Origin: Alphaproteobacteria bacterium
GTDB lineage: Bacteria > Pseudomonadota > Alphaproteobacteria > CADEGL01
Direction: 5' to 3'
Length of the DNA stretch: 52,922 nt
Assembly (NCBI GenBank): GCA_026400755.1
Contig: JAPLOM010000024.1
Span: 1-52,922 of the forward strand
The notes beneath the pieces were generated by a model. The model saw only the letters and a list, made by a program, of their open reading frames with translations, had not been told where the DNA came from and ran no database searches. Shown piece after piece: positions 1 through 52,922 of this stretch; within the stretch, counting starts at the first letter, position 1; the number at the start of each line of letters is the position of its first letter. The position numbers were made by a program, and so were the translations under genes.

Positions 1-75
1 GCCTTGGCCGCTCAGAACATCAACCTGCCGCAGCTTCGCAACGATCTCTTCTGCCGTGTGTCTCTTCCTCGCCAT
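1..75 (-). CDS. IS3-family transposase OrfA, N-terminal fragment (runs off window)
   Basis: Only the first 25 codons are inside the window. They begin MARKRHTAEEIVAKLRQVDV, a typical start of the helix-turn-helix OrfA of IS3-family elements, which binds the element's ends and is normally fused to the DDE integrase by programmed frameshifting. The ATG at 75 is preceded by AAGGAGG at good spacing. The rest lies left of the window. The short length limits subgroup assignment, but the family call is fairly firm. Confidence 0.75.
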   Translation of the reverse strand, partial: MARKRHTAEEIVAKLRQVDVLSGQG

Positions 76-137
76 CGTCGTCCTCCTTCATGGCAAAAAC
101 ATACCTCAGGGAGGACCACTTCAAAGGGGGCAGATCA
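1..137 (-). mobile_element. IS3-family insertion sequence, terminal part
   Basis: The minus strand from 137 starts with TGATCTGCCCCC, which resembles IS3-family terminal inverted repeats, and then an orfA start with a strong Shine-Dalgarno follows at 75. The element runs off the left edge, so only its left end is seen. Its outer end falls inside a proline racemase-family reading frame, which it truncates. The target duplication cannot be judged without the other end. Family assignment rests on the orfA N-terminus and the terminus sequence. Confidence 0.8.
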
Positions 138-844
138 GTCGTCCGCGCGGATGTGAACAGCATCATGTAGCAGCGGTGGATGTCCGGTCTCAGCGGATGA
201 CGTATGACGAGTTGCCGGTTCAGTTCTGGAAGGATGCGGTTCGCCATGGCCACGAGTTGCGCTTCGTTGGAGGGGAGCAGCGCAAGTCCCAGAAGATCGG
301 CATCGACGAACGCATAGAAATCGCCGCCATAGGCGACGTCCACCATCACGTCTCCCAAACCTTGCACCGTGATCGCCGCGCTCTTGTGAAGGAGGAATGA
401 CTCGACATTGACGAAGCTCGCTTCGCCGACGGCACCGTCCCGCACGTCCACATCGCATGTGACCATTCCCGCGGGCGTCTCGAGACGGACGGTCGTCACG
501 GGCTCGATGACGGGAACCATGCCCGTCGCGACGACGGTCGTTGCGACGCCGAGAACGGATGTCCCCGACATGGGGACATATTCATCCTGCTCCATGATGA
601 TGAGGGAGAAGTCGGCGTCGGTGGAGAACGGCGCCATGAGAAGCGCCGAGCACATCATGCCGTGCCCGCGGGGTTCGAAGTTGGGCATCCGCCGCAGGCC
701 GTCGTCGTTGCGCCAAAGCCATTCCCGCCGCTCCAGGAGCGTTTTGCCCGGTGGAATCGGATAGCCGCCGACGATAACTCGCGTCGAATTGCCTTCCGTG
801 TGCGAATCGATCGTCCGGACGGCGCGGCGGAAGGCGAAATGCAT
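138..844 (-). pseudogene. Proline racemase/hydroxyproline epimerase family, 3' end removed by IS
   Basis: The first 236 or so codons match the proline racemase fold: the N-terminal TIDSHTEGN motif, HGMMCSALL, and an active-site loop YVPMSGTSVLG. In true proline racemases the loop has Cys (MCGHG); here it has Ser93, as in the subgroup that contains trans-3-hydroxyproline dehydratases and epimerase-like members. The second catalytic half, with the usual DRSPCGTGTS-like motif, is missing because the IS3 end begins at 137; the codons after Thr are IS sequence. Full-length members have about 330-345 residues. The start is placed at ATG 844 (AGGGGA upstream); a TTG at 853 is the alternative. Almost certainly inactive. 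Confidence 0.8.
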
Positions 845-895
845 GAAGACCAATCCCCTGCTGCAGAGGCGGTATCAGCACGACCAGGAAGAACC

Positions 896-921
896 GCGGC
901 CGGCATGAGAGAGCCGGCCGC
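896..921 (-). terminator. Hairpin after the VOC gene, weak terminator
   Basis: GCGGCCGGC and GCCGGCCGC pair over 9 bp with an 8-base loop. The hairpin lies just downstream of the minus-strand VOC gene (stop at 934). On the minus strand it is followed by a modestly T-rich stretch (GGTTCTTCC), so termination is plausible but weak. Confidence 0.45.
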
Positions 922-933
922 AGCTGGAATCGT

Positions 934-1314
934 CTACTTCGGATTGCTGCAGGCGGCCATGATCTTGTTGCCGTCCGGGTCGCGCACATAGGCGGCGTAC
1001 GAGGTCTTCTTCTCGGGTGGGCGGAAGCCCGGAGGGCCTTCGCAAGTGCCGCCCGCGGCCAAGGCTGCCTGATGGAACTTGTCTACCGCCGCCGTATCCG
1101 ACGCCGTGACGGTGACCTGGGTGCCGTTGCCCGCGGTGGCCGGCTGACCGTTGCGGGGCATGCAGATGAAAAAGTTGGCCTTTTCCGCCGGGCCATAGCC
1201 GGTGAATTTTTCGCCGGTGCTGACGCGCTTATAGCCGAGCGCGCCAAACGCGGCATCATAGAATGACGTGGCGCGCTTCATGTCGCGGACGCCGAAGACC
1301 ACGTTGGTAAGCAT
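934..1314 (-). CDS. VOC (glyoxalase/bleomycin resistance-type) family protein
   Basis: A 126-residue single-domain protein of the vicinal oxygen chelate superfamily. It opens with the usual strand and helix pattern (VVFGVRDMKRATSFYDAAFG) and ends with YVRDPDGNKI, the typical last VOC strand and turn. The substrate is unknown; family members include glyoxalases, dioxygenases and drug-binding proteins. A second, clearly related protein lies at 38061-38462; both carry a GNGTQ segment and a Cys near the C-terminus. It is transcribed toward the disrupted racemase, with a hairpin between. ATG at 1314 is the natural start. Confidence 0.85.
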   Translation of the reverse strand: MLTNVVFGVRDMKRATSFYDAAFGALGYKRVSTGEKFTGYGPAEKANFFICMPRNGQPATAGNGTQVTVTASDTAAVDKFHQAALAAGGTCEGPPGFRPPEKKTSYAAYVRDPDGNKIMAACSNPK

Positions 1315-1470
1315 GGATGCCTATCCTTGTGTAGCGGTTGCTGAACCATGGACAAAGTCTATTCCACGGCTGAGGCCCTGGCGACAGCACCTCGGCGCTT
1401 TGAAATCGCATGGAAATATGGGTGAATGGCGCCAAGGGGGCGGCGCGGCTGACGCGCCGGTGAAATACAT

Positions 1471-2275
1471 ATGTCTTGGTTCGAACATTTCCTGACTTCG
1501 GCGTCGAATTGGCAGGTCTTCGCCGTGCTGATCACGGTCATCGTGTCGACCGGCACGCTTCTCGCGGCGGTGGTCTACAACGTCATGCGCGTCACCGGCA
1601 CCGAGTTGGACCAGCGCAGCCGCGACTATGCGCAGATCGTCTATCTGGGCCTTTTCGCCTTGGCCGCCTTGATGATGACTCTCTCCACACTCGAGGCACG
1701 CGCGTCGATTGGCAAGGTCAGCACGAAGGTCAAAGAGGAGGGGTTCACTCTCGTCCATCTCGACCGGCTGCTGATGCATTACGGCCCGGAGCGAACCTCG
1801 GAAGCGCGCCATACGCTGTCCGACTACGCCAAGGCGGTGATTGCCGAGGATTGGCCGTTGATGCGACAGGGTGCCCCGGACGGTTCGCCCCACGTCTATA
1901 GAATTGCTCGCGCGGCTCAATCGCGCCTTGGGCGAATTGCCTGAAAATCATCGCGGTCTGGTGGACCGCATGCTGGAAGATCTGAACGACCTCGAACAAC
2001 AGCACGACGACCGGATCATCGCGGCATCGGACATGCGGCTGCCCACCCTTTTCTGGTGGCTGATCGGCGCACTTGTCGCAGCGGTGTGTGTCATGGCGGG
2101 GCTCATAATCGTGCGGCCGGTGGGTTTCATCTTTCTGGGTGTCAAACTGACGGCCATCGCGCTGATGATCTCTTTCCTTGCCGTTGTGGACGGCCCGTTC
2201 CGGGGCGAAACGGCGGTCTCGGCACAGCCCATTGTCTACGCCCTCGACTACCTTTCCGCTGCCAACGGCAAGTGA
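1471..2275 (+). pseudogene. DUF4239 membrane protein, split by a frameshift
   Basis: The first reading frame (1471-1944) gives two N-terminal membrane segments and a soluble region; the last part of it (after about 1880) is nonsense-like. The next frame continues the family from about 1885 to 2275 with ELLARLNRALGELPENH, two more membrane segments and MISFLAVVDGPFRGE, which matches the DUF4239 (bestrophin-like) C-terminus. Joining both frames gives about 265 residues, the normal size. The frame changes by one base between about 1880 and 1905. This may be a true mutation or an indel error in the sequence. Function of the family is unknown. Confidence 0.75.
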
Positions 2276-2348
2276 CGGCGCGCTATTGACGCTGCGGCAG
2301 CGGCGGGGCACACAGCGTGCGCGTCTCCACCAAAGATTTCCGGCCGAT

Positions 2349-3548
2349 ATGAGCCTCCCGCCGTGGTCCCGGCTTGCCCACCCATTGCTTCGCGCGCCCG
2401 CCGACGGGCGTGGCGCGGGCGTGCCCACGGTTTCGGATCGCTACCGCGCGCTGGCTGACGCGGGCGCCATCGGCGCCGATCCCGCGCAAGAGGAAGTCGT
2501 GTCCCGCCTCGACGCGCTGGCGGCATCGCTTGCGGGCCGGAAGCCGGGAACCCTGGCGCGCCTGTTCGGCGCGCGCGAAACGGTGCCACGCGGGCTTTAT
2601 ATCTGGGGACCGGTCGGGCGCGGCAAGACGATGCTGATGGATCTGTTCTTCGACGACGTCTCTGTCGAGCGCAAGCGGCGCGTCCATTTCAACGAATTCA
2701 TGGCCGACGTCCACGCGCGCGTTCACGCATTCAAGCAAAAGGCGGATGGCGACCCGATCGGGCCTGTCGCCCGCGACCTGGCGGCCGAGGCCACGCTTCT
2801 TTGCTTCGACGAGTTCATGGTGAATAACATCGCCGACGCCATGATCCTGGGCCGCCTGTTCTCGGCTCTGTTCAAGGACGGCGTTGTCGTGGTGGCGACT
2901 TCGAACGTCGAGCCGGACCGCCTGTATGCGGGCGGCATCAACCGCGAGTTGTTTCTGCCCTTCATCGACTTGTTCAAGGAACGGCTGGAGGTGGTGCGGC
3001 TCGAAGCGCGTACGGATTTCCGGCTGGAAAAGTTGGCTGGCGAGCCGGTCTATCTGGTGCCCGCGGGACCTGCCTCGCGGTCGGCGCTCGACCGCATCTT
3101 CACCAGCCTTTCCAGGAGCGCGCGCGGCGCGCCCGCCAAACTCATGGTGACCGGCCATCCCGTCGAAGTGCCCCAAGCGGCCGGCGGGGTGGCGCGCTTC
3201 GCTTTCGCCGATCTCTGTTCGAAGCCACTGGGCCCGTCGGATTACATGGCCGTCGCGCACCGCTATCACACGGTCATCATCGACGACATTCCGGTTATGA
3301 ATCGCGAGCGGCGCGATGAGGCGCTGCGCTTCGTCGCGCTGATCGACACGCTTTACGACAGGCGGGTGAAGCTGGTTGCCTCGGCCGCCGCGCAGCCGAC
3401 GGAGCTTTACCGCACCCGGCCCGACGGCGGCGACGCGCTGTTCGAGTTCGAACGCACGATTTCGCGCCTGATCGAGATGCGCTCAGAGGCCTATCTGGCC
3501 TTGCCGCATGGCGAAGCTGCGCCGGACGCCAGCGGATCATCATCCTAG
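2349..3548 (+). CDS. zapE: Cell division protein ZapE (AFG1-like ATPase)
   Basis: A 399-residue AFG1/ZapE-type P-loop ATPase. Walker A is GPVGRGKT (residues 87-94), Walker B is LLCFDEF, and a later IIDDIPVM segment is conserved in the family. In E. coli ZapE associates with the Z ring and influences constriction; in other bacteria and mitochondria AFG1 acts in membrane protein quality control. The open frame extends upstream to 2178, overlapping DUF4239, but family alignment begins around MSLPPWSRLAHPLL, so ATG 2349 was chosen. It is probably transcribed alone or with the preceding broken gene. Confidence 0.9.
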   Translation: MSLPPWSRLAHPLLRAPADGRGAGVPTVSDRYRALADAGAIGADPAQEEVVSRLDALAASLAGRKPGTLARLFGARETVPRGLYIWGPVGRGKTMLMDLFFDDVSVERKRRVHFNEFMADVHARVHAFKQKADGDPIGPVARDLAAEATLLCFDEFMVNNIADAMILGRLFSALFKDGVVVVATSNVEPDRLYAGGINRELFLPFIDLFKERLEVVRLEARTDFRLEKLAGEPVYLVPAGPASRSALDRIFTSLSRSARGAPAKLMVTGHPVEVPQAAGGVARFAFADLCSKPLGPSDYMAVAHRYHTVIIDDIPVMNRERRDEALRFVALIDTLYDRRVKLVASAAAQPTELYRTRPDGGDALFEFERTISRLIEMRSEAYLALPHGEAAPDASGSSS

Positions 3549-3665
3549 GCGGGGGCGGGCCTTTCCCGCACCCCTTACCCCTGCGTATCCTTGGCTCCTG
3601 AGGGCCAAAGCGCGTCGTGTTTCCTTCGAGGCGTCGTCGCGCGGGCCGAACAGGGGAGGGTGCGA

Positions 3666-4754
3666 ATGACGAAGATCGACCGATCGAAAGTGTCCGGCGC
3701 CACGCGCCGCACGATTCTGAAGGGCGCGGCCATGGGCGGCGCCTTGGCCGCCATGGGCCCGTTCGTCCATGGCGCCCGCGCGCAAGCCGCGAAGCGCGTG
3801 GTGTTCGCCACCTGGGGCGGCTCCTGGGAAAAGGCGATGCGCGAGGCGTGGTTCGACCCGTTCACCAAGAAGACGGGGATCGAGGTCGTGACCGTGAGCG
3901 GCAACACCTACGCCAAGATCCGTGCCATGGTCGAAGCTGGCAAGACCGAATGGGATGTGGTCGAGGTCAACCCGGACTTCCAGTGGATTGGAAAGAAGGA
4001 AAATTTGGTCGAGCCGCTCGACTTCAAGATCATCAATTCCGGCGACATCATGAAGATGCCCGGCCTGGTCACTGATGTGTCGGTGCCCCAGGTCATCTGG
4101 TCGAAGGTGATGTTCTACAACACCAAGGCCTTCTCGACGGATAACCACCCGAAGAACTGGGCCGAGGTGTGGGATGTGAAGAAGTATCCCGGCAAGCGCA
4201 CCTTCGGACAGCGCACCAGCAGCGGGGCATTGGAAGCCGCGGCGCTGGCCGACGGTGTGCCGATGGACAAGCTGTTCCCGTTGGATGTCGACCGGGCGCT
4301 GAAGAGCCTGGCCAAGATCCGCGACAACATCCTCTGGTACGACACCAACGCCCAGGGCGAGCAGTTCATGACCGACGGTCAGGCCGTGCTGGGTCTGGTG
4401 CCGGATGGTCGTGCGTTGTCGGCCAAGAAGAACGGCGCACCTATCGACATCGAGTACAACCAGAGCCTGATGAGCTGGGCCAGCATGGTGATCCCGCGCG
4501 GCGCGCCCAACCGCGAAGGCGCCATGCAGCTTATGGCCTACTGCGTCTCGCCCGAGGGCCAGTACAACATGGGCATGGCCTATACCTATGGTCCCATCGT
4601 CCAGAAGGCTTACGAGAAGATCCCGAAGGACCGCGCCGCGACCCTGTCGGGCGGGCCCCAGCAGCAGGGCAAGTACGTCATGACGGACGAGCAATGGTGG
4701 GGCGAGAACAAGGACCAGGTGACGGAGAAGTTCAACCAGTGGCGGTTGGGCTGA
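3666..4754 (+). CDS. Extracellular solute-binding protein, spermidine/putrescine type, Tat-exported
   Basis: 362 residues of the PotD-like substrate-binding class (family 1 solute-binding). The N-terminus has a twin-arginine signal (TRRTILKGAAMGGALAAMG), followed by ARAQAAKRVVFATWGGSWE, typical of periplasmic binding proteins for polyamines or related organic cations. ATG 3666 is chosen over the upstream in-frame start because of GGGAGGG just before it and because the signal peptide starts there. It is the first gene of an operon with two permeases and an M24 peptidase-like gene. The ligand cannot be told from sequence. Confidence 0.88.
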   Translation: MTKIDRSKVSGATRRTILKGAAMGGALAAMGPFVHGARAQAAKRVVFATWGGSWEKAMREAWFDPFTKKTGIEVVTVSGNTYAKIRAMVEAGKTEWDVVEVNPDFQWIGKKENLVEPLDFKIINSGDIMKMPGLVTDVSVPQVIWSKVMFYNTKAFSTDNHPKNWAEVWDVKKYPGKRTFGQRTSSGALEAAALADGVPMDKLFPLDVDRALKSLAKIRDNILWYDTNAQGEQFMTDGQAVLGLVPDGRALSAKKNGAPIDIEYNQSLMSWASMVIPRGAPNREGAMQLMAYCVSPEGQYNMGMAYTYGPIVQKAYEKIPKDRAATLSGGPQQQGKYVMTDEQWWGENKDQVTEKFNQWRLG

Positions 4755-4787
4755 GAACCGGCTGACCGGAAAGCCCGGGACGGGACG

Positions 4788-5645
4788 ATGGCCGCAACGC
4801 GTGCCGCCGGTTTCGCGCGCGCGCGCGTGGAGCTGCTCGTCCTTCCCGGGCTTCTGATCATTGTCGCGCTTTTTCTCTACCCGCTGGTGTCCCTGGTCGG
4901 GATCAGCGTCTACGAGAAAGGCGATTGGACGCTGCGCCACTATCAGCGGCTGATCGACGTGCCCGCTTACGTCCGCGTTCTGCAGCGGACGCTGGTCATG
5001 GGGGCCGCGACGGCCTTTCTCTGCCTTCTGCTCGGCTATCCCTTGGCCTATCGCATCGCGACCACCAGCGGGCGGGTGCGCGCGGCCCTCATCGCCGGAA
5101 TCCTGGTGCCGTTCTGGACCAGCCTCCTGGTCCGCACCTACGGCTGGATGGTGATGCTCAATCCACAGGGCATCCTCAACAAGGCACTGATCTCGGCGGG
5201 CGTGCTGGACAGTCCGCTGACGCTCATCAACAACACGACGGGCGTCCTGATCGGCATGACCCAGATCATGCTGCCTTACATGGTCCTGCCCATCGTCGCC
5301 GTGATGGTGCGGCTCGATCCCGCGCTGATGCGCGCGGCGCGCATTCTGGGGGCGGGGCCCGTGCGCGCCTTCCTGCGTGTCTATCTGCCGCTGACCCTGC
5401 CGGGGATCATGGCCGGGGTGCTGCTGGTCTTCACCATCAGCCTGGGTTTCTTCGTGATCCCCGCGTTGCTCGGCGGCACGAGCGACATCCTGCTGGCTCA
5501 GCTGGTCGAGGTGAACATCAATTCAACGCTCAACTGGGGCCTGGCGGCTGCGCTCTCGACGCTCCTCGTCGTCACCACGCTGATCCTCTACGCGATCGCG
5601 CACCGTTACTTTAGGGTCAGTGCGCTGTGGGGAGACATAAGGTGA
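4788..5645 (+). CDS. ABC transporter permease (PotB-like)
   Basis: A 285-residue inner membrane permease of the polyamine/iron ABC importer class, with about six hydrophobic segments. The cytoplasmic EAA loop is visible as RAARILGAGPVRAFLRVYLP. It lies 33 bases after the binding protein gene and overlaps the next permease by four bases (GTGA), so translation is probably coupled. It should form the transmembrane channel with the following permease. No ATP-binding subunit is encoded in this operon or elsewhere in the window. Confidence 0.9.
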   Translation: MAATRAAGFARARVELLVLPGLLIIVALFLYPLVSLVGISVYEKGDWTLRHYQRLIDVPAYVRVLQRTLVMGAATAFLCLLLGYPLAYRIATTSGRVRAALIAGILVPFWTSLLVRTYGWMVMLNPQGILNKALISAGVLDSPLTLINNTTGVLIGMTQIMLPYMVLPIVAVMVRLDPALMRAARILGAGPVRAFLRVYLPLTLPGIMAGVLLVFTISLGFFVIPALLGGTSDILLAQLVEVNINSTLNWGLAAALSTLLVVTTLILYAIAHRYFRVSALWGDIR

Positions 5646-6430
5646 AGCGCCAGCGCGATTGGAGCGAGGGGGCGCTCAACGTCTTCGTCGGGCTGGTGCT
5701 GGTGTTCCTGGCGCTGCCGACCTTGGCCGTCATCCCTATGTCGTTCAACTCGGCGGAGTTGCTGGTCTTTCCGCCGCCCGGCTACTCGACGCGTTGGTTC
5801 AAGACCTTCTTCCAGCGTCCGGAGTGGTACGGCGCGGCGATCAACAGTGCGATCATCGCAGTGTTGACGACGATCATCGCGACCGCGATCGGCACCGCCG
5901 CGTCCATGGCGCTGGCGCGCAGCCGCTTCCGCCTCAAGGGCGCCGTCGCGGTCGTCTTCCTGCTGCCTATGATGGTGCCGGCCATCGTGACCGGCGTGGC
6001 GCTCTACCGCTCCTACGCCGTCTGGGGCCTGGCGGGCACCATCCCGGGTCTGGTGCTGGCGCACACGATCGTCGCGCTGCCCTTCGTCGTCATCAACGTC
6101 TCGGCGGTCTTGAACCGCATGGACTGGCGCCTGGAGCAGGCCGCGCTCAGCCTCGGTGCCTCGCACCTGCAGGCGTTCCTGCGGGTGACCCTGCCGATCA
6201 TCAAGCCCGGCGTGATGGCGGGTGCCTTGTTCGCCTTCCTGACTTCGTTCGACGAGGTGGTCGTGGCCCTGTTCATGACCGGCGTCGACACGGTCACCCT
6301 GCCGGTTCAGATGTGGGCCGGTATCCGCTTCGAGATCAATCCGGTGGTGGCGGCCGTGTCGGTGATGCTGGTCGGCCTGTCCGCCTTCGTCTTCACCGTC
6401 TATGCCCTGTTGAGGAGGTCCCAGCCATGA
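5642..6430 (+). CDS. ABC transporter permease (PotC-like)
   Basis: A 262-residue second permease with an EAA loop EQAALSLGASHLQAFLRVTL near the C-terminal third and several hydrophobic segments. GTG 5642 is taken as the start because it overlaps the previous stop as GTGA; GTG 5627 in frame is an alternative. Its stop overlaps the next start as ATGA. It is the PotC-like partner of the upstream permease in an importer for a small, probably cationic or amino-acid-derived solute. Confidence 0.88.
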   Translation: MKRQRDWSEGALNVFVGLVLVFLALPTLAVIPMSFNSAELLVFPPPGYSTRWFKTFFQRPEWYGAAINSAIIAVLTTIIATAIGTAASMALARSRFRLKGAVAVVFLLPMMVPAIVTGVALYRSYAVWGLAGTIPGLVLAHTIVALPFVVINVSAVLNRMDWRLEQAALSLGASHLQAFLRVTLPIIKPGVMAGALFAFLTSFDEVVVALFMTGVDTVTLPVQMWAGIRFEINPVVAAVSVMLVGLSAFVFTVYALLRRSQP

Positions 6431-7614
6431 GCACGCCACTGCCCAAGGTCCTGATCGAGGAGGCCGAATTCGCCGGCCGGCGCGCGCGGGCCCAGGAGGC
6501 CGCCAAGGCGCGCGGGCTCGACGCGATCTTGGTTTGCTCGCGCGGCGGCGGGCCGGTCGACCGTTATGCCGATATCATGTACCTGGCGAACTTCTATACC
6601 TCGTTCCCTTACACGCCGGACTTGGCGCCGCACTGGACCGGACGCGCCCATAGTTTTCTTTTTCTGCCGGTGGGCGATCCGGGGCTTCTGATCGCTGACA
6701 TTCCCTATCTTGATGGCGTCGCCATGCCGCGCGAGCGGATCGAGGTGACCGACAACGTGATCGAAAGCGTGATCGCCGCGCTCGGCCGCTTTGGCCTGTC
6801 GCGCGCACGGGTGGGTCTGGTCGGCGACGACGTGCTGCCCGTCGGCATGGCGCGCATGATCCAGGCCGCGCTGCCGGAGATGCGGCTGGAGCCGGCCGAC
6901 GACGTGGTCGGCACCATGCGCATGGTCAAATCACCAGCCGAGATCCAGCGTCTGCGCGCCGCCGCCAAGATCGGCTCACGCATGATCGAGGCCATGATGA
7001 AGGCGGCGGAACCGGGCGCCAGCCACGGCGACGTCATGGCCGCGGGCCTGCAGGTCGTCGTGCCGGCCGGCGGCGCGCTCTACAACTCGTTCATGGCGTC
7101 GGGTACGGGCGGCGACAGCCCGACCTTGATCCGCTCGACCTTTCCCACCTGGCGCTCCGAAACGCCGCTCAAGAAGGGCATGTGGCTGCGCGTCGGCCTG
7201 TCGGGCGTGTTGGACGGTTACGTCTTCGACGTCTCGCGTTCCAAGGCCATCGGGCCAGCGACCAATCATCAGATCGACGCCTTCGAGACGGCGATCGCCA
7301 CGGTGCAGGAAGGCATCAAGGCGACGCGCGTGGGCACCACGGCGGGAGCGGTGGCCGAGACGGGACTTCGGCGCCAGGAGGCCATGGGCTATCCGCTGGG
7401 CGGGGTCTTCTCGGGCTTGGGCCATGGGCTCGGCCTCGGTTGGGACAAGCCGTGGCTGGTCATGGGCGACAAGACGGAGCTTAAGCCCAACATGGTGCTC
7501 AACTACGAGCGCACGGTCAGCCGCGACGGTTATGTCGGCGATTTCGAAGAAACCATCCTTCTGACCCAAGAAGGCACCGAGCTTCTGACCGACGCGCAGC
7601 AGCGGTTCTGGTGA
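6427..7614 (+). CDS. M24 family (Xaa-Pro peptidase/creatinase-like) protein
   Basis: A 395-residue protein with an N-terminal creatinase domain and a C-terminal pita-bread M24 domain. Of the five metal ligands of true prolidases, the first Asp position appears as GLSG (around 257-260), while Asp268 (FDVSRS), His333 (GHGLGLGW), Glu361 and Glu374/375 (GDFEET) are kept. The set is therefore incomplete and the enzyme may be a metal-poor or creatinase-like hydrolase. The start overlaps the permease stop (ATGA), so it should be co-made with the transporter and may process the imported compound. That functional link is inference. Confidence 0.85.
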   Translation: MSTPLPKVLIEEAEFAGRRARAQEAAKARGLDAILVCSRGGGPVDRYADIMYLANFYTSFPYTPDLAPHWTGRAHSFLFLPVGDPGLLIADIPYLDGVAMPRERIEVTDNVIESVIAALGRFGLSRARVGLVGDDVLPVGMARMIQAALPEMRLEPADDVVGTMRMVKSPAEIQRLRAAAKIGSRMIEAMMKAAEPGASHGDVMAAGLQVVVPAGGALYNSFMASGTGGDSPTLIRSTFPTWRSETPLKKGMWLRVGLSGVLDGYVFDVSRSKAIGPATNHQIDAFETAIATVQEGIKATRVGTTAGAVAETGLRRQEAMGYPLGGVFSGLGHGLGLGWDKPWLVMGDKTELKPNMVLNYERTVSRDGYVGDFEETILLTQEGTELLTDAQQRFW

Positions 7615-7640
7615 ACGCGGACGCGCCGCGCGTCCTTTCC

Positions 7641-7679
7641 TATAATGTCCGGGTACATGCGCCGCGGAACTTGCGGCGC
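7641..7679 (+). promoter_or_regulatory. mscL promoter -10 and 5' leader hairpin
   Basis: A perfect TATAAT lies at 7641-7646; no good -35 is seen 16-18 bases upstream. Between it and the mscL start is a perfect 7-bp hairpin, GCGCCGC and GCGGCGC with a 7-base loop (7659-7679). The hairpin has no T tract, so it is more likely a leader structure than a terminator of the upstream operon. Confidence 0.45.
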
Positions 7680-7708
7680 GGGGGCCATCCACGTTCGGAG
7701 ACACGGAC

Positions 7709-8125
7709 ATGTTTCAGGAATTCAAGGCGTTCATCGCGCGCGGCAGCGTCGTCGACTTGGCCGTCGGCATCATCATTGGTGCGGCATTTACCGCGATCGT
7801 GAACTCGCTGGTGGCGGACATCATCATGCCGCCCATCGGGTTCATTCTGGGCGGCATCGACTTCTCGAGCTTCTATGTCGACCTCAGCGGCAAGGGCTAT
7901 GAAAATCTGGATGCCGCGCGCACGGCCGGCGCGCCCGTCTTGGCCTACGGCATCTTCGTCAATGCGATCATAAAGTTCCTGATTGTGGCGTGGGCCGTGT
8001 TCATTCTGGTCAAGCAGGTGAATCGGTTTTACCGCAAGCCCGAGGAATCGCCCGCGCCCACGCCGCCGAACAATCAGGAAGTCCTCTTGGCCGAGATCCG
8101 CGACCTGCTGAAGCAGCGCGGCTGA
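7709..8125 (+). CDS. mscL: Large-conductance mechanosensitive channel MscL
   Basis: 138 residues, the usual length. The N-terminal amphipathic helix and first membrane segment read [20 protein letters not shown], the MscL signature; the second membrane segment follows a short periplasmic loop (about residues 50-75), and a charged C-terminal helix ends the protein. It opens under membrane tension to release solutes during osmotic downshock. A GGAG-containing ribosome site precedes ATG 7709. It ends four bases before the stop of a convergent gene. Confidence 0.97.
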
Positions 8126-8129
8126 CGGA

Positions 8130-8609
8130 TCAGCGTCGCTTCCGCTTTTTCGCGGCGGTCTTCGCGGATGCCACGGCTGTCGGTTTGTCGCGCGCGGAGG
8201 CCAGGCTGTCGACCTTGTCGATGCAGCGGCAGACGATGATCTCTTGCTTGCCGCCATCGGCCAGCGGGATCGTCTCATGGATGACGGCCGCGCATTCCGT
8301 GTGCTCGGTGTCCTCGCATGCGCCGACGCAGCAGAAATCGATGGGTTTCAAGACGCCCTGCACCATGCGCAGGCGGATCGCGACGCGACAGCCGCGCACG
8401 ATGTTGGCACGCGAGGTCGGGTCGGGTTGCGGAATTGGAATGTCTTCCGGACAGGCGCAGAAGCGCAGGATTTGCCCGACATTTTCCGGATCGCCGCGAT
8501 CGTGGGTACGGCACGGCTGGCCGTTACACGTCCCTTCGCATCGCAGCGACAGGCCGACGACGCGGCCCAGCTTGTTCACGCGACGGATCACCTTCGATAG
8601 GCACGGCAT
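8130..8609 (-). CDS. Cys-rich protein of unknown function
   Basis: A 159-residue protein I do not recognise. It has 13 Cys residues, in clusters such as RCEGTCNGQPC, FCACPE, DFCCVGACEDTEHTEC and IVCRC, and a very basic C-terminal tail (KTAAKKRKRR). There is no signal peptide, so it should be cytoplasmic; the Cys clusters suggest metal or Fe-S binding and the tail suggests nucleic acid contact, but both are guesses. GGGGAGG lies five bases before ATG 8609, a good translation signal. It is convergent with mscL and downstream of a separate minus-strand dioxygenase gene. Confidence 0.7.
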   Translation of the reverse strand: MPCLSKVIRRVNKLGRVVGLSLRCEGTCNGQPCRTHDRGDPENVGQILRFCACPEDIPIPQPDPTSRANIVRGCRVAIRLRMVQGVLKPIDFCCVGACEDTEHTECAAVIHETIPLADGGKQEIIVCRCIDKVDSLASARDKPTAVASAKTAAKKRKRR

Positions 8610-8652
8610 GGCGGCCTCCCCAGTTCGATGATGGAACGATCGTGTGACGCAT

Positions 8653-9645
8653 TCACGCCGCGCGGTGCGGACGGCTCTCCCATGGCGCGTAGAGGTCGAT
8701 GATGTTGTCGCCCGCGCGGCGGCAGCGCGGGTTGGCCAGCCACAGCCGCAGAAGATGGCGCTTCTTACCCGGCCCGTCGCGATAGGCCTTGCGGCCGTGC
8801 AGGATGTTGTAGTTGTTGATGAATTGCATGTCGCCCGCGCGAAGCCCCATGTGAAGCTGCATTTCGGGCTGGGCGATCACGGCGTCCAGATAATCGAGCG
8901 CTACGGTCTCGTGTGGCGCATAGGACAGGCCGATGCTGTCCATCCAGTCGACCGGATTGCGGTTGTAGCAACAGTGCACCAGGCCATCGTGGATGGCGAA
9001 GACGGGGATTCGTTCGGTATAAGGCGCCTCGCCGGCTGGCTGCTCGCCGCGGCGGTGGTGATGGAAACCGCGTAACAGCGTCTCCATCACGTCCGGCCGC
9101 TCGCCTAGGATCGCGTTGAAGACGGCGGTCACGCTGACGATCACGCTGTGTCCCCCCTCGGCCGCTTCGCCCAAGCAATAGAGGACGGCAAAATCCGAGC
9201 CGTCGGTGTGGAAGGCCAGCGCATGGGTGCCCATGTAGCCGCGGTGCTTGCTGTTCATCGGCAGGCCGCGGTCGACGATGTCTTCGATTTTCTTGCGCGC
9301 GACGGTCTGGTCGACGACGCGGCCCAGATGGCAGCCGACGACGGCGAAGAGCACCGCGTTGCCATCCCGGTCGAAGCGCTCGGCCGGCAAGCCGGACAAG
9401 ACGCTGAAGCCGGTACCGCTCTCCAGGTCGTCGAAGACGCGGGTCAGCAGGGGTTGGCTCAGGGGCAGCGGCACATCCTCGGGCCGGATTTGCCAGAAGG
9501 GCGTGCCTATCGCGATCATGCGCCGCGCGGCCCCCTCGATCTCGGCCAGCATGGCGGGCGTCAACGCCCGAGCCCAACTGCGCGGCTTCGGAAAATCCTC
9601 AGCCGTCCAATCGTTGGCGTCGCGCACGGGTTGCGGCAGAACCAT
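8653..9645 (-). CDS. TauD/TfdA-family Fe(II)/2-oxoglutarate dioxygenase
   Basis: 330 residues with the facial triad of the family: His146-x-Asp148 (FHTDGSD) and His283 (ILHGR), plus Arg300 (HLLRLWLAN) for 2-oxoglutarate binding. Such enzymes hydroxylate small organic substrates such as taurine, carnitine precursors or herbicides; the substrate here is unknown. An open frame runs upstream to 9942, but ATG 9645 has AGGGAA eight bases upstream and starts where the family does. It stands alone on the minus strand, divergent from the small exported protein at 9932. Confidence 0.88.
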   Translation of the reverse strand: MVLPQPVRDANDWTAEDFPKPRSWARALTPAMLAEIEGAARRMIAIGTPFWQIRPEDVPLPLSQPLLTRVFDDLESGTGFSVLSGLPAERFDRDGNAVLFAVVGCHLGRVVDQTVARKKIEDIVDRGLPMNSKHRGYMGTHALAFHTDGSDFAVLYCLGEAAEGGHSVIVSVTAVFNAILGERPDVMETLLRGFHHHRRGEQPAGEAPYTERIPVFAIHDGLVHCCYNRNPVDWMDSIGLSYAPHETVALDYLDAVIAQPEMQLHMGLRAGDMQFINNYNILHGRKAYRDGPGKKRHLLRLWLANPRCRRAGDNIIDLYAPWESRPHRAA

Positions 9646-9931
9646 TGCGTGTTCCCTGGCCGTCGAAACCGTGAACTCAGGATAACACCGCCGCGTGCGC
9701 TTCGAAATGGCGGCCCGGCATGGCCGTTGGGGCCTTCGCATTGCGTCTGGAGCATCGGCCCTATAGACATGCACCGGGTGGCGCCAAAAGCCGCCCGCCG
9801 CGCCGGCTGCCGTCACAAGGCGGCAACATGATCCGGCGATCTTCGCGGCCATGTGCCGCGCGGCGGACGGAATGAGGGGAAAAATGCAACGCCACGCGTT
9901 TAACGCAGACCAAAAAACAATGGAGGGGAAT

Positions 9932-10537
9932 ATGTCCCGCAAGATTCATGCACGAGGCCTGGCATCGTTGGCCGGCGCTTTTGCCGTGACCGCGCTGCTC
10001 GCAGTTTCGGCCCTGCCCGCCCAGGCGGCCAAACCGACCACGACGCCCTTGGCCGCCGAGGCCGAGGAGGTCGATCTGGTGGCAACCGTCGTCTCGGTCG
10101 ACGTTCCGTCGCGCATCGTCGTTCTGCAGAACGACGATGGCAAGCAGGCCAAAGTACAAGTGGGCGACAACGTCCAGCGGTTGGGCGAGATCAAGCCCGG
10201 CGACAAGATCAAGCTGCGTTACTACGAATCCGTCGCGATCGACCTGCGCCGCAATTCCAAGGCCAAGCCCGGCGCCGTCGCCGAGCAAGTGACCGAACGC
10301 GCCCCGGCCGGCCAGCTTCCCGCCGGCCTCGTTGCCCGTCAGGTGACGGTCACGGCCGAAATCACCGCCATCGACTTGAAGAAGAACACGGTGACGCTGA
10401 AGGGCCCGAATGGCGGATTGCACACGGTCACGGCGAAGAAGCCGGACACGCAAGCCGCATTGAAGAAGCTCAAGAAGGGCGACCTGATCGACATCACCTA
10501 CACCGAGGCCATGGCGGCCGAGGTGATGAAGCCGTAA
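9932..10537 (+). CDS. Exported protein with two repeated OB-like modules, unknown function
   Basis: 201 residues. A signal peptide ends at ALPAQAA. The mature part has two similar modules of about 60 residues: one starts VDLVATVVSVDVPSRIVVLQ and ends with KPGDKIKLRYYESVA, the other starts VTVTAEITAIDLKKNTVTLK and ends with KKGDLIDITYTEAMA. The pattern of strands and a late Gly-Asp turn resembles OB-fold/DUF5666-type periplasmic domains. ATG 9932 follows GGAGGGG. A strong terminator at 10561 closes this single-gene unit. Function not known. Confidence 0.8.
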   Translation: MSRKIHARGLASLAGAFAVTALLAVSALPAQAAKPTTTPLAAEAEEVDLVATVVSVDVPSRIVVLQNDDGKQAKVQVGDNVQRLGEIKPGDKIKLRYYESVAIDLRRNSKAKPGAVAEQVTERAPAGQLPAGLVARQVTVTAEITAIDLKKNTVTLKGPNGGLHTVTAKKPDTQAALKKLKKGDLIDITYTEAMAAEVMKP

Positions 10538-10560
10538 CGGATTTTCATAGTCCGATAGCG

Positions 10561-10590
10561 AAGCGCCCCGGCGAAAGCCGGGGCGCTTTT
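10561..10590 (+). terminator. Rho-independent terminator after the OB-like exported protein
   Basis: AAGCGCCCCGGC and GCCGGGGCGCTT form a perfect 12-bp stem with a GAAA tetraloop (10573-10576), ending in TTTT. It lies 23 bases after the stop codon at 10537. Confidence 0.9.
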
Positions 10591-10601
10591 CGTTTCAGCG
10601 A

Positions 10602-10817
10602 ATGGCGGAAACGGAAATCGGTTGCAGCGCGATCCCAGCAGCCATTGGCGGCGGCGTGCCCGAACAGGATTTCCTGCGCATCCTGGGGCTCTATGGCAAC
10701 GGCAAGTTGGATCTGGACGCGTTGATCGGGAAAACGATCCCGTTGGAAGGGATCAACGACGCGTTTCGGGAGTTGGATGCTGGTATCGACACAAGAACGG
10801 TCATAACATTTGCTTAA
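10602..10817 (+). pseudogene. Remnant of a zinc-type alcohol dehydrogenase, C-terminal end only
   Basis: About 50 residues from 10660 onward read like the C-terminus of class III-type Zn alcohol dehydrogenases: a LGLYGNGKLDLDALIG segment, IPLEGINDAF, and a final RTVITF. The catalytic and NAD-binding domains are absent; upstream lies a terminator and the exported protein. The 71-codon open frame has no evident ribosome site. It is best read as a decayed gene fragment left by deletion, in a stretch of 360 bases (10538-10897) with no intact gene. Confidence 0.7.
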
Positions 10818-10897
10818 CAGTTTCAGGATAACAGTCCTCTTGTGATGCGCTCAGGCGACCACCAAATGGAACCGATGTGATCGGAGGGAGAGTTTTG

Positions 10898-11485
10898 ATG
10901 ATCCGCACGTATGCCGTCCGCCTTGCATCCGTGGCCGCCGCCGCGTGCGTGGCAGCTTCTCTGGCCTTTGCCGCGCCGGTTCCGGGCGTGAAACCGGTCC
11001 AGCCGCAACCGGCGGCCGACAAGCTCGCGCCGGGCTTGGCCGTTAATTACACCTACATGATGTTTAGCGATGTCAGCGAAGTGCCCAAGGCGGGCAAGGG
11101 CAAGCCGGGCCCCGCGCTGGCCAACCTCGATCACCGCACCGACAGCGGCAACGTGCTGACGGCCACCAACTCCATGGGCGTGGGCGCGCAGATCAACGGT
11201 TTCATCAAACTCGATAAGCCGGGCACCTACACATTCGAACTTCTGTCGAACGACGGCGTGAAATGGACGCTCGGTGGCGTCATGGTGCACGAGAATCCTG
11301 GCATCCATGGGGACATGCCCTCGCCGCCTATCGAGGTGGCCGTGACCGAGCCTGGCTGGTACGCGTTCGCGATCGACTATTTCCAGCGCAAGGGCACGTC
11401 GGCCCTGCGTCTGAGTTGGAAGCCGCCGGGGGGCCAGGTCATGGTCGTGGTGCCGCCCGAGGCCTTTGCCTCGCTCAAGCCGTAA
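10898..11485 (+). CDS. Exported single PA14-domain protein
   Basis: 195 residues with a signal peptide (cleavage near SLAFAAPVPG). Most of the mature protein is one PA14-like beta-barrel: GTYTFELLSNDGVKWTLGG, a middle VHENPGIHG, then AFAIDYFQRKG and LRLSWKPPGG. PA14 domains bind carbohydrates in many secreted enzymes and adhesins; here no enzymatic domain is attached. ATG 10898 has GGAGGGAG upstream. It stands alone, convergent with the SDR gene. The ligand is unknown. Confidence 0.82.
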   Translation: MIRTYAVRLASVAAAACVAASLAFAAPVPGVKPVQPQPAADKLAPGLAVNYTYMMFSDVSEVPKAGKGKPGPALANLDHRTDSGNVLTATNSMGVGAQINGFIKLDKPGTYTFELLSNDGVKWTLGGVMVHENPGIHGDMPSPPIEVAVTEPGWYAFAIDYFQRKGTSALRLSWKPPGGQVMVVVPPEAFASLKP

Positions 11486-11524
11486 GCGAGTTCGGCGCGG
11501 GCGCTCAGCGTCCGCGCCGTTTCC

Positions 11525-12298
11525 CTAAATCCCGACGATCACCTGGCCGCCGTTCACGCTGATGACCTGGCCGGTCATGAAGTCGGATTCGCCCGAGCAT
11601 AGGAAGCCGACCGTATAGGCCATCTCGACCGCTTCGGCGAAGCGGCCGGCTGGGACCGCCTTGGACTTCTCGCGGATATAATCCATGCCGCCCTTGCGCA
11701 AGGTCAGCTCGGTGATGACAGCACCCGGCGCCAGTGAATTCACCGTGATGCTCCAGGGCGCGAACTCCTTGGCCCAGGCCTTGGTCAGGCCGATCAAGGC
11801 GGCTTTGGCCGCGCAATAGGTCGCGCCATATTCGTGGCCGGTTTGCCCCCAGATCGACGAGACGTTGACGATCTTGCCGCGCTTGCGCGATTTCATGCCG
11901 GGCACCACGGCTTGGGTCGCGAAGAAGGCGCCCTTCACGTGCACGTCGAACATCCGCTGGAACCAATCGGGTGTCACCTCCTCGATGCCCGTCCGCTCCG
12001 CGCCGATGCCGGCGTTGTTGACCAGGACGTCGACCGGCCCCAGCGCCTTTTCGCCCGCGCGGATGGCCTCGGTCATCGCCGCCGTGTCGGCCACGTCGGC
12101 CACGATCACATGCGCCTTGCCGCCTTTATCGCGGATCAGCCTGCCGGTTTCTTCCGCGCCTTCCGGCATGATGTCGTGGACGATGACGGCCGCGCCGCGC
12201 TCGGCCAGAAGCTCCGCATGGCAGCGCCCCATGCCGCGGCCGGAGCCGGTGATGAGGGCGACGCGCCCCTGAAGCGAACGTGCGTTGTCGGCGGTCAT
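11525..12298 (-). CDS. SDR-family oxidoreductase
   Basis: 257 residues, classical short-chain dehydrogenase/reductase. The nucleotide site is TGSGRGMG, the NNAG motif is present, and the catalytic Ser-Tyr-Lys is seen in VNVSSIWG and YCAAKAAL. It ends with the typical SVNGG segment. ATG 12298 is chosen because GGGGGA lies eight bases upstream; ATG 12307 is too close to it. It follows the flavin monooxygenase gene by 23 bases and is probably co-transcribed. Substrate unknown; such pairs often act on alcohol and ketone intermediates in catabolism (inference). Confidence 0.9.
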   Translation of the reverse strand: MTADNARSLQGRVALITGSGRGMGRCHAELLAERGAAVIVHDIMPEGAEETGRLIRDKGGKAHVIVADVADTAAMTEAIRAGEKALGPVDVLVNNAGIGAERTGIEEVTPDWFQRMFDVHVKGAFFATQAVVPGMKSRKRGKIVNVSSIWGQTGHEYGATYCAAKAALIGLTKAWAKEFAPWSITVNSLAPGAVITELTLRKGGMDYIREKSKAVPAGRFAEAVEMAYTVGFLCSGESDFMTGQVISVNGGQVIVGI

Positions 12299-12321
12299 GC
12301 GATCCATCCCCCTTGGTTCGT

Positions 12322-13764
12322 CTATGGGCGGCGCGGCAAAGGCGGCAGGCCCGGCCACTCGTCGCCCAGAAGCTCCAGCTCAGCATAATTGTCGAGATCG
12401 CGGCTGTGGAGCGCGCGGTCTTCGCGATAGAAGGTGCGTGCGATGGCCCGAGCCATCCGCTCGGCGCCCACTTCCACGCCCGGAATGTCGCTCGCCACCG
12501 GCCCGTGGCTCATGGTGGCCGCGTAGTTGAAGCAATGGATGTTCGCCAGCAACGATGCCTTGCCCGGATGTTTCTCGGTGAACTCGAAGGCAGGGCCGAG
12601 ATAGGGGAAGCTGCCCAACTCCGCCAGCTTCTCTTCCGCAGGCGGCACGAAGCGGTCGCGCCACAGCGCGATCTCGTCCGCGAACGCGGCCAGTTCCGGT
12701 CGCAGATGCGGATCGACCGCGAAGCCCGTGCCCAGGATGACGAAGTCGACGCGATGTGTGCCCTTGGGCGTGGTCAGCTCGACCTCATTGCTGGTCATGC
12801 GCGACGATGTCACCGGGCTGCCCAGATGCAGCGTGTAGTTCGGCTGCGCGGTGACCTTGAGAACGGATTCGCGCGGGGCGGCCACGCGGTCACCCATCAC
12901 TTGATAGAGGCTGTGCCAGCGCCATGAATCGTCTGCTTGGGCGAAGCCGTTCATGAAGCCGCCATAGACCACTTGCTTGAAGCGGTTGTAGCGCGGCAAG
13001 TCGTCGCGCCAGACGAACATGGCGATGGAGGCGGCGCCCGCATCCATCGCGGTGACCGCATTGTCGAAAGCGGATGCGCCCGAGCCGATCACCGCGACGC
13101 GCTTGCCCTTCAGCGCGTCGAAGTCGATGTCGTCCATGGTGTGGGCCATGTGGCTGCGCGGCAATCCGGCGAAGGCCGGCAGGATCGCGGGGCCGCCCAG
13201 TCCCTCACGTCCCGTGGCGAAGACCACTTTGCGGGCATAGGCGGTGTCGGGTTTGCCGCCGCGTTGGAGATCGAGGCGGATCAAGCCGTCTTCCGGCGTC
13301 AGTCGATCGACCGCGACGCCGTTCTGCACCGGCAGATTCATCACCTTGCGGTACCAGCGCAGATACTCCATCCACATCCGCGTCGGAATCTTGCCCAACG
13401 CCTGCCAGCCTTCGTCGCCATGCTGCGCTTCGTACCAGGCGCGGAAGGTCAGGCTGGGCAGACCCATCACCGGGCCGGTCAAATGCTTGGGCGAGCGCAA
13501 GGTCGCCATGCGGGCATAGTTGACCCACGGGCCTTCGCGCCCCTCGGGGCTGCGGTCGAACAACACGACGTTGCCGATCCCCTCGCGCATCAGCGCGAAG
13601 GAGGCCGCCATGCCGCAGGTGCCCGCGCCGACGAAGGCGACGTCGTAAACGTGGCGCGCCTTCAGGTGCGCGCGGGGCTTCACCCAATTGGCGGGCGGAT
13701 AGTTGAGGCAAACCAGGTCGTGAGCGAGGCGCCGTTCCAGCGCCGCGAGGCCTTCTTGTTTCAT
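12322..13764 (-). CDS. FAD-dependent NAD(P)-binding monooxygenase
   Basis: 480 residues of the flavin monooxygenase-like class. The FAD-binding GxGxxG is FVGAGTCGMAAS near residue 42, and a second Rossmann site VIGSGASAFDNA is for NADPH; LGTGFAVDPHL near the C-terminus is typical too. Members hydroxylate amines or sulfides or act as Baeyer-Villiger enzymes; the substrate here is unknown. The frame is open to 13917, overlapping yqgE, but the start is placed at ATG 13764, where the family begins; the ribosome site is weak. It is probably in an operon with the SDR that follows. Confidence 0.85.
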   Translation of the reverse strand: MKQEGLAALERRLAHDLVCLNYPPANWVKPRAHLKARHVYDVAFVGAGTCGMAASFALMREGIGNVVLFDRSPEGREGPWVNYARMATLRSPKHLTGPVMGLPSLTFRAWYEAQHGDEGWQALGKIPTRMWMEYLRWYRKVMNLPVQNGVAVDRLTPEDGLIRLDLQRGGKPDTAYARKVVFATGREGLGGPAILPAFAGLPRSHMAHTMDDIDFDALKGKRVAVIGSGASAFDNAVTAMDAGAASIAMFVWRDDLPRYNRFKQVVYGGFMNGFAQADDSWRWHSLYQVMGDRVAAPRESVLKVTAQPNYTLHLGSPVTSSRMTSNEVELTTPKGTHRVDFVILGTGFAVDPHLRPELAAFADEIALWRDRFVPPAEEKLAELGSFPYLGPAFEFTEKHPGKASLLANIHCFNYAATMSHGPVASDIPGVEVGAERMARAIARTFYREDRALHSRDLDNYAELELLGDEWPGLPPLPRRP

Positions 13765-13813
13765 GCTGTCCGTGAAATCGCTTCGGTGAAATTCGCGTTG
13801 ATGAAGGGAGCGT

Positions 13814-14422
13814 TCAGAGATCGATCCCGCGCCGGGCAGAGGCGCGTTGCCATTTGGTCGTGTCATTGTCGTCGAAGATGATGGCCTCGTCGGCGGGGAC
13901 ACTGAACCAGCCCGCATGCGTCATTTCGCCCTCGAGTTGCCCCGCCGACCAGCCGGCGTAGCCGAAGGCTAGCAGCAAAAGGCGCGGGCCCTTGCCGTTG
14001 GCCACGTCGGCCATCACTTCGGGCCGTCCAGACACGGCGATGCGATCCGTGATCTGGATGGTGCCCTCGGTCTTATAGTCGGTCGAATGCAGCAGAAAAC
14101 CCAATTCCGGTCCAACCGGCCCACCGGTGTGAACGATGATCTCGCCCTGCGCACCTTGCGGGTCCTGTCCGGTCGAACTCAGGGTGTCCTTCAAACTCAT
14201 GATCCCCACGGGGCGGTTGACGACGATGCCCATGGCGCCCGTGCTGTCGTGCCGGAGCATGAAGATCACTGTCTCGGCGAAGCGCGGGTCGGGCATGCCG
14301 GGGGCGGCCACCAGCAATTGGCCGGCCAGGGAATTGGCGTCGTCTGCCACGGCCGGCGGCGCGCTCAGCACCGTGAGGAGCGCCAGGATTGCGGCGATGC
14401 GCGGGAAAATCGAGGGCAGCAC
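13814..14422 (-). CDS. YqgE/AlgH family protein with a signal peptide
   Basis: 202 residues matching the YqgE/AlgH (UPF0301) family: GQLLVAAPGMPDPRFAETVI, GIVVNRPVG, HTGGPVGPELGFLLH and AGWSAGQLEGE. The family is normally cytoplasmic and starts directly at the domain. Here an extra N-terminal stretch, IAAILALLTVLSAPPAVADD, looks like a cleavable signal peptide, so this copy is probably periplasmic. The biochemical role of the family is not settled. The ATG at 14422 is the only start that includes this segment. Confidence 0.88.
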   Translation of the reverse strand: MLPSIFPRIAAILALLTVLSAPPAVADDANSLAGQLLVAAPGMPDPRFAETVIFMLRHDSTGAMGIVVNRPVGIMSLKDTLSSTGQDPQGAQGEIIVHTGGPVGPELGFLLHSTDYKTEGTIQITDRIAVSGRPEVMADVANGKGPRLLLLAFGYAGWSAGQLEGEMTHAGWFSVPADEAIIFDDNDTTKWQRASARRGIDL

Positions 14423-14493
14423 GGCGCCGGTTTCCTTCGCTCCGATCCGTCGCCGCTACCTTATCGGCCGCCTCCCGCTGCGGCAAACGCGGG

Positions 14494-15234
14494 TCAGGGC
14501 AGTGCGGTGACGCCGCCGTCCACGATCAGCTCGATGCCCGTGATGAAGGAGGCGCGGTCGGAGAGGAGGAACAGGCAGGCATTGGCCTGGTCCGCGACCG
14601 TGCCCAGGCGGCCCAACGGAATGCGCTCGGCCACGCGGGCCTGGGCCTCGGGTTTGCCCTCCCAGCGCGCCTGCATGGGCGACATTGTCGGTCCGGGCAA
14701 CAGTGCGTTCGAGCGGATGCCGTCCTTCGCATATTGAATGGCCATGGATTTGGACAGCGCGATCAGCCCGGCCTTGGACGCCTGGTAGGCATCCTGGGGC
14801 GCGGGGTCGCCGCGCAGGCATTGGATGGACGAGACATGCACCATGGCCCCGCCGCTAGCAGCCTTCATCAGCGGCACGGCGTGGCGGACGGTCAGCACCG
14901 CGGCGGTCAGGTTGATCGCCATGATCCGGTTCCAGTCCGCGACCGTCATCTCGACGGCCGACTTGTCGCGGTCGAACCACAGAACGGCGGCGGCATTGAC
15001 CAGATAGTCCAAACGGCCCGTGGCGGCGTGGGTGCGCGCGAAGGCATCGGCCACGAAGGCCTCATCGCTGACGTCGCCTTGCAGGTAGAGGGCTTTGCTG
15101 CCCAGCGTCTTGGCTGGCGGCTTCAGGTCGACCAGCGCCACATGCGCGCCTTCAGCCAAGAGCGCTTCCGCGATGGCCAGTCCCATGCCGCCGCCCGCGC
15201 CGGTCACCAGCGCGCTTTTTCCCGCGAAACCCAT
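14494..15234 (-). CDS. SDR-family oxidoreductase
   Basis: 246 residues, classical SDR: TGAGGGMG cofactor loop, Asp at the end of the second strand (ALVDL) suggesting NAD preference, VSSIQCL with the catalytic Ser, and YQASKAGL with Tyr and Lys. The NNAG motif is replaced by VNAAAV. ATG 15234 has GGAGG upstream. It lies between yqgE and the interrupted LivK-type gene; a terminator at 15276-15311 separates it from the latter. Substrate unknown. Confidence 0.9.
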   Translation of the reverse strand: MGFAGKSALVTGAGGGMGLAIAEALLAEGAHVALVDLKPPAKTLGSKALYLQGDVSDEAFVADAFARTHAATGRLDYLVNAAAVLWFDRDKSAVEMTVADWNRIMAINLTAAVLTVRHAVPLMKAASGGAMVHVSSIQCLRGDPAPQDAYQASKAGLIALSKSMAIQYAKDGIRSNALLPGPTMSPMQARWEGKPEAQARVAERIPLGRLGTVADQANACLFLLSDRASFITGIELIVDGGVTALP

Positions 15235-15275
15235 TGCCGTCCTCCGTCGTTTCGTCCGTCCGTTATAGCGAAGGC

Positions 15276-15311
15276 GCAAAAGAAAGACCCGCCGGCTTCC
15301 GCCGGCGGGTC
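15276..15311 (-). terminator. Rho-independent terminator after the LivK-type gene
   Basis: GACCCGCCGGC (15286-15296) and GCCGGCGGGTC (15301-15311) pair over 11 bp with a 4-base loop. On the minus strand the stem is followed by TTTCTTTT, a fair U-rich tail. It ends the minus-strand gene that stops at 15335. Confidence 0.85.
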
Positions 15312-15334
15312 CGTGGGCTAGAACCGAAGTGGCC

Positions 15335-16591
15335 TTACGACTTCTTCGGATAGATCTTCACCGGGTTCGTGCCCAGCTTGAACGGCTCGTTGGCGTTCAC
15401 GAACTTGAACACCGTGAAGTTGTAGACGCCGCAGTCGCCGTTGGCGTCGCAGTTCTTCGGGCCCGTCAGGCCTTGCAGGCCCTTGGTCGCGAAGATGGCA
15501 TCGCGCCGCGCCTTCTTGCCGATATAGCTGTTGCCGTCTTTGTCCGTCTTGATGACCTTCTTGATCGCTTCCACGGCCAACAGCGCGGCGTCATAGCCGA
15601 AATGGTGGAAGCCGCCGACCGGGTCCTCGCCGTACTTGGCCTTGTACTTCGTCAGGAAGTCCGGATAGCCCTTGCCCAGCAAGTCGGGCGAGGTGTCGCC
15701 GACCGTCAGGTTGACCTTGGTGGAGGCGTCGCCCGCGAGCTTCAGGAAGTCGGGCACCAAGGCGCCTTCGGCCGAGACCAGCGTGGCCTTCTCAAGCCCT
15801 GTCACCGAGCCGGCTTGGCGCGTCACGTTCGCCGCGGCGGCTACGAAGATCGGGTAGAAGATGACGTCCGGCTTCTACGTCGCCACCTTGGTCAGCATCG
15901 GCTTCATGTCGGTGTCGTTCGGCGAGATCGCTTCCGCCGGCGTCACCTGGCCGCCCAACTGCTTGAGGTGGTCGAGGAAGACCTGGACATAGCCTTGGGC
16001 ATAGGGGCTGCCGTCATGGATGCCGACAGCCTTCTTGGCACTCAACACTTTGTAAGCCCAGTCAGCGGCGGTGGAGCCCGCCCAATTGTCGTTCCACACC
16101 ACGCGGACGAAGCCGTTATAGCTGGGGTCGCGCTTGGCGTCGGTCAGGTTGGGCGCGGTCGGCGAAACGCCGATCATCGAGATGCCGGCCTTCCACAGGA
16201 TGGGCGCCGCGGGCTTGGCCTCGCTGGAGCAGGTCGGGCCGACGACCACGACGATCTTCTGGTTGGCCGCCAGCTTGGTGGCCGCGGTCTGGCCGCCTTC
16301 CGCGTTGCACGCGCTGTCCTCGGGCACCAGCTTGATCGGATGGCTGCCGATCTTTGCGCCCACGTCCTGGATCAGGATTTCCGCGCCGCGCTGTTCGTCG
16401 ATGCCGAGCGAGGCGTCGGCGCCGGAGATGACGCCCATGAAGCCGATCTGCAGCGGCTCACCTTTGGCCAGTTTGATGACGCCCAGCTCGTCGGTGACGG
16501 GGCCCTTGGTTTCGGCCGCCAGGGCCGGCGCGGCGGACGCGGCCAGCACGGCGAATGCCGCGGCGGTCACCCGCAAGGTCATGCGTTTCAT
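15335..16591 (-). pseudogene. Branched-chain amino acid-type ABC substrate-binding protein, amber-interrupted
   Basis: One 419-codon frame with a signal peptide (ending PALAAETK) and a LivK-like type I periplasmic binding fold: GFMGVISGADASLGIDEQRG near the N-terminus, SCNAEGGQTAATKL-like middle and a final TVFKFVN segment. A single in-frame TAG at 15875-15877 stands where family members continue smoothly (KVAT, stop, KPDVIFYP); a CAG to TAG change would explain it. Both halves keep the family sequence, so the mutation is recent, or the codon is misread or suppressed, or it is a sequence error. No permease or ATPase genes are nearby. ATG 16591 follows AGGAGG. Confidence 0.85.
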
Positions 16592-16703
16592 GTGTTCCTC
16601 CTCAGATACTCGTTAACGCCGCTGCCGGCCGCTTCGATGGGGCACGCCGTTCGTCGATCGCGGTACGAACCGTAAGCCTGCGGATCGCGCAGGCGCAATG
16701 TTC

Positions 16704-16735
16704 TCGCAGTTGCGAAACACCTGTCGCGGTTGCGA
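16704..16735. promoter_or_regulatory. Tandem palindromic operator-like sites upstream of the DMT/rraA operon
   Basis: Two copies of TCGCRGTTGCGA lie at 16704-16715 (TCGCAGTTGCGA, perfect 5+5 dyad) and 16724-16735 (TCGCGGTTGCGA). The copies are 20 bases apart, about two helical turns, and 41 bases upstream of the transporter start at 16777. They lie in the gap divergent to the LivK-type gene, so one regulator could control both directions. The regulator is not identifiable from the sequence. Confidence 0.5.
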
Positions 16736-16776
16736 TGCGCCTGTTAGAACGCCGCATCCGCCACGGATTCCGTGAC

Positions 16777-17706
16777 ATGAGCGAAACCGCCAAATCTTCG
16801 AGGCTTACAGGCATCGCGCTCTTCGTGGCGGCGGTCTGCCTGTTTCCGTTCATGGATGCGACGGCCAAGTACCTGAGTGCCGACTACCACACCGCCCAGA
16901 TTGTCTGGGCGCGCTATACGTTCCATCTGATCGTGGTCGCGGCGTTGTTGCGCGGCAGCCTGGTCAAGTACATGCGCAGCAGGAACTTGCGGCTCCAGGG
17001 CCTGCGCACCGTCCTCATGATCGGCGCGACGTTCCTGTTCTTCACCGCGCTGCGTTTCATCCCGTTGGCGAACGCCATTGCCATCAATTTCCTGGCGCCC
17101 TTACTGGTGGTCACGTTCTCGGTGCCGCTTCTCAAGGAGAAGGTCGAGCCCATCCGCTGGCTTGCGGTCGCGATCGGCTTCGGCGCGGTCCTTTTGATCA
17201 TCCGGCCGGGTGTGGAAGGGTTTCAGTGGGCCTCGCTTCTCGTGATCTGTTCGGCCTCTTGCTATGCGCTCTACCAGCTTGTGACGCGGCGGCTCTCGAC
17301 GGTCGATCATCCGTACACGACGCTGTTCTATTCCGGCATCGGTGGTTTCGTGGTGTTCAGCCTGTGGGTGCCGTTCGAATGGCGCGATCCGACACCGGTG
17401 GCATGGGTGTTGATGGTGATGATGGGCCTGATCGGCGGCCTGTCGCACTATTTCCTGATCCGTGCCTTTGCCTATGCGCCCGCGTCGGTGCTGGCGCCGT
17501 TCAATTACGGCACCATCGTGGTCGGCACGGCCATCGGCTATGTCTGGTTCGGCAACTTTCCGGACCAGTGGGCCATCGCCGGCACTCTCATTCTGATCGT
17601 TTCGGGGCTGTCCCTGGTCTGGCGCGAGGCGCGAGCCGGCATGACAGCGCGCCGTGCCGCCACTAAGCTTGCCGCACAAACCGGAGAGGGAAGGGATTCA
17701 CGATGA
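16777..17706 (+). CDS. DMT superfamily (EamA) transporter
   Basis: 309 residues with about ten hydrophobic segments in two EamA repeats; the first starts GIALFVAAVCLFPFMDATAK and the second around ASLLVICSASCYALYQLVTR. Drug/metabolite transporters of this class export amino acids, sugars or other small metabolites. ATG 16777 is chosen over far upstream in-frame codons because hydrophobic repeat 1 starts immediately after. Its stop overlaps the rraA-like start (ATGA), so both proteins are likely made together. The substrate is unknown. Confidence 0.88.
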   Translation: MSETAKSSRLTGIALFVAAVCLFPFMDATAKYLSADYHTAQIVWARYTFHLIVVAALLRGSLVKYMRSRNLRLQGLRTVLMIGATFLFFTALRFIPLANAIAINFLAPLLVVTFSVPLLKEKVEPIRWLAVAIGFGAVLLIIRPGVEGFQWASLLVICSASCYALYQLVTRRLSTVDHPYTTLFYSGIGGFVVFSLWVPFEWRDPTPVAWVLMVMMGLIGGLSHYFLIRAFAYAPASVLAPFNYGTIVVGTAIGYVWFGNFPDQWAIAGTLILIVSGLSLVWREARAGMTARRAATKLAAQTGEGRDSR

Positions 17707-18413
17707 CGACCAAGCCGCTCAACGAACAAGAATTGGCAGCCCTGCGCAAATTCGACACGCCCACCATCTGCAACATCCTGGAGTTGGTGGCGCCGGCCCG
17801 CCGCGGCATCGGCTACACCACACGCTATCTACACTGCGTGTTCCCCAGCCTGCCGCCGATCGTGGGCTATGCGCGGACCGCGACCGTGCGCGCGAAGGAG
17901 CCCAGCGCCGTGAAGGGCGAGGCCTACCGCAACCTGCGCTTCTCTTATTTCGACTATGTCGGCAACGGCCCGGGCCCGCGCGTCAGCGTGATCCAGGATT
18001 TGGACGACGGCCAGCCGGGCTATGGCTCGTTCTGGGGCGAGGTGAATTCGAACGTCCACAAAGCGCTGGGTTGCCTGGGCGTCGTCACCAACGGCAGCGT
18101 GCGCGACCTGGACATGATCGCCGAGAATTTCCAGCTCATCGCCGGCGTGATCGCGCCGTCCCATGCCTACATTCACCTGGTGAATTTCGACTGCGAGGTG
18201 AACGTGCACGGCATGGTGGTGAATTCGGGCGACCTGATCCACGCCGACCGCCACGGCGCCGTTGTGATTCCGCACGAGGTGGCGCGCGACATTCCGAAGG
18301 CGTCGGAGAAGCTGATCGCGCGCGAGGCCGTCATCATCGAGGCCGCGAAGAAGAAGGGCGTGACGGTCGAGGAGCTTAAGCGCGCCTATATCGAGGCCGA
18401 CAAGATCGCCTAG
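17703..18413 (+). CDS. RraA-like/4-carboxy-4-hydroxy-2-oxoadipate aldolase family protein
   Basis: 236 residues of the RraA/HMG aldolase fold. The N-terminal FDTPTICNILE and the central GEVNSNVHKALGCLGVVTNG, followed by SVRDLD, hold the usual divalent-metal and substrate residues, notably the Arg-Asp pair. Members are aldolases in aromatic catabolism (acting on 4-carboxy-4-hydroxy-2-oxoadipate) or oxaloacetate decarboxylases; true RraA inhibits RNase E. Coupled to a DMT transporter, a metabolic role is more likely. It is convergent with the SDR at 18410 and overlaps it by four bases. Confidence 0.85.
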   Translation: MTTKPLNEQELAALRKFDTPTICNILELVAPARRGIGYTTRYLHCVFPSLPPIVGYARTATVRAKEPSAVKGEAYRNLRFSYFDYVGNGPGPRVSVIQDLDDGQPGYGSFWGEVNSNVHKALGCLGVVTNGSVRDLDMIAENFQLIAGVIAPSHAYIHLVNFDCEVNVHGMVVNSGDLIHADRHGAVVIPHEVARDIPKASEKLIAREAVIIEAAKKKGVTVEELKRAYIEADKIA

Positions 18414-19126
18414 CCCGTCATCAGAACGCCGCCGTTCACCTGAAGGATCGCGCCGGTCGTATGGCCGGCGCGGTCGTCCGCCAGATAGCGGATGGCGTGA
18501 ACCACCTCGTCCATGGTGGCCAGGCGTTTGCCCGGAATGCTCGCGCGGATCTTGGCCAGCGTCCCCGGCGAGAACTTGGCCGTCATGCGCCCGTCGATCG
18601 GACCCGGCGCCACGGCGTTGCAATAGACGTCATGCTTGGCGCCCTCCAGCGCATAGGCCTTGGTCAGCGCGTGGACCCCGGCCTTGGACGCGCCATACGC
18701 CGGATGGACGCTGAGGCCGCCCAACTGGCCGGACAATGAACCGACATTGACGATACGCCCGCCCGCGCCGGCCATGACCGACAGCGCCGCGGCGCAACCA
18801 TGGAACGTACCGGTCAGGTTGATCGCGATCACCGTGTTCCAGACATCGGGATCGGCCTCGATCACCCGCGCGGCTTCGAACAGCCCGGCCACGTTGACCC
18901 AGACCTTCAGCGCCGATTCGGCTGCGGCCTGTTTCGCCAAGGCGAAGACCTGCGCGCGCTCGGTAACGTCCAGCTTGGAGGCGATCAAGCCCGGCCGCGC
19001 GCGGATCGGCGCCACGTCGCCGCCATAGACCCGGTAACCGTCGGCCAGGAAGCTGTCCACGACGGCTCCGCCCAAATCGCCGGCCGCGCCGGTCACCACC
19101 ACGCTGTTTGGTTTGTCCGCGGCCAT
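18410..19126 (-). CDS. SDR-family oxidoreductase
   Basis: 238 residues, SDR fold: TGAAGDLGGA cofactor loop, VNVAGLFE in place of NNAG, VNVGSLSG with the catalytic Ser and YGASKAGV with Tyr-Lys, and a final QVNGGVL. ATG 19126 was chosen because GGGAGAT lies just upstream; ATG 19153 is the longer alternative. It is convergent with the RraA-like gene. Substrate unknown. Confidence 0.9.
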   Translation of the reverse strand: MAADKPNSVVVTGAAGDLGGAVVDSFLADGYRVYGGDVAPIRARPGLIASKLDVTERAQVFALAKQAAAESALKVWVNVAGLFEAARVIEADPDVWNTVIAINLTGTFHGCAAALSVMAGAGGRIVNVGSLSGQLGGLSVHPAYGASKAGVHALTKAYALEGAKHDVYCNAVAPGPIDGRMTAKFSPGTLAKIRASIPGKRLATMDEVVHAIRYLADDRAGHTTGAILQVNGGVLMTG

Positions 19127-19327
19127 GGCTATCTCCCTCGTTGTGTCCCGCAACAGCTAGCCGGGCGAGCGCGGGCGTGCAACTGCCCGTCGTTGTGCGG
19201 TTTCGATGCCTCGGGTAAAGTGAGCGCGCCTTGGAAGGGTTCGAGATGGCGAAGGGCGAGAGCATGCGGATCGGCGACGTCTCTCCTTCTATCTCCCTAA
19301 CCAAGGGCTGAGGCCGCAAGGCCGCCC

Positions 19328-21550
19328 GTGCGCTTCCTCCACCGCAACCTCCATTTCATCCTGCCGCTGGCTGTCCTGGCCGCCGCTGTGTTCCTGCGCG
19401 CGGACGAACCCTGGCTGGTCGAGCAGGCGCGCTTGTCGGTCTTCGACAACTATCAGCGGCTGAAGCCGCGCGTCTACGATCCCGCCTCACCCGTACGCAT
19501 CGTCGACATCGACGACGAATCCCTGGCGCGTCTGGGCCAGTGGCCCTGGCCACGTACTCTTCTGGCCGGGCTGGTCGATCGGTTGGGGGCAGCCGGTGTG
19601 GTCACGATCGCGTTCGACGCCGTCTTCGCCGAACCCGACCGTACCTCGCCGCAACGCCTGCTGGAGTTGTGGACCGACGCGGGCGCGGCGGACGCGGTGC
19701 GCGCACGCATCGCGAAACTGCCCGACAACGACCAGGTCTTTGCCGACGCGCTTGGGCGCGTGAATGCGGTGACGGGCTTCGTGCTGACGAATTCGGTGCA
19801 CGGACGCGCTCCCGAGCTGAAGGCCGGCTTCGCCTTCGCGGGCGACGATCCCGAGCCGTTCGTGCTGGCCTATACAGGTGCCGTGGTCAATTTGCCCGCG
19901 ATCGCAGCAGCCGCTGCGGGCAACGGCAGCATCACGGGTCTGCCCGACCGCGATGGGATCATCCGCCGCACGCCCTTGGTGTTCAGGCTGGACGAGAAAA
20001 TCTATCCCTCGCTGGTCGTCGAGGCGTTGCGGGTGGCGCAAGATGCCAGCACCTACATCATCAAGTCCTCGGGCGCCTCGGGCGTTTACAGCTTTGGCGA
20101 GCGCACGGGCATCAGCCAGATCAAGGTCGGCAACTTCCCGATCCCGACCGATGCTTATGGCCGCGTCTGGATTCACTACGCGGGCACCCAGGCCGCGCGC
20201 TTTGTCCCGGCGTGGCGGGTTATGCAGCCCGACTTCGATGCCAGCGAGGTCGCGGGACGCATCATCTTCATCGGCACCACGGCGGCGGGCCTTAAGGATC
20301 TGCGCACCACGCCCTTGAATCCCACCGCGGCCGGGGTCGAGGTCTTTGCCGAACTTTTGGAGCAGATCCTCGCCAAGGATTTCCTGGAACGGCCGCACTT
20401 CGCGCTGGGACTCGAGCTGGTCTATCTCGTGGCGCTCGGGCTTTTGCTCATCGTTCTGGTGCCGCGCGTGGGCGCACGCTGGTGCGCGTTCGTGGCCACC
20501 GCGGCCATCGCGAGCGCTGTCTTCGGCTCCTGGCATGCTTACACACGGTGGCATTGGTTGCTGGACCCGGTCTTTCCCTCGATGGCCGTTCTGGCCGTCT
20601 ATATCGTGCAGACCGGCATCATCTTCCTGCGCACCGAAACCGAGCGGCGCTGGGTCCGCAACGCTTTCGGACGCTACATCTCGCCCGCCGTGGTCAGCCG
20701 CCTGGCCGAGCATCCGGAGCGCCTGGCGCTGGGCGGAGAGATGCGCGAGATGACGGTGATGTTCAGCGACATCCGTGATTTCACCGCGCGCTCTGAACGG
20801 CTCGATGCGCAGGGCCTCACGCGGTTCATCAACCGCTATCTCACGCCCATGACGGAATGCGTGCTGACCAACCAGGGCACGGTCGACAAATATATCGGCG
20901 ATTGCGTGATGGCGTTCTGGAACGCGCCGCTCGACGACGCCGACCATCGCCGCCATGCCTGCCGCACGGCGCTGGCCATGCGCGCGCGGCTGGCCGGCCT
21001 GAATGAATCCTGGGCGGCGGAAGCGCAGGCAGCAGGCGAAACCTTCGACCCCATGCGCATCGGCATCGGTCTCAACACGGGCCTCTGTTGCGTGGGCAAT
21101 ATGGGTTCGGACCAACGGTTCGACTATTCGGTCCTGGGCGATGACGTGAATTTGGCCTCGCGGTTAGAAGGGCAGTCCAAAGTCTATGGAGTCGACATCA
21201 TCGCCAGTGAAGCCGCGCTGGCCGGCGTCGAGGGATTCGCTTCACTCGAAATCGACCTGATCCGGGTCAAGGGTAAGGCGCGCCCCGTGCGCATCTTCCA
21301 TCTGGCAGGCGATCAGGCCCATGCGGCGTCCGATGCGTTCATGCGCCTGTCCGCCGCCCACGGCGACATGCTGCGCGCCTATTGCGCGCGGAATTGGGAC
21401 GCCGCCGACGCGGCGCTTGCACGCTGCCGCGCCTCCGTTGCTCCGACGCTCGCGCCGCTCTATAATCTCTACGCACAGCGTATAGCCGTGTTCCGCGTGC
21501 AGCCGCCTGCTGCCGGGTGGGACGGCGTCCACGACGCAGCTGAGAAATAG
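19328..21550 (+). CDS. CHASE2-domain adenylate cyclase (membrane sensor)
   Basis: 740 residues. A membrane anchor (10-24) is followed by a periplasmic CHASE2 sensor domain (about 25-355, with VRIVDIDDESLARLGQWPWP and GRIIFIGTTAAGLKDLR), then three membrane segments (358-435) and a class III nucleotide cyclase domain (about 470-655). The cyclase keeps both metal Asp residues (D481 in FSDIRDF, D525 in KYIGD), Lys521 and Asp599 for adenine, and Asn608/Arg612 for the transition state, so it should make cAMP. GTG 19328 is the start, with AAGG upstream. It is first in a row with a TPR/barrel protein and a FecR-domain protein. Confidence 0.93.
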   Translation: MRFLHRNLHFILPLAVLAAAVFLRADEPWLVEQARLSVFDNYQRLKPRVYDPASPVRIVDIDDESLARLGQWPWPRTLLAGLVDRLGAAGVVTIAFDAVFAEPDRTSPQRLLELWTDAGAADAVRARIAKLPDNDQVFADALGRVNAVTGFVLTNSVHGRAPELKAGFAFAGDDPEPFVLAYTGAVVNLPAIAAAAAGNGSITGLPDRDGIIRRTPLVFRLDEKIYPSLVVEALRVAQDASTYIIKSSGASGVYSFGERTGISQIKVGNFPIPTDAYGRVWIHYAGTQAARFVPAWRVMQPDFDASEVAGRIIFIGTTAAGLKDLRTTPLNPTAAGVEVFAELLEQILAKDFLERPHFALGLELVYLVALGLLLIVLVPRVGARWCAFVATAAIASAVFGSWHAYTRWHWLLDPVFPSMAVLAVYIVQTGIIFLRTETERRWVRNAFGRYISPAVVSRLAEHPERLALGGEMREMTVMFSDIRDFTARSERLDAQGLTRFINRYLTPMTECVLTNQGTVDKYIGDCVMAFWNAPLDDADHRRHACRTALAMRARLAGLNESWAAEAQAAGETFDPMRIGIGLNTGLCCVGNMGSDQRFDYSVLGDDVNLASRLEGQSKVYGVDIIASEAALAGVEGFASLEIDLIRVKGKARPVRIFHLAGDQAHAASDAFMRLSAAHGDMLRAYCARNWDAADAALARCRASVAPTLAPLYNLYAQRIAVFRVQPPAAGWDGVHDAAEK

Positions 21551-21643
21551 TGGCCGGTATCCTGGCATGGCCTTGATACCCCCCTGTCGTTTGTTGGAGT
21601 TTAGGAGTGTAAAAGGCACGTCCGGTCTGGAGATCGGCGATGG

Positions 21644-23128
21644 ATGGCCAGGGGACGCACAGCCGGGATGTGCAGATATGGGAGGACGTTGAGCCTTCGC
21701 CGCGTTGGGCAAAGGTGTGCTTTGCTGTTGTTCGCCGTCATCGCCCAATGGCAATGGTCGACTTTCGTGCACGCGCAGACCTCGGGGCCGCAAAACGAGC
21801 CTGGGCGCGTGGATTTCGACACCAAGACGAAAATCGAGGCCGAAAAGACGGCCGAGCAGGCGATCGATCGCGAGCAGATCGAAGGCAAGGACGTGACCTT
21901 CGAACAGATCCTGGCCGATCCCGACAATATTGAACTCAACTATCTCTACGCCGAGACGCAGATACGGAACGGCGACGTGATTAGCGCCAGCGCCACGCTT
22001 GAGCGCATCCTGTTGATCGACCCCAACCTTCCGCGGGTGCGGCTCCTCTACGCGATCGTCCAGTACCGGCTTGAAAATCTCGCCGAGGCTCAAAAGGAGC
22101 TGGAGTCCGTTCGAGAATTGGAGATGCCCGATTCCCTGCGCCTGGAGATCGATCAGTATCTTTACCAAATCCAGCAAAAGCGAAAGCGGCTTCGGATGAG
22201 CGCGTATGTCAGCCTCGGTGGCGGCTACGACACGAACCGCAACGGCTCGCCCAGTTCCGGGCAGGTCCTCATCCTTGATACGCCTTTCGACGTCAGTGGT
22301 TCGGCCGCCCAGGGTGATGACTGGAACGTACAGGGCGTGACGCGATTCGATGCCGTGTACGATCTCGGGTTTCAGGCGCGCCATGAGTTGTTCGGATCGC
22401 TGACTGGCTATGCCCAGCAGCAAAAGCAGCTTGGTCAGTATGATATCCGCTCGGGTTCGGTGGAGTTCGGCGGAAACTATGATTTGACGCCGACCACCAT
22501 CACGCCAGTGGTCTATGACCGTCGCCTATCCCTCGCGCGTCAAAATTATTTGCACGTTACGGGCATGCGCCTGCGCGCGACCACGCAGGTCATGTCCGGA
22601 GTCGCGGGCTACGTGGAAGGCGTCGGCGAAGACCAGAAGTACCGCAATATCTCGACCGACCAATTCGGGCGGGAGCGGTCGGGGCCGCAGTGGGAGTTCG
22701 CCGTCGGCAGCGAGCTTGTCCTGAACCCCGAAATGCGCCTGAGCGTCGAGTACCGCTACCTGCTCAAGCAGGCCCGTGAGAAGTACAACGCTTATATCGA
22801 GAACGGATACTCGATCTCCCACACATGGCTTCTCGGCGGGGGGCAGTTTCTCCTCAGCACATTTTCCTATCAGCATGACGTATACGATGACCCCGATCTT
22901 CTCGTCAGCCCGACCACTGAGCGCGATCAGCTGTATCGCTTCCGGGTTACGTACGGCGTTCCGGTGAACGCGGTGATGGGAAGTGAGTCAACCACGATCG
23001 GCGCCGCCCTGTCGGGCGTCAACCTGACCGGAACGTTCGAGTATTTCCGAGAGGGCTCAAAGATCACGAACAACGCCTACACGAACAGGAAATATTCCCT
23101 GGCCTTCAGCAAACGTTGGGAGTTCTGA
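21644..23128 (+). CDS. TPR plus beta-barrel outer membrane protein (DUF560/SLAM-like)
   Basis: 494 residues. A hydrophobic signal segment (around 27-43, ending VHAQT) is followed by a TPR-like helical region (about 80-185: NYLYAETQIRNGDVISASAT, RLLYAIVQYRLENLAEAQKE) and a beta-rich C-terminal barrel ending in Phe (SLAFSKRWEF), as outer membrane barrels do. This is the layout of DUF560/SLAM-type proteins, which help bring partner proteins to the cell surface. ATG 21644 is used; ATG 21668 is possible. It lies 93 bases after the cyclase and one base before the FecR gene. Its cargo may be that neighbour (inference). Confidence 0.78.
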   Translation: MARGRTAGMCRYGRTLSLRRVGQRCALLLFAVIAQWQWSTFVHAQTSGPQNEPGRVDFDTKTKIEAEKTAEQAIDREQIEGKDVTFEQILADPDNIELNYLYAETQIRNGDVISASATLERILLIDPNLPRVRLLYAIVQYRLENLAEAQKELESVRELEMPDSLRLEIDQYLYQIQQKRKRLRMSAYVSLGGGYDTNRNGSPSSGQVLILDTPFDVSGSAAQGDDWNVQGVTRFDAVYDLGFQARHELFGSLTGYAQQQKQLGQYDIRSGSVEFGGNYDLTPTTITPVVYDRRLSLARQNYLHVTGMRLRATTQVMSGVAGYVEGVGEDQKYRNISTDQFGRERSGPQWEFAVGSELVLNPEMRLSVEYRYLLKQAREKYNAYIENGYSISHTWLLGGGQFLLSTFSYQHDVYDDPDLLVSPTTERDQLYRFRVTYGVPVNAVMGSESTTIGAALSGVNLTGTFEYFREGSKITNNAYTNRKYSLAFSKRWEF

Positions 23129-23129
23129 A

Positions 23130-24665
23130 ATGCACGATCAACGATCGGGCGTTGCGAAGCGATTAGGCAGGTTCGGGGTCTTGCGGGCGGGATTGACGCT
23201 GACCGCTCTCTGCATTGGCATCTCTCAGGCTGCGCCCATGGAACTCGCGCAGACCCAGGTCGCGACAGCGGTCAAGGCGGGCATCGCAGCCGCTGTGCGC
23301 GGGTCGGCCCAGCAGATAAGCCGCGGCGCATCCGTCGGGCGTGCCGTACAGAGTGGAGACGCCGTCTTTCTTGGCGATGAAATCAAGACCGGGCCATCCG
23401 CGGGACTTCAAATCGTTCTCATGGACGAAACCGTTTTCACCATCGGCTCCAATGCTTCGCTGGCCATCGACCAGTTCGTTTACGATCCGTCGAGCGGCAA
23501 GGGCAAGGTTGCGGCCCGGATTGTGACCGGCGCTTTCCGGTTCGTTTCGGGGCGGGTCGCACGCAACGATCCGAAAGACATGACGATCGGGCTGCCCAGC
23601 GGCACGATCGGTATCCGTGGCACGAGCGTGGAAGGAGTGACGGACGGAGTTAGGACGTTGGTCGTGCTGCGCGGACCAGGACCGGACAACAATGCCGGAG
23701 AAAGGGAGGGGCGAATCGTTGTCGGCAACGCGATGGGGGAAGTGCTGATCGCGCGGTCCGGCTTCGCAACCACTTTCACGACCTTGACGCCGCCGACCGA
23801 ACCCCAGCGCATCACGGCGGAACAACAATTGCAAATCCGCGGCGCTTTAAAGCCAAGCGTGGTCGCGCCGCCTGCATCCGGCGACAAACCCGCGTCCGGG
23901 TCCGGTCCGGCGCCGCAGGAGGCCAAAGCTCCTGCATCCGGCGACAAACCCGCGTCCGAGTCCGGTCCGGCGCCGCAGGAGGCCAAAGCTCCAAGCGGAA
24001 AAGGACAACCAGACGGTTCGAATCAGGGTGGGTCGAATCAGATTGGGCCCAAAGGAGAAGCTTTGCCTTCGGGCCTGAACGGCGTGGCCCAGCCGATCGG
24101 CCAAGGCCCTTCTTTGGTCCAGCAGTCGGGGCAGGCAAAGGCCGGTGCGCTCGGGACCTTGGCCAGTTTCGACAATGTCCAAACGATCATCAAGAGCGGC
24201 ACTCAAGCCGTGGTCCAAGCGTTCCAGGACTCCGAGATTCAGATCGACAAATTCACAACGTTCGCCCAGCTAAACACCTTGACTGGGACCGCAGAGATGA
24301 GCTTGAAAAAGCTTTACCTCGATCCCATTAAGGGAAATGGCGGTGGCATGTACGACATTTCGCTGGCTGTCAATTTCAGTGCGCGGACGATCGACGTGAA
24401 AATGGAGGGCTACTATAAACTCGGTTTGGACACGGGCACGCTGGAGTCACCAGACATCTATAGCTATGCGAACAAGAAAGGTCCCGCAGAAGGTATCATC
24501 AATTATCTTTCTCACCAGGGCGCCAAGATCGAAGTGGCTTTGGTGGCGAAGAACTTTGGCGGGCGGATCGCGGATACGATCGCACACACTGTGACGGTTT
24601 CCGACAAGAAAGGAGACAACGTCATCCAGACACGTGGAGGCCAAGGCATCATGGGCCGTCCGTAA
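23130..24665 (+). CDS. Exported FecR-domain protein
   Basis: 511 residues. A signal peptide (about 15-35) precedes a FecR domain (about 65-170: GRAVQSGDAVFLGDEIKTGP, then VTGAFRFVSGRVARN and SGTIGIRGTSVEGV). Next comes a Pro/Ala/Gly-rich linker with a 20-residue repeat duplicated in tandem, and a C-terminal domain (about 330-511) that I do not recognise. FecR domains of this kind occur in secreted or surface proteins as well as in sigma-factor regulators; there is no membrane anchor after the signal. ATG 23130, one base after the barrel stop, has GGGAG upstream. A strong terminator follows at 24692. Confidence 0.85.
   Translation: MHDQRSGVAKRLGRFGVLRAGLTLTALCIGISQAAPMELAQTQVATAVKAGIAAAVRGSAQQISRGASVGRAVQSGDAVFLGDEIKTGPSAGLQIVLMDETVFTIGSNASLAIDQFVYDPSSGKGKVAARIVTGAFRFVSGRVARNDPKDMTIGLPSGTIGIRGTSVEGVTDGVRTLVVLRGPGPDNNAGEREGRIVVGNAMGEVLIARSGFATTFTTLTPPTEPQRITAEQQLQIRGALKPSVVAPPASGDKPASGSGPAPQEAKAPASGDKPASESGPAPQEAKAPSGKGQPDGSNQGGSNQIGPKGEALPSGLNGVAQPIGQGPSLVQQSGQAKAGALGTLASFDNVQTIIKSGTQAVVQAFQDSEIQIDKFTTFAQLNTLTGTAEMSLKKLYLDPIKGNGGGMYDISLAVNFSARTIDVKMEGYYKLGLDTGTLESPDIYSYANKKGPAEGIINYLSHQGAKIEVALVAKNFGGRIADTIAHTVTVSDKKGDNVIQTRGGQGIMGRP
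23871..23990 (+). repeat. Tandem 60-bp repeat, two copies, in the FecR protein linker
   Basis: Unit 1 is 23871-23930 and unit 2 is 23931-23990. They differ at one base (G at 23899, A at 23959), which changes Gly to Glu. Each unit encodes PASGDKPAS-x-SGPAPQEAKA. The near identity points to recent duplication. Confidence 0.95.
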
Positions 24666-24691
24666 AGCTTCCACGTATACAGGCCGCGTTT

Positions 24692-24721
24692 ACCCGCCCG
24701 CATCCGCGCGGGCGGGTTTTG
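24692..24721 (+). terminator. Rho-independent terminator after the FecR gene
   Basis: ACCCGCCCGC (24692-24701) and GCGGGCGGGT (24708-24717) pair perfectly over 10 bp with a 6-base loop, followed by TTTTG. It closes the cyclase/barrel/FecR unit. Confidence 0.9.
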
Positions 24722-24740
24722 ATTCGTGTGTCTGCACGCG

Positions 24741-24771
24741 AAAAAAAGAGGCCGGACATTGTCCGGCCTCT
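24741..24771 (-). terminator. Rho-independent terminator of the crp-like gene
   Basis: AGAGGCCGGAC and GTCCGGCCTCT form an 11-bp stem with an ATT loop (24747-24771). Seven A residues at 24741-24747 give a U tract on the minus strand, so this terminates transcription from the gene at 24941. The 169 bases between (24772-24940) hold no gene that I can see. Confidence 0.85.
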
Positions 24772-24940
24772 AGCGGGGGAATGCGTCTTGGAGAGGAGGC
24801 TCTCGGGGGAGGTTCAGGCCCGCCGGTTGCCACGAACAGCCCGTGTCAGAATGCATGTTCGATAGACACACGATACGAAAGCACAGGGTTGCGCACAGTG
24901 ACGGACATCACTGATCTAACTATATGAATTTATTGAAGAA

Positions 24941-25639
24941 TTACTCGCCGCGGAAGTCTTCGACCATTTCCGCGAGCCGTTCCATGTCGTTGACGACCAG
25001 CGTGCTGCGCTCGCGCCGGATCAGACCCGAATGCTGCAATTCGCTCACCACGCGCGCCACGGTTTCGCGCGTGGTGCTGACGCGGCTGGCAATGTCGGAG
25101 TGGGTGGGGATCGGCCTGATCGAGGCGCGCTGGGAATCGTCGCCTGCGGCTTCGCGCGCCAGGCGCAGTAACTCGGCATAGACCCGGTTGTGGGCGCCCA
25201 ATGTGCTGAGATCCATGATCCGTTCGGTCGAGGCGCGGACGATATGGGCCAGGCGCTTCAAAAGCACCGTCGCCACGCGCGGATGCTTGACCACCAGATC
25301 CATGAATGGGCCCGGCGCCAGCGAGGCCACCGTCGTGCTCTCGACCGCGACCACGCTCGCCGAGCGCGGCTCGCCGTCGATGGCACCCAGCTCGCCGAAA
25401 TAGCCGCCCGCGTCGATGTCGTCGAAGCTGACTTCGCGGCCCGAGGCGGAGAAATTGACGATCCGCACGCGGCCGCGGACGACGAAGTAGATGTCGCGGG
25501 ATTCCGTATGGCGATCGAAAATCTGCTCGTCGGGCGGATAGTCGCGCCAGGCACAGGCCTTCTCGACCGCGCGAATCTCCGCCGGCGTCAGCCCCTTGAA
25601 GAGCTGGATTCCGTCCAAGGTCGGCTTTTTGTCGGCCAT
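24941..25639 (-). CDS. Crp/Fnr-family regulator with intact cAMP-binding residues
   Basis: 232 residues. The N-terminal cyclic nucleotide-binding domain has FGELGAIDGEPRSASVVAVE (residues 81-100), so Glu83, Arg92 and Ser93 match the cAMP phosphate and ribose contacts of E. coli CRP. The C-terminal winged helix is around 179-209 (THSDIASRVSTTRETVARVV). No Cys cluster for an Fe-S sensor is present, which argues against an Fnr type. It is convergent with the FecR-domain gene, 275 bases away, and not in its operon. The nearby adenylate cyclase makes cAMP sensing a reasonable inference. ATG 25639 follows a G-rich ribosome site. Confidence 0.88.
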   Translation of the reverse strand: MADKKPTLDGIQLFKGLTPAEIRAVEKACAWRDYPPDEQIFDRHTESRDIYFVVRGRVRIVNFSASGREVSFDDIDAGGYFGELGAIDGEPRSASVVAVESTTVASLAPGPFMDLVVKHPRVATVLLKRLAHIVRASTERIMDLSTLGAHNRVYAELLRLAREAAGDDSQRASIRPIPTHSDIASRVSTTRETVARVVSELQHSGLIRRERSTLVVNDMERLAEMVEDFRGE

Positions 25640-25680
25640 GTCGCCCCCCGCACCGGCGGGCATGTTACCGGCGGGGGCTA

Positions 25681-25705
25681 AGGGCGGCGAGAGGCTTGCC
25701 GCCCT
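25681..25705. promoter_or_regulatory. Inverted repeat in the crp/maoC gap
   Basis: AGGGCGGC (25681-25688) pairs with GCCGCCCT (25698-25705) over 8 bp with a 9-base loop, 42 bases upstream of the crp-like start on its own strand. It may be a binding site or a leader hairpin; no T tract follows. Confidence 0.35.
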
Positions 25706-25788
25706 GTCCGGAAGAGCGGCTTACATACCCATTTTGGCCTAGGGACGGTGGGTAAGCTGGCTTGCCCCCATATTCTTCATGGGTTACA

Positions 25789-25819
25789 TTGCACCGCGCA
25801 AAAATGTATTGCGCCGCAA
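25789..25819. promoter_or_regulatory. Paired TTGC/GCAA dyads upstream of the maoC-like gene
   Basis: Two dyads lie 23 bases before the maoC-like start: TTGC-N5-GCAA (25789-25801) and TTGC-N3-GCAA (25809-25819). Together they also form a GCGCAA-N7-TTGCGC inverted repeat (25796-25814). TGC/GCA-rich dyads are the kind of site bound by PhaR-type regulators of polyhydroxyalkanoate genes, and the gene encodes an enoyl-hydratase-like protein. The regulator is inferred only from this similarity. Confidence 0.4.
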
Positions 25820-25841
25820 CAACAGATAAGGACGAATCGGA

Positions 25842-26327
25842 ATGTCGCCAGACGCCTCGGGACACCGCCAGACGCCTCCCATGCAGCGTTACCACGGTTA
25901 TTTCATCGAGGATCTCGCGGTCGGCCAGAGCGCGTTCTTCGGCAAGACCGTGACCGATGCCGACATCGTCCTGTTCTCCGGCGTGTCCGGCGACACGAAC
26001 CCGCTTCACCTCAACAAGGACTTCGCGGCCACCACGCGCTTCGGCGGCCCGATCGTCCACGGCATGCTGACGGCCAGCCTGATCTCGACGGTGGTCGGTA
26101 CGCGCCTGCCGGGTCCGGGCTGCGTCTATGTCAGCCAGGTGCTCAAGTTCCGCGCGCCCGTGCGCGTCGGCGACACGGTCCAGGTCCGCGCCACGGTGAA
26201 GGAAATCATCGCCGCCAAGGGCCGCGTCATCCTCGAGACGGTCTGCTCGGTCGGCGACACGGTCGTCCTGGAAGGCGAGGCCCACGTTCTTGTTGCCTCC
26301 CGCGCCCAGGCCGACGCGGCGGACTGA
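25842..26327 (+). CDS. MaoC-family (R)-enoyl-CoA hydratase-like protein
   Basis: 161 residues with one hot-dog fold. The hydratase motif reads SGDTNPLHLNKDFAATTRFG and continues GGPIVHGML, so the catalytic Asp and His are present. PhaJ-type members hydrate trans-2-enoyl-CoA to (R)-3-hydroxyacyl-CoA and link fatty acid oxidation with polyhydroxyalkanoate synthesis. ATG 25842 is taken because AAGGA lies nine bases upstream; an internal ATG at 25881 has no ribosome site. It is first in the long plus-strand run leading to ribF and ileS. Confidence 0.88.
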   Translation: MSPDASGHRQTPPMQRYHGYFIEDLAVGQSAFFGKTVTDADIVLFSGVSGDTNPLHLNKDFAATTRFGGPIVHGMLTASLISTVVGTRLPGPGCVYVSQVLKFRAPVRVGDTVQVRATVKEIIAAKGRVILETVCSVGDTVVLEGEAHVLVASRAQADAAD

Positions 26328-26401
26328 TCTCTCTCCGAATCCCCCCAATCACGGCTTGCGCGCCGCCGCGCGGTCGCTAACCTTGGCCCAGAGCCACGGC
26401 G

Positions 26402-27370
26402 ATGCGCATTTTCCGTCATTACACTGACCTGCCGGCCGACGCGCGCGCCACCGTGGCCGCGTTCGGAAATTTCGACGGCGTGCATCTGGGCCACCGCGCC
26501 GTGATCGAGGCGGCCAAGCGCCGCGCGGCCGAGTTGGACCGCCCGCTCGCCGTGTTGACCCTGGAGCCGCATCCGCGCGCGTATTTCCAGCCGGACAAGG
26601 CGCCCTTCCGCCTGACGCCGTTCCGCGCCAAGGCGCGCCTCTTGGAAGAGTTGGGCGTCGAACAGCTTTTCGTGCTGGCGTTCGACCGGTCGCTGGCCGC
26701 CCTGTCGGCGGAAGATTTCATCACCCGCGTCTTGGTCGAGGGCATGGACATCCGTCATGCCGTGGTCGGCTACGATTTCGCCTTCGGCCATAAGCGGCGA
26801 GGCGATGTGGAGTTGCTGGGCAGGGTCGGCGCGCACTTGGGTTTCGGCACCGAAAGCGTCGGGCCGATCATGGCCGAGGACGGCGTGGTCTATTCTTCGA
26901 GCCGCATCCGCGACCATCTCGTGAAGGGCGAGCCGCGCCAGGCCGCGGCCCTTCTCGGCCGCGAATGGGAGATTGAGGGGCACGTCGACACGGGGCGCAG
27001 GCTCGGCAACACGATCGGCTTCCCGACCGCGAACCTGGCCTTGGAGGAATATTTGCGCCCGGCTTACGGCGTCTATGCCGTGCGCTGCGGAGTGGAGGGG
27101 GGCGGTGCGACGCGCTGGTTCGATGGCGCGGCCAATTTCGGCAAGCGTCCAACCGTCGATGGCCACACCGAGCTTTTGGAGGCCCATCTGTTCGATTTTA
27201 CGGGCGACCTCTATGGCCGTTCCTTGCGTGTGGCCTTTGTCGAGCGCCTGCGGGCCGAGAAGAAGTTTGACGGGCTCGACGCCTTGAAGGCACAAATTGC
27301 CGAAGATTGCCGTGCGGCCCGCGCCCTTTTGGCCGAGCGGCCTCGCGGGGCCGTTACGGATCGGGCTTGA
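26402..27370 (+). CDS. ribF: Bifunctional riboflavin kinase/FAD synthetase
   Basis: 322 residues. The N-terminal FAD synthetase domain has FGNFDGVHLGHR (nucleotidyltransferase motif) and YSSSRIRDHL; the C-terminal flavokinase domain has GNTIGFPTANL and FPTANLALEE-like residues near 200. The protein phosphorylates riboflavin to FMN and adenylates FMN to FAD in the cytoplasm. No FMN riboswitch precedes it. It sits two bases before ileS, a common alphaproteobacterial order. Confidence 0.97.
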   Translation: MRIFRHYTDLPADARATVAAFGNFDGVHLGHRAVIEAAKRRAAELDRPLAVLTLEPHPRAYFQPDKAPFRLTPFRAKARLLEELGVEQLFVLAFDRSLAALSAEDFITRVLVEGMDIRHAVVGYDFAFGHKRRGDVELLGRVGAHLGFGTESVGPIMAEDGVVYSSSRIRDHLVKGEPRQAAALLGREWEIEGHVDTGRRLGNTIGFPTANLALEEYLRPAYGVYAVRCGVEGGGATRWFDGAANFGKRPTVDGHTELLEAHLFDFTGDLYGRSLRVAFVERLRAEKKFDGLDALKAQIAEDCRAARALLAERPRGAVTDRA

Positions 27371-27372
27371 GC

Positions 27373-30225
27373 ATGACGAAAGACTATAAATCCACCATTT
27401 TCCTGCCGAAAACCGACTTCCCCATGAAGGCGGAACTGCCCAAGCGCGAGCCGGCCATGCTGGCGCGCTGGAAGCAGCAGGATTTGAACGGCCAGATCCG
27501 CAGCAGCTCGAAAGGCCGGCCCAAATTCGTCCTGCATGACGGCCCGCCCTATGCCAACGGCAACCTCCATATCGGCCATGCGCTGAACAAGATTCTCAAG
27601 GACGTGGTCAGCCGCTCCCAGCAGATGTTGGGAAAGGACAGCGTCTACGTGCCCGGCTGGGACTGCCACGGCCTGCCGATCGAATGGAAGATCGAGGAAC
27701 GCTACCGCGCCGCCGGCAAGGACAAGGACGCCGTGCCGATCCTGGAATTCCGGCGCGAGTGCCGCGAGTTCGCCCAGCATTGGATTGGCGTGCAGTCCGA
27801 GGAGTTTCAGCGCCTGGGCGTGATGGGCGACTGGGCGAATCCCTATACGACTATGTCGTTCGACGCCGAGGCCCAGATTGCGCGCGAGATCTCGAAGTTC
27901 GCGGTGAACGGTGGGCTCTATCGTGGCGCGCGTCCCGTGCTCTGGTCTGTCGTCGAGAAGACGGCCCTGGCCGATGCCGAGGTCGAGTACCACGATCATG
28001 TCTCGACCACGATCTTCGTGCGCTTTCCGATCATTAAGTCGAAGTTCGATGATTTAGTGGGCGCCAGCGCCGTTATCTGGACGACCACGCCTTGGACCAT
28101 TCCCGGTAATCGCGCCATCGCCTATGGCGAAGAGTTTGATTATCAGCTGCTGGACGTGCGCTCAGTAGCGGAGGGCTCTCTTATAGAACCGGGAGCTCGC
28201 CTGTTAGTTGCGCAAAGTCTCAGCGAGGAAGTGAAAAGCGCCCTCAAGATTGAGCAAGCTGTTTCTGTTTGGTCTCGCAAAGGCGCTGAGTTGGCTGGAA
28301 CTGTGGCAAGTCATCCTTTCCGCGGGCAAGACAAAGTTTATGACTTTGATGTGCCGTTACTACCTGCCGCTCATGTCACGCTTGAAGCGGGCACAGGCTT
28401 AGTACACACCGCGCCAGGCCACGGTGTAGAGGACTTCGAAGTCGGTATCGCTTACGGGCTTGCTTTACCTGATACCGTGGATGAGGACGGCATCTTCCTC
28501 AAGAATGTTGGTATGGACTCTTTGATTGGGCGGCGCGTTCTTACTGCTGATGGCAAAGTTGGTGACGCCGATAGAGCGGTAGTGTCCGTCCTAAAAGATG
28601 TGGGAAAACTGGCCGCTCAAGGAAAACTGAACCACTCCTATCCTCATTCCTGGCGTTCCAAGGCGCCGCTCATCTTCCGCAACACCGCGCAATGGTTCAT
28701 CTCGATGGAGACGAACGGCTTGCGCGCCAAGGCGCTCAAGGCCATCGAAGGCACGCGCTTCGTGCCGGCCACTGGCCGCAACCGCTTGCATTCCATGGTC
28801 GAGTCGCGGCCCGATTGGTGCATCTCGCGCCAGCGCGCCTGGGGCGTGCCTATCGCGGTTTTCGTCGACCGGCGCACGGGCAAGCTTCTGTGCGATCAGG
28901 CCGTGTTCGACCGCATCGCCGAGGCGTTCGAGAAGGAAGGTGGGGATTGCTGGTTCTCCTCCGAGCCCGCGCGCTTCCTCGGCCCCGACCATGACCCGGC
29001 CAATTTTGAGCAGGTGAAGGACATCGTCGAGGTCTGGTTCGAGGCCGGCTCGACACACAGCTTCGTGCTGGAAAAGCGCGCCGACCTGAAATGGCCGGCC
29101 TCGCTCTATCTCGAAGGCTCGGACCAGCATCGCGGTTGGTTCCAGGCAGCGCTCTTGGAAGCGTGCGGCACGCGCGACCGCGCGCCGTTCGAGGCCGTCC
29201 TGACCCACGGCTTCGTGCTGGACGAGCAAGGCCGCAAGATGTCGAAGTCGGACGGCAACGTGGTCGCGCCGCAAGAGGTGACCGACAAGAACGGCGCCGA
29301 AATCCTGCGCCTGTGGGTGGTGGCCAGCGACTATGGTGACGATCTGCGCATCGGGCCGGGCATCCTCAAGCACCAAATCGACCTGTACCGCCGCCTGCGC
29401 AACACGCTGCGCTATCTCTTGGGCAATCTGGCCAGCTTCTCGGAAGAGGAGCGCCTGCCGTACGCCGAGATGCCGGAGCTGGAGCGCTGGATCCTGCATC
29501 GCCTGGCGGAACTGGACGGCGTCGTGCGCCAGGCCATCCACGATTTCGATTTCAACGCGCTGTTCACTGCGCTGCATACGTTCTGCGCGGTCGACCTGTC
29601 GGCCTTCTATTTCGACGTGCGCAAGGATTCGCTCTATTGCGACCGGCCCGACGCGCTCGCGCGCCGTGCCGTGCGCACCATCCTGGACCAGCTGTTCTCG
29701 TGCCTCACGGCTTGGCTCGCGCCCGTCATGTGCTTCACTGCCGAGGAAGCCTGGCTCTCGCGCCATGGCGAGCAGGCGCCGAGCGTCCATCTGCGCCAGT
29801 TCCCGGAGATTCCGGCGGCGTGGCGCGACGACGCGTTAGCTGCGAAGTGGAAAAAAGTGCGCGCGCTGCGCCGTGTCGTCACCGGCGCCTTGGAGCTGGA
29901 GCGCGAGAACAAGCGCATCGGCTCGTCCCTGCAGGCCGCGACCACCGTTTATGCGACGGACGACTATGTCGAGGCCATGCGCGGCCTGGATCTGGCTGAG
30001 ATCGCCATCACCTCCGGTGCGACTTTGGTGGCGGGCGCCGCACCTGCGGGCGCTTTCACGCTCGAGGACTTGGCCGGCGTGGGCGTGGTTCCGGCCCCGG
30101 CCGACGGCTCCAAGTGCCAGCGCTGCTGGCGCGTGCTGCCCGACGTGGGTTCGGTCGCGGGCCACGAGGATATTTGCGGTCGCTGCGCCGACGCGGTCGG
30201 CCCTTCGCAGGTGGCCGCCGAGTGA
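27373..30225 (+). CDS. ileS: Isoleucyl-tRNA synthetase
   Basis: 950 residues. The catalytic domain has NLHIGHALNK (HIGH) and KMSKSDGN; the CP1 editing domain has TTTPWTIPGN and HTAPGHGVEDF; the C-terminal zinc site has CQRCW and ICGRCAD. It charges tRNA-Ile with isoleucine and edits mischarged valine. ATG 27373 is three bases after the ribF stop. A region in the middle of the gene (about 28025-28655) has much lower GC and other codon preferences than the rest, although the frame is intact (see separate entry). The stop overlaps lspA (GTGA). I saw no T-box. Confidence 0.98.
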   Translation: MTKDYKSTIFLPKTDFPMKAELPKREPAMLARWKQQDLNGQIRSSSKGRPKFVLHDGPPYANGNLHIGHALNKILKDVVSRSQQMLGKDSVYVPGWDCHGLPIEWKIEERYRAAGKDKDAVPILEFRRECREFAQHWIGVQSEEFQRLGVMGDWANPYTTMSFDAEAQIAREISKFAVNGGLYRGARPVLWSVVEKTALADAEVEYHDHVSTTIFVRFPIIKSKFDDLVGASAVIWTTTPWTIPGNRAIAYGEEFDYQLLDVRSVAEGSLIEPGARLLVAQSLSEEVKSALKIEQAVSVWSRKGAELAGTVASHPFRGQDKVYDFDVPLLPAAHVTLEAGTGLVHTAPGHGVEDFEVGIAYGLALPDTVDEDGIFLKNVGMDSLIGRRVLTADGKVGDADRAVVSVLKDVGKLAAQGKLNHSYPHSWRSKAPLIFRNTAQWFISMETNGLRAKALKAIEGTRFVPATGRNRLHSMVESRPDWCISRQRAWGVPIAVFVDRRTGKLLCDQAVFDRIAEAFEKEGGDCWFSSEPARFLGPDHDPANFEQVKDIVEVWFEAGSTHSFVLEKRADLKWPASLYLEGSDQHRGWFQAALLEACGTRDRAPFEAVLTHGFVLDEQGRKMSKSDGNVVAPQEVTDKNGAEILRLWVVASDYGDDLRIGPGILKHQIDLYRRLRNTLRYLLGNLASFSEEERLPYAEMPELERWILHRLAELDGVVRQAIHDFDFNALFTALHTFCAVDLSAFYFDVRKDSLYCDRPDALARRAVRTILDQLFSCLTAWLAPVMCFTAEEAWLSRHGEQAPSVHLRQFPEIPAAWRDDALAAKWKKVRALRRVVTGALELERENKRIGSSLQAATTVYATDDYVEAMRGLDLAEIAITSGATLVAGAAPAGAFTLEDLAGVGVVPAPADGSKCQRCWRVLPDVGSVAGHEDICGRCADAVGPSQVAAE
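28025..28655 (+). other. Low-GC mosaic patch inside ileS (CP1 editing domain)
   Basis: My hand count of 28201-28620 gives 222 G+C of 420 (53%), against 43 of 60 (72%) for 28801-28860 just downstream. Codons such as TTA, CTA, GTA and GTT/GCT are frequent here and rare in neighbouring genes. The patch spans about residues 217-427, which covers most of the editing domain including GHGVEDF. The edges are approximate. Replacement by recombination with a lower-GC relative is the simplest reading; an assembly chimera is the alternative. Confidence 0.65.
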
Positions 30226-30701
30226 AGCCCGGCTCCATCGCCATGGTGCGATTTGGGCTTCTGATCGCGGTGTTCATCGTGGCGCTGGATCAGGCGTCGA
30301 AATGGTGGCTGCTCGAACTCATGGGCCGTGATCCGCGTGTGATCGAGGTCACGCCGTTTTTCAATTTGGTCTTGGGCCTGAACCGGGGCGTCAGCTTTGG
30401 CCTGTTCGATTCGGCCGAGATGGGGCCTTGGCCGTTCCTGCTTCTGGCCGCGGCGATCACCGTGGCGCTGCTGGTGTGGCTGGCCAAGGCCGGCCAGCGT
30501 TGGACGGCCACAGCACTCGGCCTGATCATCGGCGGGGCGGTCGGCAACGCCATCGACCGGGTCCGCTTCGGCGGCGTGGTCGATTTCCTGGATTTCCATG
30601 CCCTTGGCCGCCATTGGCCCGCTTTCAACGTGGCCGACAGCGCCATTTGCATCGGCGTGATCATGATCCTGATCGAGTCCTTGTTGGCACGGCGCCGCTA
30701 A
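30222..30701 (+). CDS. lspA: Lipoprotein signal peptidase (signal peptidase II)
   Basis: 159 residues with four membrane segments. The two catalytic Asp residues lie in GNAIDRVR and NVADSAI; the N-terminal LDQASKWW is also typical. It removes the signal peptide of prolipoproteins in the inner membrane. GTG 30222 overlaps the ileS stop (GTGA) and has AGGTGG upstream; ATG 30243 is possible and would give the more usual N-terminus. A lipoprotein gene follows directly. Confidence 0.96.
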   Translation: MKPGSIAMVRFGLLIAVFIVALDQASKWWLLELMGRDPRVIEVTPFFNLVLGLNRGVSFGLFDSAEMGPWPFLLLAAAITVALLVWLAKAGQRWTATALGLIIGGAVGNAIDRVRFGGVVDFLDFHALGRHWPAFNVADSAICIGVIMILIESLLARRR

Positions 30702-30745
30702 CCCATTTATTATGTATGCAATTCCCAACGGCAGAATGGGCGCAC

Positions 30746-31312
30746 ATGACGCGTAGAGTCGGACCGGTTCTTCTCGCGCTTTCGCTGGTGGCTTTCCTGG
30801 CCGCGTGCCAGTCGATCAAGGACGTCCAGGAAGCGATGGAGGGCAAGACCGGCGAGAACGAGATGCTCGGCGCCCAGCCCGCCAAGGGCCCGACCCTCAG
30901 CCTGCCGCCCGAATACAACCTGCGCCCGCCGGTTGCCGGCGCCGGCAATTCGGACCCCCGCGCCGCCGCGCAGACCGCGCGCCAGCGCACCTTCGCCGCC
31001 GCGGGCGTGCCCGCCGCTGCGGCCGGTTCGCCCACCCAGGCCAAGCAAAGCGCCGGCGAGCAAGCGTTCAGCAACAAGGTGCAAGCCAGTGCCGGTTCGC
31101 CTTCCACCGCTAACATCCGCCAGACGGTCGAATCGGAAACCTCGTCGACCGGCGATCGCGAGCGCATCCTGGTCGAGAAACTCTTGACGTGGCAGGACGG
31201 CTCGCAAGCCACCGCGCCCGCCAACAGCGACACGGTCACGCAGAAGGCCGTCACCGATATCTCGCCCGTCACGATCCAGCAGCGCCGCGGCCTGCTCGAC
31301 GTGCTGTTCTAA
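30746..31312 (+). CDS. DUF3035-family lipoprotein
   Basis: 188 residues starting with a lipoprotein signal peptide whose lipobox is LAAC (Cys21), so it is probably anchored in a membrane. The mature part matches DUF3035 of alphaproteobacteria in its start (PTLSLPPEYNLRPP) and its Ala/Pro-rich middle; the C-terminus ends QQRRGLLDVLF. Its position directly after lspA is conserved in many Rhodospirillales. Function unknown. ATG 30746 is preferred because the signal then has a normal length; ATG 30716 would add ten residues. Confidence 0.85.
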   Translation: MTRRVGPVLLALSLVAFLAACQSIKDVQEAMEGKTGENEMLGAQPAKGPTLSLPPEYNLRPPVAGAGNSDPRAAAQTARQRTFAAAGVPAAAAGSPTQAKQSAGEQAFSNKVQASAGSPSTANIRQTVESETSSTGDRERILVEKLLTWQDGSQATAPANSDTVTQKAVTDISPVTIQQRRGLLDVLF

Positions 31313-31367
31313 ACCGCGGCGTCCGCCGAAAACCTTCCCAGATTTTTCCCGGTCCGCTGGAGCCGCC

Positions 31368-32708
31368 GTGATCCGTCGCGCACGTATCGTCCTGGCTCTT
31401 CTCGCGTTGACCGTCACGGTTGTCGCCCAGGACGCGTCCGCGGCTGTCTTCAATCCCAAGACCTTCACGCTGGCCAACGGCATGCAGGTGGTGGTGATCG
31501 AGAACCACCGCATTCCCGCCGTCACCCATATGGTCTGGTACAAGGCCGGCGCGGCGGACGAACCGTGGGGCCAGTCCGGCGTCGCGCACTATCTCGAGCA
31601 CCTGATGTTCAAGGGCACGCGCGATACGCCGCCAGGCGAATTCTCCCGCCTGGTCGCCATCAACGGCGGGCGCGAGAACGCCTTCACCACCCAAGACTAC
31701 ACGGCCTACCACCAGACCGTGGCACGCGACCGGCTTGAGCTGGTCATGCGGCTGGAGGCCGACCGCATGGCCAATCTCGTCATCGATCCCGAACAGGCCA
31801 AGACAGAACTGCAGGTTGTGCTGGAAGAGCGGCGCTCGCGCGTCGACAACGATCCCGGCGCTCAACTCGACGAGCAGATGCGCGCCGTCCTGTTTCTCCA
31901 TCATCCTTACGGCATACCCGTGATCGGTTGGGAGCCGGAGATCAAGCGGCTGACGGCGGCGGAAGCGACGCAGTTCTACAAGACCCACTACGCGCCTAAC
32001 AACGCCATCCTGGTCGTGGCCGGCGACATCACGGTCGACGAGCTGAAGCCGCTGGCCGAGAAGTACTACGGTGTGATTCCGCGTCGCGTTCTGGCGCCAC
32101 GCTTGAGTGTGCTGGAGCCCACCCCGATCGCGCCCCGGCGCGTAACGCTGGAAAGCGAGCAGGTCCGCCGGCCCTCGCTGTTGCGCACCTATTTGGCGCC
32201 GAGCCATGGCGCCTCGCTGCGGCCCGAGGTCTACGCGCTGGAGGTGCTGAGCGAAGTGCTTGGCGGGGGCGCCACCAGCCGGCTGTACCGCTCGCTCGTG
32301 GTCGAACAGAAGCTCGCCGTCGGCGCGGGCGCCCATTACAGCGCGAATGGCATCGACTGGTCGCGTTTCGCCTTCTCGCTCTCGCCGCAGGAAAACGTCG
32401 ATCTGGTGAAGCTCGAAGCTGGGCTCGACGCCGAGATCGCCAAGCTCCTGGCCGATGGCGTCACGCCCGAGGAGGTCGAGCGCGCCAAGGGGCGCCTGCA
32501 ATCGCAAGCGATCTACGCGCGCGACAGCTTGGAGACCGGCGCGCGCGCCGTCGGCGCGGCGCTGTCGCTCGGCCGTACGATCGAGGACGTAGAAACTTGG
32601 CCAGAGCGCATCGGTGGGGTCAGGCCCCAGCAGGTCATGGCGGCGGCCAAACAGGTGCTGCGGCCCGAGCGTTCCGTCACTGGCACTCTGTTGCCGGCGA
32701 AGAGGTGA
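31368..32708 (+). CDS. M16-family zinc protease, catalytic
   Basis: 446 residues with a signal peptide (ending AQDASAA). The inverted zinc motif HxxEH is HYLEH (His74, Glu77, His78) and the downstream third-ligand region is VVLEERRS. Family members (PqqL, YmxG, mitochondrial processing peptidase beta) degrade or process peptides in the periplasm. GTG 31368 is used with GGAG upstream. A second M16 gene without the zinc motif follows four bases later, giving the usual catalytic/non-catalytic pair. Confidence 0.93.
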   Translation: MIRRARIVLALLALTVTVVAQDASAAVFNPKTFTLANGMQVVVIENHRIPAVTHMVWYKAGAADEPWGQSGVAHYLEHLMFKGTRDTPPGEFSRLVAINGGRENAFTTQDYTAYHQTVARDRLELVMRLEADRMANLVIDPEQAKTELQVVLEERRSRVDNDPGAQLDEQMRAVLFLHHPYGIPVIGWEPEIKRLTAAEATQFYKTHYAPNNAILVVAGDITVDELKPLAEKYYGVIPRRVLAPRLSVLEPTPIAPRRVTLESEQVRRPSLLRTYLAPSHGASLRPEVYALEVLSEVLGGGATSRLYRSLVVEQKLAVGAGAHYSANGIDWSRFAFSLSPQENVDLVKLEAGLDAEIAKLLADGVTPEEVERAKGRLQSQAIYARDSLETGARAVGAALSLGRTIEDVETWPERIGGVRPQQVMAAAKQVLRPERSVTGTLLPAKR

Positions 32709-32712
32709 GGTG

Positions 32713-34059
32713 ATGACCCTTCGCATTCTTTTGTCGCTGGCCGTTTGCGCCGTCATCGGGTTTGTCGCGCCCGCGGAAGCCGGCACGCGTATCGACCGCG
32801 TGCGCAGTCCGGGCGGGGTCGAGGCGTGGCTGGTCGAGGATCACAGCGTTCCGGTCGTCTCGCTGCGCGTGATCTTCCGCGGCGGCGCGGCGCTCGACCC
32901 GGCGGACAAGCTGGGCCTGGCAAACATGACGGCCTCTCTGCTGGATGAAGGCGCTGGTCCGCTCGATGCGCAGGCGTTCCAGCGCCAGATGGAGGATCTG
33001 TCGATCAGCCTGTCCTTCGGGGACGGGCTGGACACCTTCGGCGGCTCGCTCAAGACGCTGAGCGTCAACAAGGATACGGCCTTCGACCTGTTCCGGCTGG
33101 CCATGACCGAGCCGCGCTTCGACGCCGAGGCCGTGGAGCGAATCCGCAGCGGCATCCTGGCGCGCATCTGGCGCAGCGCGGCCGATCCCGATTATCTGGC
33201 GGGGCGGTTGTGGTGGAGCCGCGCGTTCCCCGAGCATCCTTACGGGCGGCCGTCGAACGGCACGCTCGAAACCGTCTCGCGCATCGACCAGGCCGATTTG
33301 AAGGGCTTCGTCGCCCGCCGCCTCGCGCGCGGCACGATGTATATCGGCGTGGTCGGCGACATCACGCCCGCCGAGCTGGCGCCGGTGCTGGATCGCGTCT
33401 TTGGCGCGTTGCCGACCCAGGCCGCGCCCTATGCGCTGCCCGCGGTCGAGCCGCGTGCGGCGGGTACCATCGCGGTGATTGAGCGGCCGGTGCCGCAAAG
33501 CGTCGTCCTGTTCGGCGAAAGTGGCATCAAGCGCAGCGATCCGGACTTCTATACCGCGTTCTTGATGAACCACATCCTGGGCGGCGGCTCGTTCAGCTCG
33601 CGCCTCTATCAGGAGGTGCGTGAGAAGAAGGGGCTGGCCTACTCGATCGGCACTTATTTGTATCCGCTCGATTGGTCGCCCCTGATCCTGGGCAGCGTGG
33701 CCACGCAGAACGCGCGGGTGGGTGAATCGATTGCCCTGATCCGTCAGGAGTGGGGTCGGATGGCATCGGGCGGCGTCACGGACGAGGAGCTGTCCGCGGC
33801 CAAAGACTATCTCACCGGCTCCTACGTCCTGCAGTTCGACAATAACGACAAGATCGCACGCCTTTTGGTCTCGATTCAGCTCGACGAGCTGGGCATCGAC
33901 TACATCGACAAACGCAATTCCTATCTTCAGGCCGTGACGCGCGCCGACATCGCCCGCGTGGCCAAGCGTCTGTTGGACGCGAAATCCCTGTCGTTTTCCG
34001 TGGTCGGCCAGCCCGCCGGATTGCCATCGACAGCGGTTAAAATCCCCGGCATCGAATGA
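32713..34059 (+). CDS. M16-family protease-like protein, non-catalytic partner
   Basis: 448 residues with a signal peptide (ending VAPAEAGTR). The position of HxxEH reads ANMTASLLDEG, so the zinc site is absent, while the M16 fold elsewhere is clear (NHILGGGSFSSRLYQEVREK). In bacterial M16 pairs the inactive subunit shapes the chamber of the active one. Start ATG 32713 has GAGGTGAGG upstream. It is the second gene of the pair and co-transcribed with the previous one. Confidence 0.92.
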   Translation: MTLRILLSLAVCAVIGFVAPAEAGTRIDRVRSPGGVEAWLVEDHSVPVVSLRVIFRGGAALDPADKLGLANMTASLLDEGAGPLDAQAFQRQMEDLSISLSFGDGLDTFGGSLKTLSVNKDTAFDLFRLAMTEPRFDAEAVERIRSGILARIWRSAADPDYLAGRLWWSRAFPEHPYGRPSNGTLETVSRIDQADLKGFVARRLARGTMYIGVVGDITPAELAPVLDRVFGALPTQAAPYALPAVEPRAAGTIAVIERPVPQSVVLFGESGIKRSDPDFYTAFLMNHILGGGSFSSRLYQEVREKKGLAYSIGTYLYPLDWSPLILGSVATQNARVGESIALIRQEWGRMASGGVTDEELSAAKDYLTGSYVLQFDNNDKIARLLVSIQLDELGIDYIDKRNSYLQAVTRADIARVAKRLLDAKSLSFSVVGQPAGLPSTAVKIPGIE

Positions 34060-34111
34060 CACTTTTCGACGCCGGATGCGTTAGCCTTCCAGTCGTTCGA
34101 AGGCCCTGAAA

Positions 34112-35428
34112 ATGTCCATATTTCCCTACCGCCATGTGACCGATCATTGCTTTGCGCCCGCCATCGGCCCCATGGGCCTGACCGAAGCGGAATTCCGGCC
34201 GGTGCTGGCCGAGACGGCACCGGCGCTGGATCAGCTGCGCGCCTGGCATGGCGACGGCAACCATCCGTTTCTTAACCTGCCTGCGCGGCGCGATGACCTT
34301 CCGGTGATCGAGGCTGCCGCCGCCCACTTCCGCGAGGCATTCGATTCGGTCGTCGTCCTTGGCACGGGCGGCTCCAGTCTCGGCGGCATTACCCTGACCG
34401 CTTTGGCCCAGCCGGCTTACGGCACGCGCGGCGAGAATGCCCGCGTCCACTTTATGGAGAATGTGGACGGCACCAGTTTCGACGGGCTGTTCCGCGGCCT
34501 CGATTTGCGCCGCACCGGCTTCATCGTCATCTCCAAGTCGGGCCGCACGACCGAAACCTTGTCACAGTTCCTGATCTGCCTGGCCGCCATGCGGGAGGCC
34601 GTGGATCTGGATCGTTTGAGCCGCCATTTCCTGGCCGTTGTCGAGCCGGGTAACAATCCGCTTCGCCGCCTGGCGGAGCATCGCAAGATTCCGATCATCG
34701 ACCACGACCCAAAATTGGGCGGCCGCTTCTCGGCCTTGTCGGTGACGGGACTTCTGCCCGCCATGATCGCCGAGCTGGATGCCGTGGCCGCGCGCGAAGG
34801 CGCTCTTGCGGTGCTGGATCAAACGCTGGCCGCGAAGAATCCGGCCGACAGCCATCCGGCCGTGGGCGCGGCCCTCAACATGGCATTCCACCGCCACCGC
34901 CAGGCCAGCAGCACGGTGGTCATGCCCTATAGCGACCAGTTGGCGCCTTTCGGCTTGTGGTTCCGGCAACTATGGGCGGAAAGCCTGGGCAAGGACGGCA
35001 AGGGCACCACACCCATCCGCGCGCTGGGCTCGGTCGACCAGCACAGCCAGCTCCAGCTCTATTTGGCTGGGCCTCCGGACAAGTTCTACACCTTCATCAC
35101 CACCGACTGCGCCGGCACCGGCCAGGTGATCGCGCCCGATCTCGGCTTGGATGCCGAGTTGGATTGGCTGGTCGGCAGGACCATGGGCGACGTCATGTAC
35201 ACGCTGCAGCGTTCGACCTGGAAGACGCTGGTCCAGCGCGGCCGGCCCGTGCGCCAGTTCCGTCTGCCCGTGCTTGACGCAAGGGCGCTCGGTGCGATGA
35301 TGATGCATTACATGCTCGAGACGGCGATCGCCGCCCACCTGTTTGGCGTCGACCCCTTCGACCAGCCCGCCGTTGAACGAGGCAAGGTGCTGGCCCGCCG
35401 CTATCTCCAGCGTATTCCGCCCCGGTGA
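34112..35428 (+). CDS. pgi: Glucose-6-phosphate isomerase
   Basis: 438 residues, shorter than the 540-550 residue enterobacterial form but in the range of some alphaproteobacterial enzymes. PGI motifs are visible: [32 protein letters not shown] and VDQHSQLQL. It interconverts glucose-6-phosphate and fructose-6-phosphate in the cytoplasm. ATG 34112 has GAAGG upstream. It sits between the M16 pair and mutL, all on the plus strand. Confidence 0.92.
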
Positions 35429-35465
35429 GGCTTGGCCCCGCCGGCGCTCGCCGACGAGGGTTTCC

Positions 35466-37271
35466 TTGAACATCCGCCGCCTGCCAGACGCCATCGTCAA
35501 TCGCATCGCCGCTGGCGAGGTGATCGAGCGTCCGGCTGCCGCCGTGAAGGAGCTGGTTGAGAACGCCATCGACGCGGGTGCGGAGCGCATCGAGATCACG
35601 CTCAAGGGCGGCGGCCGCAACCTGATCGCCGTCACCGATGACGGCATGGGCATGTCGCCGGAGGAGCTGTCGCTGGCGGTCGAGCGCCACGCGACCTCAA
35701 AGCTGCCCGACGACGATCTGATGCATATCCGCAGCCTGGGCTTCCGTGGCGAGGCGTTGCCCTCCATCGGCGCGGTCAGCCGTCTGCGCATCACCAGCCG
35801 CGCGCGTGGGGCGGGCGCCGCGTGGGAGATTTTGGTCGAGGGTGGCGACAAGACGGCACCCGCGCCGGCCTCCCACCCGCAAGGCACGCGCGTCGAGGTG
35901 CGCGACCTGTTCTATGCCACGCCCGCGCGCCTCAAGTTCCTCAAGGCCGAGCGGACCGAATCGATGCACGCGCTCGACGCGATCGAGCGGCTGGCCATGG
36001 CCCATCCGCGCATCGCCTTTTCCCTGTCGGACGACGGGCGACAGTCCTTGATGCTGGCGGCCTCGCTCGGCGATCTGTTCGCGGCGCGGCGCGGCCGCTT
36101 GTCCGCTGTGATGGGGCGCGACTTCGCCGACAATTCCCTGTCCATTGACGCCGAGCGCGAGGGGCTGCGCCTGACCGGACATGCCGGCCTGCCCACCCTC
36201 AACCGCGCGACCGCGCGGATGCAATTCCTGTTCGTCAACGGTCGTCCGGTGCGCGACCGGCTGCTGACCGGCGCCGTGCGCGCGGCTTACCAAGATGTGC
36301 TGGCGCGCGACCGGCATCCCATGGTGGCGCTGTTCCTCGATGTGCCGCCGGACGAGGTGGACGTGAACGTCCATCCGTCGAAGGCCGAGGTGCGTTTCCG
36401 CGACTCCTCGCTCGCGCGCGGCCTCATCGTCGGCGCGCTGAAGCACGCGCTGGCAGGCGCCGGCCACCGCGCCTCCACCACGGTCGGCGCGGCCACGCTC
36501 GATTCGATCCGCGCGGGCGGCGCGATGCCGATGGCTTCGCATGGCGGCGGGTATGGGTTGCCGCGCGGTTACGGCTCGGCGTCGCGTGGCTTGGCCGAGG
36601 CGGCGGCGGAATTCCAGGCGCCGGGCACGCTGCCTGGCGTGGCCCAAGCTACCGTTCGCGTGGTCGAGACGGAGCAGATTGACGCCGCGTCCTTTCCGCT
36701 GGGCGTCGCGCGCGCGCAGGTGCACGAGACCTATATCGTGGCGCAGACGGCGGATGGCATCGTCATCGTCGACCAGCACGCGGCGCACGAGCGTCTGACC
36801 CATGAACGCCTCAAGATTTCTCTTGGCGCGGGCGGCGTCGAGCGCCAGGGGCTCTTGATCCCCGAGGTCGTCGAACTGGACGAGCCGGCGGTGGAGCGGC
36901 TGGCGAACCGCGCGGCGGAGCTGGCGAAGCTGGGCCTGGTGCTGGAGAAGTTCGGCCCTGGCGCCGTCGTTGTGCGCGAGGTGCCCTCGCTGCTCGGTGA
37001 GACGAACGTGCAGGGCCTGGTGCGCGATCTGGCCGATGAGCTGGCCGAATTGGGTGAGGCGCTGACCTTGGCCGACCGGCTCGACGATGTCTGCGGCACC
37101 ATGGCCTGTCACGGCAGCGTGCGCGCGGGGCGGCGGCTCAGCGGGGCCGAGATGGATGCACTGTTGCGCCAGATGGAGGCCACGCCGCTGTCGGGTCAAT
37201 GCAGCCATGGCCGCCCGACCTATGTGGAACTCAAGCTTTCGGATATCGAGCGGCTGTTCGGCCGCCGCTAG
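35466..37271 (+). CDS. mutL: DNA mismatch repair protein MutL (endonuclease type)
   Basis: 601 residues. The N-terminal GHKL ATPase has ENAIDAG, DDGMGM and [10 protein letters not shown]. The C-terminal domain carries the endonuclease signature DQHA-xx-E-xxxx-E as [12 protein letters not shown], and the final [11 protein letters not shown]. MutL couples MutS recognition to strand incision, and this endonuclease type is usual where MutH is absent. The start is TTG 35466 with GAGGG upstream; the open frame goes back into pgi but the family alignment begins at [21 protein letters not shown] gene follows 17 bases later. Confidence 0.96.
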
Positions 37272-37288
37272 GCAACAAGGGGAAATCG

Positions 37289-38053
37289 ATGACGTCTCTG
37301 CAAGGACAGCGCGCCCTCATTACGGGCGGTCAGCGTGGCCTCGGCTGGGCCATCGCCGAAACCTACGCCAAGGCCGGCGCGCGGGTGATGATCCAGGATT
37401 TGGACGGCAAGGGCGCGGACGAGGCGGCGGCGGGTTTGCGCCGCGCCAACCACGACGCCCAGTCGGTCGGTGGCTCGGTTGCCTCGGCTCAGGACGTGAC
37501 CGACATGTTCAAGCGCATGGACGAGGTCTGGGGCGGTATCGACATCCTGGTCAACAATGCGGGCGTCTCGCAGAACAAGCCCACCCTCGAGATGTCGGTC
37601 GAGGATTGGGACCGCACCATGGACGTCAATCTGCGCGGTGTCTTCCTGTGCGCGGTCGAGGCGGGCCGGCGGATGGTCAAGCAGAAGTCCGGCGTAATCA
37701 TCAACATGTCGTCCATCTGGGGCATCGTCGCGGGCCCGACGCGCGTCGGCTATTGCGTCTCCAAGGCCGGCGTCGCCCAGATGACCAAGGCGCTGGCCGT
37801 CGAATGGGCGGCCCATGGCGTGCGCGTGAACGCGATCGCGCCCGGCTATACCGAGACCAAGATGCTGCGCGATGTGATCGACGCGGGCCGGGTGGACGAG
37901 CAGGCCATTTTGCGTCGCACGCCTATGGGTCGTTTGGCGGAGCCGCAGGAGATGGCGGACATGGCGCTATTCCTGGCCTCGCCCCAAGCCAAGTTTGTCA
38001 CCGGCCAGATCATGGCGGTGGACGGCGGCTGGACGGCCTACGGCTACACCTGA
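37289..38053 (+). CDS. SDR-family oxidoreductase
   Basis: 254 residues, classical SDR with TGGQRGLG, NNAGVSQNKP, MSSIWGIVAG (catalytic Ser) and YCVSKAGVA (Tyr, Lys). ATG 37289 has AAGGGGAAA upstream. The N-terminal end of the open frame lies in mutL and is not part of it. It ends 7 bases before the convergent VOC gene. Substrate unknown; it closely resembles the SDR at 11525 in its YC-x-x-K motif. Confidence 0.9.
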   Translation: MTSLQGQRALITGGQRGLGWAIAETYAKAGARVMIQDLDGKGADEAAAGLRRANHDAQSVGGSVASAQDVTDMFKRMDEVWGGIDILVNNAGVSQNKPTLEMSVEDWDRTMDVNLRGVFLCAVEAGRRMVKQKSGVIINMSSIWGIVAGPTRVGYCVSKAGVAQMTKALAVEWAAHGVRVNAIAPGYTETKMLRDVIDAGRVDEQAILRRTPMGRLAEPQEMADMALFLASPQAKFVTGQIMAVDGGWTAYGYT

Positions 38054-38072
38054 TCCGGCGTCACGCCGGATC
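38052..38072. terminator. Hairpin between convergent SDR and VOC genes
   Basis: GATCCGGCG (38052-38060) and CGCCGGATC (38064-38072) pair perfectly over 9 bp around the loop TCA, which is the VOC stop codon read on the plus strand. The stem's left edge contains the last bases of the SDR stop. No T tract is present on either side, so termination would be weak or factor-dependent. Confidence 0.45.
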
Positions 38073-38462
38073 GTGGCAGACGGCCAAGAGCTTGTTGCCG
38101 TCGAGATCGCGCACATAGGCGCCGTAGAAATGCGCGTGATAGTGCGGCCGTAGGCCTGGCTTGCCCTCGTCGGTACCGCCGTTCGCCATAGCCGCCGCAT
38201 GGAAGCGGTCGACGGCGGCGCGGTCGGCCGCGCGGAAGCCGATCTGGGTGCCGTTGCCCGAAGTGGCGGGCTTTTGGTTGAACGGCAGGCAGATCCAGAA
38301 CTGTGGATGTCCGGCCGGATTGCCCTTGGTCACATAGCCGACAAAGCGTTCGCCGGCGCGTAGCTGCTCCAGGCCCAGCGCGCCCAGCGCTGCGTCGTAG
38401 AATTTGGTCGAGCGGGCGATATCGGTCACGCCGACCACGGCTTCGTCGAGCAAGGATGGCAT
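38061..38462 (-). CDS. VOC (glyoxalase/bleomycin resistance-type) family protein
   Basis: 133 residues, one VOC domain. N-terminal VVGVTDIARSTKFYDAALGA and C-terminal YVRDLDGNKLLAVC mirror the VOC protein at 934-1314, and both share GNGTQ; they are paralogues. ATG 38462 is chosen because AAGGAGG lies five bases upstream; ATG 38483 overlaps the rsmD stop (ATGA). It is the last gene of a tight minus-strand group with rsmD, a pseudouridine synthase and an amidotransferase-like gene. Function unknown. Confidence 0.85.
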   Translation of the reverse strand: MPSLLDEAVVGVTDIARSTKFYDAALGALGLEQLRAGERFVGYVTKGNPAGHPQFWICLPFNQKPATSGNGTQIGFRAADRAAVDRFHAAAMANGGTDEGKPGLRPHYHAHFYGAYVRDLDGNKLLAVCHDPA

Positions 38463-38479
38463 GAACTCCTCCTTATCGG

Positions 38480-39049
38480 TCATGTTTCGTCATAGCGCAG
38501 CAGGATAAGGCGCGCCGCGCCGTACTGCCGCTCGTCGAGCAGCGAGAAGGCAGGGGGTGCTGCGAGCGATTCTTTTTTCCCAATTTCGACCACGATGATG
38601 GCGCCAGCCTCGAGCCAGCCTCCTTTCGCCAGCGCCGCAAGCGCAGGTGCGGCCAGATTCTCGCCATAGGGCGGATCGAGGAACGCGAGATTCGCCGGCG
38701 TCTTTGCAGGCGGTGGGCTGAGAGCGTCGGCGCGTAGGATTGTCGTGCGCGCCTGTTCGCCCACCGTGGCGACATTCTTCTCCAGCACGGCCAGGGTGGC
38801 GCGGTCGCGCTCCACGAAGGTGGCGTGCGCGGCACCGCGCGACAGCGCCTCCAGCCCCATGGCGCCGGTACCGGCGAAAACGTCGAGGACACGCGCGTCG
38901 GTGAGGACGGGCTGGCCGTCGGTGCGCAACGGGCGGTGAGCCAGCACGTTGAACAGCGACTCGCGTGCGCGGTCGGACGTCGGACGCACGCTCGCGCCCT
39001 CGGGGGCGGCCAGGCGGCGGCCTCTATGCTTTCCCGCGACGATCCGCAT
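38480..39049 (-). CDS. rsmD: 16S rRNA (guanine966-N2)-methyltransferase RsmD
   Basis: 189 residues. The AdoMet site is VLDVFAGTGAMGLEAL and the N2-methyltransferase motif is FLDPPYG. The N-terminal RIVAGKHRGRRL is typical for RsmD, which methylates G966 of 16S rRNA in the 30S subunit. It begins inside the 3' end of the upstream pseudouridine synthase gene (26-base overlap) and is followed by the VOC gene. Confidence 0.95.
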   Translation of the reverse strand: MRIVAGKHRGRRLAAPEGASVRPTSDRARESLFNVLAHRPLRTDGQPVLTDARVLDVFAGTGAMGLEALSRGAAHATFVERDRATLAVLEKNVATVGEQARTTILRADALSPPPAKTPANLAFLDPPYGENLAAPALAALAKGGWLEAGAIIVVEIGKKESLAAPPAFSLLDERQYGAARLILLRYDET

Positions 39050-39818
39050 GCCGGTCCGAAAGGATGTCGTGCCAGACTTGGCCGCCCAACTGCTCGCGCA
39101 ACACGCGCGCGGGCATCTCGCGCGCCTCGCCGGGTTCCAGCTCGCCCAGCTGGAACGGGCCGTAGGCCACGCGGATCAAGCGGTTCACCTTGAGACCGAA
39201 ATGTTCGCACACGCGGCGCACCTCGCGGTTCTTGCCCTCGGTCAGCGCCATGGCCAGCCAGCAGTTGCCGCCCTGCTGGCGCTCGATCGACGCTTGGATG
39301 GGGCCATAGTGCACGCCTTCCACCGTCACCCCGTCAGCCAACGAGGCAAGCTGCTGCGGCGTCGGCGTGCCGTGCGCGCGCACGCGATACCGCCGAACCC
39401 AGCCCGTGCTGGGCAGTTCCAGATAGCGCTTCAAGGCGCCGTGATTGGTCAGGAGAAGCAACCCTTCCGAGGTGATGTCGAGCCGGCCGACCGAAATCAC
39501 GCGGGGCAATCCCGGCGGCAGTGAATCGAACACCGTCGGCCGCCCGCGCGGATCGCGCGCCGTGGTCACCAGGCCGCCGGGTTTGTAGTAACGCCACAGC
39601 CGCGGCTCCTCGCTGCGCGGCAACGGCATGCCGTCGACCAGCACCTTGGTTTCGGTCGTGACTAGGAAGGCCGGTGTGTCCAGCACGCGGCCATCGACCG
39701 TGACGCGGCCATCGGCGATCCAGCGTTCAGCGTCGCGCCGCGAGCACAAGCCCGCGCGCGCCATGACCTTGGCGATGCGCTCGCCGGGAACGGCGTCGTG
39801 GGAGGAAGGCTTCTTCAT
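39024..39818 (-). CDS. Pseudouridine synthase, RluB/RsuA type
   Basis: 264 residues. An N-terminal S4 RNA-binding domain (ERIAKVMARAGLCSRRDAER) precedes the catalytic domain, whose Asp lies in VGRLDITSEGLLLLTN; a further KNREVRRVCEHFG segment is typical of the RsuA/RluB/E/F class. It probably makes a pseudouridine in 23S rRNA (RluB) or 16S rRNA (RsuA); the sequence fits RluB better. ATG 39818 follows AGGGA. Together with rsmD this is a small rRNA-modification group. Confidence 0.9.
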   Translation of the reverse strand: MKKPSSHDAVPGERIAKVMARAGLCSRRDAERWIADGRVTVDGRVLDTPAFLVTTETKVLVDGMPLPRSEEPRLWRYYKPGGLVTTARDPRGRPTVFDSLPPGLPRVISVGRLDITSEGLLLLTNHGALKRYLELPSTGWVRRYRVRAHGTPTPQQLASLADGVTVEGVHYGPIQASIERQQGGNCWLAMALTEGKNREVRRVCEHFGLKVNRLIRVAYGPFQLGELEPGEAREMPARVLREQLGGQVWHDILSDRHADRRGKA

Positions 39819-39826
39819 GAAAGTCC

Positions 39827-40546
39827 CTAACGTCGGTCGCGGCAGGCGGCGAGGAAGCCGGTGAAAATCCTGGTGTCGCCCGCGCTGATCTCGAACTCGG
39901 GGTGCCATTGCACGCCCAGGCAAAAGCGATACGCCGGCGCTTCGATACCTTCGATCACGCCGTCCTCAGCGGTCGCGTTGACGATGACGCCCTTGGGCTC
40001 ATCCTTCGCGGCCTGATGGTGCGCGCTGTTGACCTGCATCGTTTCCACCTGGGTCAGGCGGCGCAGAAGCGTGTTGGGCGCGATGCGCACGCTGTGGCCC
40101 GGCTCGTTGCGCGGATTGGGCTGTTCATGGGCCAGGGCGTTGGCCACCGCGTCGGGAATATGCTGGTGCAATTTGCCGCCCAGGATGACGTGGAGAAGCT
40201 GTTGGCCGCCGCAAATGCCGAGGACCGGCATGTCGCGCTTGAGCGCGCCCTTGGTCAGGGCCAGTTCGAATGCCGTGCGCCGTTCCTTGGTTTTCACCGT
40301 GGCGTGGCGCGTGGCCGCGCCGAACAAGGCCGGATCGACGTCAAAGGCGCCGCCCGTGACGATCACCCCATCCAGCCGGTCCAGATAGGCCTCGGCCTGC
40401 TCGGGCTCGTGGGGCAGGGGCACGGGCAAGCCGCCCGCGTTCACCACGGCCTCGCAGTAATTCTGGCGCAGGGCATACCACGGGAACTTGGAGTAGCCGC
40501 CGGGCTGCTCGGAATCGAGCGTCACGCCGATAAGGGCTTGGGTCAT
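39827..40546 (-). CDS. Class I glutamine amidotransferase-like hydrolase (PuuD/gamma-glutamyl-GABA hydrolase type)
   Basis: 239 residues. The nucleophile Cys lies in LGICGGQQLL and the His of the catalytic dyad in VQWHPEF. Together with TGGAFDVDPALFG this matches the C26-like gamma-glutamyl-gamma-aminobutyrate hydrolase group (PuuD), which splits gamma-glutamyl amines in polyamine catabolism. Exact substrate is unproven. It starts at ATG 40546 and ends nine bases before the pseudouridine synthase start, so all four genes are probably one operon. Confidence 0.85.
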   Translation of the reverse strand: MTQALIGVTLDSEQPGGYSKFPWYALRQNYCEAVVNAGGLPVPLPHEPEQAEAYLDRLDGVIVTGGAFDVDPALFGAATRHATVKTKERRTAFELALTKGALKRDMPVLGICGGQQLLHVILGGKLHQHIPDAVANALAHEQPNPRNEPGHSVRIAPNTLLRRLTQVETMQVNSAHHQAAKDEPKGVIVNATAEDGVIEGIEAPAYRFCLGVQWHPEFEISAGDTRIFTGFLAACRDRR

Positions 40547-40625
40547 GGACTCAATCTAGGCGCGCCGAGTCCCGGCGGCAACGGCGCGCTTGACCGCGCG
40601 GCGGGCCAAGCGGCACGGTCGGGCG

Positions 40626-41078
40626 ATGGCGAAGACCGATTACATGGCGCTGGCTTTCGAGGAGGCCGAGGCCGCGGGCGCGCGGGGCGAGGTGCCGATC
40701 GGCGCGGTCGTGGTCGAGGCGGCGACGGGCCGCGTCCTGGCGCGCGCGGGCAACGAGGTCGAGGCCGCGAACGATCCCACGGCCCACGCCGAGCTTTTGG
40801 CCCTGCGCCGCGCGGGCGCCGCGCTCGGCGCGCCGCGCCTGGTCGATTGCGACCTCTACGTCACGCTGGAGCCGTGCCCCATGTGCGCTGCGGCCGTCTC
40901 CTTCGCGCGCATCCGCCGTCTCTATTATGGCGCCACGGACCCAAAGGGCGGCGGGGTCGAGAACGGCGCGCGCGTGTTCGAGCAGCCGACTTGCCATCAC
41001 AAGCCTGAAATCTACGGCGGCATCCAGGAAAGCCGTGCGGCCGAGTTGCTGAAGAACTTCTTCCGCGCGCGGCGCTGA
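40626..41078 (+). CDS. tadA: tRNA-specific adenosine deaminase
   Basis: 150 residues. The zinc motifs of the cytidine deaminase-like fold are HAE (THAELLALR region) and PCPMC; a basic end (KNFFRARR) is usual. TadA converts A34 of tRNA-Arg(ACG) to inosine. ATG 40626 is chosen because the family begins DYMALAFEEAEAA. It is divergent from the amidotransferase gene and ends three bases before the stop of the convergent dehydratase-like gene. Confidence 0.94.
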   Translation: MAKTDYMALAFEEAEAAGARGEVPIGAVVVEAATGRVLARAGNEVEAANDPTAHAELLALRRAGAALGAPRLVDCDLYVTLEPCPMCAAAVSFARIRRLYYGATDPKGGGVENGARVFEQPTCHHKPEIYGGIQESRAAELLKNFFRARR

Positions 41079-41081
41079 GCG

Positions 41082-42065
41082 TCAGGCCAGGGGCGGAGCG
41101 GCCAGCGCCCGTTGAATCTGGGCGACGGTGGCGTTGGCGCCCGTGATGGCCAGGACGATGCGCTTGCCGCGCAGTTCCTCGCGGTGGGTCCAGGCGGCGG
41201 CCAGGCACGCGACACCCGACGGCTCGGCCAGCATGTGGGCGGATTCCAAGAGCGCGCGTTGTGCCGACAGGATCGTGGCATCGTCCACCAGCCACGCATC
41301 GGCCAGGTATTTCCATAGCACCGACAAGCTGAACGCGACCGTCTCGCGCTGGGCCAGGGCGTCGGCCACCGTCTCCCGTGGTGGGATCACGAGCGCGCGC
41401 CGCTGGCGGAAGCTGTCGGCGATCACGGGTGAGGCGTCCGGCGCCACGCCGATCACCTTTGTTTTCGGCTGCAAGGCCTGCATCGTCACGGCCGTCGCGG
41501 CGGCAAGGTTGCCGCCGCCTACATTGACCAGGATCGCGTCCACGTCCGGCAGGCGCTGCGCGATCTCCAGCGCCATCGTCCCGGCGCCTTCCATCAGGTC
41601 CAGACTGACGCCGTCATTCACGAAGTAGAAGCCGTTGGCGCCGGCGTAGTCGATGGCCGCGGCACGGGCGTAATCGACGTCCGCACCCACGGCATGTACA
41701 CGCGCGCCCATCATCTCGATCAGATGCCGCTTGCGCGGGCCCACCTGCGTCGAGACGAAGACGTGGGCCGGGCGGCCCAGCGTTCGCGCGACCCAGGCCA
41801 CGGCCAACCCATGGTTGCCGCTGGACGAGGCCACGATGCCCTTGAGGGAATCGCTTGCGCGGGCTTGGAGCAGATCGTTAGCCGCGCCGCGCAGCTTGAA
41901 CGAGAAGGTGGCCGTGGCGCCCTCGTTTTTGAGCCACAGATCGCAGCCCAAAAGTCGAGACAGAAGCTCCGCCCGCACCAGGGGCGTTTCGGGCACGAAG
42001 GAGCGGATGCGCGCGAAGGCGGCTTCGACGCCGCGAAGGGTCGGCAGCGTCTCGCCCGCTGCCAC
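41082..42065 (-). CDS. PLP-dependent threonine/serine dehydratase-like protein
   Basis: 327 residues of the fold-type II PLP family. The PLP lysine is in FSFKLRGA, SSSGNHG forms the phosphate/amino site, and VNVGGGNLAAA is the glycine-rich loop. It starts at GTG 42065, which shares a base with the upstream stop (TAGTG), so it is coupled to a similar gene before it. The likely reaction is deamination of a hydroxyamino acid or a related eliminase/racemase, with the substrate unproven. It lacks a C-terminal ACT domain. Confidence 0.85.
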   Translation of the reverse strand: MAAGETLPTLRGVEAAFARIRSFVPETPLVRAELLSRLLGCDLWLKNEGATATFSFKLRGAANDLLQARASDSLKGIVASSSGNHGLAVAWVARTLGRPAHVFVSTQVGPRKRHLIEMMGARVHAVGADVDYARAAAIDYAGANGFYFVNDGVSLDLMEGAGTMALEIAQRLPDVDAILVNVGGGNLAAATAVTMQALQPKTKVIGVAPDASPVIADSFRQRRALVIPPRETVADALAQRETVAFSLSVLWKYLADAWLVDDATILSAQRALLESAHMLAEPSGVACLAAAWTHREELRGKRIVLAITGANATVAQIQRALAAPPLA

Positions 42066-43051
42066 TACTTGGCGCCGTCGAGCGCGACCAACGGCTCCAT
42101 CGACAAGGCCTTCTGCAGAAGTTCGGTGGTCAGGTTGGCACCCGACAGGATCAGGGCCACGGTCTTGCCCTTGATGGCGCTGCGCCGCGCGAAGGCCGCG
42201 CACAGGGCGGCGGCGCCCGCGGGCTCGACCAGCACGTGGGCGCATTCGGCGATCGCGCGCACGGCGCGCAGCAGTTCGTCGTCGGTCGACAGAAGCATCT
42301 CGTCGGTCGTCTTCATCATCACGTCGAACGCCAGTTGCGGCGCCACGCGCTGGGTCAGGCCGTCGGCGATGGAATCGCAGGGGCGCTCCAAGCGCGTCTT
42401 CGCCTGAAAGCTGTCGTGCATGGTCGGCGCGCCCTTGGCCTGGATGCCGATCACGCGGGCCTTGGGGTGCACGGCCTTGACCGCCGTGGCCACGCCGCCG
42501 ATCAGGTTGGCGCCGCCCACGGGGACGAAGACCATGTCCAGCTTGTCGAGGCTGCGCGCGATCTCGAGGCCGACGGTGCCCGCGCCCTCCATGACGTCCA
42601 GATCGTCGCCGTCGTCGATGAAGAAGACGCCGTTGTCCTTGCCGAACTGGCGCGAGGCGTCCTTGGCTTCGTCGATGTCGCGGCCGATCTTGTGCAAGCG
42701 CCCGCCGAAGGCCTCGATCATCGCGGCCTTCACGGGATTGGCCTTGGCCGGAAGGAAGATGTCGGACGGCACACCTAAGAGACGCGCGGCATAGGCCGCG
42801 CCTTGGCCGTGGTTGCCGGTGGACGAGGTCGTGGCGCCCTTGAGGCCGCCCTTTGCCTTGGCATGGATCAGCGCATTCAGCGCGCCGCGCAGCTTGAAGC
42901 TGGCGATGGGCGTGGTGGTTTCGTTCTTGAGCCAGACATTGGCGTCGAGCGCGCGCGAAAAGATCTCCGAGCGCACGAACGGCGTCTCCGGAATATGCGG
43001 GCGGATGTTGGCGAGTGCCGTTTCGATGCCTTGGAGCGTCGGATGCGTCAT
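42065..43051 (-). CDS. PLP-dependent threonine/serine dehydratase-like protein
   Basis: 328 residues, same family as the next gene. PLP lysine in ASFKLRGALN, TSSTGNHGQGAA for the substrate, and VPVGGANLIGG for the phosphate. The two share a common layout and probably arose by duplication; some sites differ (SSTGNHG against SSSGNHG). Its start is 7 bases after the purD stop. No ACT domain is present, so it is more like catabolic or eliminase-type members. Confidence 0.85.
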   Translation of the reverse strand: MTHPTLQGIETALANIRPHIPETPFVRSEIFSRALDANVWLKNETTTPIASFKLRGALNALIHAKAKGGLKGATTSSTGNHGQGAAYAARLLGVPSDIFLPAKANPVKAAMIEAFGGRLHKIGRDIDEAKDASRQFGKDNGVFFIDDGDDLDVMEGAGTVGLEIARSLDKLDMVFVPVGGANLIGGVATAVKAVHPKARVIGIQAKGAPTMHDSFQAKTRLERPCDSIADGLTQRVAPQLAFDVMMKTTDEMLLSTDDELLRAVRAIAECAHVLVEPAGAAALCAAFARRSAIKGKTVALILSGANLTTELLQKALSMEPLVALDGAK

Positions 43052-43058
43052 GGCTGCA

Positions 43059-44345
43059 CTATTCCTTCTCGTTGCGGCGGGCTAGTGCCCGCCAGGCGAT
43101 GTCGCGCCTGCAAAATCCTTCCGGCCAGTCGATGGCATCGACCGCTGCATAGGCATGCTTCTGCGCCTCGGCCACCGTGGCGCCGCGCGCGGTCACGCCC
43201 AGGACACGTCCGCCCTGAGCCAGAATCTTCCCGTCCTTCTCGACGGTGCCGGCGTGAAACACCTTCACCCCCGGCATGGCGTCGGCCTTATCGAGGCCTT
43301 TGATCTCGGTGCCGGTCTTATAGTCGCCGGGATAGCCCTTGGCGGCCATGACGACGCAGACCGACGGCTCGTCGTGCCAGCGCAGATCGAAGGTTTTGAG
43401 CACGCCGTCGCGCGAGGCAATGAGGGCGGGCAGCAGGTCGGACTTGAGCCGCATCAAAAGCGCCTGGCATTCGGGATCGCCGAAGCGCACGTTGAACTCC
43501 AGGACCAGCGGACCTTTCTTCGTCACCATCAGGCCCGCGTACAGGATGCCCTTGAACGGACGCCCTTCGGCGGCCAGGCCGCGCACGGTGGGACGGATGA
43601 CGCGCTCCATCACCTCGTCGACCAACGCTTGGGTCACGACCGGTGCGGGTGAATAGGCGCCCATGCCGCCGGTGTTCGGGCCGGTGTCGCCTTCGCCCAC
43701 GGCCTTGTGGTCTTGGGCCGAGGCCAAGGGCAGAGCGGTTTCGCCGTCGACGAGCGCCAGGAAACTAGCCTCCTCGCCGATCAGGCAATCCTCGACCACC
43801 AGTTCCGCGCCCGCGCCGCCGAAGCGCCGCGCGACCATCATGTCGTCGACCGCTTCCAGCGCCTCAGTCACGGATTGGGCCACCACGACGCCCTTGCCCG
43901 CGGCCAGCCCGTCCGCCTTGACCACGATGGGGGCGCCGCGTTCCTGGATATAGGCTTTCGCCGCCGCCGCGTCGGTGAAGCGGCGATACTCCGCCGTGGG
44001 CACGCCGTACTTGCGGCAGATGTCCTTCATGAAGCCCTTGGAGCCTTCCAGCTCGGCGGCACCCGCGCTGGGGCCAAAGGCCTTGATGCCGGCGGCCTCC
44101 AGCCGGTCGACCAAGCCCGCGACCAAGGGCGCCTCCGGGCCGACCACGACGAAATCGATCTTTTCCCGTTGGGCGAAGCCGATCAGCCCGTCGATGTCGT
44201 CGGCCTTGATCGGCACGCAGGTGGCCTCGCGCGCGATGCCGGCGTTGCCGGGTGCGCAATAGAGCGCATCGCACAGGGTGGATGCGCCGATGGCCCACAC
44301 CAGGGCATGTTCGCGGCCGCCCGAGCCGACGACGAGGATTCGCAT
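43059..44345 (-). CDS. purD: Phosphoribosylamine-glycine ligase
   Basis: 428 residues. The N-domain has [13 protein letters not shown], the ATP-grasp part has [13 protein letters not shown] and [12 protein letters not shown]. PurD joins phosphoribosylamine and glycine with ATP in the second step of purine synthesis. ATG 44345 begins the usual N-terminus. It is followed directly by two dehydratase-like genes and is divergent from xseA. Confidence 0.97.
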
Positions 44346-44381
44346 TGTCCGATTTACCGTCCTGAAGCCGTGCGCCGCATG

Positions 44382-44410
44382 TTGGTCTGGTCGCCGCGCG
44401 GCGGTATCAT
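44382..44410 (+). promoter_or_regulatory. Candidate xseA promoter
   Basis: TTGGTC (44382-44387) and TATCAT (44405-44410) are separated by 17 bases. A start about 7 bases after the -10 would lie close to the ATG at 44424, giving a very short leader. The 78-base gap divergent from purD holds no other obvious site. Confidence 0.35.
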
Positions 44411-44423
44411 AGGCACGTGCCCC

Positions 44424-45941
44424 ATGAGTGACAATTCGAGCATCTCCGCGCGCGCCGCCGCGCGCTCCCCCAGCCACAACCTGCCCGAGGTCACGGTCAG
44501 CGAGTTGAGCGGCGCGTTGAAGCGCGCGCTGGAGGAGAACTTCGGCCGCGTGCGGGTGCGCGGCGAGCTGTCGGGCGTGAAGCTGCACAGCTCCGGCCAT
44601 CTCTACTTCTCGCTCAAGGACGAAGGCGCCCTATTGGGCGGCGTCTGCTGGCGCGGCACGGTCGCGCGGCTGGGGCTCAAGCCCGCCGACGGCATGGAGG
44701 TGGTCGTCACCGGCCGCATCACGGCCTATGTCGGCCGCTCGCAGTACCAGATCGTGGCCGACGCCATGGAGCTGGCCGGGCAGGGCGCGCTCCTGAAGCT
44801 TTTGGAGGAGCGGCGCCAGAAGCTTCTGGCCGAGGGTCTGTTCGCGCCCGAGCGGAAGAAGAAGCTCCCCTTTCTGCCCGAGGTGATCGGCGTCATCACC
44901 TCGCCGACCGGCGCCGTCATCCGCGACATCCTGCACCGGCTGAACGAACGCTTTCCGCGCCGGGTGCTGATCTGGCCGGTGGCCGTGCAGGGCGAGGCGG
45001 CGGCCGAACAGGTGGCCAAGGCCATCGCGGGCTTCAACGCGCTGGAGCCGGGCGGCGCGGTGCCACGGCCGGACGTGCTGATCGTCGCGCGGGGCGGCGG
45101 AAGCCTGGAGGACCTTTGGGCCTTCAATGAGGAGGTGGTGGTGCGCGCGGTCGCGGCCAGCGTGATCCCGCTGATCTCGGCCGTCGGCCACGAGACCGAT
45201 ACGACCTTGATCGACTTCGCCTCCGACCTGCGCGCGCCGACACCGACCGCGGCGGCCGAACTGGCTGTTCCCGTGCGGAGCGAATTGGTCGCGCGCACGC
45301 TGGATGTGGAGCGCCGATTGGCCAGCCGCATGCTGCGCCTGGTCGCCGAACGGCGGACGGAACTGGATGGCTTGCGCCGGGGCCTGGGCGATCCGCGCCG
45401 CGTGATCGAGGGCCCGGCCCAGCGCGTCGATCACGCGTCGGAAAGCCTGCGCCGCTGCATGACGGCCATGATGGAGCGGCAGGCCGCGCGCGTGGCCCAG
45501 GCCGGCGCCGCGCTGCCCCACCCGCGCCATGTCATCGCGCTGAAGCGCCGCGCGTTCGAAGGCGCCATCGGCCGGCTGCGGCCCAAGCTGTTCGCCGACG
45601 AGATCCGCCAGCACCGGAAGGATCTGAAGTCCTTCGCGGATGCGCTGGCCGCCTTCGCGCGCCGCGCGCGGGACGATGCGGCCGCGCGGCTGGCTTCGGT
45701 CGGCGCGCTGCTGGAAAGTCTGTCCTACGAGCGCGTGCTGGAGCGCGGCTTCGCGTTGGTGCACGACGGCGGGGGCCATCCGGTGACATCGGCCGCCATG
45801 GCCAAGCCGGGCATGGAGGTTGGCATCCGCTTCCGCGACGGCGAGGCCGGTGCCGTGATCGCGGGCGCGCCCGCCGCCAAACCGGCCAATCCCGCGAAGC
45901 CGTCCGGCAAGAAGGAACCACCGCAGGGAAGTCTGCTTTGA
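44424..45941 (+). CDS. xseA: Exodeoxyribonuclease VII large subunit
   Basis: 505 residues. An N-terminal OB fold ([20 protein letters not shown]) precedes the catalytic domain with [29 protein letters not shown] and [11 protein letters not shown]; a long coiled C-terminal region follows. With the XseB subunit it degrades single-stranded DNA. ATG 44424 was chosen because the open frame before it overlaps purD and has no family match. Its stop overlaps the next gene's TTG (TTGA). The xseB gene is not in the window. Confidence 0.96.
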
Positions 45942-46759
45942 TTCTTCTCGTCCGGGCCGTGCTCGCTTTGCTGTTGTTGTCTGGCGCCGCGCGGGCGGCC
46001 GAGCCGACCTTTCAAGGCCCGTTCACCCAGGGCGGATTGGTGCAGGGCCGCGCAGCCCCCGGCAGCACGGTCACCATGGATGGCGAGCGGGTGCCCGTCG
46101 CCGAAGACGGGTTGTTCCTGCTGGGCTTTGGACGCGACGCGCCGCCGCGTGTCGATGTCGCCATCGTCGAGAAAACCGGCACGATCTGGCACCGCACGTT
46201 CAACGTCAAACCGCGCCGCTACGACGTGCAGCGGGTCAACGGCTTGCCCGAACAGACGGTGACGCCCGATCCGGAAGGGCTGAAGCGCATTGCCGCCGAC
46301 CGCGAGCAGATCGTGGCCGTGCGCAATCAGGAAACCCTGGTGCCGTTCTTTCTCTCGGGCTTCCAGTGGCCGGCCATCGGGCCCATCTCGGGCGTGTTCG
46401 GCAGCCAGCGCATCTTGAACGGCCAGGCCCGCGCGCCGCACAACGGCGTCGATGTGGCGGCGCCGGTCGGCACGCCGATCGTTGCGGCTGCCGACGGCAT
46501 GGTGGTTCTCGCTGAGCCGGACATGATCCTGACCGGCAAGACCGTGTTGATCGACCATGGGCTGGGCCTCACGACCAACTATCTGCACATGAGCGAGCTG
46601 GACGTGAAGCCGGGCGACCGGGTGGCCAAGGGCCAGATGATCGGGCGCATCGGCGCCACCGGCCGCGTCAGCGGGCCGCATCTCCATTGGGGCGCCACGT
46701 TGCACCAGACGGCGATCGATCCGGCCCTTCTGGTCGGGCCGATGCCCTCACCCCAATAA
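45938..46759 (+). CDS. M23-family peptidase
   Basis: 273 residues with a signal peptide (ending GAARAAEP). The LytM/M23 domain is C-terminal, with the zinc ligands in HNGVD and HLHWG, so it is an active-site-complete endopeptidase for peptidoglycan cross-bridges. TTG 45938 overlaps the xseA stop (TTGA); in-frame GTG 45953 is possible. It ends inside the convergent lpxK gene (12-base overlap). Confidence 0.92.
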   Translation: MILLVRAVLALLLLSGAARAAEPTFQGPFTQGGLVQGRAAPGSTVTMDGERVPVAEDGLFLLGFGRDAPPRVDVAIVEKTGTIWHRTFNVKPRRYDVQRVNGLPEQTVTPDPEGLKRIAADREQIVAVRNQETLVPFFLSGFQWPAIGPISGVFGSQRILNGQARAPHNGVDVAAPVGTPIVAAADGMVVLAEPDMILTGKTVLIDHGLGLTTNYLHMSELDVKPGDRVAKGQMIGRIGATGRVSGPHLHWGATLHQTAIDPALLVGPMPSPQ

Positions 46760-47716
46760 GGGCTTCAGCACCGCTTCGATCGCGGTGGGATCGTCCCAGA
46801 CCAGGCGCACGCGCACTGTCTCGACCATGCCACGCGCTTCGGCGGGAAAGCGCACCAGGTCTTTTTCCGTCGTCACGGGCAAGGCGCCGAAGGCGCTGGC
46901 CGATTCGCATAAGGCCATGATCTCGTCCGGCGTGTAGGGGTGGTGGTCGGCGAAGTCCTGGGTCAGCGCGATGTTGCAGCCGAGGCGGCGCAGCGTGTCG
47001 TAGAACTTGGCCGGCCGCGCGATGCCGGCGAAGGCCAGGACCGTGCGGCCTGCCAGGCGATGCGCGTTCTCGTCCGGCTCCAGCCGCGCGCGCAGGACGG
47101 GACGCTTGCCCTCCAGCTGAACCGCGACGCCGTGCCGGTCCTCGCCGATAAGGATCACGGCCTGTGCCCGCGCAAGGCCATCGGACAGGTGTTCGCGCAA
47201 CGGCCCCGCCGGCATCAAGCGCCCGTTGCCGAAACCGTAGCCGCCGTCGATGACAATGAAAGAGATGTCCTTCGCCAGATTCGGGTTCTGAAATCCGTCA
47301 TCCATGACGATGACTGTCGCACCCGCGGCTTCGGCGGCCCGCGCGCCGGCCACGCGATCGTGGGAAACCCAGGTCGGCGCTTCGGCGGCCAGCAGCAACG
47401 CCTCGTCGCCCACGTCGGCGGCGGTGTGCTTCGACGGATCGACTTGCACGGGGCCGGTCAATTCGCCGCCATAGCCGCGCGTCAGGAAATGGGGCGTACC
47501 ACCTTGCGCCCTGAGCAGGGCGCTCAAAGCCAGCGCGGTCGGTGTCTTGCCCGCGCCGCCTGCCACGAGGTTGCCGACGCAGAGGACGGGGATGCCGACA
47601 CGCGTTGGCTTCGCGCTGCCCTGTCGCAGTTTCGCGCCGAAACCCCAGATCGTGGCAGCCGGCGCGAGCAGCACCGGCAGGATGCCCGGCCGCGCCCAGA
47701 ACTCAGGCGCGCGCAC
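46748..47716 (-). CDS. lpxK: Tetraacyldisaccharide 4'-kinase
   Basis: 322 residues. The Walker A of this family is VAGGAGKTPTALAL and DDGFQN is the other conserved motif. LpxK phosphorylates the lipid A precursor at the 4' position on the inner face of the inner membrane. The frame is open further upstream, inside kdtA, but GTG 47716 gives the family N-terminus (VRAPEFWARPGIL) and overlaps the kdtA stop by 14 bases. It is the last gene of the minus-strand envelope cluster. Confidence 0.95.
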   Translation of the reverse strand: MRAPEFWARPGILPVLLAPAATIWGFGAKLRQGSAKPTRVGIPVLCVGNLVAGGAGKTPTALALSALLRAQGGTPHFLTRGYGGELTGPVQVDPSKHTAADVGDEALLLAAEAPTWVSHDRVAGARAAEAAGATVIVMDDGFQNPNLAKDISFIVIDGGYGFGNGRLMPAGPLREHLSDGLARAQAVILIGEDRHGVAVQLEGKRPVLRARLEPDENAHRLAGRTVLAFAGIARPAKFYDTLRRLGCNIALTQDFADHHPYTPDEIMALCESASAFGALPVTTEKDLVRFPAEARGMVETVRVRLVWDDPTAIEAVLKPLLG

Positions 47717-48998
47717 GCTGGCCACCCGGCGTGCCGAGCGAATCGAGCAGCGGCGCCATGTCGCCCAGCACGCGGTCGAGCACGCCGCGATGAGCATCGG
47801 CGACGCCGCGGGCGGCGGCGGCGCGGCGCGCGCGCACGGCTGGGTCAGCCAAAAGCGCCTCCACCTCGCGCGCCAGGCTCTCGGCGTCCGACACCTCGCG
47901 CGTGGCCTCGACGCGGTACATCTCGGAGACGATCTCCTGGAAGTTCCACATATGCGGCCCATGCACGATGGCGCAGTCCTGGCGCGCCGGCTCCAGCACG
48001 TTCTGCCCGCCATGAGCGATCAACGAGCCGCCGACGAAAACCACGGGCGCGACCCGGTAGAACAGGCCCAACTCGCCCATCGTGTCGGCCAGATAGATGG
48101 ACGTCTGGGGCGCGAGGGTCTGATCCGCCGCGCGTCGCGCGATGATGATGCCGTCCGTGGCCAGTTCGCGGGCCAGCGCCGCGCCGCGCGCGGCATGGCG
48201 CGGCACGATGATGGTCAGAAGGTCGGGCCGCGTGCGCGCCAAAATCCGGTGCGCGGCGGCGATGATTGCTTCCTCGCCGGCATGGGTGCTCGCTGCGAGC
48301 CATACGGGCCGTGCGCCGATGGCGCTTCGGAGTGTGGCTAGCTCGCCGGGTGTGGCCGGCAGCGGATCGGCTGCGTATTTCAGGTTGCCCTGTGTCCGGA
48401 CTTGGCGTGCGCCCAGGCGTGCGAAGCGCGTGGCCTCGACCGCGGATTGTGCGAAGCAGAGCGCGAAGCCGGCCAGGAGCGGCTGCACGAGCGAACGCGC
48501 GCGCTGCCAGCCGGCGAAGGACTTGGCGGACATGCGGCCGTTGAGAAGCACCATGGGAATTCCCCGGCGCTGGGTCTCGGCGATCATGTTCGGCCACAAT
48601 TCCGATTCGACCCAGAGCGCCAGACCTGGCCGCCAATGGTCGAGGAAACGTGTCACCCACAACGGCCGGTCGACCGGCACATACTGATGGAAGGCGCCCG
48701 GCGGCAGCCGGTCGCGCAACAGGCGCGCCGAGGTCACCGTTCCGGTCGTGACCAGAAGGCGGATATGAGGCCGCTCGGTGCGCAGCCGCGCGATCAGGGT
48801 CAGGACGGATTGCGCTTCGCCCACGCTGGCCGCATGGAGCCAGATCAGAGGCCCGTCGGGCCGCGGCAGCTTGGCGTGGCCGAGCCGCTCGTGGAAACGC
48901 TCGCGGTCTTCCTTGCCGCGACGCTGGCGCTGCAGAAGATAGAGATAGACCAGCGGCGAGGCCGCGGCCATGAACTGGCGATAGAGCAGGCGGATCAT
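47703..48998 (-). CDS. kdtA: 3-deoxy-D-manno-octulosonic acid transferase
   Basis: 431 residues of GT30 (waaA). An N-terminal membrane anchor is followed by HAASVGEAQS, LWVESELWPNM, VFVGGSLIAHGGQNVLEPAR. It transfers Kdo to lipid A precursor. ATG 48998 overlaps the stop of the DUF374 gene (ATGA). It and lpxK form the lipopolysaccharide core start of the cluster. Confidence 0.96.
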   Translation of the reverse strand: MIRLLYRQFMAAASPLVYLYLLQRQRRGKEDRERFHERLGHAKLPRPDGPLIWLHAASVGEAQSVLTLIARLRTERPHIRLLVTTGTVTSARLLRDRLPPGAFHQYVPVDRPLWVTRFLDHWRPGLALWVESELWPNMIAETQRRGIPMVLLNGRMSAKSFAGWQRARSLVQPLLAGFALCFAQSAVEATRFARLGARQVRTQGNLKYAADPLPATPGELATLRSAIGARPVWLAASTHAGEEAIIAAAHRILARTRPDLLTIIVPRHAARGAALARELATDGIIIARRAADQTLAPQTSIYLADTMGELGLFYRVAPVVFVGGSLIAHGGQNVLEPARQDCAIVHGPHMWNFQEIVSEMYRVEATREVSDAESLAREVEALLADPAVRARRAAAARGVADAHRGVLDRVLGDMAPLLDSLGTPGGQRARA

Positions 48999-49725
48999 GA
49001 CCGCGCTCCCGTCGCCGTCGTTTCAGCCTCGGCGGGCGGCGGGGTTTCCAGACCGAACATGGCGTCGGCCCGGCCTGTCGCGTGATGGCGTTGAGCGAAT
49101 GCTCGACCTCGAGACGCGTGCGCTCCAGCGCATCGGCGTCGGCGTCCGCCGGCACATGGATGGGATCGCCCCAGACAATGGCGCAGCGATTGAAGGGGCG
49201 CGGCAGGATGAAGCGGTCCCAGCTTCCCAGCATACGGCGGCTCTTGGCGCCGTATGTCACGGGCAGGATCGGCACTTTAGCGAGCTTGGCCGCCACCACG
49301 ATGCCGGGCGAGGCGCGCATGCGCGGGCCACGCGGACCGTCGGGGGTGAAGCCGATGACGGTGCCGCCGGACAGCGCGCGCAGGATGGCGCGCAAGGCGG
49401 CCGTCCCACCCCGCGAGGTGGAACCGACCACGGTGCGTTGGCCGAAATGGGCGATCACTTGCGCGATCATGCGGCCATCGCGGTGAAGCGATATCAGCAT
49501 GGCGAGCGGCATTTTGCTGCGCCAGCTGCAGGGTAAAAGCAGCATGCGTCCGTGCCAGAAACAGATGATGCAAGGCTTGTTCTCGGCCTTCAGCCTTGCG
49601 GCGTGTTCGCCGTTCACCACGGTCCAGCGGCTGGTCCAGTCGACCAGGCGGATATAGCCGGCGACGCAGCCGGCCAACGCCGCCTGCACCGATTTCTTGG
49701 CGAGGAGGGACTTTCCGAATCCCAC
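48995..49725 (-). pseudogene. DUF374 lysophospholipid acyltransferase-like protein, frameshifted near the end
   Basis: About 240 residues. The acyltransferase-like core is clear: IICFWHGRMLLLP (acyl site His), STSRGGTAALRAIL and FTPDGPRGPRM. The first frame keeps going into kdtA and ends at 47845, which is not a real protein end. In the next frame the normal tail ADAMFGLETPPPAEAETTAT follows and stops at 48995-48997, overlapping the kdtA ATG as ATGA. A one-base change near 49075-49085 (GGCCGGGCCG) explains this. It may be a sequencing indel. Start is GTG 49725, three bases after the msbA-like stop. Enzyme of lipid A or phospholipid acylation, unproven. Confidence 0.75.
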
Positions 49726-49729
49726 GTGG

Positions 49730-51571
49730 TCAGGCGCGGGCGCGAGCGGTTGGAAGCTCGGCCACGGTCGCGTCCTCGGAGACCTGACGGGCATAGAGGC
49801 GCGCATAGACGCCGCCGCGGGCCAGAAGCTCGGCATGTGTGCCCGATTCGGCGATCTGGCCTTCATCCATGACGTAGATGATGTCGGCGTCGACGACGGT
49901 CGATAGGCGATGCGCCACGACCAGGGTCGTGCGCCCGCGCATCAATTCGCGCAGCGCGGCCTGGACCAAGGCCTCGGTGTTGGTGTCGAGCGCCGAGGTG
50001 GCCTCGTCCAGCAGCAGGATCGGGGCGTTCTTCAGCATGGCGCGGGCGATGGCGATGCGCTGGCGTTGGCCGCCGGACAGCTTCACACCCTGGCCGCCGA
50101 CCGGCGTGTCGTAGCCTTCCGGCAGCGCCACGATGAAGTTGTGGGCGCCCGCGCGTGTCGCGGCCTCGACGATCTCGGCCTCCGATGCGTTGGCTTTGCC
50201 GTAGGCGATGTTGGCGCGCACCGTGTCGGCGAACAGGCTGGTCTCCTGACTCACCAGTCCGATATTGGCGCGCAGGGAGGCCATGGTGACGTCGCGCACG
50301 TCCGCGCCGTCGATCACCACGCGCCCCTCTTGGACGTCGTAGAAGCGCGGGATCAGGTTGAGGATGCTCGACTTGCCAGCGCCCGACGGGCCGACGAGGG
50401 CCACTGTCTTGCCCGCGGGCACCGCGAGCGTGACGTTGTTGAGCGCGCGCTTGCCGGGCACATAGCCGAAGATCACGTTGTCGAACGAGATAGCGCCCGC
50501 CGTGACCACGAGCGTGGCGGTGCCCGGCTTGTCGACAATCTTGGCTTCGGAATCGAGCATGGCGAAGATGCGCGCCGCGGCGGCCAGGCCTTCCTGCAGG
50601 TTCGAGTTCAGGTTGGCCAGCCGCTTCATCGGCTCGTAGGCCAGGATCAGCGCGGTGATGAACGAGAAGAACTGGCCCGGCGTGCGCCCGCCCGCGATGA
50701 CCTGATAGCCGCCATAGAGCACGACCGAGACGACCGCGATGCCGCCCAGGAACTCCATGATCGGGTGCGTCAAGGCGCGCGTGCGCGTAGCCTTGTAGAT
50801 CAGCTTGAAGATCCGGTTGATGGCCTTGGTCGCGCGCGCGGTCTCGTAATCCTCCATCCCGTACGCCTTGACGTGGCGCGCGCCCTGGAAGGCCTCGTCG
50901 AGCAGCGCGCCGAACTGGCCGATCTCGACCTGCGTGTTGGTCGAAACCTTGCGCATGCGCCGGCCGATCTTGACGATCGGCAGAATGGCGACCGGAAAAA
51001 CGATGAAGGCGATGCAGGCCAGGACGGCGTCCTGATAGAACATCACGCCCAGCAGGAAGATCAGCGTCAGCGCATCCTTGCCGATGCCGGTGAAGGTGTC
51101 GGCCACGGCCAGGCGCAGCACCTGCACGTCGTTGATAAAGCGCGTCACCAGCGTGCCGGCGTGGTTGTCGTGGAAGAACACCAGATCGGCGCGCATCAGG
51201 TGCGCGAACATCTGAATCTGGAAATCCGCGATGATGCGGAAGCCGATCCAGTTCATCAGCACGCCCTGGCCGTAGGTGCCGAGACCCTTGGCCACGAACG
51301 AGACCAGGATCGCCGCGCCGACCAACAGCAGCATGGTGCGGTCCTGGCGGATGAAGATGTCGTCGAGCACGGCCTCCATGACCTTGGCCAGGCCCGCCGT
51401 GGCGGCTGCCGCGATGGCCATGCAGACGAAGGCGGCGAACAGCCGGCCCAAATGGCGGCTGATATGATCGCGCAGCATGCGCTTGGCCAGTGCATAGCTG
51501 TTCGCGTTCAGGGGCAGTTTCGCGGCTTTGGCCAAAGCTTCGGTCCCGATGTGACGATTCGGCGGGACCAT
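49730..51571 (-). CDS. MsbA-like ABC transporter (lipid A/multidrug type)
   Basis: 613 residues with an N-terminal membrane domain of about six segments and a nucleotide-binding domain. Walker A is GPSGAGKSS, signature LSGGQRQR, Walker B ILLLDEATSALD, H-loop VVAHRLST. It belongs to the MsbA/lipid export group; next to kdtA and lpxK, lipid A flipping is likely. ATG 51571 lies six bases after a C run (11 G on the plus strand) where a ribosome site would be expected; no good ribosome site is seen, and an inner start (for example MLRDHISRHLG) is possible. Confidence 0.88.
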   Translation of the reverse strand: MVPPNRHIGTEALAKAAKLPLNANSYALAKRMLRDHISRHLGRLFAAFVCMAIAAAATAGLAKVMEAVLDDIFIRQDRTMLLLVGAAILVSFVAKGLGTYGQGVLMNWIGFRIIADFQIQMFAHLMRADLVFFHDNHAGTLVTRFINDVQVLRLAVADTFTGIGKDALTLIFLLGVMFYQDAVLACIAFIVFPVAILPIVKIGRRMRKVSTNTQVEIGQFGALLDEAFQGARHVKAYGMEDYETARATKAINRIFKLIYKATRTRALTHPIMEFLGGIAVVSVVLYGGYQVIAGGRTPGQFFSFITALILAYEPMKRLANLNSNLQEGLAAAARIFAMLDSEAKIVDKPGTATLVVTAGAISFDNVIFGYVPGKRALNNVTLAVPAGKTVALVGPSGAGKSSILNLIPRFYDVQEGRVVIDGADVRDVTMASLRANIGLVSQETSLFADTVRANIAYGKANASEAEIVEAATRAGAHNFIVALPEGYDTPVGGQGVKLSGGQRQRIAIARAMLKNAPILLLDEATSALDTNTEALVQAALRELMRGRTTLVVAHRLSTVVDADIIYVMDEGQIAESGTHAELLARGGVYARLYARQVSEDATVAELPTARARA

Positions 51572-51576
51572 ATCAC

Positions 51577-51587
51577 GGGGGGGGGGG
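51577..51587. repeat. 11-base G homopolymer just upstream of the msbA-like start
   Basis: Eleven G in a row on the plus strand (C on the coding strand), five bases before ATG 51571. Such runs are prone to slippage and to sequencing errors. Confidence 0.9.
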
Positions 51588-51644
51588 CCCGGTCCAACCG
51601 GAAGGGCCGCCAGCGGCCGGGCAAAAGTCAGTCGAATCAGGAGT

Positions 51645-51842
51645 CTAGCTACCTATCGGCGGGTCGGATTCGGCCTCGGCCAAGGCGGGTACGGACGGGG
51701 CGGCGGCCACCTCGCGGTGGCGCTGGATGTGACGCCGTTCCCGCCAGGCACGCTCGGCGCGGGCACGCCCTCCGGGCGCGGCGCGCGGGCGAAGACGGGG
51801 CAAAGGACGGCACAGGCGAGAGATCGGGATGCGCGCGGTCAT
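51645..51842 (-). CDS. Possible small Arg-rich protein, unknown
   Basis: 65 codons in the 338-base gap (51572-51909) between the msbA-like and glycosyltransferase genes. It is rich in Arg (for example RPLPRLRPRAAPGGRARAER) and could be a basic nucleic acid-binding peptide, but also simply GC-rich noise. AGGAG lies rather far from ATG 51842. No family is recognised. Apart from the G run, the gap shows nothing else. Confidence 0.25.
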   Translation of the reverse strand: MTARIPISRLCRPLPRLRPRAAPGGRARAERAWRERRHIQRHREVAAAPSVPALAEAESDPPIGS

Positions 51843-51909
51843 GAGGGATTGCTCGAGGCTCCTGTTCCGGGGTTGAAGGCGGAAGAATTCCCCGGAGGAG
51901 CCAGCGGCG

Positions 51910-52922
51910 TCACCCGCGTGCACCCCGCGACCGGGGATGGAGATTGGCCAGGAACTGCCGCGCGCAGGCCTCCCACGAATGGGCCAGTGCGTGGGCGCGG
52001 CAGACTTCGGGTGAGATGCGGCGCGCGCCTTCGACGGCGCGGCCCAGATCCTCATCCAGCACGCCGACGCCCGTGCCATCGATCACGTCGAGCGGGCCTG
52101 AGACCGGGAACGCAGCCACGGGCACGCCGCAGGCCAGCGCCTCCAGCATGACCAGACCAAATGTGTCCGTGCGGCTGGGGAAAACGAAGACGTCGGCGGC
52201 GGCATAGCTGCGCGCCAGTTCCGCGCCGAAGCGCGTGCCCGCGAAATGCACGTCGGGGTACTTCCGCTTCAGCGTGTCCAGCAGCGGCCCATCGCCGACG
52301 ACATGCTTGGTGCCGGGCAGGGGCAGGGCGAGAAACGCTTCGATGTTCTTCTCGACCGCAACGCGCCCGACATACAGGTGGATCGGCCGCGCGCCATCGA
52401 GCGCGTCCTTGGGTCCCGGCCGGAACGTGTCGGTGTCGACGCCGCGCGACCAGGGCACCACGTTGGTGAAACCATGTTCGGTCAGTTCATGACGCAGGCT
52501 CGGCGCGGCGACCATCACCCCCTTTGCGGCCGAGTGGAAGCGCCGCATCAGCGCGAAGGTCCAGCCGCGCGGGATGCGGAACCGCGCGTGGACATAATCG
52601 GGAAAACGCGTGTGGTATGAGGTGGTGAAGGGCAAGTCGCGCTTGAGACAAAGGCTCCGCGCCACTTGTCCCAATGGTCCTTCGGTCGCGATATGAATTG
52701 CATCGGGATCGAAGGCGTCGAGGGTTTTCGCCAGACGAGCGCGCGGGAACAGCGCCAGGCGGATTTCGGGATAGGTCGGGCAGGGAATGGTGCGGAACTC
52801 GGACGGTGTCACCGCGCGCACCGTATGGCCGAGCTTTTCCAACTCCTGCGTCACGGTCTGCAGCGTGCGGACCACGCCGTTGACCTGGGGCGCCCAGGCG
52901 TCGGTGACCAGGAGGATGCGCA
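51910..52922 (-). CDS. Glycosyltransferase family 4 protein (start at window edge)
   Basis: 337 residues in the window; only the first base of the ATG is missing (the strand begins TGCGCATCCTCCTGG, giving RILLVTDAWAPQVNGVVRTL). GT4 motifs are ATEGPLGQVARSL, YVGRVAVEKNIEAFLALP, and the EX7E-like FPSRTDTFGLVMLEALACG. The closest known kin are GDP-mannose-dependent mannosyltransferases that start lipid glycosylation. It precedes the msbA-like gene, 338 bases away, on the same strand. The acceptor is unknown. Confidence 0.88.
   Translation of the reverse strand, partial: RILLVTDAWAPQVNGVVRTLQTVTQELEKLGHTVRAVTPSEFRTIPCPTYPEIRLALFPRARLAKTLDAFDPDAIHIATEGPLGQVARSLCLKRDLPFTTSYHTRFPDYVHARFRIPRGWTFALMRRFHSAAKGVMVAAPSLRHELTEHGFTNVVPWSRGVDTDTFRPGPKDALDGARPIHLYVGRVAVEKNIEAFLALPLPGTKHVVGDGPLLDTLKRKYPDVHFAGTRFGAELARSYAAADVFVFPSRTDTFGLVMLEALACGVPVAAFPVSGPLDVIDGTGVGVLDEDLGRAVEGARRISPEVCRAHALAHSWEACARQFLANLHPRSRGARG

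Follow-up and report, generated by a model that had tools for sequence, protein, structure and literature searches.

Four neighbouring genes in a 52,922-nucleotide stretch of alphaproteobacterial DNA (contig JAPLOM010000024.1, hereafter the window) raise the question whether a CHASE2-domain adenylate cyclase, an outer membrane barrel protein, an exported FecR-domain protein and a Crp-type regulator belong to one signal path, as an earlier note on this DNA had proposed. All four open reading frames were found at the coordinates given there. The forward strand carries the genes for an inner membrane class III nucleotidyl cyclase of 740 aa with a CHASE2 domain (19328-21550), for an outer membrane protein of 494 aa with TPR repeats and a 14-strand barrel (21644-23128) and for an exported, FecR-headed protein of 511 aa (23130-24665); the gap between the barrel and FecR genes is one base, in agreement with the note. 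The gene for the Crp-type regulator (240 aa, 24941-25663, reverse strand) is convergent to this trio, and two facing terminator-like hairpins lie in between, one 3' of the FecR gene (24692-24717, forward strand) and one 3' of the Crp gene (24747-24771, reverse strand), both defined by consensus match only. On the basis of this arrangement the Crp gene is assigned to a transcript separate from that of the trio, and a single operon that includes it is ruled out. The proposed four-gene path is partly supported: the trio is a recurrent block (see below), and the link to the Crp gene is weaker. The genes around the trio encode SDR, RraA-like, MaoC and EamA proteins by Pfam.

The cyclase combines a periplasmic CHASE2 sensor domain (residues 17-373, 19376-20446, forward strand; PF05226, E 3.6e-57), which was also the object of our genome search, with a catalytic domain (residues 473-652, 20744-21283, forward strand; PF00211, Guanylate_cyc, E 4e-19) related to the solved structures 3r5g and 1wc1. 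The claim that its adenine and catalytic residues are intact was borne out, with all six catalytic positions occupied: the metal-binding Asp481 and Asp525, Lys521, the transition-state residues Asn608 and Arg612, as well as Ser601, which fills the second base position and is the commonest residue there in the family (107/130 rows). Of the alphaproteobacterial genomes sampled, about half have CHASE2, and the ligand or partner of CHASE2 domains has been described as unknown (PMC5192318).

Recurrence of the trio as a block had been named as a check on its significance. We surveyed 80 CHASE2 loci, one per genome across the class, selected on their CHASE2 score and on how far they lie from the contig start, irrespective of the neighbouring genes. 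A FecR gene lies within 3 kb of CHASE2 in 39 of these loci (about 0.6 expected by chance), and a TPR barrel gene within 4 kb in 20, every one of which (20/20) also has FecR. The whole trio is thus found at 20/80 CHASE2 loci, compared with none of 40 control regions of equal length from the same genomes, in which neither FecR genes nor barrels were present. These adjacency counts and control regions rule out a chance neighbourhood of unrelated genes, a reading to which we give practically no credence. The order of the trio varies from locus to locus, with the cyclase gene first, last or divergent, and on a FastTree phylogeny of CHASE2 domains it takes 14 changes to explain where a barrel is associated, at least five of them on starred branches, indicating that the association was gained or lost repeatedly. 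The varied gene orders and the repeated changes on the tree give good support to the view that the trio functions as one block. A separate search with a barrel profile gave 20 loci, of which 16 have FecR and 10 have CHASE2; among the 20 are loci from Elusimicrobia assemblies and one from a gammaproteobacterial assembly with barrel and FecR.

The association between CHASE2 and FecR extends beyond the trio. Among 289 genomes, 126 have both domains, 12 and 11 have one alone and 140 have neither; with one genome per family the corresponding numbers are 58, 6 and 7, and 67. As both sets of counts ignore genome size, adjacency is the stronger evidence. About half of the CHASE2 loci have no adjacent FecR gene. 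Six of seven CHASE2 proteins without a cyclase domain also have a FecR neighbour, and the partner therefore goes with the sensor rather than with the output. Adjacency, co-occurrence (also with cyclase-less CHASE2 proteins) and the FecR domain inside NsrA of Sinorhizobium meliloti (see below) support the conclusion that FecR is a partner of CHASE2.

If FecR is the partner, what does the barrel contribute? The AlphaFold model of the barrel protein consists of TPR helices followed by 14 long membrane strands (mean pLDDT 82, strands mostly >90), and the C-terminal residue of the protein is Phe. In Pfam, TPR repeats score above cut-off and SlipAM at 15.9 bits, below its curated cut-off of 22. Homologous barrels of trios elsewhere (G019, G087 and G091) exceed this cut-off with 30.6, 53.4 and 40.3 bits, and a profile of the barrel family aligns to PF04575 (SlipAM) members over 374 columns that cover both TPR and barrel (hhalign probability 100, E 6.6e-39). 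From the scores of the homologues and the profile alignment it follows that the window barrel is a distant relative of the outer membrane proteins of type XI secretion, and the description of the protein as a SLAM/DUF560-like TPR/barrel protein can be retained in this sense. Like the SLAM system (DUF560, PF04575), the window pairs a TPR and 14-strand barrel protein with a neighbour that has a predicted C-terminal 8-strand barrel domain; it differs in that the barrel stays under the SlipAM cut-off, the cargo head is FecR and a CHASE2 cyclase is attached. Neither FecR nor cyclases are mentioned in two published surveys of type XI secretion.

The solved structures closest to the barrel model are BcsC, AlgE, PelB and CymA, which are TPR or export barrels, and they could be taken to mean that a polysaccharide or another small compound leaves the cell through the barrel, in the manner of BcsC, PelB or AlgE, with the FecR protein merely a periplasmic accessory. 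We regard this as improbable. No polysaccharide synthase was found among the scanned neighbours of the trio, and the profile comparison groups the barrel with the SLAM family over TPR and barrel together. Moreover, the top 50 PDB matches of the model contain no SLAM entry at all, and the ranking of BcsC, AlgE and PelB hence carries no weight against SLAM. Export or display of the FecR protein through the barrel is plausible, given the SLAM-family barrel and a FecR-protein C-terminus that resembles SLAM cargo.

The FecR protein contains a single Pfam family, FecR itself (PF04773, E 9e-9, residues 83-182, 23376-23675, forward strand). The N-terminus reads as signal-peptide-like, and beyond the FecR domain the AlphaFold model continues with a linker of low confidence and ends in an all-beta domain at the C-terminus. 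The predicted fold of residues ~49-217 matches the cell-surface-signalling domain of PupR (6ovk, Foldseek E 2.6e-5), and in a viral fold library the only significant matches were FecR proteins of phages. The window protein shares the FecR domain fold with the FecR/PupR anti-sigma regulators but has the signal-peptide-like N-terminus in place of an N-terminal anti-sigma domain, and no ECF sigma factor was found among the scanned neighbours. A role as an anti-sigma regulator was rejected on these grounds.

The C-terminal domain (residues 387-507, 24288-24650, forward strand) is predicted to have eight strands at an AlphaFold pLDDT of about 80-90, and no Pfam family matched it. Foldseek relates the model to NHBA (probability 0.99), fHbp (0.94) and TbpB (0.69), at E values of 0.02-0.08, which is suggestive of a resemblance between the predicted domain and the barrels of SLAM cargo. 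Profile alignment to TbpB-like tails gave an hhalign probability of 15%, but one of 20 shuffled controls produced a spurious 99%, and the alignment was therefore given no weight. TbpB_B_D is weakly matched by 5/27 FecR partners, and the C-terminus of the FecR partner from Shinella matches NCBIfam NF041636 ('Slam-dependent surface lipoprotein') with E 1.2e-8, below the model cut-off. Domains of this sort are characteristic of type XI cargo.

CHASE2-FecR(-TPR) cAMP sets are already known in outline, and the window trio is a new variant of them. In S. meliloti the response to a plant signal requires the outer membrane receptor NsrA together with CyaK, and cAMP acts via Clr (PMC7529298, PMC13001267). 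We found that in NsrA a FecR domain (E 2e-15) and TPR repeats precede the barrel region known from publication, and that its gene adjoins cyaK. As in the window, a CHASE2 cyclase thus lies beside FecR, TPR and outer membrane barrel modules, and cAMP has a reader of the Crp family. In NsrA, however, the three modules form a single 1200-aa chain, whereas in the window they are split over two genes and the FecR protein has a C-terminal barrel domain of its own. No homology was detected between the window barrel and the barrel of NsrA (hhalign probability 0.5%, with a single NsrA sequence). For this reason we say that the window set works like NsrA-CyaK and do not claim membership, and the reading of NsrA as a simple fusion of the window barrel with the FecR protein, which is not supported for the barrel, was kept as a module analogy.

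The closest parallel to the grouping of cyclase, FecR and Crp is the S. meliloti cyaD1 locus, with clr, cyaD1 and a FecR gene (SMc02177) side by side, followed by a sel1 gene and a phosphodiesterase gene (PMC5498481). For Campylobacterota, CHASE2 adenylate cyclases have been noted in a gene cluster that also encodes a TPR protein, a phosphodiesterase and an outer membrane protein with FecR (PMC9239204); a cAMP phosphodiesterase is absent beside the window trio, and the passages on that cluster describe no exporter or cargo relation. The Burkholderia BiofilmReg operon (PMC5192318) likewise has a FecR protein adjoining a CHASE2 sensor, in this case a histidine kinase, but its output is two-component, it has no barrel and its FecR domain is joined to LysM.

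The direction of the signal could also be the reverse of the one proposed. In such an inside-out circuit, barrel and FecR protein would be a type XI-like pair that is itself an output of cAMP: CHASE2 would sense something else, and cAMP and Crp would set the level of cargo. This is the main rival to signalling from FecR to CHASE2. Two observations speak for it, namely that barrel and cargo have the traits of partners in export and that SMc02177 is reported to be a target activated by Clr yet dispensable for perception of the plant signal (PMC5498481), although the perception assay may not report on CyaD1 itself. Conversely, the FecR-bearing NsrA acts upstream of CyaK (PMC7529298), short FecR proteins without an exporter also adjoin CHASE2, even where the CHASE2 protein does not itself produce cAMP, and matches to Crp- or Clr-type boxes in the trio promoters were no more frequent than chance. 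On balance we consider the inside-out circuit unlikely, if well worth weighing, and favour signalling from the FecR protein to CHASE2.

Exporters of a different kind occur at some CHASE2 loci. Type I secretion genes lie near 10/80 CHASE2 loci, five of which have FecR within 3 kb, and complete sets of HlyD, outer membrane efflux protein and ABC transporter were found at 8/80 CHASE2 loci compared with 0/40 controls. In two loci (L132 and L142) the operon encodes, in this order, an ABC transporter, HlyD, a CHASE2 cyclase, an outer membrane efflux protein and a FecR-headed RTX protein of 1618-1798 aa. The FecR heads of these two loci match the retention-module profile of LapA with E 8e-10 and 4e-7, below the profile cut-off, and the window FecR protein matches it weakly (E 0.0066). 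The median length of the FecR protein follows the exporter: 603 with a barrel, 1618 with type I secretion and 235 with neither (p 2e-4). What the loci have in common is, most simply, a periplasmic FecR head next to a CHASE2 sensor, and in many of them the FecR protein also has an exported tail. Text searches of the open-licence literature turned up no paper that links either CHASE2 or FecR to secretion of type I or type XI.

These loci bear on a further alternative, that the cyclase reports the traffic or stalling of cargo and not a ligand from outside, the FecR head being a retention module in the exporter whose presence is read by CHASE2. That CHASE2 cyclases form part of operons for the type I secretion of FecR-headed RTX proteins (L132 and L142) would be expected of such an export monitor, as would the LapA retention-module matches, sub-cut-off in these two loci and weak in the window. 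It is nevertheless fairly unlikely, as a response of NsrA to addition of a protein has been reported (PMC7529298) and type I secretion genes occur at ten of the 80 loci.

With regard to the reader of cAMP, the regulator encoded next to the trio (PF00027, E 2e-17, and HTH_Crp_2) retains the Glu, Arg and Ser of the cAMP pocket, as had been noted: E91, R100 and S101 are invariant across eight homologues including S. meliloti Clr. Close homologues of this Crp protein lie beside CHASE2 at about six of the 109 Crp places listed in the class (G000, G002, G003, G020, G185 and G187, with FecR in between), of which three belong to a single family, and two of the barrel-profile loci (L078 and L079) also have a close Crp homologue beside CHASE2. 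Adjacency is found in unrelated families (G020, G185, G187, L078 and L079), and that of Crp and CHASE2 is above chance but confined to a minority of loci. The source genome encodes seven class III cyclases and six cNMP-binding proteins, and the cAMP made by the cyclase therefore need not act only through the neighbouring Crp protein.

Whether the Crp gene is a bystander, i.e. a global cAMP reader or a cAMP-independent regulator outside the module, is thus close to balanced, with the chances falling just short of even. The separate convergent transcript behind facing hairpins, the small share of Crp places with a CHASE2 neighbourhood and the number of cyclase and cNMP-binding genes in the genome all point to a bystander, while the adjacency in unrelated families, the position of clr beside cyaD1 in S. 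meliloti and the retained pocket residues point the other way. That the neighbouring Crp protein reads the cAMP of the module is an inference weaker than that of the trio as a block.

Taken together, these data lead us to propose, with even confidence for and against, that the trio is a module that transmits from the outer membrane to the cytoplasm by cAMP, in which the barrel holds or handles the FecR tail, the FecR head contacts CHASE2 and Crp reads cAMP. The TPR/14-strand barrel in the outer membrane would handle or hold the predicted barrel at the C-terminus of the FecR protein, and the FecR domain would stay in the periplasm and there touch the CHASE2 sensor of the cyclase. An event at the cell surface, or the export state, may then act through the FecR head on CHASE2 to alter, probably raise, the level of cAMP, which could be read by a regulator of the Crp type, perhaps the one encoded next to the trio. 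The gene content, the catalytic and pocket residues, the fold and family of the barrel, the recurrence of the trio and the co-occurrence come from the data; we infer the contact between FecR and CHASE2, the topology of the FecR protein and the direction of the signal. If the FecR domain is to reach CHASE2, it should remain periplasmic, and the FecR head is therefore unlikely to be secreted completely.

A more general scheme, which we put forward tentatively and as somewhat less probable than its converse, is that FecR is a general periplasmic protein ligand of CHASE2, the long forms being retained heads held by an exporter (SLAM-like, type I secretion or an NsrA-type fusion), so that CHASE2 cyclases would sense surface display or contact by way of the exported protein itself and turn this into a cAMP signal. 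Its adjacency and co-occurrence across several exporter settings make FecR a specific candidate partner for CHASE2. If this is true, outer membrane export or surface contact would be linked to cAMP through proteins alone, and the NsrA-CyaK plant-signal path of Sinorhizobium would be placed in a much wider family.

Inspection of loci taken from other genomes for comparison revealed CHASE2 cyclases within or beside type I secretion genes. At two of these loci (L132:4797-17061 and L142:4819-16950) the cyclase is enclosed in a type I secretion operon that comprises ABC, HlyD, cyclase, OEP and RTX genes, with the RTX protein (1618-1798 aa) being headed by a FecR domain. Complete type I secretion genes also adjoin CHASE2 cyclases at L185:3-15212 and L205:6897-14031, stretches within which we saw no FecR gene; the former carries an RTX-like ORF of 2263 aa that is truncated by the end of the locus. 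On Shinella and Ensifer plasmids (L070:4909-17919 and L071:750-10019), NHLP bacteriocin-type export genes and a gene for a cyclic-nucleotide-binding protein lie next to the cyclase, TPR and FecR genes.

A set of cyclase or CHASE2, barrel and FecR genes is also present in assemblies labelled as Elusimicrobia (L082, L083, L085 and L088), which are distant from Alphaproteobacteria. The 3.7-Mb S. meliloti Ak57 record CP090106.1 (L076, L238) is titled pSymB and is probably mislabelled, since it holds cyaD1, clr, putA and cobU, genes that are known to lie on the chromosome. In the window, a frame break or an assembly error divides a gene for a periplasmic amino-acid-binding protein (Peripla_BP_6; 15335-16591, minus strand), leaving one ORF at 15335-15826 and another at 15875-16591.

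In genome G000, a second FecR homologue (L029, G000:C82:17754-18416) contains two in-frame TGA codons across the aligned stretch. In genome G002, the barrel gene is followed by two tandem FecR genes (L035:6225-9358; L086 is the same locus), and as the C-termini of the two encoded proteins are related to each other, the cargo-like FecR partner can be duplicated.
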